A DNA stretch of 64,000 nucleotides from Bacteroidota bacterium (GTDB lineage: Bacteria > Bacteroidota > Bacteroidia > Flavobacteriales_D > Crocinitomicaceae): assembly GCA_030148165.1 (NCBI GenBank), contig JASBTZ010000003.1:124001-188000 (forward strand). Direction: 5' to 3'. Made by a program: the position numbers and the translations under genes. The notes under the pieces were generated by a model. It ran no database searches and was not told the DNA's origin. It saw only the letters and a list, made by a program, of their open reading frames with translations. Positions 1 to 64,000 of this stretch are shown here, in pieces; the first letter of the stretch is position 1, and every line of letters begins with the position of its first letter.

Positions 1-383
1 GTTTAAAAGGAGTGGATTCAGAAATACTTGATTGGGAAGAATCTAAAAAGTGTTCCAAACCAAAAAGTCGATTAATCAGAATTTCATGGACGTATGACGG
101 AACAAACCACGAACGTTCATTTGTACAGATCAATAGTTCTCGCTATAAACCGGCGGAACGATCAGATTTTACGGTGGAGCTTCTGGATGTTGATGAAAAC
201 AATAAGACTGCGACTTTAAAAATCACGAACGATCGCTTTTTAAGAGATTTTTGGATAACATCTTCTGACTTTGGAATCCAGTACGAAAGCAACTTTGTCA
301 ATCTTTTACCTGGAGAACATACCATCTCTATTTCATTCGACAAAACTCCCAAAGAAGAAGATTTTCAATATTTCTGGCACTAA
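1..383 (+). CDS. Beta-mannosidase (GH2), C-terminal fragment
   Basis: The frame is open from the first bases of the window to the TAA at 381-383, so this is the 3' end of a gene that begins upstream; the GTG at 12 is internal. The roughly 125 visible residues look like the C-terminal Ig-like beta-sandwich of GH2 beta-mannosidases: an extended strand with ATLKITN, then FLRDFWITSSD, then NLLPGEHTISI, which resembles the 'DNFFDLLPGE' ending of that family. The catalytic TIM barrel would lie outside the window. If correct, the enzyme removes terminal beta-mannose from mannan or N-glycan fragments, which fits the GH92 alpha-mannosidase at 39.8-42.8 kb. The assignment rests on one small domain, so another GH2 subfamily is possible. 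Confidence 0.6.
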   Translation, partial: LKGVDSEILDWEESKKCSKPKSRLIRISWTYDGTNHERSFVQINSSRYKPAERSDFTVELLDVDENNKTATLKITNDRFLRDFWITSSDFGIQYESNFVNLLPGEHTISISFDKTPKEEDFQYFWH

Positions 384-390
384 TAATTGG

Positions 391-417
391 TAAATAATAC
401 CATGGTAGTTAATTTAG
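391..417 (+). promoter_or_regulatory. Candidate promoter and operator of marR (TACCATGGTA palindrome)
   Basis: A perfect 10-bp palindrome TACCATGGTA (398-407) lies between the mannosidase gene and marR. It is followed after 2 bases by TAATTTAG (410-417), one base away from the Bacteroidota -7 element TAnnTTTG, just before the ATG at 422. Flanking TAAAT and ATTTA extend the symmetry. The same 10-mer occurs at 56879-56888 in front of a lipoprotein gene. MarR proteins usually bind such palindromes and repress their own operon; that this is the site is inference. Confidence 0.45.
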
Positions 418-421
418 CGCC

Positions 422-865
422 ATGAAAATCGATGATGCAATTAATTCAAAGTTTACTTCTCCCAAGATGAGGGCCGTTGTAAATGTCAGATACACATCCA
501 ATTATATGGCGGCGATCCAGAATCGCTTTATGAGCAAGTTTGATCTGACAATGCCCCAATTCAATATTTTGCGAATCCTTCGAGGAGCTAATGATACACT
601 AGCTGTAAATACGGTTAAGGAGCGAATGGTTGAGAAATCACCGAACACGACAAGATTGATGGATAAGCTTATCGATAAAGGCCTGATATCAAGAGAAAGA
701 TGTGAGAATGACAGAAGAGTAGTGTATGTGAAGATTACGAAGGAAGGCTTGAAGCTGCTTACTAAAATTGATAAAGCTTTGGAGAAGGAGGAGATTTTCA
801 AAGTTAATCTGACCGATAAAGAAGCACAGCAACTGAGTGATCTTCTGGATAAATTGAGAGATTAA
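422..865 (+). CDS. MarR-family transcriptional regulator
   Basis: A 147-residue winged-helix regulator of normal MarR length. The core runs from about residue 35 to 118: a helix with MPQFNILRILRG, the recognition helix region EKSPNTTRLMDKLIDKGL, and a wing with ENDRRVVYVKITKEG that carries the family's D-R-R signature. N- and C-terminal helices would form the dimer interface. Its stop TAA shares a base with the ATG of the outer-membrane protein gene at 865 (TAATG), so the two are translationally coupled, and the regulator probably controls that receptor. A perfect palindrome (398-407) upstream is a candidate autoregulatory site. The ligand cannot be told from the sequence. Confidence 0.9.
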   Translation: MKIDDAINSKFTSPKMRAVVNVRYTSNYMAAIQNRFMSKFDLTMPQFNILRILRGANDTLAVNTVKERMVEKSPNTTRLMDKLIDKGLISRERCENDRRVVYVKITKEGLKLLTKIDKALEKEEIFKVNLTDKEAQQLSDLLDKLRD

Positions 866-3285
866 TGAGAGCGGCATTTTCTGTCTTATTTATCACGCTT
901 TCCTTTATTGGGTATGGCCAATCAATATCCGGTAAAATTCTTGATGCGGATGGAAAAACCATCGAGTACGCAACGGTACGCCTATTTAAAGATAGTGATA
1001 GCACAGTAGCAAGTGGAGCCGTTACGGATTCAACCGGTAACTTTTTAGTGACTGAATTCGAATCGGGTGATTACTACTTAAAGATAACCTTTGCTGGACA
1101 TGAGCCTATGTTCTATGATCTCAAGCCGATCGGTGAAGATGAGGACCTAACACTTGACCCCATTCAACTTGTGCTGGATAAGACCCTAGAGCTTGAAGGA
1201 GTAGTTGCCGTTGGTTCATTGGATGTCCTGAAAGCAGGAATCGATAAAAAGATCTACAACACATCCGAAGATATTTCTGTTAGAGGGGGAAGTGTGGAAG
1301 ACGTATTGAATAACATTCCCTCTATTGAAGTTGACCAGGACGGAAATATTAGTTTGAGAGGAGATGGTAATGTGACTATTCTAATCGACGGCAGACCAAG
1401 CGCTTTGGCGATGGGTAATGGTCAGAATCTGCTTGACGTAATACCGGCTAACTCCATTGAACGTATTGAAGTCGTGACGAATCCATCTGCACGCTATGAT
1501 CCCGATGGTACTTCCGGCATCATTAACATCGTCCTCAAAAAGAACAAGGTAAAAGGGTCGAGTGGACTTATTTCTGCTACTGGAGCCACCGGAAATCTAT
1601 ACGAGGCGAATCTGGCATATGCGTATCGGGCGAATAAGGTCAATGTCTTTGGTAATTACTCATTTAATTACAGAGATGGTTATCGAAACCGATACAGTGA
1701 CATTGAAAAGGATATCACAGAGGATAGCGTCACCAATTTTATTCAGGAACGGGAAGGTACAGACCATAGAATGGGCAATACGGTTGTTTTAGGAATGGAT
1801 TATTACTTCAATGACCGAAATACCATATCCTTCTCAGGAACAGGTTCATTGGGAGACCGTATCCGGACGGGAGATCTGGAAAGCACCTTGTATACGGATG
1901 ACACCACAACGGTTATCGATAAATGGAACCGAATATCGGAAGACCCTCGACAAAGAAAGAACATGGATGCCAACTTAAATTTTAAAAGAGTCTTTAATGA
2001 AGATATGGGTGAATGGTCAATTAACCTTAATCAGTCCATTGGGTCAAGTGACATAAAAGGGTTCTACACACAACGCTATCTTGATTCGAATGGCGAAAGT
2101 CTGCCAATAGCAGATCTGGAACAAAGGTTAGCAAATGACGAATACCGTCAAATCACCACCGCTCAATCTGATTTCAGTTATGTCTTTGAGAAAATCCGGG
2201 GTAGAATGGAAGCCGGTGTTAAAACAATTCAGTCATACGAGTCTCTAAATACAGTATCTGAAACAAGGGATACACTGTCGGGAGAATACATAGAAGACAC
2301 TCTCGCTAATTACGAGTATAGCTATACGGCTTCCGTTACAAGTGGATATTTAATTTTTGGACAAGAACGTAAGAAGTTTAAGTATCAGGTAGGTCTCCGG
2401 CCAGAGTATGCTACTCAGGAACCCAATCTGATTAGTGAAGGATTAGAACAGCATTTGTATTACTTCAATATTTTTCCTTCAGCTCATATCAAATACGATT
2501 TTAGCGATGTCTCAGAAGCGAGTATCAGTTACAGTAGAAGGATCAATCGTCCAAGTTCAAGAGAATTGAATCCATTTACAAGTTATGCGGATCCCTTCAA
2601 TTTACACGCGGGTAATCCATTTTTAGAGCCAGAATACATTGATTCCTATGATTTGGGGTATTCATTCACCAAGAAGAAATTCATTATGACCTTGAGTGTT
2701 TTTTACCGAAACACCACAAATGTCATTAATAGGGTTCGCGTTTATTATGATAACAATGTCTCCAAACTTACTTGGGGAAACATTGATAGAAGTGAAAGCA
2801 CGGGCTTCGAGGGTGTGTTTATCGTAAAGCCGGTTGATTGGTTCAAAAGCACAATTTCGATCAATGGAAACTTCCAGAATTACTACGATGATAGTCCGGG
2901 CAACGACTGGAACAACAGCGGTGTCAATTGGGGAGCAAAGGCAATTACAAGTATTGATTTTTGGAAAAAGACCTCTTCATTTCAGATCAATTATCGATAT
3001 ACCGCTCCATGGGTTACTCCACAGGGAAAGGTTCAACGCAGACCTGGACTGGACCTTTCACTTGAAAGGAGATTGATGGATAAGAAGCTTTCGCTGGTCT
3101 TTAAAGTAACTGATGTGTTTAATCGAAAAGGTTTTACCGTGTGGTTGGATAGGGAAGGTGTGAGCCAGTATCAGGAGTTCAAATGGTTAACCCGCAGATT
3201 TTATCTTACCGTCTCCTATAAGTTCGGTAACCTGGATAAGAAACTGAAAATTCCTACCGAAGGTGAAGGTGGTGGAGGTGATTAA
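865..3285 (+). CDS. TonB-dependent receptor-like outer-membrane beta-barrel protein
   Basis: 806 residues. A signal peptide (about 1-18, ending GYGQS) is followed by a carboxypeptidase-D regulatory-like beta-sandwich (about 19-100: SGKILDADGKTIEYATV), a plug domain (about 125-225, with SLRGDGNVTILIDGRPS and IERIEVVTNPSARYDPDGTS) and a long barrel of the OMP_b-brl_3 type. The barrel contains INRPSSRELNPF and GNPFLEPEYIDSYDLGY, typical of this family. The protein ends in a glycine-rich GEGGGGD tail, which is common in the family. No TonB box or SusD partner is evident. Such proteins resemble TonB-dependent transporters, but for many the substrate is unknown. It overlaps marR by one base and probably responds to the same signal. 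Confidence 0.9.
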   Translation: MRAAFSVLFITLSFIGYGQSISGKILDADGKTIEYATVRLFKDSDSTVASGAVTDSTGNFLVTEFESGDYYLKITFAGHEPMFYDLKPIGEDEDLTLDPIQLVLDKTLELEGVVAVGSLDVLKAGIDKKIYNTSEDISVRGGSVEDVLNNIPSIEVDQDGNISLRGDGNVTILIDGRPSALAMGNGQNLLDVIPANSIERIEVVTNPSARYDPDGTSGIINIVLKKNKVKGSSGLISATGATGNLYEANLAYAYRANKVNVFGNYSFNYRDGYRNRYSDIEKDITEDSVTNFIQEREGTDHRMGNTVVLGMDYYFNDRNTISFSGTGSLGDRIRTGDLESTLYTDDTTTVIDKWNRISEDPRQRKNMDANLNFKRVFNEDMGEWSINLNQSIGSSDIKGFYTQRYLDSNGESLPIADLEQRLANDEYRQITTAQSDFSYVFEKIRGRMEAGVKTIQSYESLNTVSETRDTLSGEYIEDTLANYEYSYTASVTSGYLIFGQERKKFKYQVGLRPEYATQEPNLISEGLEQHLYYFNIFPSAHIKYDFSDVSEASISYSRRINRPSSRELNPFTSYADPFNLHAGNPFLEPEYIDSYDLGYSFTKKKFIMTLSVFYRNTTNVINRVRVYYDNNVSKLTWGNIDRSESTGFEGVFIVKPVDWFKSTISINGNFQNYYDDSPGNDWNNSGVNWGAKAITSIDFWKKTSSFQINYRYTAPWVTPQGKVQRRPGLDLSLERRLMDKKLSLVFKVTDVFNRKGFTVWLDREGVSQYQEFKWLTRRFYLTVSYKFGNLDKKLKIPTEGEGGGGD

Positions 3286-3286
3286 G

Positions 3287-3400
3287 CTATTTGCTTAGAC
3301 TTACGCCAAGATTCATTAGCGCAGAATCGAATCCATTTTTGTTCTTCTTTACTTTTTTTCTAAGCTTTAAAGCTTTTGCTATTTCCGTAGTTGTATTCAT
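3287..3400 (-). CDS. Small basic hypothetical protein (37 aa)
   Basis: A 37-codon minus-strand ORF fills the gap between the receptor gene, whose stop is one base away, and the pseudouridine synthase. It begins ATG at 3400 and ends TAG at 3287-3289. The product starts MNTTTEIAKALKLRKKVKKN and ends NLGVSLSK: a basic amphipathic helix with a small C-terminal tail. An AAGG lies 15 bases upstream of the start, and a TATACTTTG resembling a -7 element is further upstream. I do not recognise the family. Support comes from tight packing and plausible codon use only, and it could be a chance ORF. Confidence 0.35.
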   Translation of the reverse strand: MNTTTEIAKALKLRKKVKKNKNGFDSALMNLGVSLSK

Positions 3401-3470
3401 GACGAATCAATTTACCTTAAGATAACCAAAGTATATGCCAAAATCAGATTGGATGATTTAACGGTAGGTA

Positions 3471-4043
3471 TTAAAGAGTAATCTGTTCCAGCTCCCGAAC
3501 TTCTCCGATTTGCATGTTTTCAAGGGAAATACGGCCAATTCTAGTGCGTATCAAGCGTAGAGTAGGGAAACCCACAGCAGCAGTCATTTTTCGAACTTGT
3601 CGGTTCTTTCCCTCTGTGATCGTCAGTTGAATCCAGCTTGTAGGAATATTCTTTCTAAACCTGATAGGCGGATCTCTATCTTCAATAGAGATATCAGTGA
3701 TGATTTCACAATGAGCCTTCTTCACCTGATAATCTTCGCCTTTGTGCTTAATTCGAATTGACCCATCCGATAGTTTTTGAATAGCTTCTTCTGTAATCTG
3801 GCCATCTACCTGAACCAAATATGTTTTCTCCGTGTTTGATTCCGGGTCCAGTAATCTCGTCTTTAATTGATTATCGTTCGTCAGAATAAGGAGCCCTTCA
3901 CTGTCTTTATCCAATCTACCCACAGAATAAACATCCTTTGGAAAATCATAGAGATCGCCTAATAGCTTATCCTCTTTCTCTCCTGTAAACTGGCAAAGAT
4001 ATCCGTAGGGTTTGTAAAGAATAAAATAACGAAGGGGTGTCAT
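3471..4043 (-). CDS. rluE: RsuA/RluE-family rRNA pseudouridine synthase
   Basis: 190 residues, the size of the short RluE-type enzymes that lack an S4 domain. The catalytic motif is GRLDKDSEGLLILTND (about residues 42-57), with the conserved Asp that attacks uridine. Also typical are the N-terminal YFILYKPYGYLCQFT and the C-terminal EGKNRQVRKMTAAVGFPTLRLIR. The enzyme isomerises a uridine in 23S rRNA; the exact position cannot be read from sequence. Its start overlaps the stop of the methyltransferase gene by 4 bases (ATGA), so the two are co-transcribed, with dihydroorotase and a BatA protein upstream in the same direction. Confidence 0.9.
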   Translation of the reverse strand: MTPLRYFILYKPYGYLCQFTGEKEDKLLGDLYDFPKDVYSVGRLDKDSEGLLILTNDNQLKTRLLDPESNTEKTYLVQVDGQITEEAIQKLSDGSIRIKHKGEDYQVKKAHCEIITDISIEDRDPPIRFRKNIPTSWIQLTITEGKNRQVRKMTAAVGFPTLRLIRTRIGRISLENMQIGEVRELEQITL

Positions 4044-4594
4044 GCCTTTGAGCAGGTGTAGACAAATGCCGGCGGGAAATTTTTCATGGTGAATTTCACT
4101 GAGACATCATTGTAGACCGATTGAAGCAATTTTTTCGATTGTAGCGAATACTGAAACTGCACATACTTTCCGTTTGGCTTCAGAGCATCGTGAGAAGCAC
4201 TTATTACAGCATTTCTCAGTTTTTCATTAAACACCATAAGTGGGAGTGAAGAGATAATGACGTCCATTTTTTCTCCCTCGTCCAGGTATTTTTCAAGGTG
4301 CTCAGCAGAATCATGGATTACTTGGACGCGAGGATCATTAATCCGTTTCTCCAACGCATGATAAAAGCTGTCATTTAACTCGAATACAAGTAGTTTTGCA
4401 TCTGGATGCATGCGACTGATTATCAGGTCGGTAAAAACCCCTGTTCCAGGTCCAAGCTCAACTATTAATTTTGATTCGTCGAAATCGACGTTTTCGATCA
4501 TCTTCTCCCCGAGGAATTTAGTACTGGGACTAATAGCTCCCACCATTTGTTTGTCTTTCCAAAACTGCCTGATAAAATTCCTCTTCGTCGCCAT
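4040..4594 (-). CDS. SAM-dependent methyltransferase, phospholipid N-methyltransferase-like
   Basis: 184 residues with a class I Rossmann methyltransferase fold. Motif I is IVELGPGTGVFTDLII (about residues 39-54), the acidic end of strand 2 is LLVFELND, and the motif IV region is MDVIISSLPLMVF. The N-terminal RNFIRQFWKDKQMVGAISPSTKFLGEKM is characteristic of the PmtA/'rRNA adenine methyltransferase-like' group, which in other bacteria methylates phosphatidylethanolamine. The substrate here is inferred only. It overlaps the pseudouridine synthase by 4 bases and lies 6 bases downstream of the dihydroorotase-like gene. Confidence 0.75.
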   Translation of the reverse strand: MATKRNFIRQFWKDKQMVGAISPSTKFLGEKMIENVDFDESKLIVELGPGTGVFTDLIISRMHPDAKLLVFELNDSFYHALEKRINDPRVQVIHDSAEHLEKYLDEGEKMDVIISSLPLMVFNEKLRNAVISASHDALKPNGKYVQFQYSLQSKKLLQSVYNDVSVKFTMKNFPPAFVYTCSKA

Positions 4595-4600
4595 GCCTTA

Positions 4601-5857
4601 TTATTTGCTCGCTAACCTTCCATTGTTGTAGACGCCAATTACCTTTCCTGTCAATTCTTTGTCTAAGAATGGCGAATTTAAAGTTTTTGATTCAATATTT
4701 CCCTTAGTTAGCGTCCACTTTTCTTTGGTAGAGAATATCGTCAAGTCAGCTGCAGCACCTTCTGCAATGCTTTTTTCTTCAAGACCGACCATGCTTCTAC
4801 CTTTTGTAAGTGCCTTGATTACTGATTCCAAATCAAACTCTTTTGCCTCCTGTAAAGATGCGAATACCGTTTGGAGCGATATCGTTCCAAACTCAGCATT
4901 ATCGAACTCAATGTCTTTTTCCTCTTTATCCATCGGGCGGTGATCTGAGACAATGCAATCAATAGTTCCATCCAATACTCCCTTCCACAACTTCTTTCTA
5001 TCTGATTCAAATCGAAGCGGAGGAAGCAGCTTGTAATTCGAGTCAAAACCAAGAACATCCTCTTCATTGAATATCAGGTGTGAAGCATGGACATCGCATG
5101 TTAGGTCCAGTCCTTTCTTTTTTGCTTTTCTGATTAGATCAACCCCCTCAGCAGTTGAAACGCCTGTGAGATGAAGTCTTCCTTCAGTGTATTCCAGTAA
5201 ACGAATATTTCTTTCGATCTCTATGATCTCTGATATCGATGGATCCGCCTTGAGTCCGGTTTTCGTTGAGGCCATGCCTTCATTCACCTGGCCTTTTCCT
5301 GAGACGAATTGATTCCTCGAGAAAGCCATTACTCTTCCTCCGAAATTCTTACTGTAGAGAAGTGCCCTGTACATGATTCCCGAATTAACTGGAACCAGGT
5401 CATCTGAGAAGAGTCGGGCACCGGTTTGGTACATGTCATACATTTCCGAAAGGTTTTCACCCTTCATTCCTTCTGTAATAGCACCTATCGCATGGACACT
5501 ACAAACAGAACCTTCACCTTGTTTCAGTAGATATTCAATCTGACTTTTCCCGTCGACAACGGGCAGCGTGCTTGGAAGAATTCCCACATGGGTGTAGCCG
5601 CCGGCCTCTGCTGCTTTTAATCCTGTACGAACAGTTTCCTTATGTTCAAATCCCGGATCACAGAAATTTGCTTTGAGATCAGTCCAACCCAATGATACAT
5701 GAAGGTCTTTTCCGGAAATTTCTTTGATTGATTTTGAAGCACTGATCTTATCCTTAATCTCTTTGATAACGCCTTTTTCGATAAGAATGTCTTTTTTCTT
5801 CAAATGAAACTTAGATCCTTCATCGACTATTCTGGCTTGCTTAAGGAGTACTTTCAT
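4601..5857 (-). CDS. pyrC: Dihydroorotase-like protein, probably non-catalytic
   Basis: 418 residues, the full length and overall pattern of class I dihydroorotases (amidohydrolase fold, pyrimidine synthesis). Most metal ligands of the active enzymes are absent. The DxHxH motif reads TDLKANFCDPG, the HAED histidine region reads MAFSRNQ, and the HVST histidine reads LTGVST. The SDD and SDH aspartates remain (LFSDDL; CIVSDHRP), as does substrate-loop-like LPPLRFESDR. This matches the inactive dihydroorotase-like (PyrX-type) proteins known from some bacteria and common in Flavobacteria, which are thought to be structural partners. A catalytic PyrC would have to be encoded elsewhere. It lies 13 bases downstream of the BatA gene. 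Confidence 0.8.
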   Translation of the reverse strand: MKVLLKQARIVDEGSKFHLKKKDILIEKGVIKEIKDKISASKSIKEISGKDLHVSLGWTDLKANFCDPGFEHKETVRTGLKAAEAGGYTHVGILPSTLPVVDGKSQIEYLLKQGEGSVCSVHAIGAITEGMKGENLSEMYDMYQTGARLFSDDLVPVNSGIMYRALLYSKNFGGRVMAFSRNQFVSGKGQVNEGMASTKTGLKADPSISEIIEIERNIRLLEYTEGRLHLTGVSTAEGVDLIRKAKKKGLDLTCDVHASHLIFNEEDVLGFDSNYKLLPPLRFESDRKKLWKGVLDGTIDCIVSDHRPMDKEEKDIEFDNAEFGTISLQTVFASLQEAKEFDLESVIKALTKGRSMVGLEEKSIAEGAAADLTIFSTKEKWTLTKGNIESKTLNSPFLDKELTGKVIGVYNNGRLASK

Positions 5858-5870
5858 AAAGTTGTGTTGT

Positions 5871-7910
5871 CTATCTAAGTAAACGTACTAAGAGCATTTC
5901 AGCGATTACAAAAATAAGGGTTATAATGATACAAATCTTCCAATAACTCATTGGTTTATCAATATTCCTTGAAGAAAAGGATGATTCACTACTCATTTCA
6001 TTCAATTCGACACGGTCAGAATTCTCAGTTCCGAAGAGGGATTTGATCTCATCTTCACTGTAGGATTCAAGCTGTGATTCTATCCGGTTATTATTCAAAC
6101 TTATGACTCCAATTCGCTCATCTTGAACAATATCGAAATTACCCACACTCAGTTTGCCTTGATTGTCCTGTTTGTTTAGCACCAAATAGGTTACACCTGC
6201 TTTTTCTGTCAATTGTGGAATAAATTCATGGTTGTTGTTTTGAACCTTTACGGCTCTTTGGCGGTCGACTTTGCGATAAACGGGATACAAGGTATTTTCT
6301 CCTATCGTCACACTTAATGGTTGTTTCCGTTGAGATAGTTCAGCCATTCGGTACAGAATTGTTGTAAAGAGTGCATCTCTGGTAAAGTTTCCGAAACGAC
6401 TATCAAGCGAGCTGTAAAACATGAAGATATTGTTATTACCTGACCGATAACTTAGGAGTGGTTCGCCATTTTGAAGTGTTATGACATTTGTTGCAAGACT
6501 GTTGCGGTTAATCGATCGAAAGACTTTAGATACACTCGGAAGGTTGAGGTTCTTGGTTTCCTTGTCAAAGGTTCCCTTGAAAAAAGGATCCTGATAATTC
6601 AGTTCTTTGATCTTTGTTCCACTGGAAATGGATGACCCAATTCCTGGCATTTTATGTTGTGAAAGGAAAGAGGTCCATTCATTCTCATTTGGTTCGGTAC
6701 CCGGAAATAATGCAACAGACCCACCTGTCAACAAGTAATCATTGAGGTAGGTTTGTATTCCGGAAGACAGTCCATTAACTCCATTCAACAGGATCAGGTC
6801 GGCATTCGAAAAATCTTCAATTGTCAGGCTGGTAATATTTTTTGACCTGATCTCGTAATAGTCGTCCAGGCTATAAGCCAATTTTATGTTGTCAACAGCG
6901 TCTTCGCCATCGATGATCAATATGTTTGATCGATCCCGTACCTCATAAGAGAAATAGTATATATCGTCAAAGAATACCTGGCGATCGGAGATGCTCACCC
7001 TGGCACTGATGAAACCGCTCTTCTTGTCCATATAAGAAAACGTAGCAACCTCTTCCGCATTTGCTTGAACATCAACAAAGATCGTCTTTCGAAGCTCTCC
7101 TATGCTGATATTCAATTCCACATTGTCTTTTGCAGTATTGCTATTGTTGACTATTCTTACACTGATCTGATTGTTATTATTGACTTTTCTTAAAACGGAC
7201 TCAAACCACACGGAGTCAATGTAGAGGTTGTCGGTATTCTCAGGGACCATTTGAACGGGGAAGTACTTTAAGTCACTTTTAGCTCTTTCGGACATCGGTT
7301 GGGTACCTTTCTGGAAATCGCTAAAAAGTATATACTGAATGGCTGATTTTTTACTATCCCCGCTGGTTCCATCGATAATACCTTCCTGCCAGTTCAGTAT
7401 ATCGCTGATGGATCTTGAGAGCGGCGATGGCTCAATGTGATCAATCTTATCGAAAGCGTCCGCCTTATTCAACAAGTGTTCTTCACGACCGGTCATTTCA
7501 TTTGTTCCAATAATAAACAATGCGTCAACCGGAGCCTTTTCAACTATTTCACGCGCTTTTTCACGTGCCTCTGAAAGTAATTCGCCTTCAGGTCCCAGAG
7601 CTTGCATGGAATAGGAGTTATCAATGTAGATGCAGGTGATATTTGTGTTTGGTGTAGTATCTTCTTCTTCTGAGCTAATGTAAGGTTGTGCAAATGCGAA
7701 TACGAGAAAGGTGAAAGCGAGAATTCTACTGATCAGAATCAGAATATTCTTGAGGCGCTGTGTGCTTTTAGTCCTCTGGTCTACACTCTTAATGAATTTA
7801 AGGCTGGAAAAGTAAAGTGTCTTGTATCGCTTAAAATTGAAGAGGTGAATAATGATGGGGATCAATAAGACCAATAATGCCCATAAGAATTCAGGATACA
7901 AGAATTTCAT
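5871..7910 (-). CDS. BatA-domain (vWA-like) membrane protein
   Basis: 679 residues. It opens with the BatA N-terminal domain (FLYPEFLWALLVLLIPIIIH and RYKTLYFSSLKF), which has two membrane helices at about 5-25 and 55-75. A large periplasmic or extracytoplasmic region follows, with a vWA-like start (ITCIYIDNSYSM, about residues 90-101, resembling a degenerate MIDAS DxSxS). A final membrane helix is at about 655-675. This is the architecture of Bacteroidota BatA-type proteins of unknown role, often near MoxR ATPases, but no moxR is seen here. It heads a minus-strand group with dihydroorotase, methyltransferase and pseudouridine synthase. Confidence 0.8.
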   Translation of the reverse strand: MKFLYPEFLWALLVLLIPIIIHLFNFKRYKTLYFSSLKFIKSVDQRTKSTQRLKNILILISRILAFTFLVFAFAQPYISSEEEDTTPNTNITCIYIDNSYSMQALGPEGELLSEAREKAREIVEKAPVDALFIIGTNEMTGREEHLLNKADAFDKIDHIEPSPLSRSISDILNWQEGIIDGTSGDSKKSAIQYILFSDFQKGTQPMSERAKSDLKYFPVQMVPENTDNLYIDSVWFESVLRKVNNNNQISVRIVNNSNTAKDNVELNISIGELRKTIFVDVQANAEEVATFSYMDKKSGFISARVSISDRQVFFDDIYYFSYEVRDRSNILIIDGEDAVDNIKLAYSLDDYYEIRSKNITSLTIEDFSNADLILLNGVNGLSSGIQTYLNDYLLTGGSVALFPGTEPNENEWTSFLSQHKMPGIGSSISSGTKIKELNYQDPFFKGTFDKETKNLNLPSVSKVFRSINRNSLATNVITLQNGEPLLSYRSGNNNIFMFYSSLDSRFGNFTRDALFTTILYRMAELSQRKQPLSVTIGENTLYPVYRKVDRQRAVKVQNNNHEFIPQLTEKAGVTYLVLNKQDNQGKLSVGNFDIVQDERIGVISLNNNRIESQLESYSEDEIKSLFGTENSDRVELNEMSSESSFSSRNIDKPMSYWKICIIITLIFVIAEMLLVRLLR

Positions 7911-7959
7911 AAGTCAAAGATAAAATTCTAGAACGCATCTTTTTCAATTTTAACGCTTT

Positions 7960-9156
7960 TTACTTCATTCGGAATAAAATGACAAAAGATGAGATCAGGG
8001 TTAAGCCTGCTATGGTGTATATAGCTGTTCCGATATTGAAATAATCAGCCAGAATACCTGTTATAATGGCTCCAAAAGCGTATCCGAGATCCCTCCAGAG
8101 TCGAAATACCCCGATACTTTTCGCTCGGTCTTGTGGATGCGTATTGTCAGCAACCGCCGCAAGAAAGGTAGGGTAGACCAGGGCTGTACCGAGTCCAAGG
8201 ATCACTGAAAGAACAACAAAATGAACATACACTTCGGCCATAGGAAAAAGGATCAATGCGATACCTTGCATTAACATACCATAGAATAGTATGCGTTTTT
8301 TGTTAAAGTGATCGGCCATTTTACCGGTAAATAGTTGACCGAATCCCCACACGGCAGGATAAATAGATGCAATAATACCAATATCGGCTAATTCAAATTT
8401 AAGACTAGCCAGAAGTAGGGGTAAAATCCCCCATATCATTCCATCGTTGAGGTTGTTAACCAGTCCTGCTTGACTTATCGAGCTCAAATTCGGATGTCTT
8501 AAAGTAGTATCGATAAATACATTATCCAGTTTCTTTACCTCACTTTTTTGACTCTCCAGCGATACGTGGTGCCGTGTATCCTTGATAAGGAAAATACTCA
8601 CCAAAAGTCCGAGTCCGCTTAAACCAATCCCAAGATAGAACGGGTATGGTCGAACGCCATATGTTGCCGCAATCCAACCGGTGAATAGTGCAACAACAGC
8701 AACTGCTACGTATCCGGCAAATTCATTCAGTCCCATGGCAAAGCCACGATTTTTTTCTCCCACCAGATCGATCTTCATCACAACCGTACTGCTCCAGGTC
8801 AATCCCTGGTTGATACCCAATAGAACATTTGCTGCTATTATCCAGTTCCAGCTTCCGGCGTTCATCAGGATAAATGGAATAGGAAGGCCAATGATCCAGC
8901 CTAGAACCAAGAGTCTCTTTCGCCCAAATAGATTTGCAAAAGCGCCTGTATAGTAATTCGTTACGGCTTTAACAATGCCAAAGACGATGATAAATGAGAG
9001 AATAGTTGTCTTCGCTGCCATGCCAAATTCTACCTCTGCAATTTCAGGAAGAATGGACCGTTCCAATCCAACCATACCACCGACGAATGCATTGACAATG
9101 ACAAGCAATGTAAATTGTTGCCAGTTTTCACGAAGTCCGAGTTGAGCTTTATCCAA
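7960..9156 (-). CDS. MFS transporter
   Basis: 398 residues with about twelve hydrophobic membrane segments in two halves separated by a charged loop (SLESQKSEVKKLDN, about 200-213). The loop after helix 2 has NLFGRKRLLVLG, the MFS signature, and the second half repeats it as GKMADHFNKKRILFYG. The C-terminal half contains DRAKSIGVFRLWRDLGYAFG. It belongs to the general sugar/drug/anion MFS group; the substrate is not evident. It ends 49 bases from the BatA gene and starts 3 bases downstream of the T9SS protein gene. Confidence 0.85.
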   Translation of the reverse strand: MDKAQLGLRENWQQFTLLVIVNAFVGGMVGLERSILPEIAEVEFGMAAKTTILSFIIVFGIVKAVTNYYTGAFANLFGRKRLLVLGWIIGLPIPFILMNAGSWNWIIAANVLLGINQGLTWSSTVVMKIDLVGEKNRGFAMGLNEFAGYVAVAVVALFTGWIAATYGVRPYPFYLGIGLSGLGLLVSIFLIKDTRHHVSLESQKSEVKKLDNVFIDTTLRHPNLSSISQAGLVNNLNDGMIWGILPLLLASLKFELADIGIIASIYPAVWGFGQLFTGKMADHFNKKRILFYGMLMQGIALILFPMAEVYVHFVVLSVILGLGTALVYPTFLAAVADNTHPQDRAKSIGVFRLWRDLGYAFGAIITGILADYFNIGTAIYTIAGLTLISSFVILFRMK

Positions 9157-9159
9157 GAT

Positions 9160-9810
9160 TTATTTATCAGTTTTGTTAAATCGGTAGCGATGAGCTTTGC
9201 TCTGATCAATCAGGATAAGCCAATAAATTCCACCAGTGAGAGTACTTATGTCAATCTCTCCATTTGGAAAAGATACTGTTTTTAATAATTTACCTTCTAC
9301 TGAATAAATACTTGCTGATAGGGTCTTATAAGGCAAGTTATCAAGATATAGTTTATCCAAGGCAGGATTAGGATAAAGTCTGGCCTCCTTGATTTTATTT
9401 TCTTCAATCCCTATAATCTCTATAACTTCAAAAGAAATGGAATCATTATCGTCAACCACTATACCTGGATTACAAGGAGCTGGCGCCATGCCAGTCGTTA
9501 AGGTAAGATTGAAAGTATATGTTCCGGCTGGTAAAGGATTGATTTTAAAAGTGTCCGCTGTATTGCAAATGGTAGTCAACATGCCCAGACAGTGATGTGT
9601 TCCCGCAAGAATGTTATTTCCAACTATATCATATGACATGGTGTCGAGTTCACAGCCTGAACTTGGAAATTGGAGATCTGCATAGATGTAGATTGTATCG
9701 ATGAGCGCAATAGGAGAAGGGGGGGTAATGGTCAAGCTTTGGATGACAGACTGTGATAAACTTGAAAATGAGAATAACAACACAGGATATAATACTAAAA
9801 GCTTTTTCAT
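9160..9810 (-). CDS. Secreted protein with T9SS type A sorting domain
   Basis: 216 residues from the ATG at 9808-9810. The longer open frame upstream is rejected because this ATG begins a clear signal peptide (MKKLLVLYPVLLFSFSSLSQ). The middle holds four or five cysteines (GCELDT, HHCLGM, TICNTA, PAPCNPG) in an Ig-like beta-rich region with PLPAGTYTFNLTLTTG. The C-terminal 75 residues are a T9SS sorting domain (EARLYPNPALDKLYLDN, then GGIYWLILIDQ), so the protein should be exported through the type IX system. The function of the central domain is unknown. Its 5' region overlaps no other gene but lies just 49 bases from the divergent NYN gene. Confidence 0.8.
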   Translation of the reverse strand: MKKLLVLYPVLLFSFSSLSQSVIQSLTITPPSPIALIDTIYIYADLQFPSSGCELDTMSYDIVGNNILAGTHHCLGMLTTICNTADTFKINPLPAGTYTFNLTLTTGMAPAPCNPGIVVDDNDSISFEVIEIIGIEENKIKEARLYPNPALDKLYLDNLPYKTLSASIYSVEGKLLKTVSFPNGEIDISTLTGGIYWLILIDQSKAHRYRFNKTDK

Positions 9811-9859
9811 ACAATTAAAGATAAGAATTTCTTGTGATGCGTTATTATGCGTAAATTTA

Positions 9860-10600
9860 ATGTCAATTATGATAGAAAACACAAAACTGGCGGTGCTTAT
9901 CGACGGTGATAATGTCCCATCCAAATACATCAAAGAGATGATGGAGGAGATCACCAAATACGGAACACCGACCATTAAAAGAATATACGGAGACTGGACC
10001 AAGCCACATTTAATTAAATGGAAAAACGTCCTTCTGGAAAACGCGATTTCTCCCATTCAGCAGTATGGTTATACAACGGGAAAGAATGCAACGGATTCAG
10101 CAATGATCATCGATGCTATGGATATTTTATATTCAGGAGATGTCAATGGTTTTTGTCTTGTTTCGTCCGATAGCGATTTCACGAAACTAGCCACACGTCT
10201 GCGCGAAGCAGGAAAGGTGGTTTATGGAATAGGAGAGAAGAAGACTCCGGATCCATTCATCGTGGCGTGCGATAAGTTCATTTACCTGGAAATCCTGAAT
10301 CCAACACTTAAGAATCAAGGGAAAGGGAAGGAGAAAAAAGCAAGCCTTCAATCGATCACGCCAACGTTGATGCGTCTTTTGCAATCTACTGTGGATGACC
10401 TCGGAGATGATGAAGGATGGGCATTTCTTGGAGATGTTGGTTCATTGATCATGAAAAAGCAACCGAACTTTGATCCACGTAACTTCGGATTTGAGAAAAT
10501 GACACCTTTCTTTAAGTCACTCAAGGAATTCGAGATCGAACAGCGTGATCAACCAAATACCAGGCATAAGCTGATTTATGTGAGGAATAAAAGAGGATAA
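9860..10600 (+). CDS. NYN-domain ribonuclease-like protein with C-terminal LOTUS (OST-HTH) domain
   Basis: 246 residues from ATG 9860; ATG 9869 (MIENTKLAVLIDGDN) is an equally good start. The N-terminal NYN/PIN-like domain (about 4-140) has the acidic metal-binding residues in VLIDGDN, NATDSAMIIDAMD and LVSSDSDF. A linker rich in lysine leads to a helix-turn-helix LOTUS/OST-HTH domain (about 160-246: LLQSTVDDLGDDEGWAFLGDVGSLI). The family (LabA/DUF88) is believed to act on RNA; the target is unknown. It is monocistronic, divergent from the T9SS gene, and followed by a strong terminator. Confidence 0.85.
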   Translation: MSIMIENTKLAVLIDGDNVPSKYIKEMMEEITKYGTPTIKRIYGDWTKPHLIKWKNVLLENAISPIQQYGYTTGKNATDSAMIIDAMDILYSGDVNGFCLVSSDSDFTKLATRLREAGKVVYGIGEKKTPDPFIVACDKFIYLEILNPTLKNQGKGKEKKASLQSITPTLMRLLQSTVDDLGDDEGWAFLGDVGSLIMKKQPNFDPRNFGFEKMTPFFKSLKEFEIEQRDQPNTRHKLIYVRNKRG

Positions 10601-10608
10601 TTAACACA

Positions 10609-10637
10609 AAAAAGCCTGCTCAGTGAGCAGGCTTTTT
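10609..10637. terminator. Bidirectional intrinsic terminator
   Basis: A 14-bp perfect stem (AAAAAGCCTGCTCA with TGAGCAGGCTTTTT) lies between the convergent NYN gene and the lipoprotein gene. It gives a U tract on both strands. Confidence 0.9.
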
Positions 10638-10655
10638 ATATAAGATCCATTTTTC

Positions 10656-11243
10656 TTAACGATCCATCTCGTTCATCTCATTAATGACGTCATCCAGCTT
10701 CGCCGTGTTGCTCGCAACTAATGCCAGGTCAGCATCATTCATTTGTTCCATCATCGGACCCATCATTTGCTTCATCATCGTCTTTGCTTGTTGACTGGCA
10801 GCATCATCTTCCATTTTATCGTATTCTTCCATGCCTTTCGCATAAGCGTAGCCCATGGAGATCACCATTGATTTAGCGAAGAATCCATTGTCCCATCCGT
10901 ACTTATCCAAAATTGCAACGACTTTCGGTTGAGCCAGCATCGCTTCCCAGTTTTGATCATTTGGTGAGCTTTCTTCAATTTCCAGACTAAGCGCTTCCAA
11001 TTCTTTCGTCATCGGCACAATGGTTTCGATGAACTTATCGATATCACTTTCGTTTAGAATAGAGACTTCCTTAGAAAGGCCAACAGTTTCAGTTATTTCA
11101 TCAAGCTCTTCCTGAGCTTCTTCCTGTGTCATTACGGTGTCATCGTCTGACTCATTTCCATCTTCTAATTGATCTGAGCCACCACTACAAGCAGTTGAAA
11201 AGAGTAGTGATAACATCAATATTGTACTGAATAAATGTTTCAT
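10656..11243 (-). CDS. Hypothetical lipoprotein (195 aa)
   Basis: Signal peptide with lipobox LLFSTAC-S (Cys at about residue 19), then an acidic low-complexity linker (DQLEDGNESDDDTVMTQEEAQEELDEI). The helical C-terminal half is rich in Met and Gln (QQAKTMMKQMMGPMMEQM). I do not recognise a named family. It lies 41 bases downstream of the double-AAA+ gene with only a short gap, so it is probably the last gene of that operon, and a terminator follows. It would be anchored to the inner or outer membrane. No catalytic motif is apparent. Confidence 0.75.
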   Translation of the reverse strand: MKHLFSTILMLSLLFSTACSGGSDQLEDGNESDDDTVMTQEEAQEELDEITETVGLSKEVSILNESDIDKFIETIVPMTKELEALSLEIEESSPNDQNWEAMLAQPKVVAILDKYGWDNGFFAKSMVISMGYAYAKGMEEYDKMEDDAASQQAKTMMKQMMGPMMEQMNDADLALVASNTAKLDDVINEMNEMDR

Positions 11244-11284
11244 TGTGTATTAAATTTTAGTGAATGACTAAGTTAATGAAAGAA

Positions 11285-13873
11285 TTAAAATCCAATCGAC
11301 CTTCTCTTGCTGTAATCTAAGGTCGATACCGGGAGGTTCTTAAGATCTTCCAGTGTGACCGTGCTCATTAAAGCTTTTGAACGCTCTTTAGCTGGCAAAT
11401 TAGCCATACGTAAGCTGTGATTCTTGACGATCGTTTGAATGATGTTACGAACATAACGGCCGTTTCCGAAGAACTTATCCTTGTTCTGAGCAGCTGTTGT
11501 AAATGTTTCCTTAAGGGATTCTTTTGCTTTATCATCTGCTTTCAGATCATCCCAGCCCAACATGATCTCAGCGATCTGCATTAACTCCTCTTCATTGTAA
11601 TCTTCAAACTTGATTGTTTGCTCAAATCGCGAGCTCAATCCCGGATTCGATTCGAGGAATTCCTTCATGTTGTCCGGATAACCCGCAGCGATCACAATAA
11701 ACTCTTTATTTCGATCTTCCATACGCTTAAGTATGGTGTTGATCGCTTCCGCACCAAATGAATCGTTATCTCCCAGCTTTAAAGAGTAGGCTTCATCAAT
11801 GAATAAAACTCCGCCAATGGCTTTATCAACGACAGCTGCTGTTTTAGCGGATGTCTGACCGGAGAATCCTGCTACAAGTGATTCACGATCACATTCAATC
11901 AAATGACCTCTTTCAATGATGCCAAGAGCCTTAAAGATCTTCGCATAAATCCGAGCTACCGTGGTTTTACCTGTTCCAGGATTACCAATAAAGATCGTGT
12001 GCAGGACAAACTGATTCAATACATCTTTGCCGATCTCATGATAATACTTTACGAGCTTAACCAAATCCCGAATTTGCATTTTGATACTGTCAAGACCGAT
12101 CATGTTGTCCAGTTCACTGAGTGATTCCTGTAGCAAGGTCTTATCAATTTCAAATGATAGGTTCTTTCTTTCGCCCGTATTAAAGATCTTTTTAAAGTCT
12201 TCAAGCTCGATCGTCGATAATTTGTCTTTCGACATTTTGTCCATCTTCTTTTCTGCAACGAGCCTGAGTGCCAAATTCATCTTGGCTTCATCAACCAATG
12301 ACATCACATATCGGGCATTTCCAAAAGTTCTGTCCCTATCTCTGTATGCTCTGGTTAGCTGGCTGTAAAGGAATCCACGAGCTTCTTCTGTTATACTTAG
12401 GCTTCTGTTCTCCAGACCGTAATCCGCAATCTGGATCAATTCATCCGGAACATAATCTGTGAAAGTAAAATACTGTTGAAAGCGTGATCTAAGTCCCGGA
12501 TTCGAGTTAATGAACGCATTCATTTCCTCCGGATATCCTGCAACCAAAACGATGAGGTCGCCTGGTCCTTCCGACATTTCTCTTAATAGAATTTCGATGG
12601 CTTCGTGACCAAAATCCCGCGGTGAATCTTCCCGATATAAAGAATATGCTTCATCAATAAAAAGGATTCCTCCTCTCGCGAGACTGATGGCCTCTTTTAC
12701 CCGAGGAGCTGTTTGACCAATGTACTCTGCTATCAGATCCGCCCGGTCGACTTCATGAACGTGCCCTTTTGAGAGGATACCAAGCGCCTTGTAGATCTGT
12801 CCTAATTTCTTTGCTACAGTTGTTTTTCCCGTTCCGGGGTTACCTGTAAATACTGCGTGCAGTTTTGCTTTTTTCTGATTGTCGATCCCTTTCTCAGCCC
12901 GCAGCTTTTCATATTGGAAATAGCCAATGTAATTTCTCAATTGAGATTTGATCTCATTCAATCCGATCAATCGGTCGAAGTCATCCAGTAGTTCATCCAA
13001 GGACTTCTCGTCAACCTCACCTACAGCTTGTGTTTGTGTTACGTTGCTGGTGGCGGGCTTATTGCTGACAGCAGGATCTCCTTCGATCCAATCCGTACCT
13101 ACTGTGAATGGCGCAACTGCAATTCTCGTTCCCATGAATAAGAGATGCATTTCGTATTCACCCTCGATCCATGTACGCGTATCCATCGCACCATAGCCGA
13201 TGGTTACGACTTCAATATTTTTGTCAACTTTTACGATACGAGTGTCTCTCCCTTTTAACTGGTCATTGGCTTTGTTGATATAGAGAAACTCAAATTCCCC
13301 ATACCATTCTCCACCAAGTGTATTCGAAAACATCAGCTCCGTGTTGACATAGCGTGTAGCGCCTTTTTTAAATTGAGTCAGGTATTTTCTTTCACCCATG
13401 GGGATTTCCTTCGTATCGGTTTCATAGAACTTAATGCTGTCTATTCTCAGATACGGATTGTTGTCGAGAGTGACTTGTCCGGCATTTTCGACATAGAATT
13501 CTTTATTACCAACTTCTACATCATCGATATAAGCGGTCCAGCGATAATGGCCTTTCTTCCAGAATGTTTTGTTTTCGTTTCCCCATCCGGCCCGATGGAT
13601 TACGACGTCCTGGTTAGTATTAACCGTTACGTCTTCCGTTTTGTCATAGAAAGCTGTTGCCCAGTTAGCGCCTTCTTTCTTTTGGCAGACCAATCTTATC
13701 TTACAGGCCCATTGCTCTTCGTCAAATAAAATGTTGTAAAAAGAAACAGCTGCGCTGATCCAATCCGTGTCCTGTTCAATGTAGACTGTGCGAAATCTTT
13801 TCTCAGCTGCTAACCAGTCTGCGTACAAATAACATTGAATGTCTTTAAACTTATACCTGTGTTTATCTGCCAT
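11285..13873 (-). CDS. Double AAA+ ATPase of the CbxX/CfxQ (SpoVK) family with duplicated N-terminal beta domain
   Basis: 862 residues. Residues about 1-285 are beta-rich and seem to hold two copies of one domain, each ending in a similar pattern (KKGHYRWTAYIDDVEV..FYVE and IEGEYEMHLLFMGTRI..FTVG). AAA+ module 1 (about 300-550) has Walker A GNPGTGKTTVAKK near 345, Walker B ILFIDEAYSLY and an arginine-containing GLRSRFQQ. Module 2 (about 575-850) has GNPGTGKTTVARI near 630, VLFIDEAYSL and GLSSRFEQ. CbxX proteins are hexameric remodelling ATPases (Rubisco activase, EccA, SpoVK relatives). The N-terminal part is not one I recognise and probably binds the client. It is preceded by the HD gene (23-base gap) and followed by a lipoprotein. 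Confidence 0.85.
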   Translation of the reverse strand: MADKHRYKFKDIQCYLYADWLAAEKRFRTVYIEQDTDWISAAVSFYNILFDEEQWACKIRLVCQKKEGANWATAFYDKTEDVTVNTNQDVVIHRAGWGNENKTFWKKGHYRWTAYIDDVEVGNKEFYVENAGQVTLDNNPYLRIDSIKFYETDTKEIPMGERKYLTQFKKGATRYVNTELMFSNTLGGEWYGEFEFLYINKANDQLKGRDTRIVKVDKNIEVVTIGYGAMDTRTWIEGEYEMHLLFMGTRIAVAPFTVGTDWIEGDPAVSNKPATSNVTQTQAVGEVDEKSLDELLDDFDRLIGLNEIKSQLRNYIGYFQYEKLRAEKGIDNQKKAKLHAVFTGNPGTGKTTVAKKLGQIYKALGILSKGHVHEVDRADLIAEYIGQTAPRVKEAISLARGGILFIDEAYSLYREDSPRDFGHEAIEILLREMSEGPGDLIVLVAGYPEEMNAFINSNPGLRSRFQQYFTFTDYVPDELIQIADYGLENRSLSITEEARGFLYSQLTRAYRDRDRTFGNARYVMSLVDEAKMNLALRLVAEKKMDKMSKDKLSTIELEDFKKIFNTGERKNLSFEIDKTLLQESLSELDNMIGLDSIKMQIRDLVKLVKYYHEIGKDVLNQFVLHTIFIGNPGTGKTTVARIYAKIFKALGIIERGHLIECDRESLVAGFSGQTSAKTAAVVDKAIGGVLFIDEAYSLKLGDNDSFGAEAINTILKRMEDRNKEFIVIAAGYPDNMKEFLESNPGLSSRFEQTIKFEDYNEEELMQIAEIMLGWDDLKADDKAKESLKETFTTAAQNKDKFFGNGRYVRNIIQTIVKNHSLRMANLPAKERSKALMSTVTLEDLKNLPVSTLDYSKRRSIGF

Positions 13874-13896
13874 AAAACGAATTTAATTAATCGTGT

Positions 13897-14526
13897 TTAT
13901 ATCGCTGTTAATTCCTCTAAAATATTTGCTCTTGCACGCTCTTCGAACAACCTGTGAAATGGCTTCGTGTGAAAGATTCGTTCCCTTGAAAGAAAATCGT
14001 CGAGCACTTTTTTCCTGCCATTCAAATAGGTGAGTTCATCATACATGTTGTATTCTTCACGAACGCTTTTAGCGTAGGCAAAGTAGTGTTCCGTTTCAGC
14101 ACCCAATATAGCCAGATCGAGATCGAGTAAATAATTGGTGTCCGGATCAGAGCTCTCTTCATGTTTCGCAGTAGCAAGAATATGCTTCGTGCAACGATGG
14201 ATCGTGTCAGAATCAACATCCAGTTTTTTCATTTTTTCTTCTGCTATTTCGGCGCTTCTCTTTTCATTGTCCCTTTTTGATGCATCGTAAACATAGTCGT
14301 GATAGAAGATAGCAAATAGCACAGCATTAGGATTGTCCAGATGTTCGCGAATGGATTCGAACAGACCGTACATAAAGCGTAAATGATCGAGATTGTGATA
14401 GTGTCTGTCGTCATCACGGTGGTTCTTTTCAATTTCCTGCCAAAAAGATTGGATCAATTCATCATTCTTAGAATAATGTGAGCATAATGCCGTCCATTCT
14501 GTTTGTAAGTCGATCACGGGTTCCAT
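13897..14526 (-). CDS. HD-superfamily phosphohydrolase-like protein
   Basis: 209 residues of the COG4339 type ('predicted metal-dependent HD superfamily phosphohydrolase'). Metal-binding candidates are HYHNLDH (about residues 41-47), the HD pair in AIFYHDYVYDASKRDNEKRSAE (about 72-93) and the downstream DLDLAILGA. These proteins are full length at about 200 residues. The substrate is unknown; nucleotides are typical for HD enzymes. It lies 27 bases downstream of the TIGR02757 gene and 23 bases upstream of the AAA+ gene, in the ribBA-led group. Confidence 0.85.
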   Translation of the reverse strand: MEPVIDLQTEWTALCSHYSKNDELIQSFWQEIEKNHRDDDRHYHNLDHLRFMYGLFESIREHLDNPNAVLFAIFYHDYVYDASKRDNEKRSAEIAEEKMKKLDVDSDTIHRCTKHILATAKHEESSDPDTNYLLDLDLAILGAETEHYFAYAKSVREEYNMYDELTYLNGRKKVLDDFLSRERIFHTKPFHRLFEERARANILEELTAI

Positions 14527-14553
14527 AAGTACTCTAAAATAACACTTTAAAGA

Positions 14554-15336
14554 TTAAAGGTCTTCTTCGAATGCTCCGACTCCGAAAAGCGCAAAATCGT
14601 ATTTCGCAGGATCATCGGGATTAAATCTTTTTAAAGTATCCATGATCTCTTCCAATGCCTTCCAGTTGTCTTGCTTTCGCGTAAGCAGGCCAAGCTTTCT
14701 GGCAGTGGTGCTCGTATGAACATCAAGTGGAATGTATAATTCTGAAGGGTCTATTTCTTTCCAGATACCGAGGTCCACACCTTTTTTGGGACTCCGAACC
14801 ATCCATCTTAAAAACATGTTCAATCTTTTTGATGCAGAATTTTTAATTGGATTGGAAAGGTGTTTTTCAGAGCGGGGAAGATGATCGGTACGAATGAATT
14901 CATTTCTAAAATTTACTATTCGACCTTTGATGCCTTCAATTTCGGGGTGAACGGCAAATGCTTTCTCAAGTGTCCCGTTCTGATAGATGGCGTGTAAGGC
15001 ACGGAAGTAAAAGTCCAGATCATTACTGTTAAAAGTGCGATGAACGAAGGCAGGCTGCGTTTTTTCCTTGTAATTCATGATGAAATCATGAGGGCTGCTC
15101 CCCATAATGTCAATAAGCTTTTCACCACTTCGAATGATCATCTTTCGATTTCCCCAGGCTATAGTCGAAACAAGAAATCCAATGATTTCCATGTCTTCAC
15201 GATTATTGAATTGATGTACCAACTGAATCGGATCCGATTCAATGAAGTTTGGGTTTTCATATTGATCTGCCTTGAAATCGAGATATTCCTTTAATTCCTC
15301 AGGCTCCATTTGGTTGTGCTTATAAAATTTGACCAT
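14554..15336 (-). CDS. TIGR02757 family protein (DUF2400)
   Basis: 260 residues, complete. Typical stretches are [20 protein letters not shown] (about 52-71), NLDLYFRAL-like [37 protein letters not shown] and [19 protein letters not shown]. It ends with [18 protein letters not shown]. The family is helical, resembles HhH-GPD DNA glycosylase folds and is found mainly in Bacteroidota and some proteobacteria; its role is not established. Its start overlaps the end of the ABC ATPase gene by 17 bases, so translation is coupled. Confidence 0.9.
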
Positions 15337-15970
15337 CAGACATGGTCAATTTTCGATCAGTGAGTTTCGCTAAGTCTTCATTATGGGTGACAATGACAAA
15401 AGTTTGATTGAATTCATCACGCAATTTAAAGAACAGCTCGTGTAGCTCACGTGAGTTTTTACTATCAAGATTTCCTGATGGTTCGTCCGCTAAGATCACA
15501 GATGGCTTGTTGATCAATGATCGTGCAACGGCAATACGCTGTTGCTCACCACCGGAGAGCTCACTTGGTTTGTGCTCGGAACGCTCCTCTAGTCCAAGGA
15601 CCTCCAATAATCGATATGCTTCAGCTCGTGCATCTTTCATGCTAACTCCCTTAATGAGTGCCGGAAGCGTGATGTTTTCCAAAGCAGTGAACTCTGGGAG
15701 AAGTTGATGAAATTGAAAGATGAATCCTATATGTTGATTTCTAAATGCTGATAATTTCTTGCTGGAAAGCTTGAATGGATTCACTCCATTGATTTCGATT
15801 GTTCCCTCATCAGGAGTGTCTAGAGTTCCCAGTATTTGAAGTAAAGTCGTTTTTCCCGCTCCGGAAGATCCAACGATTGAAACGATTTCACCTGTGGCGA
15901 TTTCCAGATCAATTCCTTTTAGTATCTGTAAGTGATCAAAAGACTTTTGTATGTTGGAGGCCTTTAGCAT
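15320..15970 (-). CDS. lolD: ABC transporter ATP-binding protein, LolD-like
   Basis: 216 residues, a complete ATPase subunit. Motifs are Walker [12 protein letters not shown] (about residues 34-44), the Q-loop in [17 protein letters not shown], signature [15 protein letters not shown], Walker [13 protein letters not shown] and switch His in [10 protein letters not shown]. The pattern is that of the LolD/MacB/FtsE group, which extrudes lipoproteins or other envelope substrates. The permease (LolC/E-type) is not in the window. It abuts ribBA by one shared base and overlaps TIGR02757. Confidence 0.85.
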
Positions 15971-17187
15971 TAAGATTTATTCAATTTTAGAGAGTGTCCC
16001 ATCTTATCGCGCTTTGTTTTCAGGTAAAGCTCGTTGTGTTGATTGCTTTCGATCTCCAAAGCCACATTTTCAACAATCTCCAGTCCATACCCGATAAGTC
16101 CTGTGCGCTTTTTGGGGTTGTTGCTCATCAGCTTCATCTTACTCACACCTAGCGCTCGTAAGATCTGAGCTCCGATACCATAATCGCGCTCATCTGCTTT
16201 AAATCCGAGTTTGATATTCGCTTCCAGTGTGTCGTATCCTTCTTCCTGTAACTTGTAGGCTTTTAGTTTGTTGGTGAGTCCAATTCCACGACCTTCCTGG
16301 TTCATATAGATGATAACTCCTTTACCTTCCTTTTCAATTAACTCCATGGCTTTATGAAGCTGTGGTCCGCAATCGCAACGGCAAGATCCGAAGATGTCTC
16401 CCGTCATACAAGAGGAATGTACACGCGTTAATATTGGTTCAGATTCATCCCATTCTCCTTTCACCAAGGCCAGATGTTCTTTTCCGGAATTAGTCTCGCG
16501 AAATAAATGCAATTTGAAGTCACCAATATTGGTCGGAAGCTGCACATCTATTACAGGCTCGATCAACGATTCTGTCTTAATCCGATATTCGATCAGATCT
16601 TCAATGGAAACGATCTTAAGGTCAAATTTCTTTGCGATTTCGACTAATTGCGGTAGGCGAGCCATGGTACCGTCTTCATTTAGTATCTCAACAATCACAC
16701 CTGCCGGTTCAAATCCAGCCATACGTGCCAGGTCTATCGCTGCTTCGGTATGTCCTGCTCGGCGCAAAACTCCACCTTTACGGGCTCGAAGAGGGAAGAT
16801 GTGTCCGGGTTTACCCAATTCTTCAGGTTTAATATTCGGGTCGATGAGTGCCTGTATAGTCTTCGAGCGATCACTCGCACTGATTCCCGTGGTACAGCCG
16901 TGTCCGATAAGGTCAACTGACACAGTAAAAGGTGTCTCATATGCTGCTGAGTTACTTTGAACCATTAGATTCAGACCAAGCTCGTCGCATCGGTCTTCTA
17001 CTAACGGGGCACAGACAAGTCCGCGTCCATGTGTAACCATAAAATTGATGATCTCCGGAGAAATGTTTCGGGCTGCCGTAACAAAATCACCCTCATTCTC
17101 GCGGTTTTCATCGTCTACTACGATAACCACGTTTCCCTTTTTGATCTCCTCAATTGCTTCTTCAATCGTATTTAATGAAATATCCAT
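15970..17187 (-). CDS. ribBA: Bifunctional riboflavin enzyme: DHBP synthase / GTP cyclohydrolase II
   Basis: 405 residues. The N-terminal half (about 1-205) is 3,4-dihydroxy-2-butanone 4-phosphate synthase, with [11 protein letters not shown] near residue 25 and [11 protein letters not shown]. The C-terminal half (about 206-400) is GTP cyclohydrolase II, with the zinc-binding cysteines in [20 protein letters not shown] near residue 257, NQEGRGIGL and the [17 protein letters not shown] stretch. Together they begin the two branches of riboflavin synthesis. It is the first gene of the group running to the AAA+ protein, and a TATTTTTG promoter element (17206-17213) lies 18 bases before the ATG. 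No FMN riboswitch is visible in the short leader. Confidence 0.95.
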
Positions 17188-17205
17188 GATCGCCCAAATT
17201 TTCTA

Positions 17206-17213
17206 CAAAAATA
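17206..17213 (-). promoter_or_regulatory. Candidate -7 element of ribBA promoter
   Basis: Reads TATTTTTG on the minus strand, a perfect TAnnTTTG, in the 54-base gap between the glycosyltransferase stop and the ribBA start. No clear TTG is found 19 bases upstream, so the -33 half is weak. Confidence 0.45.
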
Positions 17214-17241
17214 CGCTTATTATCGGATTTAATTATCGAAA

Positions 17242-18429
17242 TCACGACTTCATCTTCATAAGATCGAGTAGGGGTCGGCATGTACTTTCCCAGTTATAGC
17301 GCCGAACAATAAGCTTTTTTGCATTGGATGAAAGCTCCTTTCTACGTTCAGCGTTACTGAGCAAGGAGTGGGCATGACTGATCAATTCATCTGCTGTATC
17401 ACCGACCAGAATTTCCACTCCATCGATTGCGTCCAAAGCGTTATTGGCAAGGCTGGTTGTAATGCAAGGTGTTCCCAGTGCCATGGCTTCGAGTAGCTTG
17501 TTTTGCATGCCTGTACCTATCATCATAGGAGCCAAAAAGATCTTCCCGCTTAAGTAAGCACTCCTTATGTCCCGGGTCCAGCCCTGCAAGGTGATTTGTT
17601 GATTGGCTGAAGCTATACTAATCACTTTTCTATGTGGATTCGCTCCCGATATTAAAAGCGTTGCATTCGGAAGTTTCGGTAACAGATATTGATTAATATA
17701 ACTGACAGCCTCAATATTGGGAGGGTAGCTCATATTGCCCACAAACACCAGGTCATACCGATCAATGCGGTCAAGCTCTTCCAGAAATTGAGGGTCAACA
17801 CCATTGGGAATCACGTGAATTTTATTTCGATCTGGATGTGCAATTAGCTGTTTATCTTGTTCGCTGATAATGACATGATGCTCGAAATAATCGAAAATTC
17901 GTCGCTCGTATTTGGTCAATCTCTTCGCTTCCATTCGGAATAACCATCTTCTAAATATGGACTGATTGGCGATTCTTTTTTGCACACCGGAACTTAGGGC
18001 ATCCATGTAATCAATTGTCTTGGGAATATGATGTATGTTTTTTACATACTCCGATACTCTAATTAACTGACAATAAATATGTTTAAAGGAGTTTTCTTTA
18101 ATTAATAAGTTAAGTCTTTTTTTTGCACTATAACTGTAAAAATAACCCGTTTGAACCGGTCGACCTGAAAGCAACGCGATCAACATATTGGTCAGTTTTG
18201 AAAACCATGTGATGCGCGCAATGATCAATTCGCTACATATCGATTCTACTTCTTTACGATGAGCATCTGTAATCTCCTCATCACTTATACAAAATAGAAC
18301 AACTTGGAATTCTTTCGATAACTCTTTTAGTTGATGATACGCCCGTAATTTATCTCCTTTCACCAATGGGTAGGGAAAGCGGGAAAGCACTACCAGTAAC
18401 TGTTCTTTATGATTTTCCGAGGATTCCAT
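17242..18429 (-). CDS. Glycosyltransferase (GT4-like)
   Basis: 395 residues with a GT-B fold. The N-terminal start VVLSRFPYPLVKGDKLRAYHQ is typical of GT4 enzymes. The C-terminal donor domain has FVGNMSYPPNIEAVSYINQYLLP, then LQGWTRDIRSAY and the nucleotide-sugar site GTGMQNKLLEAMALGTPCITTSLA with its ExxA/M-L-G-P core. It resembles TIGR03087-type or polysaccharide-export-linked transferases, and the sugar and acceptor are unknown. It overlaps the next glycosyltransferase gene by 23 bases, so both act together, probably on a surface glycan. Confidence 0.85.
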   Translation of the reverse strand: MESSENHKEQLLVVLSRFPYPLVKGDKLRAYHQLKELSKEFQVVLFCISDEEITDAHRKEVESICSELIIARITWFSKLTNMLIALLSGRPVQTGYFYSYSAKKRLNLLIKENSFKHIYCQLIRVSEYVKNIHHIPKTIDYMDALSSGVQKRIANQSIFRRWLFRMEAKRLTKYERRIFDYFEHHVIISEQDKQLIAHPDRNKIHVIPNGVDPQFLEELDRIDRYDLVFVGNMSYPPNIEAVSYINQYLLPKLPNATLLISGANPHRKVISIASANQQITLQGWTRDIRSAYLSGKIFLAPMMIGTGMQNKLLEAMALGTPCITTSLANNALDAIDGVEILVGDTADELISHAHSLLSNAERRKELSSNAKKLIVRRYNWESTCRPLLDLMKMKS

Positions 18430-19579
18430 TCAGTTTTTCAGAGATGTCTTCAAAATTATAATGATCACGTATATGTTGCTTGCATTTCTTTCCAATTGTT
18501 TCACGCAGTTCTTGATTACCGAGTAATTCGGATGCGTGATTAACGAAGGATTCCATGTCATCCGCTTTGATCACGGCATCCGTCTCTATACCCTTCAGGC
18601 CTTTGGAGTTCGAGATTACAGGGATGCCCATGGCCATCATTTCCAGTATTTTAATCCGTACTCCGGATCCGCTATCTATCAAGGTAACAAGTATACCTCC
18701 TTGCATACATCGTTCTTCCAGATTGTCAATAAACCCTTCTTCCTTGATCGTTTCGGGATCGAATTGTTGATATGTTCCATCATATCCGCTGCCAATGAGG
18801 CATAGTCTGACAGATGGATGTTTCTTCTTCAACTCGGGCAACCAGGAAACCAGTTTTTCCACGGATTCCTTATTCGGTTCCCAGTTAATAGATCCGACAT
18901 GGAGTAAATCGCAATTGGTGTAATCTGGTTGTGCTTCTGTTACAGGGATGTTTACGGGGATATAGTGAAGCGAACTGTCAACGCCTAATTCCACGTATCG
19001 ACTTAGATCAGCCGGGCTTATACAAAGGGTGCAATCTAGTTTATTGATTGTATCAATTTCGTAAGTTTGAAGATCCTTGGATAGCTTTTTTAAGTAGGCT
19101 TGTTTGACCGCATTCGTCGTTGTTCGAGCCATATCGCTCCAAATATCACATTCCACATTATGTGATCTAAGAATTATCCGGGCGTCAGTTATACCTTCAA
19201 TCAACTCCAGATAAGGCGTAGAATAAAGGCTATCGAAGATGATGATCTCGGGATTGAAACTGATGATGTGAGACTTCATCGTACGCTCCACCTTCTTGTC
19301 ATGGAATCGATTAACGTTGTAAGAGCCCTTTTTAAATAGGTGTATAAAGGCATCAACAGCAGATACGTCTGTATTTATGTTTTGTCCATGAATACTGGCG
19401 TTTTCCTGAATTTCATCCGGGTAAGAATTCGGATTAAAAGGATGCTTCTGCGTTCCAATAGCGAAATGCGCCACTTCGTATCCGGCTTTAATGAGCAGAT
19501 CAAGGAATTGGGCGCTTGCGTAACATCCGCCGTCAATAACTGGATAGGGAGGCTTACTTGTTATGTAGAATACTTTCAC
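18407..19579 (-). CDS. Glycosyltransferase (GT4-like)
   Basis: 390 residues with the same GT-B plan as its neighbour. The N terminus is VFYITSKPPYPVIDGGCYAS, and the C-terminal half has DLLHVGSINWEPNKESVEKLV, EEGFIDNLEERC and GSGVRIKILEMMAMGIPVISNSKG. The gene overlaps the LptF/G gene by 4 bases upstream and the second transferase by 23 bases downstream, so all three form one operon. That placement suggests a role in an envelope glycan such as LPS core or O-antigen; this is inference from position. Confidence 0.85.
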   Translation of the reverse strand: MKVFYITSKPPYPVIDGGCYASAQFLDLLIKAGYEVAHFAIGTQKHPFNPNSYPDEIQENASIHGQNINTDVSAVDAFIHLFKKGSYNVNRFHDKKVERTMKSHIISFNPEIIIFDSLYSTPYLELIEGITDARIILRSHNVECDIWSDMARTTTNAVKQAYLKKLSKDLQTYEIDTINKLDCTLCISPADLSRYVELGVDSSLHYIPVNIPVTEAQPDYTNCDLLHVGSINWEPNKESVEKLVSWLPELKKKHPSVRLCLIGSGYDGTYQQFDPETIKEEGFIDNLEERCMQGGILVTLIDSGSGVRIKILEMMAMGIPVISNSKGLKGIETDAVIKADDMESFVNHASELLGNQELRETIGKKCKQHIRDHYNFEDISEKLNGILGKS

Positions 19580-21012
19580 CGTTTTCTTCTAAATAATCTG
19601 ATCCAATTATCCTTACTCAGTACCGGAAGATCGTTGGCGGCAGCATTTAATAAAATGAACGCAATAGGAGCCAGGACCATTGCTGAGAACCACATGCCAA
19701 CTACAGGTGAGACGGTTCCTGCGTTTGCCAGGTTTTCACCGATCGTTAATAACACAAAGTAGACTAAGAAGAGTAGTGCTGCGATTACCACCGGAGCGCC
19801 AAATCCCCCTCGTTTAACGATAGCGCCTAAAGGAGCTCCGATAAAGAAGAGAATAATAATAGCAACAGTTAAAGCGAACTTCCTGTTGTATTCGATCAGG
19901 TACTGGTCTATATCCCGATTGATGGTTGCTAAGAAATCCTTTTGACCCTGAATGTTTTTATTTTTTAATCGAAGCTGACTTTGAGATTTCGTTATAGCCT
20001 CAATTTTTTGCTCGCGATTGAGTTTATCGAAGACAACTGCACCGCCTGTTATTGTGTCAATGTGTTGCTTATTGTTCCTGGCAAAGTCAATAGCCACAAA
20101 ATATGGGTGTGATGATCGGATATTTGTTACAAAGTTTTGTTGTATCTCATTTCCATGATTGAGTATTGAATCTACAACATAATCTAACTGAAATACATTC
20201 AGCATCTCGTGTTTGTCTTTAAAAAGCTCTTCTTCCGACCTGCTAAGATCAAACCCGGTAAGGTCAATCTTATGCGTCGCATGGTCGAAAGTGGATCTTC
20301 GTGAAGGATGATTGCTGTGTTTACCGTGAGGCTTACCCTCTGCACTAAACACCGGAACCTGAGGCGCGAGCTCTTCGAACATGGTTCCATTCTCCATTTC
20401 GAAGTACAGATACTTACCATTGTCGGACTTATAAATTTTTCCGCGTTCCGCACGTATCGTTTTGATTTCGGTCGGGTTCGAATGATCATGTATTAGGATG
20501 CCTTCAAATTCATCCCCCGATCCGCTATCCACTTTGATGGCGTAACCATCAAGTTCTTTACTGTAGACACCGGGAGTTATAATTGTTGAGATCTTAGTGT
20601 TTTGTATATCGAAGATCAATGAATGCCATTTAAGATTGGCGACTGGTATAACATAGTTGGCAAAGTAGAAGGTACAGATTGCTATTATGATCACGATGAA
20701 CATCAATGGTCGTATTATCTTGTACAATGACATGCCACTGGCTTTTAAGGCCGTTAGCTCGTTGTTTTCGGCGAGATTCCCCATGGTCATGATAGAAGAA
20801 AGAAGGATCGCTAATGGCAACGCCAGCGGTATCAAACTTGCAGAAACGTAGAATAAGAGCTCAACGATAACACTTACATCCAGTCCTTTTCCCATTAAGT
20901 CGTCAATGTATTTCCAAAAGAACTGCATGATGAGAATAAACATGGAGATGGCAAAGGTCACCAGGAAAGGGCCTGTAAACGAGCGTATTCCAAAAAAATA
21001 GAGTCGTTTCAA
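19576..21012 (-). CDS. LptF/LptG family permease (LPS export)
   Basis: 478 residues. Membrane helices lie at about 10-30, 55-78, 100-120 and three more at about 385-460, with a periplasmic beta-jellyroll region between (about 130-370). The N terminus KRLYFFGIRSFTGPFLVTFAISMFILIMQF and ENNELTALKASGMSLYKIIRPL are characteristic of LptF/G, the inner-membrane part of the LPS transport bridge driven by LptB. Bacteroidota often keep a longer periplasmic part, as here. The partner LptD is also in the window (57958-60513). Confidence 0.9.
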   Translation of the reverse strand: MKRLYFFGIRSFTGPFLVTFAISMFILIMQFFWKYIDDLMGKGLDVSVIVELLFYVSASLIPLALPLAILLSSIMTMGNLAENNELTALKASGMSLYKIIRPLMFIVIIIAICTFYFANYVIPVANLKWHSLIFDIQNTKISTIITPGVYSKELDGYAIKVDSGSGDEFEGILIHDHSNPTEIKTIRAERGKIYKSDNGKYLYFEMENGTMFEELAPQVPVFSAEGKPHGKHSNHPSRRSTFDHATHKIDLTGFDLSRSEEELFKDKHEMLNVFQLDYVVDSILNHGNEIQQNFVTNIRSSHPYFVAIDFARNNKQHIDTITGGAVVFDKLNREQKIEAITKSQSQLRLKNKNIQGQKDFLATINRDIDQYLIEYNRKFALTVAIIILFFIGAPLGAIVKRGGFGAPVVIAALLFLVYFVLLTIGENLANAGTVSPVVGMWFSAMVLAPIAFILLNAAANDLPVLSKDNWIRLFRRKR

Positions 21013-21075
21013 ATCAAGTGAATTTGAGCAGCGTATGCGGCATTGGAAACGAACAAATGAATTGAATATTTTGAG

Positions 21076-21462
21076 TTATGCTCCTAAAACTCTTTTTAAC
21101 TCATTAATCTGCTGGTCCCATAGCAACTGCGATTCTTCAATTTCATCTGGTTCTGCGAAATCCGTAATTGTAAGGATTACGGCTTTTGTCATTGGATCAA
21201 CTTCATAGCGCAGCTCGAAGTAAGTATCCATATTTTCTTCTTCGTCATCCAACCACTTCCATTTAACCTTAGAATTAGCCTTTTTAGTGATAAGCCTTGC
21301 TTCTTCCTCACTTCCATCCCAAAAGAAGGTATAGACATCATCTTTGATGTTAACATCATCAGCAAACCATTCGCTCAATCCACTTGGAGTACTAATCATG
21401 TTATCAAGCACTTTTGTTGACGTCTTTAGTAAAAATTCCAATTCAAACTTCTCTTTCTCCAT
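21076..21462 (-). CDS. START-like domain protein (AHSA1/SRPBCC fold)
   Basis: 128 residues, complete. The order of strands and the motifs KFELEFLLKTSTKVLDNMIS, PSGLSEWFADDV, VYTFFWDGSEEEARL and KVKWKWLDDEEE fit a small conserved Bacteroidota START-like family with a SRPBCC ligand-binding fold. The function is unknown; such folds bind hydrophobic ligands or act as co-chaperones. It is upstream of the LptF/G operon in the same direction with a 63-base gap, so it may or may not be co-transcribed. Confidence 0.8.
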   Translation of the reverse strand: MEKEKFELEFLLKTSTKVLDNMISTPSGLSEWFADDVNIKDDVYTFFWDGSEEEARLITKKANSKVKWKWLDDEEENMDTYFELRYEVDPMTKAVILTITDFAEPDEIEESQLLWDQQINELKRVLGA

Positions 21463-21639
21463 GTTGCTTTAATCGTATCGGTTAAAAGTTTCGCAATATA
21501 CGCATTCTTTTAGTTGTGACTTGATATAATTTCTTAAAAAATCGTCTGCTTTGATCGAGATTAAACCGGAACTTTGAGTATTAAATGAAAAAAAATCATA
21601 CTAAACCGTTTTACGTTCAATTATTTGTGAATGAGTCTG

Positions 21640-21670
21640 TTGGAGGTTCGTTTTTGTATGGCTAATTTTG
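21640..21670 (+). promoter_or_regulatory. Promoter of the GH18 gene
   Basis: TTG at 21640-21642, a 20-base spacer and TAATTTTG at 21663-21670 match the Bacteroidota -33/-7 pattern. The predicted transcript start (about 21676) lies downstream of the earlier in-frame ATG at 21631, which supports the translation start at 21694. The rest of the 231-base gap 21463-21693 shows nothing else I can name. Confidence 0.55.
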
Positions 21671-21693
21671 CAGTCAACTTAATAACTGTACTT

Positions 21694-23940
21694 ATGAGGT
21701 CAATACAATTTGTTACACTGCTAATCCTTTCATTTGGTGCTTTTGCACAAGGAAATTACCCTTCAATTCATGAGGAGCAATTGAATTATTATAATGCGAC
21801 AGGCAACACCGACGCTGCATATTACGAGGCAAAACCAACTGTGCAGGTATCGCATAACAATAAGGTTTGTAATTTGAATAAGATCGTATATGGCTGGCAT
21901 CCTTATTGGGTTGGATCTGCTTACCAGAATTATCAATGGGACTTATTGAGTCACTTTTCATTTTTTAGCTACGAGGTTAATGCAGTAGATGGTCAGCCAA
22001 TCAATACGCATGGGTGGAGTACAAGTGCTGCAGTGGATGCAGCCTTGGCAAGTGGAAATACCAAAGTGACCTTGTGCGTTACGCTCTTTTCAGGTCACAA
22101 TACATTCTTCGGAAGCGCAACGGCTCAACAAACGCTTATTACTAACCTTATCAATTTAGTGCAGACACGCGGAGCAGATGGAGTTAATATAGACTTCGAA
22201 GGATTGCCTAGTGGGCAAGCGACGAATTTCGCCAATTTTATGGTGAATCTGGCTAATCAGATGCATACTGCAATACCGGGATCGGAAGTGAGTACTGTTT
22301 TATACGCGGTAGACTGGAATAACGTGTTTGATTTTTCAATCATGGAACCTGAGGTAGATCACTACATCATTATGGGGTATGGCTATTACTATTCAGGAAG
22401 TTCAACTGCTGGACCAACAGACCCGCTCTATCATTTTGGATCAACATACAACTATACCTTGTCCAAGACAATCACGCATTATCTGGACGTGGGTTGTCCT
22501 GCTGAGAAGTTGGTGCTTGGTTTACCAGAATATGGTTATGAGTGGAACACGGCGAATTCAACTATACCGTCATCTACAACTGCATCCGGTACAGCTAAAA
22601 CCTATGCAGTCATTATGAATAATACATCAGGGAATTATTCTCCTGCTAATTATACCTGGGTATCCGACCCGGTAATAGACGCATATGTTTATAATGACGG
22701 TAACGACAACCAATGTTTTATTTCATTGGATTCTGCCTGGAGAAAGAGACTAGAGCATGTTCTGCATTCCGGAATTGCAGGAATAGGAATCTGGGCCTTG
22801 GGTTACGATAATGGGTACAACGGACTATGGAACGCCATGTCTGATTACATGACAGATTGCTTTGAGGATCCATGCAGTGGTATAATACATGATTTTGGAG
22901 GTCCAACCCGAAATTATTATGATGATGAGGATTACACCTGGACGATACAGCCTCCGGGAGCAGGAAGTATTGATGTTAACTTCACCATGTTTGATGTGGA
23001 GCTGAATTATGATTATTTGTACGTATATGACGGGCCTACAAATCTCTCACCACAGATCGCAGGTAGTCCATTCACAGGTACAACGGGACCTGGATCCTTT
23101 ACAACTTCATCCGGTGCAGTTACGTTTAGATTCACATCAGATGGCGCAACTGTTACGCCTGGTTTCCTTGCTAATTACAGTTGTAACGCTGTTCCGGCAC
23201 CCGTTGCAGACTTTTCATTGAGCGCTATGGAAATTTGTGTAGGAGATTCGATTCAGCTGTTAAGCAATTCTCCAAATGCCGACAGTTATAGTTGGACAAC
23301 TTCTGCCGGTGGTTTATCCTCGTCAACAGACGAGAACCCATATTTCTATCCGCTTACGTCTGGAACGTATACTATCACGTTAGACGTGGTAAATGCGAGT
23401 GGATCAGATCAAATGATTCAGAATGTAGTTATAAGCGTGTTAGATGAGCCTGTTGCGATCGGAAATGTACTTGATTCAACGGTCGTTATTCCAGGTGAAG
23501 TAGCTTATTTCGATAATACGAGTGTGAATTCAACTTCATATTATTGGGATTTCGGAGATGGAGGTAATAGTACGGACATGACACCGTGGCATGCATACAC
23601 AAGTAATGGAACTTATACTGTAACATTGATTGCTATAAATGGTGTTTGTCCAAATGACACCACATACTTAACGGTACATGTAGGAACACAGAACATTATT
23701 TCGATAGAAGGAGAAGAACTGACTGTCTATCCAAATCCTGCACAAAATGAGCTTTTCATTTCAGGGAGTCTTTCATCCAATGCACAATACCAAGTGGTTG
23801 CAATGGATGGCAGAATACTCGATTCCGGAGAATTAATCGAAAACTCGATTATCGATTTGAGTCAGCTTTCAAAAGCAGCTTATTTCCTTAGAATTGTTAC
23901 GCCTAAAGCTGAAAATCAGTTAATGTTCATCAAGAACTAA
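21694..23940 (+). CDS. Secreted GH18 glycosidase with CUB, PKD and T9SS sorting domains
   Basis: 748 residues from ATG 21694, chosen because it starts a signal peptide (RSIQFVTLLILSFGAFAQG) and because the promoter lies upstream of it. The GH18 domain (about 45-385) has the active-site motif DGVNIDFE, with Asp162 and the catalytic Glu169, so it is predicted chitinase-like (chitin or peptidoglycan-type sugars). A CUB domain follows (about 395-495: VYDGPTNLSPQ), then PKD-like repeats (about 505-680, with YYWDFGDGGNSTD). The end is a T9SS type A signal (LTVYPNPAQNELFIS to KAAYFLRIV). The gene stands alone; it points away from the START/LPS group. Confidence 0.9.
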   Translation: MRSIQFVTLLILSFGAFAQGNYPSIHEEQLNYYNATGNTDAAYYEAKPTVQVSHNNKVCNLNKIVYGWHPYWVGSAYQNYQWDLLSHFSFFSYEVNAVDGQPINTHGWSTSAAVDAALASGNTKVTLCVTLFSGHNTFFGSATAQQTLITNLINLVQTRGADGVNIDFEGLPSGQATNFANFMVNLANQMHTAIPGSEVSTVLYAVDWNNVFDFSIMEPEVDHYIIMGYGYYYSGSSTAGPTDPLYHFGSTYNYTLSKTITHYLDVGCPAEKLVLGLPEYGYEWNTANSTIPSSTTASGTAKTYAVIMNNTSGNYSPANYTWVSDPVIDAYVYNDGNDNQCFISLDSAWRKRLEHVLHSGIAGIGIWALGYDNGYNGLWNAMSDYMTDCFEDPCSGIIHDFGGPTRNYYDDEDYTWTIQPPGAGSIDVNFTMFDVELNYDYLYVYDGPTNLSPQIAGSPFTGTTGPGSFTTSSGAVTFRFTSDGATVTPGFLANYSCNAVPAPVADFSLSAMEICVGDSIQLLSNSPNADSYSWTTSAGGLSSSTDENPYFYPLTSGTYTITLDVVNASGSDQMIQNVVISVLDEPVAIGNVLDSTVVIPGEVAYFDNTSVNSTSYYWDFGDGGNSTDMTPWHAYTSNGTYTVTLIAINGVCPNDTTYLTVHVGTQNIISIEGEELTVYPNPAQNELFISGSLSSNAQYQVVAMDGRILDSGELIENSIIDLSQLSKAAYFLRIVTPKAENQLMFIKN

Positions 23941-23952
23941 AGCGCTCGAGAT

Positions 23953-25410
23953 CTAATCCTTATTGTCATTTGAATCGTCACCGGATGGCGTTTCTTCTAT
24001 GTCACTACCAGCTTCTGACGATTGGCTTGAGCTCAGACTTTTACCTTTCAGGTATTCCGGTAAACTCATGCCGGCCATGTTAAACATTTCCTGAAGAGGG
24101 GGGACGGAACCATATAGTCCAGAAATAAAATCAGCAGTGGACGATTTGCCGTCTTTACCTTTTCCATTGTCCCAAACAGTAACCTTGTCAATCTTGATGT
24201 TTTTAATAGCTTCAGATTGCATTTTCACAAGTTCAGGTAATTTATCCGCAATCATGATCTTAACAGCATCTTCCGAGCTATTGCCAGCTGCAGCTACTAA
24301 CTGTTTGAATCCTTCCGCTTGCTTGCTCAATATCTCATACAAACCACGTGCTTCCGCATCCATTTTCATGTAGATTGCATCCGCTTCACCTTTCGCTTTT
24401 CTTCGAGTTTGTTCAGCCTGTGCATCCGCATCTATCTCAACTTTCTCTTTATCGATTTCTGCAGGTACAATAATGTTTGCTTTCTGAGTCGCCTGATCTC
24501 TTTGCGCACGAATTAATTCTGCTTCTTTCTGAGCTGTATAAGACTCTTCAAGTGCTTTAGCTTCTTTTACTCGTTCCGCAGCTATAGCAATTCTATTTGC
24601 CTCAGCTTCCGCTTCACGTCTCTTGGCATCAGAGTTTGCAATAGTAACCTTCGCTGTGTTTTCACCCTCTACTGCTTGTGCGTTAGCCGCTGCAACTTGC
24701 GTTCTTTCATCCTGATGCGCATTTGCCTCACCAATCGAACCATCTCTGTTCTTTTCCGCTACACTTCTTCTTGCATCATTGATTGCCTTAGCAGCAGCTT
24801 CTTTACCTAAAGCTTCTATATATCCGGACTCATCTTTGATATCCGTAACATTCACGTTGATTAGCTTTAAACCAATCTTTTTCAATTCGGCCTCTACATT
24901 CGAAGAAACATTCGCAAGAAACTTGTCTCTGTTGGAGTTAATTTCTTCGATGTCCATAGTTGCAACAACCAATCGTAGCTGACCAAAGATGATGTCTTTA
25001 GCCAAATCATGTACCTGCTGTGGCGACAATCCAAGTAGTCTTTCAGCTGCATTACTCATTACACCAGGCTCAGTAGTGATACCTACCGTAAAACTTGAAG
25101 GAACATCAACCCGAATATTCTGCTTAGAAAGAGCATTGGTTAATTTTACTTCAATTGAGATCGGTTTAAGTTCAAGGTATTGAAAGTCCTGAATTACCGG
25201 CCAAATAAATGCGGCCCCACCGTGGATACACTTTGCGGATCGGAATCCATCAGCCCCTTGACCAACCTTACCATAAACAACGAGTATCTGATCAGAGGGA
25301 CAGCGTTTATAACGCCTGATAAATGTTAGGAACAGGATGAATAGAAAGAGTATACCTGCAATAATTGCAACTAACCCAAATGACATACCGTCAACAGCGT
25401 TTGGATCCAT
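23953..25410 (-). CDS. Flotillin-like SPFH membrane scaffold protein
   Basis: 485 residues. A single membrane helix at about 9-30 (SFGLVAIIAGILFLFILFLT) precedes an SPFH/PHB domain (about 40-215: PISIEVKLTNALSKQNIRVDVP and IFGQLRLVVATMDIEEINSNRD). A long coiled coil (about 225-375) rich in Glu/Ala repeats (RREAEAEANRIAIAAERV; RKAKGEADAIYMKMDAEARG) is typical of flotillins, and the C-terminal tail is acidic. Flotillins organise membrane microdomains. The gene follows the NfeD gene with a one-base gap, the standard flotillin-NfeD pairing in bacteria. Confidence 0.9.
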   Translation of the reverse strand: MDPNAVDGMSFGLVAIIAGILFLFILFLTFIRRYKRCPSDQILVVYGKVGQGADGFRSAKCIHGGAAFIWPVIQDFQYLELKPISIEVKLTNALSKQNIRVDVPSSFTVGITTEPGVMSNAAERLLGLSPQQVHDLAKDIIFGQLRLVVATMDIEEINSNRDKFLANVSSNVEAELKKIGLKLINVNVTDIKDESGYIEALGKEAAAKAINDARRSVAEKNRDGSIGEANAHQDERTQVAAANAQAVEGENTAKVTIANSDAKRREAEAEANRIAIAAERVKEAKALEESYTAQKEAELIRAQRDQATQKANIIVPAEIDKEKVEIDADAQAEQTRRKAKGEADAIYMKMDAEARGLYEILSKQAEGFKQLVAAAGNSSEDAVKIMIADKLPELVKMQSEAIKNIKIDKVTVWDNGKGKDGKSSTADFISGLYGSVPPLQEMFNMAGMSLPEYLKGKSLSSSQSSEAGSDIEETPSGDDSNDNKD

Positions 25411-25411
25411 A

Positions 25412-25984
25412 TTAATTTAAATTTTTAGTAACTAACAATATGTGATTATCGATCACACCTTTTACTTTGACTACAGTTCCGACGGACAGATCTTCTTCAT
25501 CTTCTGTAACTGCCTGAATTTCATGAACTGATCCTTGAATACTAATCTGAACTTTTCCGAAACCACCATTGTTTGCTTTAATTGGTAGGTATACCTCACC
25601 GGTTCTACCAATGGCGTTTTTCATTCTCATAGAGCCGTCTTCAATAAGCCTCGTAAGAAAGTAGAATAAAGTAGCCATCAAGGTCATCATTATTAATCCG
25701 CAGATAACGGAAATAATAATTACCATAGCTGTAGACATTCCTGATCTTATACAGGCAATCCCGGTCCAGGAAAACACCGTGAAGAATCCAACCAGATTCT
25801 TAAAAGTGATAAATTGGAATCCGGCACCATCTGCATCAGTATCCATGTCAACGTCCCCATCTACGTCCATGTCACCTCCAAGGAAGGTGGTGGCTAAAAC
25901 AAATAAGAAAGCTAAAGAAGATGGAATGGCGAAGTACCAATAGATTTTTTCAAATAACTCAAGACCATTAAACCAATCTAGCAT
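25412..25984 (-). CDS. NfeD-like membrane protein, flotillin partner
   Basis: 190 residues. Membrane segments lie at about 13-31, 70-90 and 95-115, with an acidic repeat between (DMDVDGDVDMDTDADGAG). The C-terminal OB-fold (about 120-190) has AIGRTGEVYLPIKANNGGFG and VHEIQAVTEDEEDLSVGTVVKV, the NfeD signature pattern. NfeD proteins work with SPFH proteins in membrane quality control. The asp-rich linker is unusual and might bind calcium; that is speculation. It is cotranscribed with the flotillin gene downstream. Confidence 0.85.
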   Translation of the reverse strand: MLDWFNGLELFEKIYWYFAIPSSLAFLFVLATTFLGGDMDVDGDVDMDTDADGAGFQFITFKNLVGFFTVFSWTGIACIRSGMSTAMVIIISVICGLIMMTLMATLFYFLTRLIEDGSMRMKNAIGRTGEVYLPIKANNGGFGKVQISIQGSVHEIQAVTEDEEDLSVGTVVKVKGVIDNHILLVTKNLN

Positions 25985-26082
25985 AGTAAAGTAAATAATG
26001 ATTGAAGCTAAATATAGTCAATTCCTTTACGAAACATATGCTGCCGTCATAGATTTTTAAAAAAATATCAAAGCTGTTGATT

Positions 26083-26718
26083 TTATGAATCTATTAGCTC
26101 GCTATCCTTGTTATCTCGGCTGATTAGCTCATTAATTTTTGGTTGAATGATCCATACACCGATAATATTAAACCACATTAGGAAAAATTCTCCCATGTAA
26201 TCCGATGAAGTTGCCTCTCGCTGTAACAAAACGGATTTGTATGTTTTTGCACAGAAATAGAAGCAATAGAACATACAGAACATAGCAAACAAATGAAGCA
26301 AGAAGATGATTACGAAGTAAGACATGATTGTTGATAGCTGTTCCATTTCGGGTGGCTGGTTGCTCATGGCTGCTTCCTGAAAACTGCTAAATAGAAAAAC
26401 GATCAGGATCACAAAAAAGAAGATATAGACTGCTGGAAAAATCAGGAAGAATTTAAACCTGCCAACCGGAAGTTTAACATTAGCCGGTAAGTATTTCTGA
26501 AGCCCGACACCTATTGACCACTGCCAGGCGAACATGATAACCATGGGTATAAGCATGATCATTGGTAAAAAACTGAAAATTTCAAATACGGTTGACGGGT
26601 CGCCATTTTCAATAGCCGCAGAAATCCCTGCGCTCAAGAAGATGAAATTACCTATGATTGGCACAGCAAACATGAGTATAAATAATTGCCAATGCTTCCA
26701 TTTGTGAATAAGCTCCAT
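26083..26718 (-). CDS. Hypothetical membrane protein (211 aa)
   Basis: About five hydrophobic segments (WKHWQLFILMFAVPIIGNFIF, SFLPMIMLIPMVIMFAWQW, FFLIFPAVYIFFFVILIVFLF, TIMSYFVIIFLLHLFAMFCMF, YMGEFFLMWFNIIGVWII). I do not recognise a family. The sequence is rich in Phe and Met and has short charged ends. It stands between the tRNA-Met and the NfeD-flotillin pair, separated from the latter by about 98 bases, and shows no obvious link to either. It looks like an ordinary expressed gene because codon use matches its neighbours and no stop interrupts it. Confidence 0.6.
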   Translation of the reverse strand: MELIHKWKHWQLFILMFAVPIIGNFIFLSAGISAAIENGDPSTVFEIFSFLPMIMLIPMVIMFAWQWSIGVGLQKYLPANVKLPVGRFKFFLIFPAVYIFFFVILIVFLFSSFQEAAMSNQPPEMEQLSTIMSYFVIIFLLHLFAMFCMFYCFYFCAKTYKSVLLQREATSSDYMGEFFLMWFNIIGVWIIQPKINELISRDNKDSELIDS

Positions 26719-26745
26719 GATATCGTTTTGCGCTAATTTATGAAA

Positions 26746-26772
26746 AATAAAAAAGCCCCGAAGTGGGGCTTT
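26746..26772 (-). terminator. Intrinsic terminator of tRNA-Met
   Basis: On the minus strand: 8-bp stem AAAGCCCC/GGGGCTTT with a 5-base loop, ending in a T run, immediately downstream of the tRNA. Confidence 0.85.
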
Positions 26773-26775
26773 ATT

Positions 26776-26852
26776 TGGTAGCGAGAGAGAGATTTGAACT
26801 CTCGACCTCAGGGTTATGAATCCTGCGCTCTAACCAACTGAGCTACCTCGCC
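26776..26852 (-). tRNA. tRNA-Met (CAU), elongator type
   Basis: 77 bases including the encoded CCA. The 7-base acceptor arm begins GGCGAGG, the D arm is GCTC/GAGC, the anticodon loop is TTCATAA (anticodon CAT), the T arm is GAGAG-TTCAAAT-CTCTC, and the end is ACCA. The G1-U72 pair and lack of the initiator C1-A72 mismatch exclude initiator tRNA. A CAT anticodon can also belong to lysidine-modified tRNA-Ile2, but the body resembles Bacteroidota elongator Met. Confidence 0.9.
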
Positions 26853-26916
26853 ATAAACTTACTGAGCATGTTGTATTAGTGCCGTTGGTTTGCACTTATT
26901 TGCTCAAATGCAGGTG

Positions 26917-26946
26917 CAAATATAGTAGTATTTTTATTTAATACAA
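26917..26946 (-). promoter_or_regulatory. Promoter of tRNA-Met
   Basis: On the minus strand TTG (26946-26944), exactly 19 bases, then TATATTTG (26924-26917), the full Bacteroidota promoter pattern. The predicted transcript start is about 26911, giving a 5' leader of roughly 59 bases ahead of the tRNA. Confidence 0.7.
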
Positions 26947-26965
26947 TATGCCAAAATCACTTTGT

Positions 26966-28684
26966 TCATGCCGAAATGTTGGCTAATTCCTCCTGAACAA
27001 AAGCAGCTAGATTCTTGATGTGATTCTCATCGAAGCTAAACTCAATCTTTGCTGTTTGATAGATGTCGGGTATGCTTTTGGTATATGCCAGTCTGAGGGC
27101 ACGTTTATAGTTTTGAATTGCCTCATCGAAGTTCTGAAGGCTGTTTTTCCACACACTAAGGGCACCAAGCTGGGCAATTCCATATTCAATATAATAGAAG
27201 GGAACTTCAAATATATGAAGTTGTCTTTGCCACGCAGAATCACGTATGTCTTCATATCCGCTCCAGTCGACCAGGCCTGTTCCATATTCCTGTGATAGAG
27301 TTAACCACTTTTGACTACGTTCTTCATTGGTGTGTTCCGGGTTTTCATAAAGCCAATGCTGGAACTCATCCACCTGACTGATCCAAGGTAATATTTTAAT
27401 AATACCTTCCAGCTGCTCGCGTTTCGCCCTGTTTAACTCAGAATCATCAGCGTAGAACTCATTCCACTGATCCATGCTGAGTAATTCCATTGACATGGAT
27501 GCCAGCTCGGCAACCTCTGAAGGCAGGCTTTTAAATCCGGTTAACGGAAGATCCCGACTCAGGAACGAGTGTATTGCATGACCTCCTTCGTGCACCATGG
27601 TAACGAGGTCTCTTTGAGAGCCAACAGCATTCATGAATATGAAGGGAACTCCGATCTCGTACAGCGGATAATTGTACCCTCCGGGCGCTTTGCCTTCTTT
27701 TGATTCTAAATCCAGATGATTCAGGTCGTTCATGGTTTTCAGACAATCTTCAAAGTATGGATCAATTGAACTGAACATGCGTATTGTTTTGTACAACAGC
27801 TCATTACCATCCGTGAAAGGTTTTAACGGTGCCCGTCCCTCAGGATCCACATCCAGATCCCATGGTTTGAATTTATCCTTACCAAGCTTTTCGAGTTTTT
27901 TAAGCTGAATTTCCTTGACCATCGGGACAATGATCTTTTTGACCGATGCATGGAAGGTTTTACAGTCGTCAACCGAATAATCGAAGCGGCCCATAGCGTC
28001 CATTTTGTAATCTCTGAAATTCGCGTAACCGGCATTTTGTGCTATCTGGTGACGTAGCTTAAGTAAGTTGTTGAACAGCTCGTCAAACTTATCAAAGTCT
28101 TCGCGTCGGCGATTTGAGATCTTTTCAAAAATCAGCTTGCGCAGTTCTTCGTCTTGCTCTTTTAATAGGAGGGAGGCCTGCTGCATCGTTAGGGTTTTTC
28201 CTTCATGTTCGATCGTCTGAGCGGCTGATAAAGCGCCAAACTCTTGTGTTTGTTCAGAGACCTTAGCCTGTAAAGGGATGTTTTCTTCGCGGAATAATTC
28301 AAGCGCTTTACGCACAGATCGAAACATGATGAAATAAGCTTCATCATCCTTTTCCAGCTCTCTGCAAAAAGGAGAGCCGATTAGTTTCTTATTGATCCGA
28401 TCCTCGTAAGGCGCAAGATTAGGCTGGATCTCAGTCACAAAGAAGCGGTAATCTTCACTTAACTTTTCGTCCCGTGTATTGATGGTCATCTTGATATATC
28501 TCCAAGCGAGATCTTCTTCCAGAATCGCCTTTAATTCACTCGTGTCGTTCAGCCATTTGATGAATGATTCCTTTGTGCTAATATCCCGCTCTTCCAGATC
28601 GTCAAAATACTTCTTAATTGCATCCCATGAATCAATCTTCAGATCCGATGCAACAAATGTTCGTTTTGGTTTTACTATTTCCAT
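26966..28684 (-). CDS. pepF: M3 family oligoendopeptidase (PepF-like)
   Basis: 572 residues, the usual length. The zinc site is VHEGGHAIHSF with His365, Glu366 and His369 as HExxH. A third glutamate ligand is likely in the SEVAELAS region (near 390-393). The N-terminal part is the helical oligopeptidase F lobe. The enzyme cleaves short peptides in the cytoplasm, since no signal peptide is present. The ATG at 28682-28684 lies only a few bases past the T run of the DUF5606 terminator, so there is no room for its own promoter in that gap (see findings). Confidence 0.9.
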   Translation of the reverse strand: MEIVKPKRTFVASDLKIDSWDAIKKYFDDLEERDISTKESFIKWLNDTSELKAILEEDLAWRYIKMTINTRDEKLSEDYRFFVTEIQPNLAPYEDRINKKLIGSPFCRELEKDDEAYFIMFRSVRKALELFREENIPLQAKVSEQTQEFGALSAAQTIEHEGKTLTMQQASLLLKEQDEELRKLIFEKISNRRREDFDKFDELFNNLLKLRHQIAQNAGYANFRDYKMDAMGRFDYSVDDCKTFHASVKKIIVPMVKEIQLKKLEKLGKDKFKPWDLDVDPEGRAPLKPFTDGNELLYKTIRMFSSIDPYFEDCLKTMNDLNHLDLESKEGKAPGGYNYPLYEIGVPFIFMNAVGSQRDLVTMVHEGGHAIHSFLSRDLPLTGFKSLPSEVAELASMSMELLSMDQWNEFYADDSELNRAKREQLEGIIKILPWISQVDEFQHWLYENPEHTNEERSQKWLTLSQEYGTGLVDWSGYEDIRDSAWQRQLHIFEVPFYYIEYGIAQLGALSVWKNSLQNFDEAIQNYKRALRLAYTKSIPDIYQTAKIEFSFDENHIKNLAAFVQEELANISA

Positions 28685-28687
28685 GTC

Positions 28688-28714
28688 ATAAAAAAAGTCG
28701 GACTAGCCGACTTT
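28688..28714 (-). terminator. Intrinsic terminator of the DUF5606 gene
   Basis: Minus-strand hairpin AAAGTCGG/CCGACTTT with a 5-base loop, followed by a T tract, in the 36 bases between the DUF5606 stop and the pepF start. Confidence 0.8.
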
Positions 28715-28720
28715 CGATTA

Positions 28721-29167
28721 TTAATTCTCTTTTTCTTCTGGCTCAGCTTCTTTCGCTGTATCCTCTTGTTCCTTTTTTTCTTCTTCAAGTGTAATGTTAC
28801 CCGATTTCAGCAACATGTTGTACCATTGAAAAATCTTTTTAATATCGGATGAGTAAACTCGCTCTTCGTCGTAATCAGGCAGGATTTCCTGGAGATAACT
28901 CTGTAATTCACTAATGTCAGCTTTGTGTGAAGGAGCCTCTTTACCATCCTCTTTCTTGTAGATTCCTTCAAAGATCTCGACAAGGGGAGTATCTGAATCA
29001 TATGTATATATACTGATGTCTTCCAACGCTGAAATACGATCCGATGCATACGCCGGAAATCGTTTGCTGTCCGATAAAGACTCCACTATAATGCTGTTTT
29101 TTCCCTGGGTCAATACTTTATAAAGACCCGGCTTTCCTGAAATTGAAATTATTCCTGATAAATCCAT
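28721..29167 (-). CDS. DUF5606 domain protein
   Basis: 148 residues. The N-terminal MDLSGIISISGKPGLYKVLTQGKNSIIVE and the mid-section DISIYTYDSDTPLVEIFEGIY match DUF5606, a conserved Bacteroidota cytoplasmic family of unknown function. The C-terminal 20 residues are a Glu/Lys-rich disordered tail (EEEKKEQEDTAKEAEPEEKE). A TATTTTTG promoter element (29185-29192) and its own terminator make it a single-gene unit. Confidence 0.85.
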   Translation of the reverse strand: MDLSGIISISGKPGLYKVLTQGKNSIIVESLSDSKRFPAYASDRISALEDISIYTYDSDTPLVEIFEGIYKKEDGKEAPSHKADISELQSYLQEILPDYDEERVYSSDIKKIFQWYNMLLKSGNITLEEEKKEQEDTAKEAEPEEKEN

Positions 29168-29184
29168 CTAGTTTAATTGTGCGC

Positions 29185-29192
29185 CAAAAATA
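29185..29192 (-). promoter_or_regulatory. Candidate -7 element for the DUF5606 gene
   Basis: TATTTTTG on the minus strand, 17 bases before the ATG. The nearest TTG upstream is 24 bases away, longer than the usual spacer. Confidence 0.4.
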
Positions 29193-29213
29193 TAAACTTA
29201 TATATAAAGGTGA

Positions 29214-31553
29214 TTACAATCGGATGATTTTTGTTTGAACAACTTGCTTGTCAGTTGTAATACTTAACACGTATGTTCCTGAAGCGAGATCTTTAAGTGA
29301 ATAATGCGATCCGCTAACAGGTACAAGCACAATCGTTTTACCACTCAAGTCATGCAGAACCACCTGTTTGATGTGTCCGTCTGTTTCAATGGAGAATTCA
29401 TCAAGGGTTGGATTCGGAATGATCTTCACGAGCTGTGTTCCTGTCTCTTCAATTCCCGCTGTGATAACGAAAGGATCCGAAACATTATAACAGCCATCTC
29501 CATTAATCGTCATTACCTGATAAGATCCATAAGGCGCCACAGGAGTAAGCTCCTGATTGGTCTCTCCAATCATATCTGATCCATCCAGAATCCATTGATA
29601 ATTACTTGAGGAAGAGGAGAGGATCGTCGTAGCTGAATTGTAGCTAATGGTAGGTTGCGGTTCCAACGTTAACTCCTGAAGTAAATCAAAAGCATTTGCC
29701 TTACCGTATCCGAATGCATTATTCGGAGTGGTTCCCGTAAATCCATCTGAATAAGAAGTCGCATGAATATCGTTAATAAAACTGTCGTAAGTAGCATATC
29801 GGCATCTTTCCAGATAAAGAGCAGCAATTCCTGCTACCACTGGTGATGCCATGGAAGTTCCGCCATTTCTAACATGCATTCCTCCTGAGTCGATAAGTGC
29901 ATTATAAGCAGGGTTCGTAAGCAACCACAATGGTCCGGCGCCCATGGAAACATCTCCTGCCGCCGTAACATCCGGTTTAGTCAGGTTATGACGGCTAGGA
30001 CCTTTACTTGAATTCGGTGATAAATCGCCTACGGCTGTTGCCGGATTGTAATAGGGGTTACCATTTGCATCAATATGACCTATACGGTTTCTCATGTTGG
30101 CCACCGAAACTACTTTTTCCGAGCAATTCCATTCTGAGACGATCGACTGAAGCGAGTCCGGCATTGAATAATAAATGATATCGGGCATTTCTGCAGGAGT
30201 AGGAATAGCTGTAACCAGGTCATTAAACGCCGGAAGCACCGAACCTGTTCCACTCCATAAATCATAGTTGCCAAATCCCGTAGTTTCAAATCTATACAGA
30301 TAGCTTGTCGAGTCCACACTCATTAACATCTGTAAATGATAATTACTTCCAACTGTTTCCGTGTAAGCTGTATAAGTGGCAATTTGATTTCCGTTATTCC
30401 AGATGGTGTCTAAAATAGGAACTCCCATCGAAGACATCGCTCCATGGAAATCTGAACGACCCCTGAAGTCATAACCAGGTCCAGGTGTATCTGCACCCAT
30501 CGCGAATGACCAACCTGCATCGGCCATGTCAGTCCAAAGATCAAAGAAGATCGTATTTGCTCCATATGCCCCGGAAGGGTTGTTTAATAACCAAACAAAG
30601 TTCGTGTCTGTTGCCGACACGGCGTGTCCTTCATGCCATGGATTCATAGCACCTGCATTTCCGGCTGCGCAAACAATGATTCGACCTCCTTTTTCGTCTA
30701 AAAGGGACTCCATTAATTCAGAAGCGGGATCATTTCCATCGTGACTTCCGTAATACGTTCCAAGACTTAAATTCACCACTGCGGGCATGTCTAATGAATC
30801 AGCCACTTTAAATACAAAATCAACCGCATCAGCAATTGTCAAAGTCCAGTTCGCCAGATTGAAGTTAGATTCAACAAATACGATGTTAGCATTAGGAGCC
30901 ATCCCCATATTCGTTCCATTGGCTAGTCCATTTCCACAAGCTTGTCCGGTTACAGAACTTCCATGTGCGGTAAGCTCTTCATTACTAGTACATGCCCCTG
31001 AATTAATCGCAGTACTATCCCACCATTGACCGTATCCATAAGGTGCTGGTGAAACTGGTCCACTCATTGAATGATCCCAATATCTCAGTACGCGTGTATT
31101 TCCATTTGAATCGATAAAATCAAGATGCTCCCAGTCCAGACCGGTGTCAATAACTCCCATAATCACATCGGTCCCGGTATAACCAACACCTAGTGGCGCC
31201 ATTCCCTGGTGAACCTGATTGACCATGTGGTGAGCCCGTGCAGAATCTGCCAGTATCGAAGGCTTGCTATCGTTGAAATAGTAACCATCAATGGAGCCTT
31301 CGTTATAGTGTTCGTCAATCCACCTCGCAGTTGAATTGAAAAACAACCAATTTGTTGTTCTGTGTTTAATTGTGATATCCTCATTCAATAAGGTCTTTTC
31401 ATTGAGCTCACTGTTAGGTATACACATAGGTATTATCTGATCAGGACTTTTATCCAGGAATCTTTCGAATCCCAGATTTTGAGCTTCCGTATGAAAAGGA
31501 ATGATTAAAAGAAAGAAGAATAGTGTGTAGTAGTTGTGTAGTTTTAAAGCCAT
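29214..31553 (-). CDS. Secreted subtilisin-like (S8) protease with T9SS sorting domain
   Basis: 779 residues. Signal peptide about 1-24 (LFFFLLIIPFHTEAQ). The catalytic triad is Asp136 in VIDTGLD, His198 in AHGSSVTG and Ser567 in NGGTSMASPVVAG; the oxyanion Asn299 is in CAAGN. A large insertion between about 300 and 500 carries an extra beta region, as in kexin-like or PA-type S8 proteases. A short Ig-like segment precedes the C-terminal T9SS signal (EDFSIETDG-type start, KIIPNPTLDEFSIETD; end ASGTYVLSIT). It is divergent from the second S8 gene with 119 bases between. Confidence 0.9.
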   Translation of the reverse strand: MALKLHNYYTLFFFLLIIPFHTEAQNLGFERFLDKSPDQIIPMCIPNSELNEKTLLNEDITIKHRTTNWLFFNSTARWIDEHYNEGSIDGYYFNDSKPSILADSARAHHMVNQVHQGMAPLGVGYTGTDVIMGVIDTGLDWEHLDFIDSNGNTRVLRYWDHSMSGPVSPAPYGYGQWWDSTAINSGACTSNEELTAHGSSVTGQACGNGLANGTNMGMAPNANIVFVESNFNLANWTLTIADAVDFVFKVADSLDMPAVVNLSLGTYYGSHDGNDPASELMESLLDEKGGRIIVCAAGNAGAMNPWHEGHAVSATDTNFVWLLNNPSGAYGANTIFFDLWTDMADAGWSFAMGADTPGPGYDFRGRSDFHGAMSSMGVPILDTIWNNGNQIATYTAYTETVGSNYHLQMLMSVDSTSYLYRFETTGFGNYDLWSGTGSVLPAFNDLVTAIPTPAEMPDIIYYSMPDSLQSIVSEWNCSEKVVSVANMRNRIGHIDANGNPYYNPATAVGDLSPNSSKGPSRHNLTKPDVTAAGDVSMGAGPLWLLTNPAYNALIDSGGMHVRNGGTSMASPVVAGIAALYLERCRYATYDSFINDIHATSYSDGFTGTTPNNAFGYGKANAFDLLQELTLEPQPTISYNSATTILSSSSSNYQWILDGSDMIGETNQELTPVAPYGSYQVMTINGDGCYNVSDPFVITAGIEETGTQLVKIIPNPTLDEFSIETDGHIKQVVLHDLSGKTIVLVPVSGSHYSLKDLASGTYVLSITTDKQVVQTKIIRL

Positions 31554-31672
31554 TTGTCAACGAATTATACCATATAGACGTAAATATAAACCGAATGGTT
31601 AAAATATGCACGGAATTTGTAATTAAATCTCTACCTTTAAACCTTGATTTCTAAAAATGTAAAATCTAACAC

Positions 31673-33256
31673 ATGAATAAATTATTTTTAAAACTGTCGC
31701 TCAGTGTTGTAGCATTGATTTTCACGGGATCAATATTTGCTCAGCATTCATCAGAAGTAGATAAAGACATCCTGAACTGGTACAATGGAAAAGGTGCAGG
31801 AATGGAAGTAGATAAAGCCTATAAAAAGCTTAAAAAGAGAGAATCAACTACGGTAGTTGTAGCAATCATCGACTCTGGAATTGACATTGAACACGAGGAT
31901 CTAAAAGGAAAGATCTGGGTGAACGAAGATGAAATTCCAAATAACGGAAAAGATGATGATAATAACGGATACATCGATGACGTTCACGGTTGGAACTTTT
32001 TGGGTAATTCAAAAGGAGAAAACGCAAATTCAATGCGTTTAGAACGTACACGTATCTACGCTAAACTTACAGCTAAATCTGCTGAAGGTGAATTATCTGA
32101 TGACGAGCAGAAGTTATTGGATAAGGTTACCAAAGAGCTTGACGAAGAGCGTTCTCAGTATGAAGGTTATCTGGCACAAATGGACATGCTTGTTCCGATG
32201 ATAAAAAGTGTGCCGACGATGGTTGCAGAGAAATTAGGAATCGAAAATCCAACAGCTGAGGATGTAGATAAATACCTAAAGAAGCACCCTGAAGAAGCTC
32301 AAATGATGGGATTAGCGAAGGCAGTTCTTTCAGGAGATCTAACAGAAGAATCGTTGAATAAGCAAAAAGAGACTATCCAGAACATGTTGGACACACATCA
32401 CAATCCGGATTTTGATGGACGAGCAATCGTTGGAGATGACCCGGATGATTTCAATGATACTGATTACGGAAACAACGATGTAGAGGGACCGGATGCACTT
32501 CACGGAACTCACGTAGGAGGTATTGTTGGAGCGATACGAGGAAATGGTCTTGGTGGTGACGGAGTTGCAAATGATGTGAAATTGATGTCATTGAGAGCCG
32601 TACCTGATGGAGATGAGTTTGATAAGGACATTGCATTAGCTATTCGCTATGCGGTTGATAATGGAGCATCTGTTATTAACATGTCATTTGGTAAAGCGTA
32701 TTCTCCGCATGCTAAAGAAGTTTACGATGCTTTTGCATATGCAGATTCTAAAGGTGTTTTACTGGTACATGCTGCAGGAAATGACAGTAAGGATATTGAT
32801 TCTGAGCCTAACTTCCCAACTTCAAAGTACGACTTCCAGGATAAAAAATTAGATCACTTCCTAACTATTGGGGCTTCGACCAGATTCCCTAAAGAAAAGC
32901 TTGCTGCGACATTCTCAAATTACGCACAAGAAGGAGTTGATGTTTTTGCTCCTGGATACGAGATTTGGAACTCTGTTCCACAAAGTGAGTACATGAAGCT
33001 ACAGGGGACATCAATGGCTTGTCCAATGGTTGCCGGAGTAGCAGCAATGCTTAAATCATACTTTCCTTCTTTAACGATGAAAGAAATAAAAGATATCATT
33101 CTTTCTTCTTCTGAGTCGTATAAGGGAACACAGCAGATTAAGCCTGGCACAAATGAGTTGGTTGACTTCGGTACGCTTTCAGCTACAGGTGGAGTAGTTA
33201 ACGTGATGAATGCTGTTAAGGCATGCATGGAGCTTGAAAAATCAAAAGCTAACTAA
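31673..33256 (+). CDS. Subtilisin-like (S8) peptidase with long helical insertion
   Basis: 527 residues. Signal peptide about 1-23 (LSVVALIFTGSIFAQ). Catalytic Asp67 (IIDSGID), His277 (LHGTHVGG) and Ser447 (QGTSMACP); Asn370 in AAGN. Between Asp67 and His277 there is an insertion of about 210 residues, largely charged and helical (KSAEGELSDDEQKLLDKVTKELDEERS), much longer than the usual 30-40. No T9SS C-terminal domain is present, so it may stay periplasmic, unlike its divergent neighbour. This S8 variety is common in Bacteroidota. A terminator follows. Confidence 0.9.
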   Translation: MNKLFLKLSLSVVALIFTGSIFAQHSSEVDKDILNWYNGKGAGMEVDKAYKKLKKRESTTVVVAIIDSGIDIEHEDLKGKIWVNEDEIPNNGKDDDNNGYIDDVHGWNFLGNSKGENANSMRLERTRIYAKLTAKSAEGELSDDEQKLLDKVTKELDEERSQYEGYLAQMDMLVPMIKSVPTMVAEKLGIENPTAEDVDKYLKKHPEEAQMMGLAKAVLSGDLTEESLNKQKETIQNMLDTHHNPDFDGRAIVGDDPDDFNDTDYGNNDVEGPDALHGTHVGGIVGAIRGNGLGGDGVANDVKLMSLRAVPDGDEFDKDIALAIRYAVDNGASVINMSFGKAYSPHAKEVYDAFAYADSKGVLLVHAAGNDSKDIDSEPNFPTSKYDFQDKKLDHFLTIGASTRFPKEKLAATFSNYAQEGVDVFAPGYEIWNSVPQSEYMKLQGTSMACPMVAGVAAMLKSYFPSLTMKEIKDIILSSSESYKGTQQIKPGTNELVDFGTLSATGGVVNVMNAVKACMELEKSKAN

Positions 33257-33275
33257 TTAAAAAATTTAATAGTTT

Positions 33276-33308
33276 AAAGCTGCTTTCTAATTCGGAAGCA
33301 GCTTTTTT
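33276..33308 (+). terminator. Intrinsic terminator after the S8 peptidase
   Basis: 12-bp stem (AAAGCTGCTTTC with GGAAGCAGCTTT, one G-U pair) with loop TAATTC and a T run. The next gene on the same strand starts only 12 bases later. Confidence 0.9.
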
Positions 33309-33319
33309 ATTCGTTTGTT

Positions 33320-33793
33320 ATGAGGATAGTAATAGTTGGACTAATAGGATTGTTAACGTTGTCGTTTGTTTCAGGAAAGCCTGACAAGGATGCGATGAAT
33401 AAATTAATTGACGATTGGCATCAAGCTGCAACAGATGCCAATTTTGATGCATACTTTGGTGTGACAACCGAAGATTTCGTTTTTCTAGGCACTGCTCCCG
33501 GGGAGCGATGGAACAAGGATCAGTTTATGGAATTTTGCAAGCCTTATTTTGATAATGGCAAGGCATGGGATTTCAAAGCCTCAAATAGGAATTGGGTCAT
33601 TGATTCGAAAGGAAAAACAGCCTGGTTTGACGAAGATCTGGATACCTGGATGCGAGGCTGTAGAGGCTCTGGTATCATTCGTAAAGTGAAAGGAGAATGG
33701 AAGATTGCTTATTACAATCTAACGGTACTCATCGAAAACGAAAAAATCGAATACTTCAAAAAGCTTCGCGACGCGGAAATCCTGGAAGATTAA
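33320..33793 (+). CDS. Nuclear transport factor 2 (SnoaL)-like protein with signal peptide
   Basis: 157 residues. Signal peptide about 1-19 ([17 protein letters not shown]), then an NTF2-like alpha+beta domain (about 28-150: [64 protein letters not shown]). The family covers small-molecule binding or enzymatic domains; no catalytic residues are evident. Exported form suggests a periplasmic or outer-surface role. Its last 4 bases overlap the 3' end of the convergent transaldolase gene. Confidence 0.8.
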
Positions 33794-34446
33794 ACGTTTC
33801 CTTTCGCGTAGTCAGCAAGAAACTTCTCTAAACCTGAATCGGTTAATGGATGATTCAGTAGTGCTTTGATAGCTTTGAGTGGAGCTGTACAAACATCTGA
33901 TCCGATCTCCGCACAGTTGATAATATGCATCGGATGTCGCACAGAAGCCGCAAGAATTTCCGTATCGAACGTATAGTTATTATAGATCAATCGAATTTGT
34001 GCGATCAGATCCAAACCATTCGTGGAGATATCATCCAGTCGACCAAGAAAAGGGGAGATGTATGTTGCTCCAGACTTAGCAGCAAGAAGGGCCTGACCCG
34101 GTGAAAAAACTAATGTGCAATTTGTCTTAATTCCATTCGAAGAGAAATGTTTAATAGCCTTAATTCCTTCACCAATCATCGGCACTTTCACGACAATGTT
34201 TTTATGCAGGGCTGCCAGCTCTTTACCTTCTCTGACAATACCATCGAAATCCGTCGCAATGACTTCAGCACTTACAGGTCCATCTACAATTTGGCAAATA
34301 TCAATGTAATGTTGAATGATATTATCCTGTCCTGTAATACCTTCTTTGGCCATTAGAGAAGGGTTGGTTGTTACCCCATCGAGAATACCAAGATCATTTG
34401 CTTCTCTGATTTCATCTAGATTTGCCGTGTCAATAAAGAATTTCAT
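33790..34446 (-). CDS. fsa: Transaldolase-like fructose-6-phosphate aldolase
   Basis: 218 residues, the short transaldolase class. The Schiff-base lysine is Lys87 in NIVVKVPM. Also typical are [57 protein letters not shown] and the C-terminal [14 protein letters not shown]. It transfers or splits C3 units in the pentose phosphate pathway. It is a single gene, convergent with the NTF2-like gene. Confidence 0.9.
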
Positions 34447-34527
34447 AGTAAAGTGATTTTGTTCAAAAGTAACTAACGGACCTGCAGTTCACACGAACTA
34501 TTGAGAAGACTTTTACAAATGTTTTTA

Positions 34528-34560
34528 ACAAAAAAATGCCCTGCGAATAGGGCAGGGCAT
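34528..34560 (-). terminator. Intrinsic terminator of the small T9SS-type protein
   Basis: 9-bp perfect stem (ATGCCCTGC/GCAGGGCAT) with a seven-base loop, followed on the minus strand by a T tract. Confidence 0.85.
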
Positions 34561-34581
34561 CTAATACTTATAGAGTCAGGA

Positions 34582-34938
34582 TTATTTCTTGACCCAAATC
34601 TCGTCGTACTTGTTTGTACCGTTGATCAAACGAACAGTGTACTTTCCAGGCTTAATTGCTGCTGTATTCAGCTCAAAGCTGAATCCGTTGATACTGTTAA
34701 CACGCTTAACCACATATCCCTGCATATCCAATACGTAAATTCTGGCTTGTGCCATACGCTCTTTAGATTTGATTTGGACGGTTTCGCTTTTTGATCCTTC
34801 GACGATCGTAAACTCGTTTGAATTGATCTCACTGGGATAATCTGCATCTGAAACATACCCCTGTTGAGCTACATTGTCTGACTGTCCAATTGCGCTCCCG
34901 GCAACAGTCAATGTAAGAAATAGAAGAAATTTTTTCAT
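34582..34938 (-). CDS. Small secreted protein resembling a stand-alone T9SS C-terminal domain
   Basis: 118 residues. Signal peptide about 1-18 (FLLFLTLTVAGSAIGQ). The rest is an acidic linker and then a beta-sandwich that looks like a T9SS sorting domain: AQARIYVLDMQGYVVKRVNS, then FELNTAAIKPGKYTVRLIN and a final EIWVKK. There is almost nothing between the signal peptide and the CTD. I cannot assign a function. It has its own terminator, so it forms an independent unit next to the SRP RNA gene. See the similar protein at 46747-47067. Confidence 0.7.
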   Translation of the reverse strand: MKKFLLFLTLTVAGSAIGQSDNVAQQGYVSDADYPSEINSNEFTIVEGSKSETVQIKSKERMAQARIYVLDMQGYVVKRVNSINGFSFELNTAAIKPGKYTVRLINGTNKYDEIWVKK

Positions 34939-35004
34939 CTCATAGTTTTATAGTAATACATTTAACAGTGTAGTAATTGTAGGAGTCGGAGATCAGAAAA
35001 AAGA

Positions 35005-35102
35005 GGGGCAAGCTACTCGCATCGCACCGCTACAACCTCATACCCTTGCTACGTTCCCGTCCTGGGGGATTCAGAGGGAGCTGGTCGTACAAGACTTGCC
35101 CC
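35005..35102 (-). ncRNA. ffs: Signal recognition particle RNA (small bacterial type)
   Basis: About 98 nt. The ends pair (GGGGCAAG with CTTGCCCC) and the inner loop holds the conserved Ffh-binding region, CCCCCAGGACGGGAACGTAG followed by CAAGGGTA. A T-rich stretch (CTCTTTTTTC) follows as a terminator. It binds Ffh and targets membrane proteins. The promoter 5' of it is a perfect Bacteroidota type. Confidence 0.9.
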
Positions 35103-35107
35103 GGGTG

Positions 35108-35137
35108 CAAAAATAGAATCTTTATTCTGTATGACAA
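35108..35137 (-). promoter_or_regulatory. Promoter of the SRP RNA
   Basis: On the minus strand TTG (35137-35135), a 19-base spacer and TATTTTTG (35115-35108). The predicted start is about 6 bases beyond the -7 element, that is, at the first G of the SRP RNA (about 35102). Confidence 0.75.
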
Positions 35138-35156
35138 TGAAAGCGAATGATTTATT

Positions 35157-35186
35157 CAAAAAAAAATCCGCCCCAGTGGAGCGGAT
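35157..35186 (-). terminator. Intrinsic terminator of the ferredoxin gene
   Basis: Minus-strand stem ATCCGC/GCGGAT (extendable past one mismatch) and a T tract, about 20 bases after the ferredoxin stop. Confidence 0.75.
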
Positions 35187-35205
35187 CGAGAATCATGCTG
35201 TTTTA

Positions 35206-35586
<381 letters not shown>

Positions 35587-35656
35587 TCAGAGTATACCCG
35601 ATTAAAGTTCCCGCTAAAAAATGTGAATAAGTGGACTCCTATTAGACTTTGCTGTC

Positions 35657-35664
35657 TATCTTTG
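35657..35664 (+). promoter_or_regulatory. Candidate -7 element for the acyl-CoA reductase gene
   Basis: TATCTTTG is a perfect TAnnTTTG only 4 bases before the GTG start at 35669. Using the SRP RNA spacing, transcription would begin at about the start codon, giving a leaderless message. No clear -33 TTG is seen. Confidence 0.4.
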
Positions 35665-35668
35665 CGGC

Positions 35669-36715
35669 GTGGAACAAGCGGTAATCATAAAAGGATTTAC
35701 TCAGTTGGGAGCCTTGATGCGATCTATTGGAGGCAATGAGGAATGGAGCGATTTCAGTCTCGGTATTACTTCTGATGAGTATGAGGAGATTCAAAACCTG
35801 GTTATTCATGAGCGGAACAATAACCCATGGTTTACAGAGGAAAATGTCCGTAAGAACATTCTTGCAATAGGAGTAATGTTACAGGAGGAATCGCTCAGAA
35901 ATTGGGTTTCGGGATATGAGTACACCTTGAATCCTAAGCGAGTAGCGGTAATTATGGCTGGCAATATTCCAATGGTCGGTTTCCATGATTTTATGTCGGT
36001 ACTTTTGAGTGGTAACGCAATCATAGCGAAACTTAGCTCTGATGATAAAAACCTGTTGCCTGTATTCGCTAAACACCTGGTTGAATTCGTTCCCGGACTC
36101 AATGATCGAATATCATTCACAGAAGGAAGAATCAATGAAATGGATGCCGTTATTGCTACAGGTAGTGACAATTCGCTCAAGTACTTTGAACAGTACTTTG
36201 GAAAGTATCCACATATCTTTCGGAAGAACCGGACATCTTTAGCGGTGCTTACCGGAGATGAAAGCAAAGAGGAGCTGATTCGTTTGGGTGCCGACATCTT
36301 TACATATTTTGGATTGGGTTGTCGAAACGTGACCCATCTGATGATGCCTGAAGGATTTGATCTCAATCGTTTTTTTGAAGCTATAGTGGACTATGGAGAT
36401 GTGATTCATCATCATAAGTACGCGAACAATTACGATTACAACAAAGCGATCTACCTGATGAATAAGCATGAGCTACTAGACAATAATTTTGTGCTTCTTA
36501 AGGAGTCAGAAGATCTGTTCTCGCCATTAGCTATGATCAACTATCACTATTATACCAATAAGGAAGAGGTGAATGAATATATCCGATCACACGAAGATTC
36601 GATTCAGTGTATTGTTGGAAAAGAATTCACGCCATTTGGTGAAGCACAATGTCCCGCTCTCGATGATTATGCTGATGGGGTAGACACAATGAATTGGCTA
36701 CAAAAATTAACGTAA
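35669..36715 (+). CDS. Acyl-CoA reductase (LuxC-like)
   Basis: 348 residues. Motifs of the acyl-CoA reductase family include RVAVIMAGNIPMVGFHDFMSVLL, AVIATGSDNSLKYFEQYFGKYPHIFRKNRTSLAVLTGDE and DIFTYFGLGCRNVTHLMMP, which contains the catalytic cysteine. The GTG start at 35669 is taken because the N-terminal EQAVIIKGFTQLGALM corresponds to the family's N-terminal helix; no ATG fits. It reduces fatty acyl-CoA to aldehyde or a related reaction. It overlaps the convergent TerB-DnaJ gene by 9 bases. Confidence 0.85.
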   Translation: MEQAVIIKGFTQLGALMRSIGGNEEWSDFSLGITSDEYEEIQNLVIHERNNNPWFTEENVRKNILAIGVMLQEESLRNWVSGYEYTLNPKRVAVIMAGNIPMVGFHDFMSVLLSGNAIIAKLSSDDKNLLPVFAKHLVEFVPGLNDRISFTEGRINEMDAVIATGSDNSLKYFEQYFGKYPHIFRKNRTSLAVLTGDESKEELIRLGADIFTYFGLGCRNVTHLMMPEGFDLNRFFEAIVDYGDVIHHHKYANNYDYNKAIYLMNKHELLDNNFVLLKESEDLFSPLAMINYHYYTNKEEVNEYIRSHEDSIQCIVGKEFTPFGEAQCPALDDYADGVDTMNWLQKLT

Positions 36716-37510
36716 TAACTTTTCCATCGCTTCGTAGGCTTTCTGTACTTCTCTAAATCGTTCTTCTGCAATTTCTTGTTGTTCCCGACTTTCATTTGCG
36801 AATTTATCCGGGTGGTGAAGTTTAACCAACTTGCGATATGCTTTTTTAATCTGTTGCATATTGGCTGTTTCCGGTACACCCAGGACTTTACAACATAGTT
36901 TCCGCAATGTTTTATCGCTTGTTGGTGTAGAAGTACTCCGTTCATGTTTATAAGAGTACATTCCTATGATGGATGCAAACTCTTTGTCAGTTATACCCAG
37001 ATCAGATGCAATGGAATTTAAAAGCCTGTGTTCCTTCGGATGAAATTGACCATCAACCATCGCCAGTCCGGCTAAAAAGTAGACCATCTGGATTTTTAGC
37101 TCTTTTTTGTTCAGGTGGCGATTGATCCATCTTGTCACCGTTCTTGGTTGAATCGGATGAGCGTAGGAATAGGAAAGGGATTCACTGAAATTATAGTATG
37201 AATCAGCGAAGTAGCGTCTAAAATATTGGTTCATATACAAAAGCTTCTCTCCGGCATCTTCGGTATGGGCTTGAACTAATTTCGCCGCGAGACATATGTA
37301 AGCTTCCATCAAATTATCTCGGGTGAATTTTAAATTATCCGGAAAAATTCCTTGTTCCCAGGCTTCATTATTTCGGGTGTCCCAATAATATTTACCAATG
37401 AAATAAAGCATCGGTGATAGGATCAACAAGGTCATAACGATCGTTACGACCGGATTATCATTAACGGGCTTAACCTGCCGATAAAGAATATAGAAATCCC
37501 CGAAGTGCAT
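36707..37510 (-). CDS. TerB-like plus DnaJ (DjlA-like) co-chaperone
   Basis: 267 residues. A membrane helix is near residues 20-42 (PVVTIVMTLLILSPMLYFIGK). A TerB-like helical domain follows (about 80-190: IQMVYFLAGLAMVDGQFHPKEHRLLNSIA), then a C-terminal J domain (about 200-267) with the HPD motif in KLVKLHHPDKF. DjlA proteins are membrane-linked DnaK co-chaperones. The start codon at 37508-37510 immediately follows the T tract of the S46 terminator, so the translation start context is odd, and no better start is visible. It overlaps the acyl-CoA reductase by 9 bases. Confidence 0.8.
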   Translation of the reverse strand: MHFGDFYILYRQVKPVNDNPVVTIVMTLLILSPMLYFIGKYYWDTRNNEAWEQGIFPDNLKFTRDNLMEAYICLAAKLVQAHTEDAGEKLLYMNQYFRRYFADSYYNFSESLSYSYAHPIQPRTVTRWINRHLNKKELKIQMVYFLAGLAMVDGQFHPKEHRLLNSIASDLGITDKEFASIIGMYSYKHERSTSTPTSDKTLRKLCCKVLGVPETANMQQIKKAYRKLVKLHHPDKFANESREQQEIAEERFREVQKAYEAMEKLLR

Positions 37511-37537
37511 AAAAAAATCCCGACCTGAGCCGGGATT
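37511..37537 (-). terminator. Intrinsic terminator of the S46 peptidase gene
   Basis: Minus-strand stem AATCCCG/CGGGATT with an 8-base loop and a 7-base T run that runs directly into the ATG of the TerB-DnaJ gene. Confidence 0.8.
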
Positions 37538-37541
37538 AAAT

Positions 37542-39680
37542 TTACTTGATTAATTCCATTTCATCAATAAGGTTGGTCGCCCCATAGCACTTATCGACGA
37601 TCCATAAGGTATAGCGGATATCTACCGAAATCGTTCGCTGAATGTTCGGCTCGAAATAAATATCACCGGACATAGCCTCCCAGTTTCCGTCGAAAGCGGT
37701 TCCGATCAGATGACCATCGCCGTTTATGACCGGAGATCCGGAGTTACCGCCTGTAATATCATTATTCGTTAAAAAATTGACAGTCAGGTTTCCGTTTTTG
37801 TCAGCATATTGACCGTAATCCTTTTTCTTCCAAAGCTCTTTCATTCTCGGGTCAACCTGAAATTCAAAGCTCTCCGGATCCTCTTTCTGCATCACTCCGT
37901 CCAATGTGGTTGTATAGTGATAAGTAACACCGTCACGAGGTTCGTAAGGAAGAACGTTTCCGTACGTAAGTCGCAAAGTAGAATTCGCGTTCGGGTAGAA
38001 GTTCTTTTCAGGCATCATGTTTCTGATTCCCTCAATAAAGGCTCTGTTTGCTTTATGAAGCATTTCTTCCGCTGCAATGATCTCTTCTGTAGCAGTTGCT
38101 TGCGTATAAGCTTCATGCATATCCCTGATCAACATATACAGTGGATCTTTCTTTAATACCTTTACCGTCGGCTCTTTCGCGAATGCATCGAACTTATCCT
38201 TGTTCATGAAGATCGACTTCTTTTTCATCTTTTTCACAAACTTATACACTCCTTTTTCGCCCTTGGATGCAATCTTTTTTGTGAAAGGTCCCATCTGATC
38301 TTCTGGTACATCTTTGATATACATCTTAAGCACTTCGCGAATGATGTCAGCCTCGATGTCGAGATTCGCCTTTTTGTAATAATCTTCTACAATCGATCCA
38401 AATCTTTCGGCCATCATCGCAGCACGATCAGTTTGTCCTGCTTCCATAGCATCTACCCAATACATATATCGGAATGCAGAAACATTTGCATCAACTGTGT
38501 ATATGAACTCTGATTGGTACGTCTTGATGTTTACAATATCATTCGTTAGCTCATAATATTTCTCCATGGAACCTAGCACGTCGAAAGACATTCTCACATT
38601 TTTAAGGTAATCAATAAACTTAGCTTCGAGCTCCAGTTTCTTGCCGATTACATCATTGTTCTTTACTTGCTCTGTCTGACCAATAAAGTATTTCCAGTAG
38701 TTAGCTACCTGTGCATACTTAGAAGAGTATTTTAATCGAATGTCAACATCTTTGTCCATATAGGACTTCATAATCTCCAGTTTCTTAGCACGGATGTCAA
38801 CTCGTTTAGGTTGTTCGAGTGTTACGGCCTGATTAATACCGTATGAGCTTAAATAACGATCAGTCGATCCAGGAAAACCAAGAATCATCGCAAAATCACC
38901 TTTATCCACACCCTTAAGTGATACTGGTAATGAATGTTTGGGAGTATAAGGGATGTTTGTTCCGTCAAATGCATTTGGCAAGTTGTCTGTGCCTGAATAG
39001 ATTCGGAACATTGAAAAGTCCGCAGTGTGACGAGGCCACATCCAGTTATCCGTGTCACCTCCAAATTTTCCACTTGATTGTGGCGGAGCTCCTACCATTC
39101 GTATGTCATTAAATGTTTCAGTAACGAATAAATAAAATTCGTTTCCTTCAAAGAAATCTCTTACGAATGCCTTGTAGTGAGTCCCTTGCACAGCGTCTTC
39201 CTGCAGTTTCTGAGACAATTCACGGATCTTAGCATTGCGATCATTTTCTGACATATTGTTATCCAATCCATTCAGGATCGTTTCGGTCACGTCTTCAATT
39301 CGAATTACAAATGTTGCTGACAATCCTTCTATTGGAATTTCCTGACTCATACTCTTCGCCCAGAATCCATTGTCCAGATAGTTGTTTTCCGGAGTTGATT
39401 TTTCAGCGATAGCATCATAACCACAGTGGTGATTGGTAAGGAGCAAACCTTTCTTAGAGATAACTTCTGCTGTACAGAATCCTCCAAACGAAACAATTGC
39501 GTCTTTTATAGATGAGTTGTTGATAGAATAAATGTCTTCTGCAGAAAGATTACATCCATGCTTTTTCATGTCTTCCATGTTACGCCCTAACATAAAAGGA
39601 AGCCACATGCCTTCGTCAGCACGAGCAACATTGCTTAAAACAAATACGAGTAGTAAGAAGCTTATTTTAATCGTTTTCAT
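37542..39680 (-). CDS. S46 family dipeptidyl peptidase (DPP7/DPP11)
   Basis: 712 residues, the family's size. Signal peptide about 1-21 (SFLLLVFVLSNVARA). Catalytic residues: His85 in LTNHHCGYDA, an Asp in the SMFRIY stretch after GDTDNWMWPRHTADF, and Ser647 in TGGNSGSPV. The helical domain (about 270-560) inserted in the protease fold is normal for S46. A Gly is at +18 from Ser647 (FDGN), the position that in the family separates hydrophobic-P1 DPP7 (Gly) from acidic-P1 DPP11 (Arg), so a DPP7-like specificity is inferred. It works in the periplasm on N-terminal dipeptides. Confidence 0.9.
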   Translation of the reverse strand: MKTIKISFLLLVFVLSNVARADEGMWLPFMLGRNMEDMKKHGCNLSAEDIYSINNSSIKDAIVSFGGFCTAEVISKKGLLLTNHHCGYDAIAEKSTPENNYLDNGFWAKSMSQEIPIEGLSATFVIRIEDVTETILNGLDNNMSENDRNAKIRELSQKLQEDAVQGTHYKAFVRDFFEGNEFYLFVTETFNDIRMVGAPPQSSGKFGGDTDNWMWPRHTADFSMFRIYSGTDNLPNAFDGTNIPYTPKHSLPVSLKGVDKGDFAMILGFPGSTDRYLSSYGINQAVTLEQPKRVDIRAKKLEIMKSYMDKDVDIRLKYSSKYAQVANYWKYFIGQTEQVKNNDVIGKKLELEAKFIDYLKNVRMSFDVLGSMEKYYELTNDIVNIKTYQSEFIYTVDANVSAFRYMYWVDAMEAGQTDRAAMMAERFGSIVEDYYKKANLDIEADIIREVLKMYIKDVPEDQMGPFTKKIASKGEKGVYKFVKKMKKKSIFMNKDKFDAFAKEPTVKVLKKDPLYMLIRDMHEAYTQATATEEIIAAEEMLHKANRAFIEGIRNMMPEKNFYPNANSTLRLTYGNVLPYEPRDGVTYHYTTTLDGVMQKEDPESFEFQVDPRMKELWKKKDYGQYADKNGNLTVNFLTNNDITGGNSGSPVINGDGHLIGTAFDGNWEAMSGDIYFEPNIQRTISVDIRYTLWIVDKCYGATNLIDEMELIK

Positions 39681-39732
39681 TTACTGGTTTTTTTGGTTTT
39701 ATGGATCGCTAAAGTACCAAACTTTTAACTAA

Positions 39733-39762
39733 TTATTATCTCACTGTTTATTATCTCACTGT
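39733..39762. repeat. Exact 15-bp tandem duplication across the GH92 stop codon
   Basis: The 15-mer TTATTATCTCACTGT occurs twice in tandem (39733-39747, 39748-39762). The second copy includes the end of the GH92 coding sequence (Thr-Val-Arg-stop) and the first lies just beyond it. Confidence 0.95.
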
Positions 39763-42700
39763 TATTTCATCCAGAAAAAGCCAGGTATCATTCCCGTTAC
39801 CCAGATGCCATTCAGGACATTTACCAAAATTTTCGGCGTACACCCTGATCGACTTAACAGCTTTGTCCGGGGAAACTCTGGTGCTAATTCTCGTTACGTG
39901 AGCCGGCATTTCATCTTTTCCTTCTGTTTTTATTAGCTGTGTTATTCCTTCGCCTTCGAAGGACTTGCCGTCATACGAGTAGTTAATGTTAACCTCAGAA
40001 GGAAGGAAGATCCAGGAACGCATATCACTTAGAAATCCAACTTCGATCTCACTGATGGTCCTGGGTTCGTCAAAGGTGATAATAGCTTCAAATGGTTGAG
40101 CCCAGTAGCCTTGCCAGTCACCTGTTCTGTATTCATTGCCGCCTTTAACACCATCGATTAAAGTATTTATCCCCGAAGCAGCGTATTGGCTGTCATAGCT
40201 GGATTTTATTTCAATGGATATGCTTTTATCACGTTGGCTAAAAGATGCCGGCACCCAATTACTTTCATAATTCATGAATAGGGGTGCAGAATTATCCGCT
40301 AAATCAACCGAATATACTTGACGTGCTTCGATCTCTGTGGATTCATAGATTGTGAACGGCTCCTTGTATGTATACACTTTAGATGTATCAGACTTTAAGC
40401 GGTATTCAATTTTATGCTGAAAATCGCTTAGGTTTTTATGTGCTGCAATGCTTACGATCAAAGAATCCTCAAATATTCGCTGCTTGTTTTCGAAAAAGGG
40501 TAGAGGTACGAAATTCAGTCGCTTAAAATCTTCAATGATCATTGCGCTCTCATTGGGTGGGAGTGGTTTTTTCGGAGGCTCAGACCCCATAACGAATTTG
40601 AGCGTTCCACCTTCTATTAGTTCGTGATGGCTAATCATGTTTTTACTGAGCTTTTCTCCATTAAAAAACACGTCCTGAACATATTTGTTCTCATCTGAAT
40701 TATTCACTGCCGAAATGGTCAAGACATTTCCATTCTCTAGATTTAGCTTCGCGACATTCATGAGCGGTCTACCCAGATCATAATAAGGATGTCCCGGTGT
40801 GATCTGATAAAGACCCAAAGCACTTAAGACATACCAGGATGACATCTGGCCACAATCTTCATTTCCCGAAAGTCCATCCGGTGCGTTGTGGTACATTTCT
40901 TTAAGGATCTTATCGACGTAGTACTGCGTCTTATGAGGAGCATTTGTATAGTTGTACAAATACGCCATGTGATGTGATGGTTCATTTCCATGAGCATACT
41001 GACCGATAAGTCCTGTTATATCGACCTGGTGACGACCAGAGAGATCCGATTCGGTTGTAAATAACTGATCAAGCCAGTTTTCCAATTCACCTTTACCTCC
41101 CATTAGCTCTGCCAAAATGGAGATTGCGTGAGGTGCATATAAGGAGTATTGCCAGCTATTTGCTTCCGTGTAATTAAAATTAACCTCTGCCGGATCGAAG
41201 GGTGTATGCCACAGGCCGTGTCGTCGAGCCCTCATGAATCCACTTTCAGGATCGTAAACATTGATGAAGTTTAAAGCAGAGCGATAAAAGTGTCGATGAA
41301 TTCCTCTAAGCCCGGTTCCTCGGAGCTTATGCTCATTCACCGTGGCAATACAGAAATTATCATAGGCGTATTCCAAGGTCTTGGAAACAGACTCAGGTTC
41401 ATCGCCCGAGCTTATGTATCCCTGTTTAATGAATTGAAGCTTACCGAATTCATCCATTACGCTCGTGGCCCGCATGGAAGTGAACATTCCTTTTTCACTG
41501 TAATCGCGAATTCCTTTCATATAGGCATCTGCCATGACGGAAACGCTGTGATATCCAATCATACACTCGGTCTCATTAGCGGCCAGTTCCCAAACAGGGA
41601 GATCGCCACCCTGCTGATATTGACGAATAAAGGTTCTGATAAACTCGTTTGTCCGTTCCACTTGTGTCAAAGTGAATAGGGGGTGGGTAGCGCGATAAGT
41701 ATCCCAAAGTGAGAATACGGTATAGTTTCTTCCTTCCTCTTCATTTAGCGTATGAATCTGTAGGTCTCGACCACGGTACCTGCCATCCACATCATTAAAG
41801 AGGTTCGGGTTCAAATAAGAATGGTACAATGCTGTATAGAAGTTTGTCAATACCTCACGGTCTGCTGATTCAAAATGAATCTTGTCGAGTTCTTTCCTCC
41901 ATTTATTCCTTGCTTCTGTTTCTATACGCTTGCGATGCCAGTTAGGTATTTCTTCAGCTAAATTCTTTTTGGCTCCTTCTATATCTACAGCTGAGATACC
42001 TACTTTGATTCTCACTGTTTCTGTCTGTTTTCGAAAAACGAGTAAGAGCTTGTGTCGTCCATCCTTTGTAATCTTTCTGGCTTTTTGAAAATCCGTACTT
42101 GTTTCCAGGTAGAAATAGAAGTGTTGTTCACGAGCCCATGCACTGGAGATTCTGCTTCCGGAAATCGTATTGTTGTTGAGGATATTTAACTCGGAATCCA
42201 GTAGCTCATCACGATGATCCAGATCTATCAGAATAAATTTCTTGCCTTTAGGGTTTTTAAACGTGTATTCGTGATATCCGCAACGGTCCGAAACTGTGAG
42301 ATCTACCTGTATTTCTTCTGATTTTAAGTAAACGCTGTATTTTCCCGGACTCGCTTTTTCATCACTGTGCTCGAATTGCGCGCCATATCCTCCGTCAACT
42401 TCATAACCCGGATCGACTCTTGGTTTTCCGCTTTGAGGGACGATGAGCAAGTCGCAATAATCAGGTACGCCGGTTCCACTGAGGTGGGTGTGACTGAAAC
42501 CATAAATAATTGAATCAGAATAATGGTAACCGGAACAACCATCCCATCCATCATGACGCGTATCAGGACTGAGCTGTATCATTCCAAATGGTGTACTTGC
42601 TCCCGGATAGGTATGTCCGTGTCCACCCGTTCCTATAAAAGGATTTACGTAATCGAGTTTCGAGAAATAGTTATTTGAACCATTCGGGTCAATGTATTCC

Positions 42701-42804
42701 TTTCTTTTGTCCTGGGCTTTTTTAAGTTCTTCAACTTGTGAAAGGACATTTCCCGCGATTACGAGTGCAAAAACAATAAGGAGGGATTTATTCTTCAATT
42801 TCAT
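39751..42804 (-). CDS. GH92 alpha-mannosidase, secreted, with C-terminal accessory domains
   Basis: 1017 residues from ATG 42804, chosen for its signal peptide (KNKSLLIVFALVIAGNVLSQ); the start overlaps the ROK gene by 17 bases. The GH92 N-terminal beta-sandwich (about 50-290: YVNPFIGTGGHGHTYPGAST) and the alpha/alpha barrel (about 300-760) include the motif GNEDCGQMSSWYVLSALGLY near 648. These are calcium-dependent exo-alpha-mannosidases. C-terminal parts: a chitobiase-type segment (about 760-860) and a discoidin/F5-8-like beta-sandwich (about 870-1017, with TGDWQGYWAQPFEAIITFDE). It acts outside the cell or in the periplasm on mannans or N-glycans. Confidence 0.9.
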   Translation of the reverse strand: MKLKNKSLLIVFALVIAGNVLSQVEELKKAQDKRKEYIDPNGSNNYFSKLDYVNPFIGTGGHGHTYPGASTPFGMIQLSPDTRHDGWDGCSGYHYSDSIIYGFSHTHLSGTGVPDYCDLLIVPQSGKPRVDPGYEVDGGYGAQFEHSDEKASPGKYSVYLKSEEIQVDLTVSDRCGYHEYTFKNPKGKKFILIDLDHRDELLDSELNILNNNTISGSRISSAWAREQHFYFYLETSTDFQKARKITKDGRHKLLLVFRKQTETVRIKVGISAVDIEGAKKNLAEEIPNWHRKRIETEARNKWRKELDKIHFESADREVLTNFYTALYHSYLNPNLFNDVDGRYRGRDLQIHTLNEEEGRNYTVFSLWDTYRATHPLFTLTQVERTNEFIRTFIRQYQQGGDLPVWELAANETECMIGYHSVSVMADAYMKGIRDYSEKGMFTSMRATSVMDEFGKLQFIKQGYISSGDEPESVSKTLEYAYDNFCIATVNEHKLRGTGLRGIHRHFYRSALNFINVYDPESGFMRARRHGLWHTPFDPAEVNFNYTEANSWQYSLYAPHAISILAELMGGKGELENWLDQLFTTESDLSGRHQVDITGLIGQYAHGNEPSHHMAYLYNYTNAPHKTQYYVDKILKEMYHNAPDGLSGNEDCGQMSSWYVLSALGLYQITPGHPYYDLGRPLMNVAKLNLENGNVLTISAVNNSDENKYVQDVFFNGEKLSKNMISHHELIEGGTLKFVMGSEPPKKPLPPNESAMIIEDFKRLNFVPLPFFENKQRIFEDSLIVSIAAHKNLSDFQHKIEYRLKSDTSKVYTYKEPFTIYESTEIEARQVYSVDLADNSAPLFMNYESNWVPASFSQRDKSISIEIKSSYDSQYAASGINTLIDGVKGGNEYRTGDWQGYWAQPFEAIITFDEPRTISEIEVGFLSDMRSWIFLPSEVNINYSYDGKSFEGEGITQLIKTEGKDEMPAHVTRISTRVSPDKAVKSIRVYAENFGKCPEWHLGNGNDTWLFLDEITVR

Positions 42805-43744
42805 TCCAAACGAGTGATGAGGCTCCGAGAACAGCTGCATTTTTATCGTGTAAGCTAGATATTCTGATCTCTACCTTGTCTTTATAAATATTTAGCGCGG
42901 ATTCTTCCATGTAGTTCTTAACCTTATCTGCAAATGCCTGTCCGCTTTGAGCAATTCCTCCGAAAAGAACGTATGCTTTAGGACTGTTAAAGCAGATAAA
43001 ATCTGCCAGAGCACTACCCAATACTTCTGCCGTATAATCAATAATCTCCGAAGCGAAATCATCTCCTTCATCCGCCAGACGAAAGATGTCTTCCGCATGA
43101 GGTTCTGATAATTCATTGATCTTCGAGTAGTATTTATGCTTTGATTCCAGCTCGTCAATTGATCTGACAACTCCCGTAGCGGAAGCGTATGTTTCGAGAC
43201 ATCCTTTTCGACCACAGCCGCAGGATCTTCCATTTGGTATTACCCGAATATGGCCGTATTCTCCGGCAAATCCATCGTGACCATAAACCAGATTACCATT
43301 CACAATGACTCCGGAACCTAGTCCGGTGCCCAAGGTTATCGTTACGAAATCATTGAGGTCTTTTGCATTTCCATAGATCTTTTCTCCCAGTGCTGCAGCG
43401 TTAGCGTCGTTCGTTAAGATTGCGGGTACGCCAAACTTTTTGCTGAACATTTCTGCCAGGGGTATAACGCCTTTCCACTTCAGATTGGGAGCAAATTCAA
43501 TCGTTCCATTGAAGTAATTTCCATTAGGTGCGCCAATGCCGATTCCATGAATTTTATACTTGAGATAGCCTTCTTTCTTGAGATCGCTGAAAATATGATT
43601 AACAAGATCGTCGGCGGTTTTGCAGTCCTTTGTATCGACCTTTGATTCGTACAATATGTCACCGTTTCGATCTACCAGTCCATATTCAGAATTTGTTCCT
43701 CCAACATCAACTCCGAGAGCGTATTCTTTGGTCATAGAATTCAT
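42788..43744 (-). CDS. ROK family sugar kinase
   Basis: 318 residues. ATP site DVGGTNSEYGLVD (about 8-20); sugar site GIGAPNGNYFNGTIEFAPNL; ATP/phosphate loop TLGTGLGSGVIV; zinc-binding CGCGRKGCLETYASATG (about 174-190). ROK kinases phosphorylate glucose, N-acetylmannosamine or related sugars in the cytoplasm. Placed 5' of the GH92 mannosidase (overlap 17 bases) it may act on released sugar, but the exact hexose cannot be read. It overlaps the HD gene by 4 bases (ATGA). Confidence 0.9.
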   Translation of the reverse strand: MNSMTKEYALGVDVGGTNSEYGLVDRNGDILYESKVDTKDCKTADDLVNHIFSDLKKEGYLKYKIHGIGIGAPNGNYFNGTIEFAPNLKWKGVIPLAEMFSKKFGVPAILTNDANAAALGEKIYGNAKDLNDFVTITLGTGLGSGVIVNGNLVYGHDGFAGEYGHIRVIPNGRSCGCGRKGCLETYASATGVVRSIDELESKHKYYSKINELSEPHAEDIFRLADEGDDFASEIIDYTAEVLGSALADFICFNSPKAYVLFGGIAQSGQAFADKVKNYMEESALNIYKDKVEIRISSLHDKNAAVLGASSLVWNEIEE

Positions 43745-44388
43745 TCACTTTTAAAGTTCCATTCCTTTTCGAAATCAGCTAAAAACTTCAGCATCAGTTC
43801 ATGACGCTCTTGTCCGATTTGCTTCGCTGTATCTGTGTTCAAGCGATCTTTTAAAAGTAGCAATTTCTCGTGGAAATGATTGATCGTTGTGGTTTTTGAT
43901 TGAGCGTATTCCTCAAAGCTGTTATGACTTGTGGCCTCCAGTTCCGGGTCGTACATTGCCTGTCCTTTATGACCTCCATATGCAAATGTTCGTCCTATTC
44001 CGATTGCACCGATAGCATCCAGCCTGTCCGCATCCTGAACGATCTGCGCTTCAATAGTTTCAGCATGTGTTTCTACACCGGCACCTTTGAAGCTGACGGA
44101 ATCAATTATTTCTTTGATTTGCTCGATCCGTTCTGAGGGATAAGCATGTCGATGTAGTATGACAGCTGCAGCATTCCCTCCTTCATTGAGTTTACCGCCG
44201 TTGAATTTGTGATCGGAAATATCATGTAGCAATGCTGCTAGTTCGATTATTTCCAGGTCACCACCTTCTTTGGATTGCAGATATCGTGACATTTCAAGAA
44301 CACGATTGATGTGATGCAAGTCATGACCAGATGCGTCTTCCGCAAATATTGGAGCAATCTCTTTTTGAATGGTTTGAACGATTGACAT
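43741..44388 (-). CDS. HD-domain phosphohydrolase
   Basis: 215 residues. HD motifs: HDLHHINRVLEMSRYL (about 22-37), LLHDISDHKF with the HD pair (about 52-61), QDADRLDAIGAIGIGR (about 117-132). This is the YedJ-like group of small HD hydrolases, probably acting on nucleotides or phosphate esters. It overlaps the ROK kinase gene by 4 bases and is followed upstream by a 148-residue membrane protein 6 bases away, so the set forms one operon. Confidence 0.85.
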   Translation of the reverse strand: MSIVQTIQKEIAPIFAEDASGHDLHHINRVLEMSRYLQSKEGGDLEIIELAALLHDISDHKFNGGKLNEGGNAAAVILHRHAYPSERIEQIKEIIDSVSFKGAGVETHAETIEAQIVQDADRLDAIGAIGIGRTFAYGGHKGQAMYDPELEATSHNSFEEYAQSKTTTINHFHEKLLLLKDRLNTDTAKQIGQERHELMLKFLADFEKEWNFKSE

Positions 44389-44394
44389 GAATGA

Positions 44395-44841
44395 TTACTT
44401 CTGATCAAGAACTTTTGATTGGGTTGTTACAGTTCTTGACTTGATCAATTTCGTTGCAATCCACGCCATAGGTATGTAGGCTACAACAAGATCCAGGACA
44501 TTAAACCACATTGGCGCTGGTAATATCATCACATTATAGATTCCACCGGCTAGAAAGACAAATCCTATGACAAGGGCATAGCTCCTGCCGTTAGTTGCAG
44601 CAACTCTAACTGCAAGCATCGCACCTGCTAAAGTTCCTAAAGCGTGCGCAAGAAATGGCATAATAAAGTGTTTTGGTTCGAACAGGTGTATGGTTTCTGC
44701 AAGACTTTCCATGCTTGTTACATCAACTCCTTCAGGTGGGGGGATAACATTTCCGCTGATTATGATGATTCCCATATTGACGAGACTTCCAAGGACTAAA
44801 CCGCCCATAATGGCCAATACATTTTGAAATATATTATTCAT
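44395..44841 (-). CDS. Hypothetical membrane protein (148 aa)
   Basis: Four hydrophobic segments at about 5-28, 62-82, 88-107 and 113-132, and a loop with SGNVIPPPEGVDVTSMESL between the first and second. I recognise it as a conserved hypothetical of Bacteroidota but do not know a role. It is the first gene of the HD-ROK-GH92 operon, ending 6 bases before the HD gene, so a link to sugar uptake or metabolism is possible but not supported by any motif. Confidence 0.7.
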   Translation of the reverse strand: MNNIFQNVLAIMGGLVLGSLVNMGIIIISGNVIPPPEGVDVTSMESLAETIHLFEPKHFIMPFLAHALGTLAGAMLAVRVAATNGRSYALVIGFVFLAGGIYNVMILPAPMWFNVLDLVVAYIPMAWIATKLIKSRTVTTQSKVLDQK

Positions 44842-44872
44842 GCTTTAAATTTTGAGGAAAGATACGAAATGA

Positions 44873-46036
44873 TCAGTAGAACAGAATTCGACTAACGCTC
44901 AGATCCTCTACGGATAATTCAAAGCAAAAATACCCACTGATAATATCATTTGCGTTATCGTAATTCAATTTACTGAACCAATATCGAATGGCTTTCGTTC
45001 TGTTTGGGTTGCGAAATTTTAATTTGAACACCTTCTTGACGTTGTTGCCTTTCGCGATAATCTTTCTGTTACTTTCTGAACCGTCGAAGGAATTTTCCGG
45101 GGATTTATCCAGGCTTACGTATTTTCCTGCAATCGTATTGTTTAGTTCAATTATCATCGAGTCGGAGGGTCGAAATACAAAAGGAATGGCTATTTGACCT
45201 GTCTTTGGATTATCGGACCATTTCTTCATGCGGTTACTCGCTTCATGAAATAAACCAATGTTCCATTCTCTTGTGGTTGTACTATCTTCTTCCGTGCATT
45301 TGAGCCACCACATCCATTCGTATGGGTGCATTTCAGGCTTGCAGTTATGATTGCAGTCGTGACAGAGTAGTCCATAAAAACCCATAGAGGGATGATTTGT
45401 TTCAAAATTCTTATGATCCTTAACTCCACCTGCACCACGTCGTGTGTAAAAGAACTCCGTATTCAGTGAATCTAAATAATCATACTCAGGCGTAAGCTCA
45501 CAATGCAAAAAATAAGGTTCGTAATCAATGGAGTCGACATGATAGACATATGGAGCTTTGGAATAATCTGTTTTGTGATCCTTTCGATGATCCTGACGAT
45601 CGTATTCAACTTGCTGATCATACATTTCTAAGATTCGATTTTGATATGCGGGAAGGTGAAAGTTCATATCAAATATGATGTCGTATTCCGTGAATTGTAC
45701 TTCAGAGCTTCGACGGTGTCGAACAAGGGTGCCAACTACTTTTTCTTTCTGCATACTGAATGCACGCCAATTGTAACCGAAGATTGTAATGATGGAACCG
45801 AGAGGGCCCAGTTTATGATGTTGACGTTTGCGACTGATGACAGAATCTACCACTTCTGCTTCAACAAGATCAAGTATAAGTTCATTTTTGATGTCATCTG
45901 CTGCAATCTTATACCCCGGCTCAGTTAAATACAGAAAAGACGCATCGGTTGGCTCATAGCTGTCAATACGATATTCCTGTGCTAACGAGACCGAACAAAT
46001 GACTAAAGTAAAGAAGAGCTGAAGTTTTTTGACCAT
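44873..46036 (-). CDS. Secreted hypothetical protein (387 aa)
   Basis: Start taken at ATG 46036 because it begins a signal peptide (VKKLQLFFTLVICSVSLAQ); the upstream frame is non-coding. The mature part has several Tyr/His-rich stretches (RQDHRKDHKTDYSKAPYVYH) and a Cys-rich run (GLLCHDCNHNCKPEMHPYEW). No family known to me. Its stop is 31 bases from the ATG of the 148-residue membrane protein gene. It ends 32 bases upstream of nothing in the opposite direction, and sits in a run of four exported proteins. Confidence 0.6.
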   Translation of the reverse strand: MVKKLQLFFTLVICSVSLAQEYRIDSYEPTDASFLYLTEPGYKIAADDIKNELILDLVEAEVVDSVISRKRQHHKLGPLGSIITIFGYNWRAFSMQKEKVVGTLVRHRRSSEVQFTEYDIIFDMNFHLPAYQNRILEMYDQQVEYDRQDHRKDHKTDYSKAPYVYHVDSIDYEPYFLHCELTPEYDYLDSLNTEFFYTRRGAGGVKDHKNFETNHPSMGFYGLLCHDCNHNCKPEMHPYEWMWWLKCTEEDSTTTREWNIGLFHEASNRMKKWSDNPKTGQIAIPFVFRPSDSMIIELNNTIAGKYVSLDKSPENSFDGSESNRKIIAKGNNVKKVFKLKFRNPNRTKAIRYWFSKLNYDNANDIISGYFCFELSVEDLSVSRILFY

Positions 46037-46078
46037 ACTGCATGAAATTAAGCATTTCCGGCAATATGGCTTTCGCAA

Positions 46079-46711
46079 TTAACCGGTCAGACACTGTCTC
46101 GTCAGGATCAGACCGGTCACCTGATCGTTTTCGTATCTAACTTCTACCAGGTAGTTACTGAATTTGAACTTGCTCTTCAAAGCTGTTTCGACAATTGGAA
46201 TTCCTCCGAGCTTTTCAACCACTTTTAGAAAATCAGAACGATTCATTCCAACACGAAGTTGATTCCAAAGCGCAAATTTATCGCCGAACAGTTCTATTTT
46301 CCAGATCTTTTGATCGGGGTCATTCAACATCCAGTCTCCGGGTTTGCCAGTCTTGTAAACCCATGTGTGACCAAAAATACCCGCTGTAAACGAGCGGTCG
46401 GTCGGGTCCATCATGTAATACTTGCCATAAAAACCATGTTCCGTGTCGTCACAAAAACCTGCTACTTCCTTGCCCGATGAAATGGTAGAGTTAGCTGTGA
46501 AGCGCGGTAGCTCGGTGATTTCCTTCCATGTGATCGGATCGGGCATAAGCTGAATGGTGTCATTCGTTTCGGTTTCATCTTTACGGTCAACGGTCTTTTG
46601 TACTTCAGTTGATGCCAAATCTTTTTCCAGCTCATTCGGCTCCTTTTCATCAGCAGAATCACATGCTGCGCATGTCAACAAAGTAAACATTAGGAGAAAT
46701 ACTTTATCCAT
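46079..46711 (-). CDS. Hypothetical lipoprotein (210 aa)
   Basis: Starts ATG 46711 (MDKVFLLMFTLLTCAAC): a lipobox LTCAAC-D with the lipidated Cys near residue 17. An acidic linker follows, and the C-terminal domain (about 60-210) includes GRT-like strands (FGDKFALWNQLRVGMNRSDFLKVVEKLGG). Unknown family. It lies 42 bases upstream of the 387-residue secreted protein gene, both on the minus strand. Confidence 0.65.
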   Translation of the reverse strand: MDKVFLLMFTLLTCAACDSADEKEPNELEKDLASTEVQKTVDRKDETETNDTIQLMPDPITWKEITELPRFTANSTISSGKEVAGFCDDTEHGFYGKYYMMDPTDRSFTAGIFGHTWVYKTGKPGDWMLNDPDQKIWKIELFGDKFALWNQLRVGMNRSDFLKVVEKLGGIPIVETALKSKFKFSNYLVEVRYENDQVTGLILTRQCLTG

Positions 46712-46746
46712 GTTTAATAATAGCAATTCTTTACAATTAATCAGCT

Positions 46747-47067
46747 TTATTTAATTCGGATACGATAGCTGACGTCTTTGATAATAAGGAAATAATTACC
46801 TGGTTCGAAGCCGGATAAATCGATCGCCTGAACTTTCCAAACAATGTCGATATAACCGATAATTACACCTCTATCGTCCGCTATACCAGCAAAAGTTGGA
46901 TACTCATTCGACTCAATATAAAGCACTTCAGAAACCGGGTTTGGATAGATATTAACTCTTGCCCTTAGACTGTCAGTCTGAGAATCTTCCAGCTGTCCAA
47001 ACAAGAGGGAAGGGAAGAGGACAAACAAAAATGTTATTAAGCGATATCTGGTTTTGTTGCATGGCAT
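46747..47067 (-). CDS. Mini secreted protein: signal peptide plus T9SS type A sorting domain
   Basis: 106 residues. Signal peptide about 1-25 (YRLITFLFVLFPSLLFGQ), about ten linker residues, then a complete-looking T9SS CTD: ARVNIYPNPVSEVLYIESN, GVIIGYIDIVWKVQAIDLSGFEPGNYFLIIK and a final YRIRIK. There is no cargo domain. It may be a truncated exoprotein, a decoy of the secretion machinery or a surface peptide; the sequence does not decide. Adjacent exported genes (46079, 47105) are on the same strand. Confidence 0.75.
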   Translation of the reverse strand: MPCNKTRYRLITFLFVLFPSLLFGQLEDSQTDSLRARVNIYPNPVSEVLYIESNEYPTFAGIADDRGVIIGYIDIVWKVQAIDLSGFEPGNYFLIIKDVSYRIRIK

Positions 47068-47104
47068 CTGATCTCATAACGAATGATGCCATATTTGTAA
47101 CGCC

Positions 47105-47872
47105 TTATTTCAGAATCTCGATGTATACATCCGTCACTTCGTATTTGTATTCATCTGAAATCTTATACTTTTTCGCATAAAGTATTCCTTCCGGAGTCCA
47201 ACTGAATTCCTGAATACCATAATCCCCAAGCCACTGAAAACCAATGTGTCGATGTGTGTTGTCTTCCAGCTCCACCAAACCGAAGCCATGTGGTGTGAAA
47301 CCAGATTCCATATCAATATTCGAATAAAAAAGCAGATCACCCTCTGGTGAAAAGGTGCCTGTTCCGTTGATATTGATCGTGTCAAGGTTTCTTTGATTGA
47401 CCAGCATGGTCCAATGATACTCATAGGCAAGCACAAAAACTTCTGAGAAGTTATTCTTCGGATGAATCTTATCCAGATAATAATAGGCTGGATCTCCGAT
47501 AGGATCATCCGCATTATCATAGCTAATGGTTACCAGATCCAGCTTATTCATTTTTGTACTGAAGAATCGAAGTGTGTCACCTACACGAACGACCCTCTTA
47601 GACTTCTGAATCACGGAGTCTTCCCGCTCGTAAGAGTTTTGCTGTGGCGGATAATTAATGGGCTTATAGTCCGAACCAATTTCATTGATGACAATAGTGT
47701 ATGAACCAATGTTGAAGGTGTCAGAGAGTGTGACTGTTGCACGGATCTCCTCAGTTTCTTCTTGTTCAGGAACTTCTCTTTGCGTTGATTCAAATGAATG
47801 GAGTGGTGATGCTTGGTTGCAGGATAGGATTAAAAATGTAAGCCCTATCATGTTTAGACTTGAATATTTCAT
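47105..47872 (-). CDS. Hypothetical lipoprotein (255 aa)
   Basis: ATG 47872 starts MKYSSLNMIGLTFLILSC with lipobox LILSC-N (Cys18). The mature protein contains SYTIVINEIGSDYKPINYPPQQ and a beta-rich tail with GDLLFYSNIDMESGFTPHGFGLVEL and SWTPEGILYAKK, resembling short propeller-blade segments. I do not recognise a family. It is the most upstream gene of the minus-strand exported group; a TTTTTG-type sequence lies before its start. Confidence 0.6.
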   Translation of the reverse strand: MKYSSLNMIGLTFLILSCNQASPLHSFESTQREVPEQEETEEIRATVTLSDTFNIGSYTIVINEIGSDYKPINYPPQQNSYEREDSVIQKSKRVVRVGDTLRFFSTKMNKLDLVTISYDNADDPIGDPAYYYLDKIHPKNNFSEVFVLAYEYHWTMLVNQRNLDTININGTGTFSPEGDLLFYSNIDMESGFTPHGFGLVELEDNTHRHIGFQWLGDYGIQEFSWTPEGILYAKKYKISDEYKYEVTDVYIEILK

Positions 47873-48118
47873 ACGGGCAAAAATTACACATTTTTTAAGC
47901 ATGCACCTTAATAAGAAGATATATAATCATCGTTTGGAATTCCGCCTGTTATTTAGTATTTTATTAGAGATGCACAACGCCAAAGAAATAATTGTCACCT
48001 AGCCTTTTCGAGGCTTATTATTCAGTCTTCTACGCTGTTAACACAGTTGGTAAACTCCACTTTTTATAAACAATTATCCTCCGTTTATTTCAAACGTTGG
48101 AACAAAAAAAATAGCATT

Positions 48119-48625
48119 ATGAATATTCTAAATACAGCAAAACCTTATAGTAGTCTTGGCTTTGATAAATTGGAAGCCGCAGAGATCGTTTCCCGGTTGA
48201 ACATTTCTTTATGTACCTATCAGGTATTTTATCACAAACTGCAAAATTTTCATTGGAACGTAGTTGGAAGCGACTTTTTCGATGTACATGACGTAACTGA
48301 AGAGTTATATCGTGAATCGGTTAATGATATAGATCGCATCGCTGAACGAATTCGAGTGTTCGGTGAAGTTCCAACCTATCGAATGAGTGCTTATCTGAGA
48401 GATTCAATTGTCAGCGAAACCAGTCACGATAAAAGTGCTGAATTTATGATGAAGGATCTTACCGGCGATATTCAAAAGCTGATCGAAACCTTTCTGGATC
48501 TACATGAATATGCAGCATCGAATGGAGACGTCTCCAGTGTCCGACTCTCGGAAGAACTAATTGCAAAGCTGGAGTTATATCATTGGAAGCTCACAGCCTG
48601 GATGAACCGTCGTTACCAGAAATAA
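48119..48625 (+). CDS. dps: Dps-family DNA-binding/ferroxidase protein
   Basis: 168 residues from ATG 48119. Ferroxidase motif residues appear in QNFHWNVVGSDFFDVHDVTEELYRESVNDIDRIAERIRVFG: His45, His57, Asp58/Glu61/Glu62 and Asp72/Glu76 in the usual arrangement. A dodecameric four-helix bundle that oxidises iron with peroxide and protects DNA. The upstream frame is longer but lacks a signal and starts in non-conserved sequence. No regulator gene is next to it. Confidence 0.9.
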   Translation: MNILNTAKPYSSLGFDKLEAAEIVSRLNISLCTYQVFYHKLQNFHWNVVGSDFFDVHDVTEELYRESVNDIDRIAERIRVFGEVPTYRMSAYLRDSIVSETSHDKSAEFMMKDLTGDIQKLIETFLDLHEYAASNGDVSSVRLSEELIAKLELYHWKLTAWMNRRYQK

Positions 48626-48633
48626 ATTAATTG

Positions 48634-48657
48634 AAGCCCGTCAGCAATGATGGGCTT
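48634..48657 (+). terminator. Possible terminator after dps
   Basis: A 10-bp stem (AAGCCCGTCA/TGATGGGCTT, one G-U) with loop GCAA lies 8 bases after the stop. It has only a short T run, so termination may be weak. Confidence 0.5.
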
Positions 48658-48688
48658 TGCTAAGGATTAATATTTATATTCGAAGACG

Positions 48689-48696
48689 TATTTTTG
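48689..48696 (+). promoter_or_regulatory. Candidate -7 element for the 2OG oxygenase gene
   Basis: TATTTTTG lies 4 bases before the TTG start at 48701; transcription would begin at about the start codon. No TTG is found near the expected 19 bases upstream. Confidence 0.35.
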
Positions 48697-48700
48697 AATA

Positions 48701-49330
48701 TTGAACAAGTACCATGATTTGGAGGATTGGCTTTCCTGGATGGATGAGCTTTCCTGTAATGATTTTGTGATAGTAGATGATTTTTTGGACGCTCCATTAA
48801 TCAGTACTATTCGTCAATTTTTTCTTTCCCATCTGGATTCATTTTCGAAAGCAGGCGTAGGGGCACTTGACAACCATGTTATTAGGAGCGATATACGTGG
48901 GGATCTGACTTATTGGCTGGATCGCAAGAGAGACAGTGATCTGGACGTTTTTTGGCTACTCCTCGATGAAACCATTCACATTTATAATCGATATTGTTTT
49001 TTAGGATTGTCAGGATATGAATTTCATCTGGCATGTTATCCGAAGGGAGGACATTATGAGAAGCACGTAGATCAATTCAATAAGCGAAACAACAGAACCA
49101 TTTCGATGGTCATTTATCTTAATAAGGATTGGAAAAAAGGAGATGGAGGTGAATTGGAGTTATATCTGAAAGATGGTAATACCATGCTTGTCGAGCCGCT
49201 AGAGGCGAGGTGTGTCATGTTCAAAAGTGCTGATCTGCCACATCGCGTGCTTACTTCGAATATTGCCCGCTACAGTTTAACTGGTTGGTTATTGCAACAG
49301 CCGGCTGCTCTTGGTCAGTTTCTGGGGTAA
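48701..49330 (+). CDS. 2-oxoglutarate/Fe(II)-dependent oxygenase
   Basis: 209 residues. Prolyl-4-hydroxylase-like fold with the metal triad HYEKHVDQF (His and Asp, near residue 117) and a distal His in DLPHRVLTSNIARYSLTGWLL (near 183), where the Arg would bind 2-oxoglutarate. The N terminus reads MNKYHDLEDWLSWMDE from a TTG codon; an alternative ATG at 48740 would trim 13 residues. Substrate unknown. Follows dps on the same strand with a terminator between. Confidence 0.8.
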   Translation: MNKYHDLEDWLSWMDELSCNDFVIVDDFLDAPLISTIRQFFLSHLDSFSKAGVGALDNHVIRSDIRGDLTYWLDRKRDSDLDVFWLLLDETIHIYNRYCFLGLSGYEFHLACYPKGGHYEKHVDQFNKRNNRTISMVIYLNKDWKKGDGGELELYLKDGNTMLVEPLEARCVMFKSADLPHRVLTSNIARYSLTGWLLQQPAALGQFLG

Positions 49331-49491
49331 GGTTTGTGTGGTGGAGTTTAGATGTAGGTAATGGTATTTATATAATGGATAAGTTGTTGATTTAGCGAAG
49401 CTTGATTACCGTAATGAGCTTATTGAGCAATAGACGAGGCGCTTGTTTCCGTGAGCATTTTGTGGCAATACGAGCGAAGAACGACTTAATG

Positions 49492-50193
49492 TTATTCTAT
49501 TCCGGACGAGACATAGAAATAGTAGAGTTCTTTCCCAATTTTAACTTCGGGATCAACCTCACCAGGACTACCAATTATAAATTCAAAATGGTTGTCCTTG
49601 TAATGCTTATGAATCAGGCCAATATTTTTCGCATATTTTTCGAATGAGTAAACTGAGTCGATTTTGGAGTTGTGACCTTCATCATAGATCACAGTCAGGG
49701 TTGAATCAATCAATACATTGTTGATGGTTGTATCTTGATGAATTTCTGAATAGTATGAATCAGTTTCACCGTTCATATTGTATGCATTTAGATCCCAAAG
49801 TTTATTAAGCGTGGGAGAGAAAACTAGTTTTACCATTCGTTGATTCTCTTCTACGAGTTCCGCTCTTATTCCATCAATCAAACCGAACCATTTATCTTGT
49901 AATACCCACGGTTCCGTGGGTAATGAACGGACAAATCTAAGATATTCCCTCCCTTCTCGATTCTGATTATCCAGGTATGATTCACCCCATTTTGTCTTCA
50001 ATTGAAAAACAAGCGTATCGTGTTTATTTACCTTCTTGTCATGTGTGATTTCCATGACGTCATAGACAACATATCTCCCTTTTTCATATCCGAAATACTC
50101 AAAATGGAAGTTCGGTTCTGGTGTTTTTTTACACCCTACGAAAACCGTAATTAGAACAGTTGAAAATACGATATGGAATAGACGTAGTTTCAT
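49492..50193 (-). CDS. Hypothetical lipoprotein (233 aa)
   Basis: Lipobox VFVGC-K with the Cys near residue 21 after a hydrophobic run (LFHIVFSTVLITVFVGC). The beta-rich mature protein has FEYFGYEKGRYVVYDVMEITHD and FEFIIGSPGEVDPEVKIGKEL. I do not recognise the family. It stands at the boundary of a stretch that looks more AT-rich than the flanks and is preceded by a 92-base gap with a short inverted repeat. Confidence 0.65.
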   Translation of the reverse strand: MKLRLFHIVFSTVLITVFVGCKKTPEPNFHFEYFGYEKGRYVVYDVMEITHDKKVNKHDTLVFQLKTKWGESYLDNQNREGREYLRFVRSLPTEPWVLQDKWFGLIDGIRAELVEENQRMVKLVFSPTLNKLWDLNAYNMNGETDSYYSEIHQDTTINNVLIDSTLTVIYDEGHNSKIDSVYSFEKYAKNIGLIHKHYKDNHFEFIIGSPGEVDPEVKIGKELYYFYVSSGIE

Positions 50194-50255
50194 AGTAGTA
50201 ATACAAGTTACGAATTTTTACTTTGTGCGCACTGGTTAACGGTAAATCTTAGCTT

Positions 50256-50279
50256 GGGCTATAAGGCATTTCAACGCCC
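50256..50279. repeat. Short inverted repeat in the intergenic region
   Basis: GGGCTATAAGGCATTTCAACGCCC contains the nested GGC...GCC pairs and a GGGC/GCCC end pair, between the 233-residue lipoprotein gene and the 129-residue membrane protein gene. Function unknown; it has no T run and is not an obvious terminator. Confidence 0.3.
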
Positions 50280-50285
50280 TATCTC

Positions 50286-50675
50286 TTATTGAAGATCGTT
50301 TTTGATGTTTCTAGAAAGAGACATTTTTTCTATAATGACAGAAATTAACAGACCTAATAACCAGCCAATAGGTCCAGTCCATAGAATTGCCAGAAAAATT
50401 CCTTGTCCATCATTCGGATCAAAAATGGATACAAATACAATTCCTGAAACGAATCCAATGCCCCAAAATATTAAAGCATACTTTAAAACAGTATTAAAAT
50501 TTAGTTGTTGGTTCCAAATTAAATAGTTCAATATGGCTGATGTCACAGCTGCAGCACCAGCATTTAAAAATCTTATTTCAACACCTATTCCCAGAACACG
50601 TTGAAGAGCAAAAGTCAACCAGAAAAGAAAAAGGGAATTAAACACGGTGAAGATAATTTTTGAAGGGGAATTCAT
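50286..50675 (-). CDS. Hypothetical membrane protein (129 aa)
   Basis: Four membrane helices at about 4-25, 33-50, 63-84 and 92-114 (TVFNSLFLFWLTFALQRVLGIG; ALIFWGIGFVSGIVFVSIF; GIFLAILWTGPIGWLLGLLI). A family name is not apparent. It lies 30 bases downstream of the 196-residue secreted protein gene on the same strand. Low GC and lack of conserved neighbours suggest accessory DNA. Confidence 0.55.
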   Translation of the reverse strand: MNSPSKIIFTVFNSLFLFWLTFALQRVLGIGVEIRFLNAGAAAVTSAILNYLIWNQQLNFNTVLKYALIFWGIGFVSGIVFVSIFDPNDGQGIFLAILWTGPIGWLLGLLISVIIEKMSLSRNIKNDLQ

Positions 50676-50705
50676 TATTTGAAGAGTTAGGTGTAGGTTT
50701 ATTTT

Positions 50706-51296
50706 TTAAATGAGCCCCATCGATTGCGGCTGCGAAAGGTAGGGCTTTTTCTTGAGCTTGCACCTTGTATGTTTTAATAAACCAGTATTTAAGTCTATCA
50801 ATATTGTTTTGGAGCCTTCCGATTCAATTAAGTCCAATTGATATTCCTTACCATTCCAGGTATACGTAGAATTATTGATTCTAGTTTTCAGAGCTTCAAG
50901 CTTTGCTTTAATTTCCTTATTCTGAGCCTTAAAGTATTTTTTTGCTGCGCGCTTATTTCCGAAATTGATAATTGAAGTACCAACGATTATGTTGTCAAAC
51001 AAGGGGATATCATTGAATATTAATGTGTCAAATTTGTGTGGAAGATTGTATAATTTCACCTTAATGTGAATAGGTATAGGGGTCACTTCGATGGTATCAG
51101 TATTTGAAATATTCTTTAGTTCAAATCTACCAAGTGAATCACATATAGTTTTATTCTGTTCTACACCAACACTAATAAAACTATAATCTAATCTTTCTGA
51201 TTGAAACTGAACGTTACCATTTATTGACTGAGATAATACAACCAGGGCGTTGAGAAGGCTAACATATACTAATATCAATCTGAGGCTGTTTATCAT
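50706..51296 (-). CDS. Secreted hypothetical protein (196 aa), carboxypeptidase-regulatory-like start
   Basis: Signal peptide about 1-23 (LILVYVSLLNALVVLSQ). The first half resembles a carboxypeptidase D regulatory/TonB-associated beta-sandwich: SINGNVQFQSERLDYSFISVGVEQN, then CDSLGRFELKNISNTDTIEVTPI. The second half is charged (KKYFKAQNKEIKAKLEALKTRIN) and ends in a basic stretch. The role is unknown. The attC-like element 51299-51378 begins three bases beyond its start codon. Confidence 0.6.
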   Translation of the reverse strand: MINSLRLILVYVSLLNALVVLSQSINGNVQFQSERLDYSFISVGVEQNKTICDSLGRFELKNISNTDTIEVTPIPIHIKVKLYNLPHKFDTLIFNDIPLFDNIIVGTSIINFGNKRAAKKYFKAQNKEIKAKLEALKTRINNSTYTWNGKEYQLDLIESEGSKTILIDLNTGLLKHTRCKLKKKPYLSQPQSMGLI

Positions 51297-51298
51297 GG

Positions 51299-51378
51299 TT
51301 TATACCATTTTGCTGCTACGCTATCGCGCCGCTAGTTCTTAGGTAGTCAAATAGCGTGGAGCATAGGTGCTGTTATAC
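51299..51378 (-). repeat. attC-like imperfect inverted repeat, copy 1
   Basis: About 80 bp between the 424-residue and 196-residue genes. On the minus strand one end reads GTATAACAGCACCTATGCTC and the other GCGTAGCAGCAAAATGG followed by TATAA. The arms pair around a variable centre (ACGCTAT with ATAGCGT). The same ends appear at 53318-53448, whose centre differs. That architecture, RYYYAAC-like/GTTRRRY-like ends plus conserved arms, is that of integron attC sites. The distal end (GGTATAAA) is degenerate. Confidence 0.5.
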
Positions 51379-51389
51379 GTAGATCATTT

Positions 51390-52664
51390 TCACTCAACTC
51401 TGAACACTTTCTCTGTGGTGCCATCACTATAAATGTAGATTAGTAAAGTGTTAGGTTTGTCTTCGGTTTCACGACCCATAAGGTCAACAATTTTTATAAG
51501 TTCCTTCTCGAATTCCATATGAGATTCATTTATGGAAGCTGCACCAGAGAGATATATTTTATAAATCTGATCTTCCAAGGTTGAAGGGAAAGCTGGTAAT
51601 TGTTGTTCGGCCAGACCAACAAGAATGACATTATCATTAAGGTTCCAATCTATCATGGCTGGTATAATCCTCTTACCGGTATATTCCGGATAACCAGTGG
51701 TATTAAAATAGGTTAGTTGAGTTCTGTTAGAACCATCTGGATTCATAATCCAGAATTCACCCTTTGCCCATGACCACCAATTATTATTTGTAGTGTCATT
51801 AGGCATTCCTTCAGTGGATAAATAGGCTATTACATTATCATTATGAGAAATATGAGCGCATTCATCAAAATATTCTTGCGTATGAAACATTGTATCGATC
51901 TGCGCAGTTAATAGATCATAAGAAAATATATCAATTCCATATTCAGTTTGATTAGGATAGAGATTCCCACAGAAGTACAATTTTTCACTATTACTGGTAA
52001 AACAATTTGTTTCTAAGTATCGGCACAATTCAGGTTGCAATGTCTGAATATTGGAAACGACGGGAGTATCGTTTGCTATTTGGATGTCGGCAATTCTAAT
52101 GACATATTCTCCCCAATCGTATGTGCCGCATGAATCAATTTTTTCTCCCCATGTTATCATTGTTCCATCTGGAGAAAAGAATGGACCAAGAACTCCGCTA
52201 ACCGGAGTGGGATCCATTGCCGTCATTTTCGTAGGTAAATCTGTAATTTGAAATACGCTTCCTGTATTTATCGACATCATGTAAACATCACAATTCCATC
52301 CGATTCCAGGCGCAGCTAATCCATGCACAATATTATCTAAATAGTAACTTGATTTTTCAGCGATGAATGCAATCCAATTATTATCAGGATACCAGGCGTG
52401 ATTACCCATATGCCGGTTTGGAAGGTCCGGATGATTACACGTTAAACAATAGTCGTTTTGACCGTCATCGTCCATAATATGGATGTCATAATCATTATCT
52501 GACTCAACTGTATGATAGGCAATTTGTGAATTATCAAGAGGCGACCATTTGGGGCAGCCGGCATTTGTTTTTATTAACACTATCGAATCTACCATTTGCG
52601 CATCGACTGTTAATCCCACGATGAAGATTGATATAAAGAAGAGTAGGAATTTGACTGCTTTCAT
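51390..52664 (-). CDS. Secreted PD40/TolB-like beta-propeller protein
   Basis: 424 residues. Signal peptide about 1-22 (FLLFFISIFIVGLTVDA). TolB/PD40 propeller blades: GCPKWSPLDNSQIAYHT, HAWYPDNNWIAFIAEKS, GPFFSPDGTMITWGEK, EFWIMNPDGSNRTQLTY. The end IKIVDLMGRETEDKPNTLLIYIYS...EKVFRVE is a variant C-terminal sorting-like region seen in Flavobacteriales exoproteins. The propeller probably binds a ligand or protein at the cell surface. It is the gene upstream of attC-like element copy 1 on the minus strand. Confidence 0.75.
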   Translation of the reverse strand: MKAVKFLLFFISIFIVGLTVDAQMVDSIVLIKTNAGCPKWSPLDNSQIAYHTVESDNDYDIHIMDDDGQNDYCLTCNHPDLPNRHMGNHAWYPDNNWIAFIAEKSSYYLDNIVHGLAAPGIGWNCDVYMMSINTGSVFQITDLPTKMTAMDPTPVSGVLGPFFSPDGTMITWGEKIDSCGTYDWGEYVIRIADIQIANDTPVVSNIQTLQPELCRYLETNCFTSNSEKLYFCGNLYPNQTEYGIDIFSYDLLTAQIDTMFHTQEYFDECAHISHNDNVIAYLSTEGMPNDTTNNNWWSWAKGEFWIMNPDGSNRTQLTYFNTTGYPEYTGKRIIPAMIDWNLNDNVILVGLAEQQLPAFPSTLEDQIYKIYLSGAASINESHMEFEKELIKIVDLMGRETEDKPNTLLIYIYSDGTTEKVFRVE

Positions 52665-52849
52665 GTTAATGAATTATCATAATTTATTTTTTCAATTTTC
52701 TGGTCTCCAAAGCTCTGCAAAATAGGAACCCAATTGAAAACATAAAAAAGTAGTTGTGAAAATGAACAAGTAAGATACAACAAATTTCATTTTACAATTC
52801 TACTCTAGTGTGCTTTAACAATCTGTATTCCATGCAAGACACGATCTTC

Positions 52850-52864
52850 GCAAGCTTCGCTTGC
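52850..52864. repeat. Short perfect hairpin GCAAGC-TTC-GCTTGC
   Basis: Perfect 6-bp stem in the gap 52665-52883, followed on the plus strand by GTTTTT. No plus-strand gene precedes it, so it is not an evident terminator. Confidence 0.3.
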
Positions 52865-52883
52865 TCGGGTGTTTTTAATAGTA

Positions 52884-53297
52884 TTAAATGAAATGATATA
52901 AAACACACCAATCCGTTGTTAGTATTTTATCAAATGTAAGAGAGTCCCCTGCTGTGTCATCATAACCGCAAAATGTAACCCAATTCCATTTGTTTCCAAC
53001 GGTGTCTTTAATCTCAATGATTTTAAATACTCGATCTCCCTTTATATAAAGATCGTCACCATTCATTTTAGCTTTACCATTATAATCTGTAGTTTCTCCC
53101 ATTATTGAATAATGAAAATCGGCTTTTCCGTTGCTGCGTAATTCAAAAACAAGATCCGTACAAGGTTCGGCATGAGGAGAGATAATCCAGGTTCCAATTA
53201 GATTGGGATATACTTTTGTGGCGTTCTTTTTACAGGCATTTAAGCTTAAAATGAGCATGCACAAAAGTGAACATGAAATTAACTTACGAATCTTCAC
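52884..53297 (-). CDS. Hypothetical lipoprotein (137 aa)
   Basis: GTG start at 53297; signal with lipobox LILSLNAC-K (Cys near residue 22). The mature domain begins YPNLIGTWIISPHAEPC and contains FELRSNGKADFHY and DLYIKGDRVFKIIEI, reminiscent of small lipocalin-like lipoproteins of Bacteroidota. No ATG in frame is available without entering the attC-like element 53318-53448, which lies 21 bases upstream. Confidence 0.65.
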   Translation of the reverse strand: MKIRKLISCSLLCMLILSLNACKKNATKVYPNLIGTWIISPHAEPCTDLVFELRSNGKADFHYSIMGETTDYNGKAKMNGDDLYIKGDRVFKIIEIKDTVGNKWNWVTFCGYDDTAGDSLTFDKILTTDWCVLYHFI

Positions 53298-53317
53298 TTT
53301 GTCCTTATTTTCATTAA

Positions 53318-53448
53318 GTATAACGTTTTGCAGCTACGCAACGGTGCAGCTCACAAACAATGTTGTTTTTTCTAAGATAAGTTATTTGAGTGAGACGGAT
53401 TAATTATTCTAAGAATGATCTTGCACTGGAGCGTAGGTGCTGTTATAC
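53318..53448 (-). repeat. attC-like imperfect inverted repeat, copy 2
   Basis: 131 bp between the 137-residue lipoprotein and the BNR-propeller gene. On the plus strand it starts GTATAACGTTTTGCAGCTAC and ends GGAGCGTAGGTGCTG then GTTATAC. The arms pair (GTATAAC/GTTATAC; CTACGC/GCGTAG; TGCA/TGCA) with asymmetric unpaired bases, as in attC folded single strands. Copy 1 (51299-51378) shares the ends CAGCACCTAYGCTCCA and GCGTAGC-GCAAAA. Confidence 0.55.
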
Positions 53449-53584
53449 GCAGCTCTTTTTTACTGGTCAATTATTGAACTGTCCTGGTCGTTTCCTTTAT
53501 CGAGATAGTAAAACAGGTAAAACAGAAATGTATATAAGTTAGGAAAAAATATCCTTTGATTGTGATGCCCGTATAGCGTTTGTT

Positions 53585-54613
53585 TTAATCCGCATCGATC
53601 AGATCGAACTCCACGAGCTCACCATATCGCGTGCTGGCAACAAGCTTTTTGCCGTAAGATGTTAACGTGAAATACGTACCGTCCGCAAAAGGAATCCATT
53701 CGCGTCCACCGTCTTCTGAAAAATCAATTCCATTTCTGCCACAGGCATAAAAGACCCCGTTGACATAATAAACACATGATCGATATCCCCGTGGCGGTTC
53801 GTCTGCATTCAACCAGGATTCACCACCATCATAGGTAAAGAACGTCGTGTTCATGCGAATGGAAGCGTCTTTGTAATCACCGCCTACCATGACCCCAATA
53901 CTGTCATTTGCAAAGCAAAGCGAGTAGGGGCCGGTTGATTTCCCCGGGTAATAAGGCAAAACAACTTCCATCCAGCTTTGACCGTTATCGGTGCTCTTGA
54001 AAAATCGACTCTTCATACCACCCGTAATGAACACATAAGTGCTATCATTCAGAATCTGCACATTCGTTCCGCTTGCCGCGAAAGCTGCTTCTTCAGGAAA
54101 AGCCTTTATCTTGCCTTCACAACGCTCCCAGGTGATTCCGCCATCGTTCGTGTGGAATAAGGATAAGATGCTGTCCATCGGATCACCCAACATGAACCCG
54201 CGCTCTCCCTCAAAATCGATGGCATCAATAAACAAGCCTTTCCACTCGGGATGCTTGATGATCTTTACACCGCCACTCTTATTGAGTCGAACCATCTTAC
54301 CCGTTTCACCACTTTGAATGGCAATGAGGAAATCACCGCTCTTTTCGATGTCACGCATTTCTGTGAAATCAGGAAGCTTAAATAATAACTGGCTTTTACG
54401 AGTATCCATGCGCAAGTAGTACATGGCCCCATTGGAATTCCCGATAAAGAAACGATTGGAGTCATTGTAGATCCCTCTGGCATAGATGCTTGAATCACCA
54501 TAGGAAATATGCGGTGCATCTGCATTTCGTCTGAGATACTTCTTCTTCTGAGCAAAAGAAGGGAGCGTCAGGAATAACGCACTAATAATTAAAACGCTTC
54601 TTAAATGATTCAT
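53585..54613 (-). CDS. BNR/YCF48-like beta-propeller secreted protein
   Basis: 342 residues. Signal peptide about 1-21 (VLIISALFLTLPSFAQ). Propeller blades with Asp-box-like repeats: HTNDGGITWERCEG, KSTDNGQSWMEVVLP, TYDGGESWLNADEP, FSEDGGREWIPFADG. Such proteins are annotated as oxidoreductase-like or photosystem II assembly-like but have no shown activity here. Its 5' end overlaps the downstream end of the acyltransferase gene by 32 bases, so the two are linked. Confidence 0.85.
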   Translation of the reverse strand: MNHLRSVLIISALFLTLPSFAQKKKYLRRNADAPHISYGDSSIYARGIYNDSNRFFIGNSNGAMYYLRMDTRKSQLLFKLPDFTEMRDIEKSGDFLIAIQSGETGKMVRLNKSGGVKIIKHPEWKGLFIDAIDFEGERGFMLGDPMDSILSLFHTNDGGITWERCEGKIKAFPEEAAFAASGTNVQILNDSTYVFITGGMKSRFFKSTDNGQSWMEVVLPYYPGKSTGPYSLCFANDSIGVMVGGDYKDASIRMNTTFFTYDGGESWLNADEPPRGYRSCVYYVNGVFYACGRNGIDFSEDGGREWIPFADGTYFTLTSYGKKLVASTRYGELVEFDLIDAD

Positions 54614-55502
54614 GCTGTTCGTTTCTCAGTTTATCCAGATCATCCGGTACTTCTCGTTTCCAACGCTTATGCGACCAAAGCCAGTGACTCGGTTCGCGCA
54701 GGATCTCCTGTTCCAATAAATGTACGTGTTTCTCAGTTATTTCACCCCAGGCACACGATTTGGCCTCTTTGGCTATTGGAATCAATTCCATTTCATAATA
54801 ACCACGTTTCACCTTTCGCGTAGCAAAATACACGGTGGCATAATCCAATTCATGTGCCATCATTTCAGCACCGAATAAGACCGCCGTAGGTTGGTTCAAG
54901 AAATCAGTCCAGTAACTTTTCAGTGAATTCCCCGGAGATTGATCAGCCAAAACCAATACTGCCTTAAGTTCTTCCTGATGTTTGCTAAGCTCTTCACGAT
55001 AATTTTTCGAGTGAACCACCCGCATGCCGAAACGTTCTCTGCGTGCATTGATCTTCTTATCCCAGAACTTAGATGTCATCGGCATTCCAATCCCATATGC
55101 CTGATGTTTAAACAAAAAATTCTGTGAAGTAATAAACCACTCCCAGTTGTTGTAGTGACCCGAGATCAAAAGGACACTCTTTCCTTTTTCGTATAGCTCG
55201 TCCATTAATTCGGGATTGATCACTTTAAACCTCCTTCGAAGCTGCTTTTCTGAAATAGTGAGGTTTTTTACTCCTTCAGCTAGTAGGTCTGTAAAGTGAC
55301 GGTAAAAGCGTCGTTTTAGTTTTTCGATCTCTTTATCTGATTTATCGGGAAAGCTTCGCTGCAGATTACCCACGATCACATGACGTCTGTAAGGCGCTAC
55401 TGTGACTAAGATGAGATAAAGAAAGTCCGTAAAAAGGTAAAGCACGGGCAAGGGTAGGTAGGAGAGAGGCACCACGAATATGTAATAGGCCAATCTTCCC
55501 AT
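54582..55502 (-). CDS. Lipid A biosynthesis acyltransferase (LpxL/HtrB-like)
   Basis: 306 residues. A membrane helix near the N terminus (YYIFVVPLSYLPLPVLYLFT). The acyltransferase motif HX4E is GHYNNWEW with His116 and Glu121. Other conserved parts: YRRHVIVGNLQRSFPDKSDKEIEKL, LVLADQSPGN and GAEMMAHELDYATVYFA. It adds a secondary acyl chain to lipid A. It starts one base from rarA, sharing a base with it. Confidence 0.9.
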   Translation of the reverse strand: MGRLAYYIFVVPLSYLPLPVLYLFTDFLYLILVTVAPYRRHVIVGNLQRSFPDKSDKEIEKLKRRFYRHFTDLLAEGVKNLTISEKQLRRRFKVINPELMDELYEKGKSVLLISGHYNNWEWFITSQNFLFKHQAYGIGMPMTSKFWDKKINARRERFGMRVVHSKNYREELSKHQEELKAVLVLADQSPGNSLKSYWTDFLNQPTAVLFGAEMMAHELDYATVYFATRKVKRGYYEMELIPIAKEAKSCAWGEITEKHVHLLEQEILREPSHWLWSHKRWKREVPDDLDKLRNEQHESFKKRFNY

Positions 55503-56785
55503 TATTTGTTGTATTTATTTTTCCAGGTCTTGCTCAACCATTCATTCAGATCTTGTTCCCGCTTACTACTACCGGTCTTAATGAAGTTCATTCCGCTGAT
55601 TTCATCCGGCAGGAATTCCTGGTCGACAAAATTACCCGGGAAGTCATGAGAATACTGGTATTCCGTACCATATCCCAATTCCTTCATGAGCTTGGTTGGT
55701 GCATTTCGTAAGTGGAGAGGTACCGACAGATCTCCTGTTTGTCGCACGACTTGCTGTGCTTCATTGATTGCCAGATAGGCCGCATTTCCTTTCGGAGAAG
55801 AAGCTAAATAGATGGCGCATTGCGATAAAATAATTCGCGCTTCGGGAAATCCAACAGTTTGAACGGCTTGAAAGGTATTGTTGGCGATGAGTAATGCATT
55901 CGGATTGGCTAATCCAATGTCTTCAGAAGCCGAAATGATCATGCGACGAGCGATGAACTTCGGATCTTCTCCGCCTTCTACCATTCGCGCTAACCAATAG
56001 ACAGCGGCATTCGGATCACTGCCTCGAATAGACTTAATGAAAGCCGAAATAATATCATAATGTTGTTCACCGTTCTTATCATATTTCGCAACACTCTGCT
56101 GAGCTCGTTCCTGAACCAATTCATTCGTAATAACGATCTTGTCTTGATTCGTAAACGATCCTACCAATACCTCAAAGACATTCAACAGCTTACGCGCATC
56201 ACCGCCGGATATTGCCAGCAGTGCTTCCGTTTCTTTCAGCTCAATGTCTTTTTCCTTCAAAACGACATCATTCACAATAGCATCTTTTAGGATGGTTAAG
56301 AGCGACTCTTTATCGTGCTCCTTCAGAATATATACCTGACAACGCGATAGGAGGGCAGAGATCACTTCAAAGGAAGGATTCTCGGTTGTTGCTCCAATTA
56401 ATGTCACAATACCTTTCTCAACCGCACCGAGTAATGAATCCTGCTGCGCCTTGGAAAATCGATGGATCTCATCAATGAACAGAATGGTTCCGCTTTGTTG
56501 AAACATCCCTGCTGTTTCTACCTTTTGAATCACTTCACGCACATCTTTTACACCTGAAGAAATAGCAGAAAGTTGATGAATGGGGCGCTCGAGATGACCG
56601 GCTATGAGATTGGCTAAAGTGGTTTTTCCAACTCCCGGAGGACCCCAGAAAATCATACTCGGAATTACACCTGAATCCAGCGCCATGCGTAGTGAAGCAC
56701 CTTCTTTCAGGATATGATCCTGACCCACAAATTCATCTAAAGATTTGGGCCTGACGCGTTCCGCTAATGGTGCCTGGATTACCAT
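55502..56785 (-). CDS. rarA: Replication-associated recombination protein A
   Basis: 427 residues. AAA+ core: Walker [18 protein letters not shown] (about 46-62), Walker [17 protein letters not shown], sensor [20 protein letters not shown]-terminal clamp-loader-like helices: [25 protein letters not shown] and the MgsA C domain. It acts at stalled replication forks. It is the first gene of the rarA-lpxL-BNR operon; a 143-base gap with the lipoprotein promoter lies on the other side. Confidence 0.95.
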
Positions 56786-56878
56786 GATTACAAAGAAACG
56801 AAAAAGTATGATGTATTGATGTGATTTTTAAGGCAGTCAATTTTTTATATGATTATTATCAGCTTATGTGAATTAAGT

Positions 56879-56909
56879 TACCATGGTATCTACATATGCT
56901 ATAATTTAG
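56879..56909 (+). promoter_or_regulatory. Candidate promoter/operator with TACCATGGTA palindrome
   Basis: TACCATGGTA (56879-56888) matches exactly the palindrome at 398-407. TAATTTAG (56902-56909) follows 13 bases later, against 2 bases at the marR promoter, a difference of 11 bases or about one helical turn. Both have TAATTTAG as putative -7 element. Confidence 0.45.
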
Positions 56910-56928
56910 TTGGAAACAATTTTATAAA

Positions 56929-57366
56929 ATGAAAAAAGTATTGATACTAGCGCTCATCATTGCAACAACAGGGGCGTGTAAAAAATTTAATGACGGAGGA
57001 CTTGTAAATCGAGCAGAAAAGAACCTTACAAGACAGACGTGGAAGTTGGAACAATATCTTAGAAACGGAAATGACGAGACAAGTGAGTTGCTAATTTCAA
57101 ATTATGAAGAAACGTACGCAGAAGGAGGACAGTTAACGCGCACGTACATTTATAACGGACAAGCTAATACGGAAGTTGGATCCTGGCAACTCAAGAAAGA
57201 TACGAAGCAAATCAAGGTTGACGGCGTGAGTAGTTTAGAGCTAACGCCGCAGACGAGTACGGTGTCCACATCAGATATTGAAGTGCTAAGACTTAAGAAG
57301 AAAGAGTTTTGGTACTATTTTGACAATGGCAGCGATCGTCATGAATTTCACTTCATTCCAAAATAG
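56929..57366 (+). CDS. Hypothetical lipoprotein (145 aa)
   Basis: Lipobox TTGAC-like GACKK: Cys near residue 17 after LILALIIATTGAC. The mature part resembles a lipocalin-like domain: KNLTRQTWKLEQYLRNGNDETSEL and ANTEVGSWQLKKDTKQIKVDG. The promoter carries the same palindrome as the marR gene at the start of the window, so it may be under that regulator. It converges on the YqgE gene with 3 bases between. Confidence 0.7.
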   Translation: MKKVLILALIIATTGACKKFNDGGLVNRAEKNLTRQTWKLEQYLRNGNDETSELLISNYEETYAEGGQLTRTYIYNGQANTEVGSWQLKKDTKQIKVDGVSSLELTPQTSTVSTSDIEVLRLKKKEFWYYFDNGSDRHEFHFIPK

Positions 57367-57369
57367 ATC

Positions 57370-57954
57370 CTAATTCAGGTTCGGGTCAACAGGGAATTCT
57401 GACATCACCTTGAATTTACCTCCAAGCTTGGACATGATTGTCTTCCAGAGGTTTTCGTCATTCGTGCTTAAGATGGTGCTCGACGGGATTCCGTTTAGGA
57501 CGATCCAGGATTTTTCTTCCAATTCATCCTGTAGTTGACCCGGACTCCAGCCTGAATAACCAATGAAAAAGCGTATTTGCTTCAGTAAGTTCGGATCATC
57601 TTTTAACAGCCCTTTTAATTTCTCAAAGTCACCTCCTATGAAGATGTCTTTGTCAACGGCGATTGCATTCTCGAGCTGATCACCCAAAGAATGAACAAAG
57701 AACAGATTCTTTCCATCAACGGGTCCTCCGATACTGATCTTCATTTCAGATGACAGTTCATTCGGCAAAAGGTCTTCAACCTCATAATCGATGTACTTAT
57801 TGAGGACGAAACCAAAGCTTCCATTGTCATTATGCTCACACAAATAGATTACGGAGCGTGTAAAATATTGATCTGCTAGAAAGGGTTCGGATATAAGTAG
57901 ACTTCCGGCTTCCGGTTGGTTGTTGTTTGAAAAATCGAAATCTATAACATTCAT
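57370..57954 (-). CDS. YqgE/AlgH family protein
   Basis: 194 residues. The YqgE pattern: GSLLISEPFLADQYFTRSVIYLCEH, NDNGSFGFVLNK, IGGPVDGKNLFFVHSLG, DIFIGGDFEKL and RFFIGYSGWSPGQLQDELEEKSW. The function is unsettled. It follows lptD with a 3-base gap on the same strand. Confidence 0.9.
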   Translation of the reverse strand: MNVIDFDFSNNNQPEAGSLLISEPFLADQYFTRSVIYLCEHNDNGSFGFVLNKYIDYEVEDLLPNELSSEMKISIGGPVDGKNLFFVHSLGDQLENAIAVDKDIFIGGDFEKLKGLLKDDPNLLKQIRFFIGYSGWSPGQLQDELEEKSWIVLNGIPSSTILSTNDENLWKTIMSKLGGKFKVMSEFPVDPNLN

Positions 57955-57957
57955 GTA

Positions 57958-60513
57958 CTATAAAAATGCGGGTGGTTTACGTAATTCTATTTTGGCATCC
58001 TGGAACATATCTGAAGTTGCTCTCAATGAAAATAAGAAACTTTTATTATTCCCGATTGGAGTCCAGTGAAATGCTAATGCCCAGCAATGCATATCTCTAG
58101 TTAAACTAAGACGTGTATTCGTAATGGCTAACTGCTTGATATCTATATTAGTTTGAGTCGCTAACTTCCATCTTTTCGTGAAGCTGACATCTCCGTTAAT
58201 TGCCAATGTTTGAATCTGAGAATAATCATCTGAATTGAGTTCCGTCTTGGACGTGTTAGCTGCAAGGGTGTATACATGAGAGAGCGAAAGTTTCCATGGA
58301 ATATCGAAGTTGATTGCATACTCTGGATGTAGCATGAAGTATTCAAAGTCGGCGTTCCAGTTCTCCGGTATCTGATCGATCACATTGTTCAGTTTTTTAC
58401 GACTCTCTTCCGAAGTGAACGTAAGGGTTGTGGCTACATTGGTGCTAAGAAAACGGCCCAATCTTCCATTGTCCACAGCGTAATCTTTCAGGGTTGATCC
58501 CGTTGAGTCAACCCAGTCGTATGGACTAAAGGTAGAAGTAGTAACGATGTTCAACCATTCGATCGGACGAATTCTGAGGTTTAATCGGAGATTCGATAAG
58601 TTCATGGAATCCTTATTAAAATCGTAACTTCCGGCAACAGACAACAATTCGATCAATCTGGTTCGTTTAACTCCTTCTATCGTGTCTTTTTCAGAAATTC
58701 GCTTCAGTTCGAAGGTATTATTCACACCAAAGGTGAGCAGGGATTGATCTCTGGTACTCCCAGTCGTGTACAGACTTCGCTCAAAAGGAGAGTAGGTCTC
58801 AAGTGCTTTGTTTACACCGACACTATCCGTAATGGTCACGTTGAGATTTGGGATATAACTATAGCTGATTGATGGTGTTAACACGTGCCTCAACGTAGGC
58901 TTCTTTTTCCCGACAAAGCGATAGTAACTGTACAAAGCGGTGCTCAGCTTGACGCTCAGACTCAGATCATGTGCAATACCCATTTTTTGTAGCGTGTCGA
59001 TTCCCGTAGTATTACTGGAATCGATGTAGAACTTTTCAATTTGCTGGAAGTTGATCTTATTGCTGTATGTCACGGAAGGCGTGAGTTTAACCACATTTTG
59101 TTTGAATAACCCTCCCGTGGTCTGAATCGTCATACGCTGACTGATACCGTTCTGAAACTGATCGCCAATCAGATCGTACCGATTCTGTTGGATGAGTGAA
59201 TCTGCAAACAAGGTTCTGTTTTGCCCTTCAAAGCTATAAGTCACACCAAAACGACTCAGCATCCCTTTGATGCCATCATTACCGCGTACAAGCTTCTTAA
59301 AAGGGAAGAAACGACTGACGTTTACATTGACTACCGGACTCGCAAGTGAAACGTTGTTTGTCAATGCGTTTTGCCTTAGCGATAACTTAGCGCCAGATGT
59401 GATAGGCTTTCCGGGGAAATTACGCGTCAGGTTAATATCTGAGTTGAATGAGTTATTGAAATAATTCGGATTGATCGGATCCAGGTTGTTTTGAGAGTTG
59501 TTGTCCGATATGAAGTTGACATTGGTCGAGAAGTTCCAAGTCGGATTGGCCTTAGGATCCATCTTATGTCTCCAGGTTAGTGTTAGTTTGTTCTGGTTGA
59601 TATTTTCAGGAAAGCCTGAACGAAACTGCTGAAATCCGGCATCGATCGTACCGCGGTATTTATAGATCTTGGCGTAATCCGTAACGTCTCTGATTCCCCA
59701 GCTACCTCTGCTGTAGAGCGTTCCATAGATCGTAGTTTGAAGCTTGTCGGAAATGGGCAGGTAATAACCGAGATCCTGTAGCCCGAACCCGTATTGTGAT
59801 AAGGGAACCAGCTCCGGGAAGACCAGCCCCGCATTGCGATCTTCCATTTGAGGGATGATCATGAAGGGCAGTCCTAATGGTGTAGGAACTCCTTTTACCC
59901 ACAGATTCATTGGACCAGAGACAATTTTATCATCGGGAATCATCACAGCCCTGGATAACTGAAAGTGAAAATGGGGCTCTTCCAGATTACACGTGGTAAA
60001 CATTCCTTTTTTGAAATGGATCTGATCATTCTGATGACGCTTGGCTTGTCCCATATAGAGATAATTCTCATCCTCCTGAATGGCTACCTCTTCGATATAT
60101 GCCTTCTCTGTCTTGAAGTTGTATCGAATGGTGCGGGCGTTGATTTCTTCGCCTCCGTCTGTTAAAACGGGGTTCTCGACTTCGATCGAATCCTCATCCA
60201 GCCGGTATTGCGCTAAGACTTCGTTCTTATCCAGATCGATCATAATGTAGCCGGCATTTAGCTTTACCCAGCCATTATCTACGTAAGCTTCTCCATACAG
60301 ATGCAGTACATTTTTCCGAATATCCAGGTACAAAGAATCCCTTGATCCGTAGGCGATAGGCTCATCCATATCCGATTTATTGACGTAGATTGTGTCATCG
60401 GTGGCAGCGTAACTAATATTCCCGAAGGACATTATTAACAATACAACGGGTAAAAGTTGCCGTATGGAATACTTTTTGAACAAGCTATCTGGCTTATTTT
60501 TGTTTCGTGTCAC
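57958..60513 (-). CDS. lptD: LPS-assembly protein LptD-like outer-membrane protein
   Basis: 851 residues from GTG 60513. The signal peptide is about 18-36 (LLPVVLLIMSFGNISYAA). An OstA/LptA-like N-terminal domain (about 45-200: LDIRKNVLHLYGEAYVDNGWVKLNAGYIMIDLDKNEVLAQ) is followed by a long barrel (about 220-851). It delivers LPS to the outer leaflet and works with the LptF/G-type permease at 19576. A TAGTTTTG promoter element lies 11 bases before the start; YqgE follows. Confidence 0.85.
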   Translation of the reverse strand: MTRNKNKPDSLFKKYSIRQLLPVVLLIMSFGNISYAATDDTIYVNKSDMDEPIAYGSRDSLYLDIRKNVLHLYGEAYVDNGWVKLNAGYIMIDLDKNEVLAQYRLDEDSIEVENPVLTDGGEEINARTIRYNFKTEKAYIEEVAIQEDENYLYMGQAKRHQNDQIHFKKGMFTTCNLEEPHFHFQLSRAVMIPDDKIVSGPMNLWVKGVPTPLGLPFMIIPQMEDRNAGLVFPELVPLSQYGFGLQDLGYYLPISDKLQTTIYGTLYSRGSWGIRDVTDYAKIYKYRGTIDAGFQQFRSGFPENINQNKLTLTWRHKMDPKANPTWNFSTNVNFISDNNSQNNLDPINPNYFNNSFNSDINLTRNFPGKPITSGAKLSLRQNALTNNVSLASPVVNVNVSRFFPFKKLVRGNDGIKGMLSRFGVTYSFEGQNRTLFADSLIQQNRYDLIGDQFQNGISQRMTIQTTGGLFKQNVVKLTPSVTYSNKINFQQIEKFYIDSSNTTGIDTLQKMGIAHDLSLSVKLSTALYSYYRFVGKKKPTLRHVLTPSISYSYIPNLNVTITDSVGVNKALETYSPFERSLYTTGSTRDQSLLTFGVNNTFELKRISEKDTIEGVKRTRLIELLSVAGSYDFNKDSMNLSNLRLNLRIRPIEWLNIVTTSTFSPYDWVDSTGSTLKDYAVDNGRLGRFLSTNVATTLTFTSEESRKKLNNVIDQIPENWNADFEYFMLHPEYAINFDIPWKLSLSHVYTLAANTSKTELNSDDYSQIQTLAINGDVSFTKRWKLATQTNIDIKQLAITNTRLSLTRDMHCWALAFHWTPIGNNKSFLFSLRATSDMFQDAKIELRKPPAFL

Positions 60514-60523
60514 ATTAACGAAG

Positions 60524-60531
60524 CAAAACTA
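60524..60531 (-). promoter_or_regulatory. Candidate -7 element of lptD
   Basis: TAGTTTTG on the minus strand, 10 bases before the GTG start. No matching TTG lies 19 bases upstream. Confidence 0.35.
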
Positions 60532-60538
60532 TTAAAAT

Positions 60539-60546
60539 TACGTTTG
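60539..60546 (+). promoter_or_regulatory. Candidate -7 element of the amidase gene
   Basis: TACGTTTG only two bases before ATG 60549; if used, the start would be ATG 60558 (MKSALL). No -33 is clear. Confidence 0.3.
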
Positions 60547-60548
60547 AC

Positions 60549-61679
60549 ATGTCCGAAATGAAAAGTGCGTTATTAACAAAATGTTTTGCGTTAATCGCCT
60601 GTCTGGCAGCGAGTATTACGCTTGTATCTGCTCAGGAGGACGAATTAGCCGTAGGTACGATCAAAACTGTTGTGATCGACGCCGGGCATGGTGGTAAAGA
60701 TCCTGGATGCCATGGTGCTTATTCCAATGAGAAGGATGTTTGCCTCTCAATGGCCTTAAAGCTTGGTGCGACCATTCAGGAGAAGTATCCGGATATCAAA
60801 GTTGTTTATACACGTGATAAAGATGTTTTTGTAGAGCTGGATGAACGTGCTAAGATCGCCAATCGTAATAATGCAGACTTATTCATATGTATACACGCGA
60901 ATGCTGCCAGTCCCTCTGCTTACGGTACGGAAACATATGTCTTAGGGCTTCACAGAACCGAGGCGCAGCAGCGCGTTGCTGAAAGAGAAAACTCCATTAT
61001 ATACCTGGAAGATGATGGCGGTGAAAAGTACAAGAACTTCGATCTGTCACCGGACGCCATCATTGCCCGTCAAATTCAATTGAGTGTGTTTCTGGATCAG
61101 TCGATTGACTTTGCAGATAAGCTTCAACGCGAATTTAAAGGTATTGGACGCTACGATCGTGGTGTTAAACAGGCCGGTTTCCTCGTCCTTTACAAAACTA
61201 CGATGCCCAGTGTTTTGATTGAAACGGGATTCCTGACCAATCCGAAAGAAGAGAAGTTCCTGAATGACTCGTTGACCCAAAGCCAAATGGCAGCTTCGAT
61301 GTTTAATGCCTTTAAAAAGTACAAGAACCAGCTGGAGGGTATTGATGATCAGGTAGAGGATGTTGTTATTGAAATTCCCGAAGAACAAGAACCGAAGGTT
61401 GAAGACCCCAAGGACAAGGTCGTGTTTAGGGTTCAAATCGAAACATCATCTAAGCAAGTAGACCTAACGGACTCAAAATTTAAGGGACATACGATTCACG
61501 AATACAAACAGGACGGTCTGTATAAATATACAGTTGGAATGTTCGTAAATGACTATAAATCAGCGAATGATTACAAGAAAAAGATGCGTGAGGAAGGATT
61601 TGAGTATGCATTCGTCGTAGGCTTCGTCAACGGAGAACGAATTAATTTGCAAAAAGCTATTAACTTAGCAGAAAAATAA
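60549..61679 (+). CDS. N-acetylmuramoyl-L-alanine amidase with C-terminal SPOR-like domain
   Basis: 376 residues. Signal peptide about 1-29 (CFALIACLAASITLVSA). The Amidase_3 domain (about 38-255) has zinc ligands VVIDAGHGGKDPG (His47), the Glu in FVELDERAKIANRNNADLFICIHANA and a final catalytic Glu in SVLIETGFLTNPKE. An acidic linker (EIPEEQEPKVEDPKD) leads to a C-terminal SPOR-type fold (about 300-376). It cleaves peptide side chains from glycan strands at division. The start may be ATG 60558. The MCE gene follows 5 bases after. Confidence 0.9.
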   Translation: MSEMKSALLTKCFALIACLAASITLVSAQEDELAVGTIKTVVIDAGHGGKDPGCHGAYSNEKDVCLSMALKLGATIQEKYPDIKVVYTRDKDVFVELDERAKIANRNNADLFICIHANAASPSAYGTETYVLGLHRTEAQQRVAERENSIIYLEDDGGEKYKNFDLSPDAIIARQIQLSVFLDQSIDFADKLQREFKGIGRYDRGVKQAGFLVLYKTTMPSVLIETGFLTNPKEEKFLNDSLTQSQMAASMFNAFKKYKNQLEGIDDQVEDVVIEIPEEQEPKVEDPKDKVVFRVQIETSSKQVDLTDSKFKGHTIHEYKQDGLYKYTVGMFVNDYKSANDYKKKMREEGFEYAFVVGFVNGERINLQKAINLAEK

Positions 61680-61683
61680 GACC

Positions 61684-62733
61684 TTGAGTAGAAAAAAAGA
61701 AATTATAACCGGAATAGCGACAATTGCAGCCATTGCATTATTGATCTCCGGAGTCAATTTCCTAAAGGGTAACAGTTTTTTTGGAGGAGATAAGTATTTC
61801 TATGCTTATTTCCCGAACTCTGCAGGAGTAACACCGGCAACATCAGTATATGTTAATGGAGTTGATGTAGGAAAAGTGCTTGAAGTAAACCTGACAGGGT
61901 CAACAGATTCCTCAAAGCGTGTATTGATTAAATTTAATATCACAGATGACAATCTTAAAATTGTTAAAGGATCTGTTATAGAGGCTGGAGGTATCGATAT
62001 GTTTACCAAGGGGTTGACGATCCGGATGCACCCGGACCTTGCTGCAGGATATTACGCGGAAGGAGCTAAGATTCAGGGGATCGTTACGGTCGATATGATG
62101 AGTCAGGTAAAAGCTTATGCAGATCCCTTAACTCAAAAGGTACAGGCAATGATGAGCTCGATCGACAAAATGGTTACAGCCGTTACTGCCTTTTGGGATA
62201 CGACAGCTACATCGCAGATAGAAGAGAGTATGTATGAGGTTAAGATTGCTATCAAGAAGTTTGGTAACGCGGCTAACGAGATAGAAACCATGTTAGCGGA
62301 TGAAAAAATCAAATTCTCACGCATTATGTCAAATGTGGAGTCAATTACAGCCAATATCAAACGATCTAATGATACGGTAAAAGCTATAGTTGGTAATGTC
62401 AAGCATATTACAGACGATTTGGTTACCGCTGATTTTAAGCAGGCGATTGGCAATGCTACCAAGACCCTGGCAACACTGAATCAGACTCTTACGGCTGCGA
62501 ATAATGGCGAAGGTACGCTTGGAAAGCTGTTGGGAGATGATGAATTGTATAAACAGCTAATTCAAACAAATAAAGATCTTCAGAATCTGGTCAACGACCT
62601 CACGATACATCCGGAACGATATATTCATTTTTCAGTTATTGGAGCGAAAACAAGATCTCCTTTTACCAACAAAGAAGAAAAAGCGCTCAAACAAGTGGCG
62701 GATTCGGTAATGAATAATAACAATGGTCCATGA
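61684..62733 (+). CDS. MCE/MlaD family lipid-transport protein
   Basis: 349 residues starting at TTG 61684 (no ATG in frame fits). One N-terminal membrane helix (IITGIATIAAIALLISGVNFL), an MCE domain (about 35-120: YFYAYFPNSAGVTPATSVYVNGVDVGKVLEV; IEAGGIDMFTKGLTIRM), then a long coiled-coil tail (about 140-310). MlaD proteins bind lipid for transport between membranes; the ATPase and permease genes are not next to it. Its stop overlaps the next ATG (ATGA). Confidence 0.9.
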   Translation: MSRKKEIITGIATIAAIALLISGVNFLKGNSFFGGDKYFYAYFPNSAGVTPATSVYVNGVDVGKVLEVNLTGSTDSSKRVLIKFNITDDNLKIVKGSVIEAGGIDMFTKGLTIRMHPDLAAGYYAEGAKIQGIVTVDMMSQVKAYADPLTQKVQAMMSSIDKMVTAVTAFWDTTATSQIEESMYEVKIAIKKFGNAANEIETMLADEKIKFSRIMSNVESITANIKRSNDTVKAIVGNVKHITDDLVTADFKQAIGNATKTLATLNQTLTAANNGEGTLGKLLGDDELYKQLIQTNKDLQNLVNDLTIHPERYIHFSVIGAKTRSPFTNKEEKALKQVADSVMNNNNGP

Positions 62734-64000
62734 TCTCTTCTATTCTGTTTGGAACACTACTAATACTAGGCTTAGGCTTTTTCACGTACAATGCTCTTAA
62801 AGTCAGATCCAACATATTGCTTGGTCGCGATGTGAATCGTTCTGATAAAAAGGGAGAGCGCTGGAAAACGATGTTATTGGTTGCGTTTGGACAGAAAAAG
62901 ATGTTTTCTCGTCCATTGCCTGCGCTTCTTCACTTGATGATCTACAGTGCATTTGTAATCACGCAAATCGAACTGATTGAAATCTTTGTAGACGGATTAA
63001 CGGGTGAACATCGTGTTTTTCGCGCCTCATTGGGAGCTTTCTATCCATTTATGATCAGCTTTATTGAGATTCTTTCAGTATTAGCATTCATTGCCACATT
63101 TATCTTTTTAGCCAGAAGAAATCTGATTAAAGTCCCGCGTTTAAACATGCGCGAAATGAAGGGATGGCCTAAAATTGATGGCAATATGATCCTCTTTATG
63201 GAGATTATATTGATCTGTTGCATTATGACCATGAATGGTGCTGATGAAGTGCTTTTATCGAGAGGAGAATCACATGTAGGATTAGCTGCTGCAGGAGATC
63301 TAAGCTTTAACTTCAGTATTTCCAGCTGGCTAGGTCCTGTACTTTTCGGTGGTATGGAGACCGAAACACTGCATATGCTGGAAAGAATAGGCTGGTGGGG
63401 ACACATCTTTATGGTATTTGCCTTTTTGAATTACCTGCCTTATTCGAAGCATTTCCACATATTACTGGCCTTCCCGAACACGTATTATTCAAATCTGGAA
63501 AAGAAAGGTAAGTTCACCAACATGGAGTCGGTTACCAAAGAAGTGAAGCTGATGATGGATCCTACTGTTGATCCATTTGCAGCACCGGCAGAAGGTGAAG
63601 CAACTGAATCACAACGATTTGGAGCAAAAGATGTGACGGATCTGACCTGGAAAAATCTTTTGGATAGCTATACCTGTACAGAATGTGGACGATGTACTGC
63701 TGCTTGTCCGGCGAATATTACCGGCAAAATGTTATCTCCTAGGAAGATCATGATGGATACACGCGATCGTCTGGAAGAAGTAGGTAATAATCGTCGCAAG
63801 CATGGAAAAGATCATGACGATGGAAAAAGCTTGCTGGGAGATTATATTACAGAAGAAGAACTTTGGGCATGTACTTCGTGCAATGCCTGTGTACAAGAAT
63901 GTCCGGTTAATATTGATCCATTAGCCATCATAATAGATTTGAGAAGATATTTGGTGATGGAAGAATCGAAAGTGCCATCAGAATTAACCGGAATGCTGAC
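62730..64000 (+). CDS. Membrane (Fe-S)-binding oxidoreductase, HdrC/HdrE-like, partial at the window end
   Basis: Open to the end of the window with no stop, at least 423 residues. About five N-terminal membrane helices (SILFGTLLILGLGFFTY; HLMIYSAFVITQIELIEIF; FYPFMISFIEILSVLAF; ILFMEIILICCIM; GHIFMVFAFLNYL) form a cytochrome-b-like module. Two 4Fe-4S motifs follow: CTECGRCTAACP from Cys316, and CTSCNACVQECP from Cys381. This is the Bacteroidota fused HdrE/HdrC protein, normally followed by a CCG-domain protein (HdrB-like). It overlaps the MCE gene by 4 bases. Confidence 0.8.
   Translation, partial: MISSILFGTLLILGLGFFTYNALKVRSNILLGRDVNRSDKKGERWKTMLLVAFGQKKMFSRPLPALLHLMIYSAFVITQIELIEIFVDGLTGEHRVFRASLGAFYPFMISFIEILSVLAFIATFIFLARRNLIKVPRLNMREMKGWPKIDGNMILFMEIILICCIMTMNGADEVLLSRGESHVGLAAAGDLSFNFSISSWLGPVLFGGMETETLHMLERIGWWGHIFMVFAFLNYLPYSKHFHILLAFPNTYYSNLEKKGKFTNMESVTKEVKLMMDPTVDPFAAPAEGEATESQRFGAKDVTDLTWKNLLDSYTCTECGRCTAACPANITGKMLSPRKIMMDTRDRLEEVGNNRRKHGKDHDDGKSLLGDYITEEELWACTSCNACVQECPVNIDPLAIIIDLRRYLVMEESKVPSELTGML

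Follow-up and report, generated by a model that had tools for sequence, protein, structure and literature searches.

Two genes lying far apart in a 64,000-nucleotide stretch of a Crocinitomicaceae genome (Bacteroidota; the whole stretch analysed is hereafter called the window), one for a MarR-family regulator and the other for a lipoprotein, are preceded by the same palindromic 10-mer, TACCATGGTA, which raises the question of whether the regulator controls both genes or the sequence is shared by chance. A preliminary description had favoured control by MarR, placing the copies at 398-407 and 56879-56888 and seeing no third, and a search of the window returned exactly these two, together with one single-mismatch copy at 27593. 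When one mismatch was tolerated, at least the three matches seen in the window were reached in 18 of 100 shuffles. The chance expectation of 0.06 that had been put forward holds for one preselected 10-mer but not for the appearance of any palindrome in two copies. Of 69 distinct palindromic 10-mers in the window, 7 have two copies, which makes the probability argument weak. Although that argument is weak, the link to the MarR protein survives genome-scale tests, and the palindrome is very probably, as judged from sequence comparison, bound by a self-regulating repressor of the MarR type, which also marks scattered detoxification genes in these aquatic bacteria.

The marR promoter and its conservation

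The marR product contains a winged-helix MarR domain (PF01047, 46.2 bits against a cut-off of 24.6). In an alignment of 64 rows, column 94, in the wing, is the only conserved cysteine column, with cysteine in 61 rows overall, comprising 50 of 50 rows of the operator group (five of them duplicates) and 11 of 14 others. The beta-barrel gene that follows (Table 1) is probably co-transcribed with marR, and a homologue of it was found in many of the relatives' marR loci. In some relatives an OsmC-like gene, absent in the window, stands between marR and the barrel gene (L072:3444-3818); an OsmC gene comes after marR in L073 too, as judged by its sequence similarity to L072. On the 5' side of marR, a frame at 12-383 matches the Ig-fold domain of mannosidases just above the cut-off and is perhaps a glycoside hydrolase end.

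Table 1. Features of the two palindrome-bearing loci (window coordinates).
Feature	Position	Strand	Remarks
TTGG, -33-like element (marR promoter)	387..390	+	Precedes the -7-like box by 19 bases
Operator TACCATGGTA in marR promoter, spacer between -33 and -7	398..407	.	Putative; TACCNNGGTA conserved in relatives
-7-like box TAATTTAG	410..417	+	Position agrees with TAnnTTTG of relatives
MarR-family regulator, 147 aa	422..865	+	Pfam MarR; Cys94 in wing
Outer-membrane beta-barrel protein (OMP_b-brl_3)	865..3285	+	Start overlaps marR stop by 1 base
Second exact operator copy TACCATGGTA	56879..56888	.	Putative; 41 bases before lipoprotein start
-7-like box TAATTTAG	56902..56909	+	13 bases past the palindrome
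Lipoprotein, 145 aa, lipocalin-like	56929..57366	+	Lipocalin_4 E 0.011; structure model

The form TACCNNGGTA was found 5' of marR at 18 of 18 same-genus loci (the present one included) and at 32 of the 34 loci taken from named genomes, which include Crocinitomicaceae, Fluviicola, Taishania and Brumimicrobium; the two sets share five contigs, giving 45 of 47 distinct relatives with the site, for the most part in the -33/-7 spacer. At the -33 place TTNG is present at 15 of the 18 loci of the genus and at 29 of the 34 named ones, and the full succession of site, 2-base gap, TANNTT box, four bases and start codon at 13 of 18 and 29 of 34, respectively. At L103 and L104, the two named loci where TACCNNGGTA is missing, marR lies close behind another gene, and in the L103 protein the wing cysteine is replaced by aspartate. 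Under the title Glaciecola amylolytica, a record name that is probably wrong, a complete genome (L086) holds a close marR relative together with the operator of this group, and in a locus titled Chitinophagales (L101) a second TACCGTGGTA occurs directly 3' of marR.

It had also been pointed out that TAATTTAG begins 2 bases past the palindrome at marR and 13 bases past it at the lipoprotein gene, which proved accurate. As a part of the operator this repeat is ruled out, relatives carrying TAnnTTTG, the -7 box, in the same place; it is best read as a -7 promoter box outside the operator, the gaps of 2 and 13 bases representing two operator arrangements, one in the spacer of the marR promoter and the other that of a target promoter. 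In Flavobacterium johnsoniae the -7 box is given as -12 to -5 in the available text of PMC6847099. With a box of this span, transcription should begin at the start codon in these marR loci; the predicted start for marR is 422, the A of ATG, and its transcript appears to be leaderless. Leaderless mRNAs make up 5.5% in F. psychrophilum, according to the available text of PMC9723704.

Elsewhere in the order, twelve relatives of other families (two of the loci being incomplete) had no TACCNNGGTA in the marR promoter, and in several of these other-family relatives (L049, L051-L055) TGTANNTACA replaces it at the same place, which suggests a switch of operator between families. A search for TGTANNTACA gave 20 places in 8 genomes. 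In a plus-strand scan of 13 of these 20 loci, 4 places precede marR and the others match no reference protein, while the places in L260 and L261 adjoin marR by coordinates. The longer form ATGTANNTACAT has 4 places and misses the marR sites, which overlap the -7 box.

Location of the sites in the genome and among relatives

The genome-wide search for the palindrome, proposed earlier as a check, was run on the 3.5-Mb genome and gave six exact copies of TACCATGGTA, four of them just 5' of genes and two intragenic, in gyrase A (recognised from its sequence) and in a 514-residue secreted protein. Neither form is abundant in relation to its reversed control, with 6 exact copies against 8 for TACCATGGTA, which is thus not enriched overall, and 40 against 66 for TACCNNGGTA. 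It is the location of the copies, not their number, that chance fails to explain. By our own ORF calls, 32 of the 40 TACCNNGGTA copies lie within ORFs and 8 are intergenic, and all eight of the latter are at most 60 bases from a gene start, where about one (0.9) was expected. When promoter position is defined as lying wholly within the 70 non-coding bases 5' of a gene, a fraction estimated from rough ORFs at 2.9% of the window, the positional excess has P 1.7e-5 for 8 of 40 TACCNNGGTA and P about 1e-5 for 4 of 6 TACCATGGTA (one estimate used 31, not 32, coding sites). One of the 32 ORF sites, which overlaps an ORF end and is followed after 26 bases by a glyoxalase-family gene, might be a further case.

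The four genes with an exact upstream TACCATGGTA are marR, the window lipoprotein gene and the genes for a 4,5-DOPA-type dioxygenase and a YceI lipoprotein; the four further ones with TACCNNGGTA encode a pirin, a YceI protein, an FMN reductase and, at 495 residues, a protein whose C-terminal end is a YceI domain, so that, the window lipoprotein aside, the list consists of marR, three YceI genes, pirin, FMN reductase and dioxygenase. The genome has four MarR-family genes above cut-off, and no TACCNNGGTA was found in the 3.1 kb around each of the other three.

Among relatives, the YceI lipoprotein gene carries the site at 21 of 28 loci, or in 21 of 24 genomes when the best copy of each is taken, the three misses being a one-base departure (G018) and two genomes without the MarR (G001 and G040). 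For the dioxygenase the count is 5 of 7, with misses in G019, where MarR was not detected, and G004, where it is present. Promoter-linked sites, defined as TACCNNGGTA followed by TANNTTTG within 20 bases, numbered 113 in 34 genomes, the reversed pattern used as control giving 40. They were concentrated in genomes with the MarR (99 in 23 genomes, versus 14 in the 11 without; Mann-Whitney P 0.0003, and P 0.003 in the 23 genomes at least 90% complete), while the reversed control split 32 versus 8 (P 0.10). Three genomes have 3, 4 and 5 promoter-linked sites with MarR undetected (G009, G005 and G019, which are 76, 86 and 93% complete), exceptions that would reflect either incomplete assemblies or another regulator. 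In G007 MarR is present and the single promoter-linked hit is located in an ORF. The genome studied here itself gave only 3 such hits against 2 for the control, because the -7 box of its marR promoter departs from the consensus.

Reading of 82 site rows assigned 18 to a membrane-YceI gene, 12 to pirin (two distant pirins), 9 to an MFS transporter, 6 each to marR and FMN reductase and 3 to the YceI lipoprotein. The remaining 28 had no recognised target, several being intragenic, and included single cases before genes for a nitroreductase, a MATE exporter, a metallo-lactamase/rhodanese protein and a PF06491 protein. Within the genus the most frequent target is a protein of about 480-500 residues with a C-terminal YceI domain (L118:1-1486, minus strand; 18 site rows, L175-L255), whose N-terminal part gave no Pfam match. 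In 38 of 48 target promoters of relatives the operator ends 8-12 bases before the -7 box, a gap that places it over or beside the -33 position. Where marR has TACCTAGGTA, a middle TA is found in 8 of 16 other regulon sites, and elsewhere in 0 of 54 (permutation P 0.0016), in a hand-compiled set that is confounded by genome relatedness and excludes L242 and L244, where a TA site lies at an unclassified gene of a non-TA genome.

As for the window lipoprotein, its Lipocalin_4 match is below the cut-off, and its structure model is of low confidence (mean pLDDT 61.6), the 50 listed PDB matches being mostly lipocalins with TM about 0.4-0.5 and none with E <0.001. YceI proteins are likewise termed lipocalins in the available text of PMC5350466. 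The earlier proposal that MarR controls both genes is strongly supported for its own promoter, where binding is predicted from the conserved site; equally strong support exists for predicted binding at a scattered regulon beyond the reach of the earlier description. For the lipoprotein gene it is plausible only, the site being exact and well placed yet present at just one of 13 homologue loci, its own. It was absent at the other 12, including that of the closest homologue (46% identical, G041), although both the MarR and 7 promoter-linked sites are found in that genome. By chance, an exact site in such an upstream position would be expected roughly 0.1 times per genome (scaled from the 0.9 for TACCNNGGTA). 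The lipoprotein probably belongs to the MarR regulon as a member that is not conserved, and we consider it rather unlikely that this copy, taken alone, is fortuitous.

Proposed regulon and rival readings

In the best explanation, which we hold to be likely, the MarR protein encoded at 422-865 would use TACCNNGGTA as its operator and, as an autorepressor, control a detoxification regulon. A MarR dimer bound in the -33/-7 spacer of its own promoter would block RNA polymerase, resulting in self-repression of marR, and the same operator placed before a -7 box would lead to repression of the scattered detoxification genes. These would encode YceI lipocalin-family proteins, pirin, an NADPH-dependent FMN reductase and a 4,5-DOPA-type ring-cleaving dioxygenase, joined in relatives by an MFS transporter. 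A reactive aromatic compound, a quinone or an oxidant would release MarR from the operator, the signal being sensed, perhaps, through the single conserved wing cysteine, Cys94; given the target families and the conservation of this residue, a redox or electrophile signal is the natural guess.

The weight of this explanation depends on how well others account for the same data. That the palindromic 10-mer stands at its two window positions by coincidence, with no relation between the copies, agrees with the repetition of 7 of 69 such 10-mers in the window, with the missing genome-wide enrichment (6 versus 8) and with the poor conservation of the lipoprotein site, but it accounts neither for the marR site being kept in 45 of 47 distinct relatives nor for four of the six genome copies lying 5' of genes (P about 1e-5). 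Site position and conservation lead us to reject chance as the whole explanation, and we regard this reading of the pair as very improbable. Binding by another regulator, one with marR too under its control, would explain why the three genomes mentioned above (G005, G009 and G019) have sites with MarR undetected. This is improbable in view of the fixed place of the site in the marR promoter of most relatives, of the co-occurrence of sites with MarR and the covariation of their middle dinucleotide with the marR site, and of the other three MarR genes of the genome, which are above cut-off and have no site nearby.

MarR might also bind and activate its targets, with the operator replacing the -33 element. 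The target operator is usually over the -33 position, and TTG at -33 spacing is mostly absent from target promoters and kept in marR promoters; such an absence is ordinary here, though, as TTG at 18-21 bases occurs in only 1 of 28 operator-less promoters, which weakens the case for activation made from the missing -33 element. MarR proteins are mostly repressors, and both operator placements, in the spacer and over or beside -33, would hinder the polymerase, which favours repression; we give activation little credence. Binding by MarR, repression rather than activation, and the nature of inducer and sensor are what we infer from these observations.

In a wider formulation, offered tentatively and with some doubt, the sites could define a detoxification regulon of one lineage of Bacteroidota, in which a single MarR would sense electrophiles or oxidants via a cysteine in its DNA-contacting wing and govern lipocalin-fold scavengers (YceI and the lipocalin-like lipoprotein) along with pirin, ring-cleaving dioxygenase, FMN reductase and export, itself being expressed from a leaderless promoter with the operator in the spacer. 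Two matching 10-mers have in this way led to a testable regulon in a little-studied lineage, one that would give YceI lipocalins, whose role the available text of PMC5350466 terms unclear, and pirins a shared regulatory setting and that points to the detoxification of reactive aromatics or quinones.

Comparison with known regulators

Among the titles listed as matches in the literature search, which covered a minority of subscription papers, we found no MarR with a YceI and/or pirin regulon and no autoregulated flavobacterial MarR of such kind, and those listed for the 10-mer itself looked unrelated. Enterobacterial MarR and SlyA resemble the present protein in fold family, in autoregulation (predicted here) and in having a transporter among the targets (here, the putative ones of relatives), with equivalog scores of 44.7 bits against a cut-off of 240 for MarR and 42.6 against 120 for SlyA. 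The peroxide-sensing OhrR repressors belong to the same family, and some relatives (L072) have an OsmC gene after marR; the score was 47.3 bits against a cut-off of 200, the matched model being Vibrio-type. In OhrR the sensing cysteine is near the N-terminus, whereas the only conserved cysteine here is residue 94, in the wing. The best-scoring NCBIfam model was that of HpaR, the regulator of homoprotocatechuate degradation (TIGR02337, 55.2 bits against a cut-off of 121.2), and no homoprotocatechuate degradation operon was found beside marR. By profile, the protein is a member of the MarR family that falls outside the HpaR, OhrR, MarR and SlyA equivalogs.

The quinone-sensing MarR-type repressors MhqR and QsrR of Staphylococcus, as presented in the available text of PMC12893000, are alike in fold family and, as far as the operator and targets predicted here go, in having a palindromic operator and detoxification targets that include ring-cleaving dioxygenases and reductases. 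In the system described here a LigB-family dioxygenase and an FMN_red protein have sites, their role with quinones being putative. The MhqR operator given in that text, TATCTCGAA-ATCGAAATA, is not the TACCNNGGTA conserved at marR here, and the two systems differ in their targets, the core here being YceI, pirin and FMN reductase.
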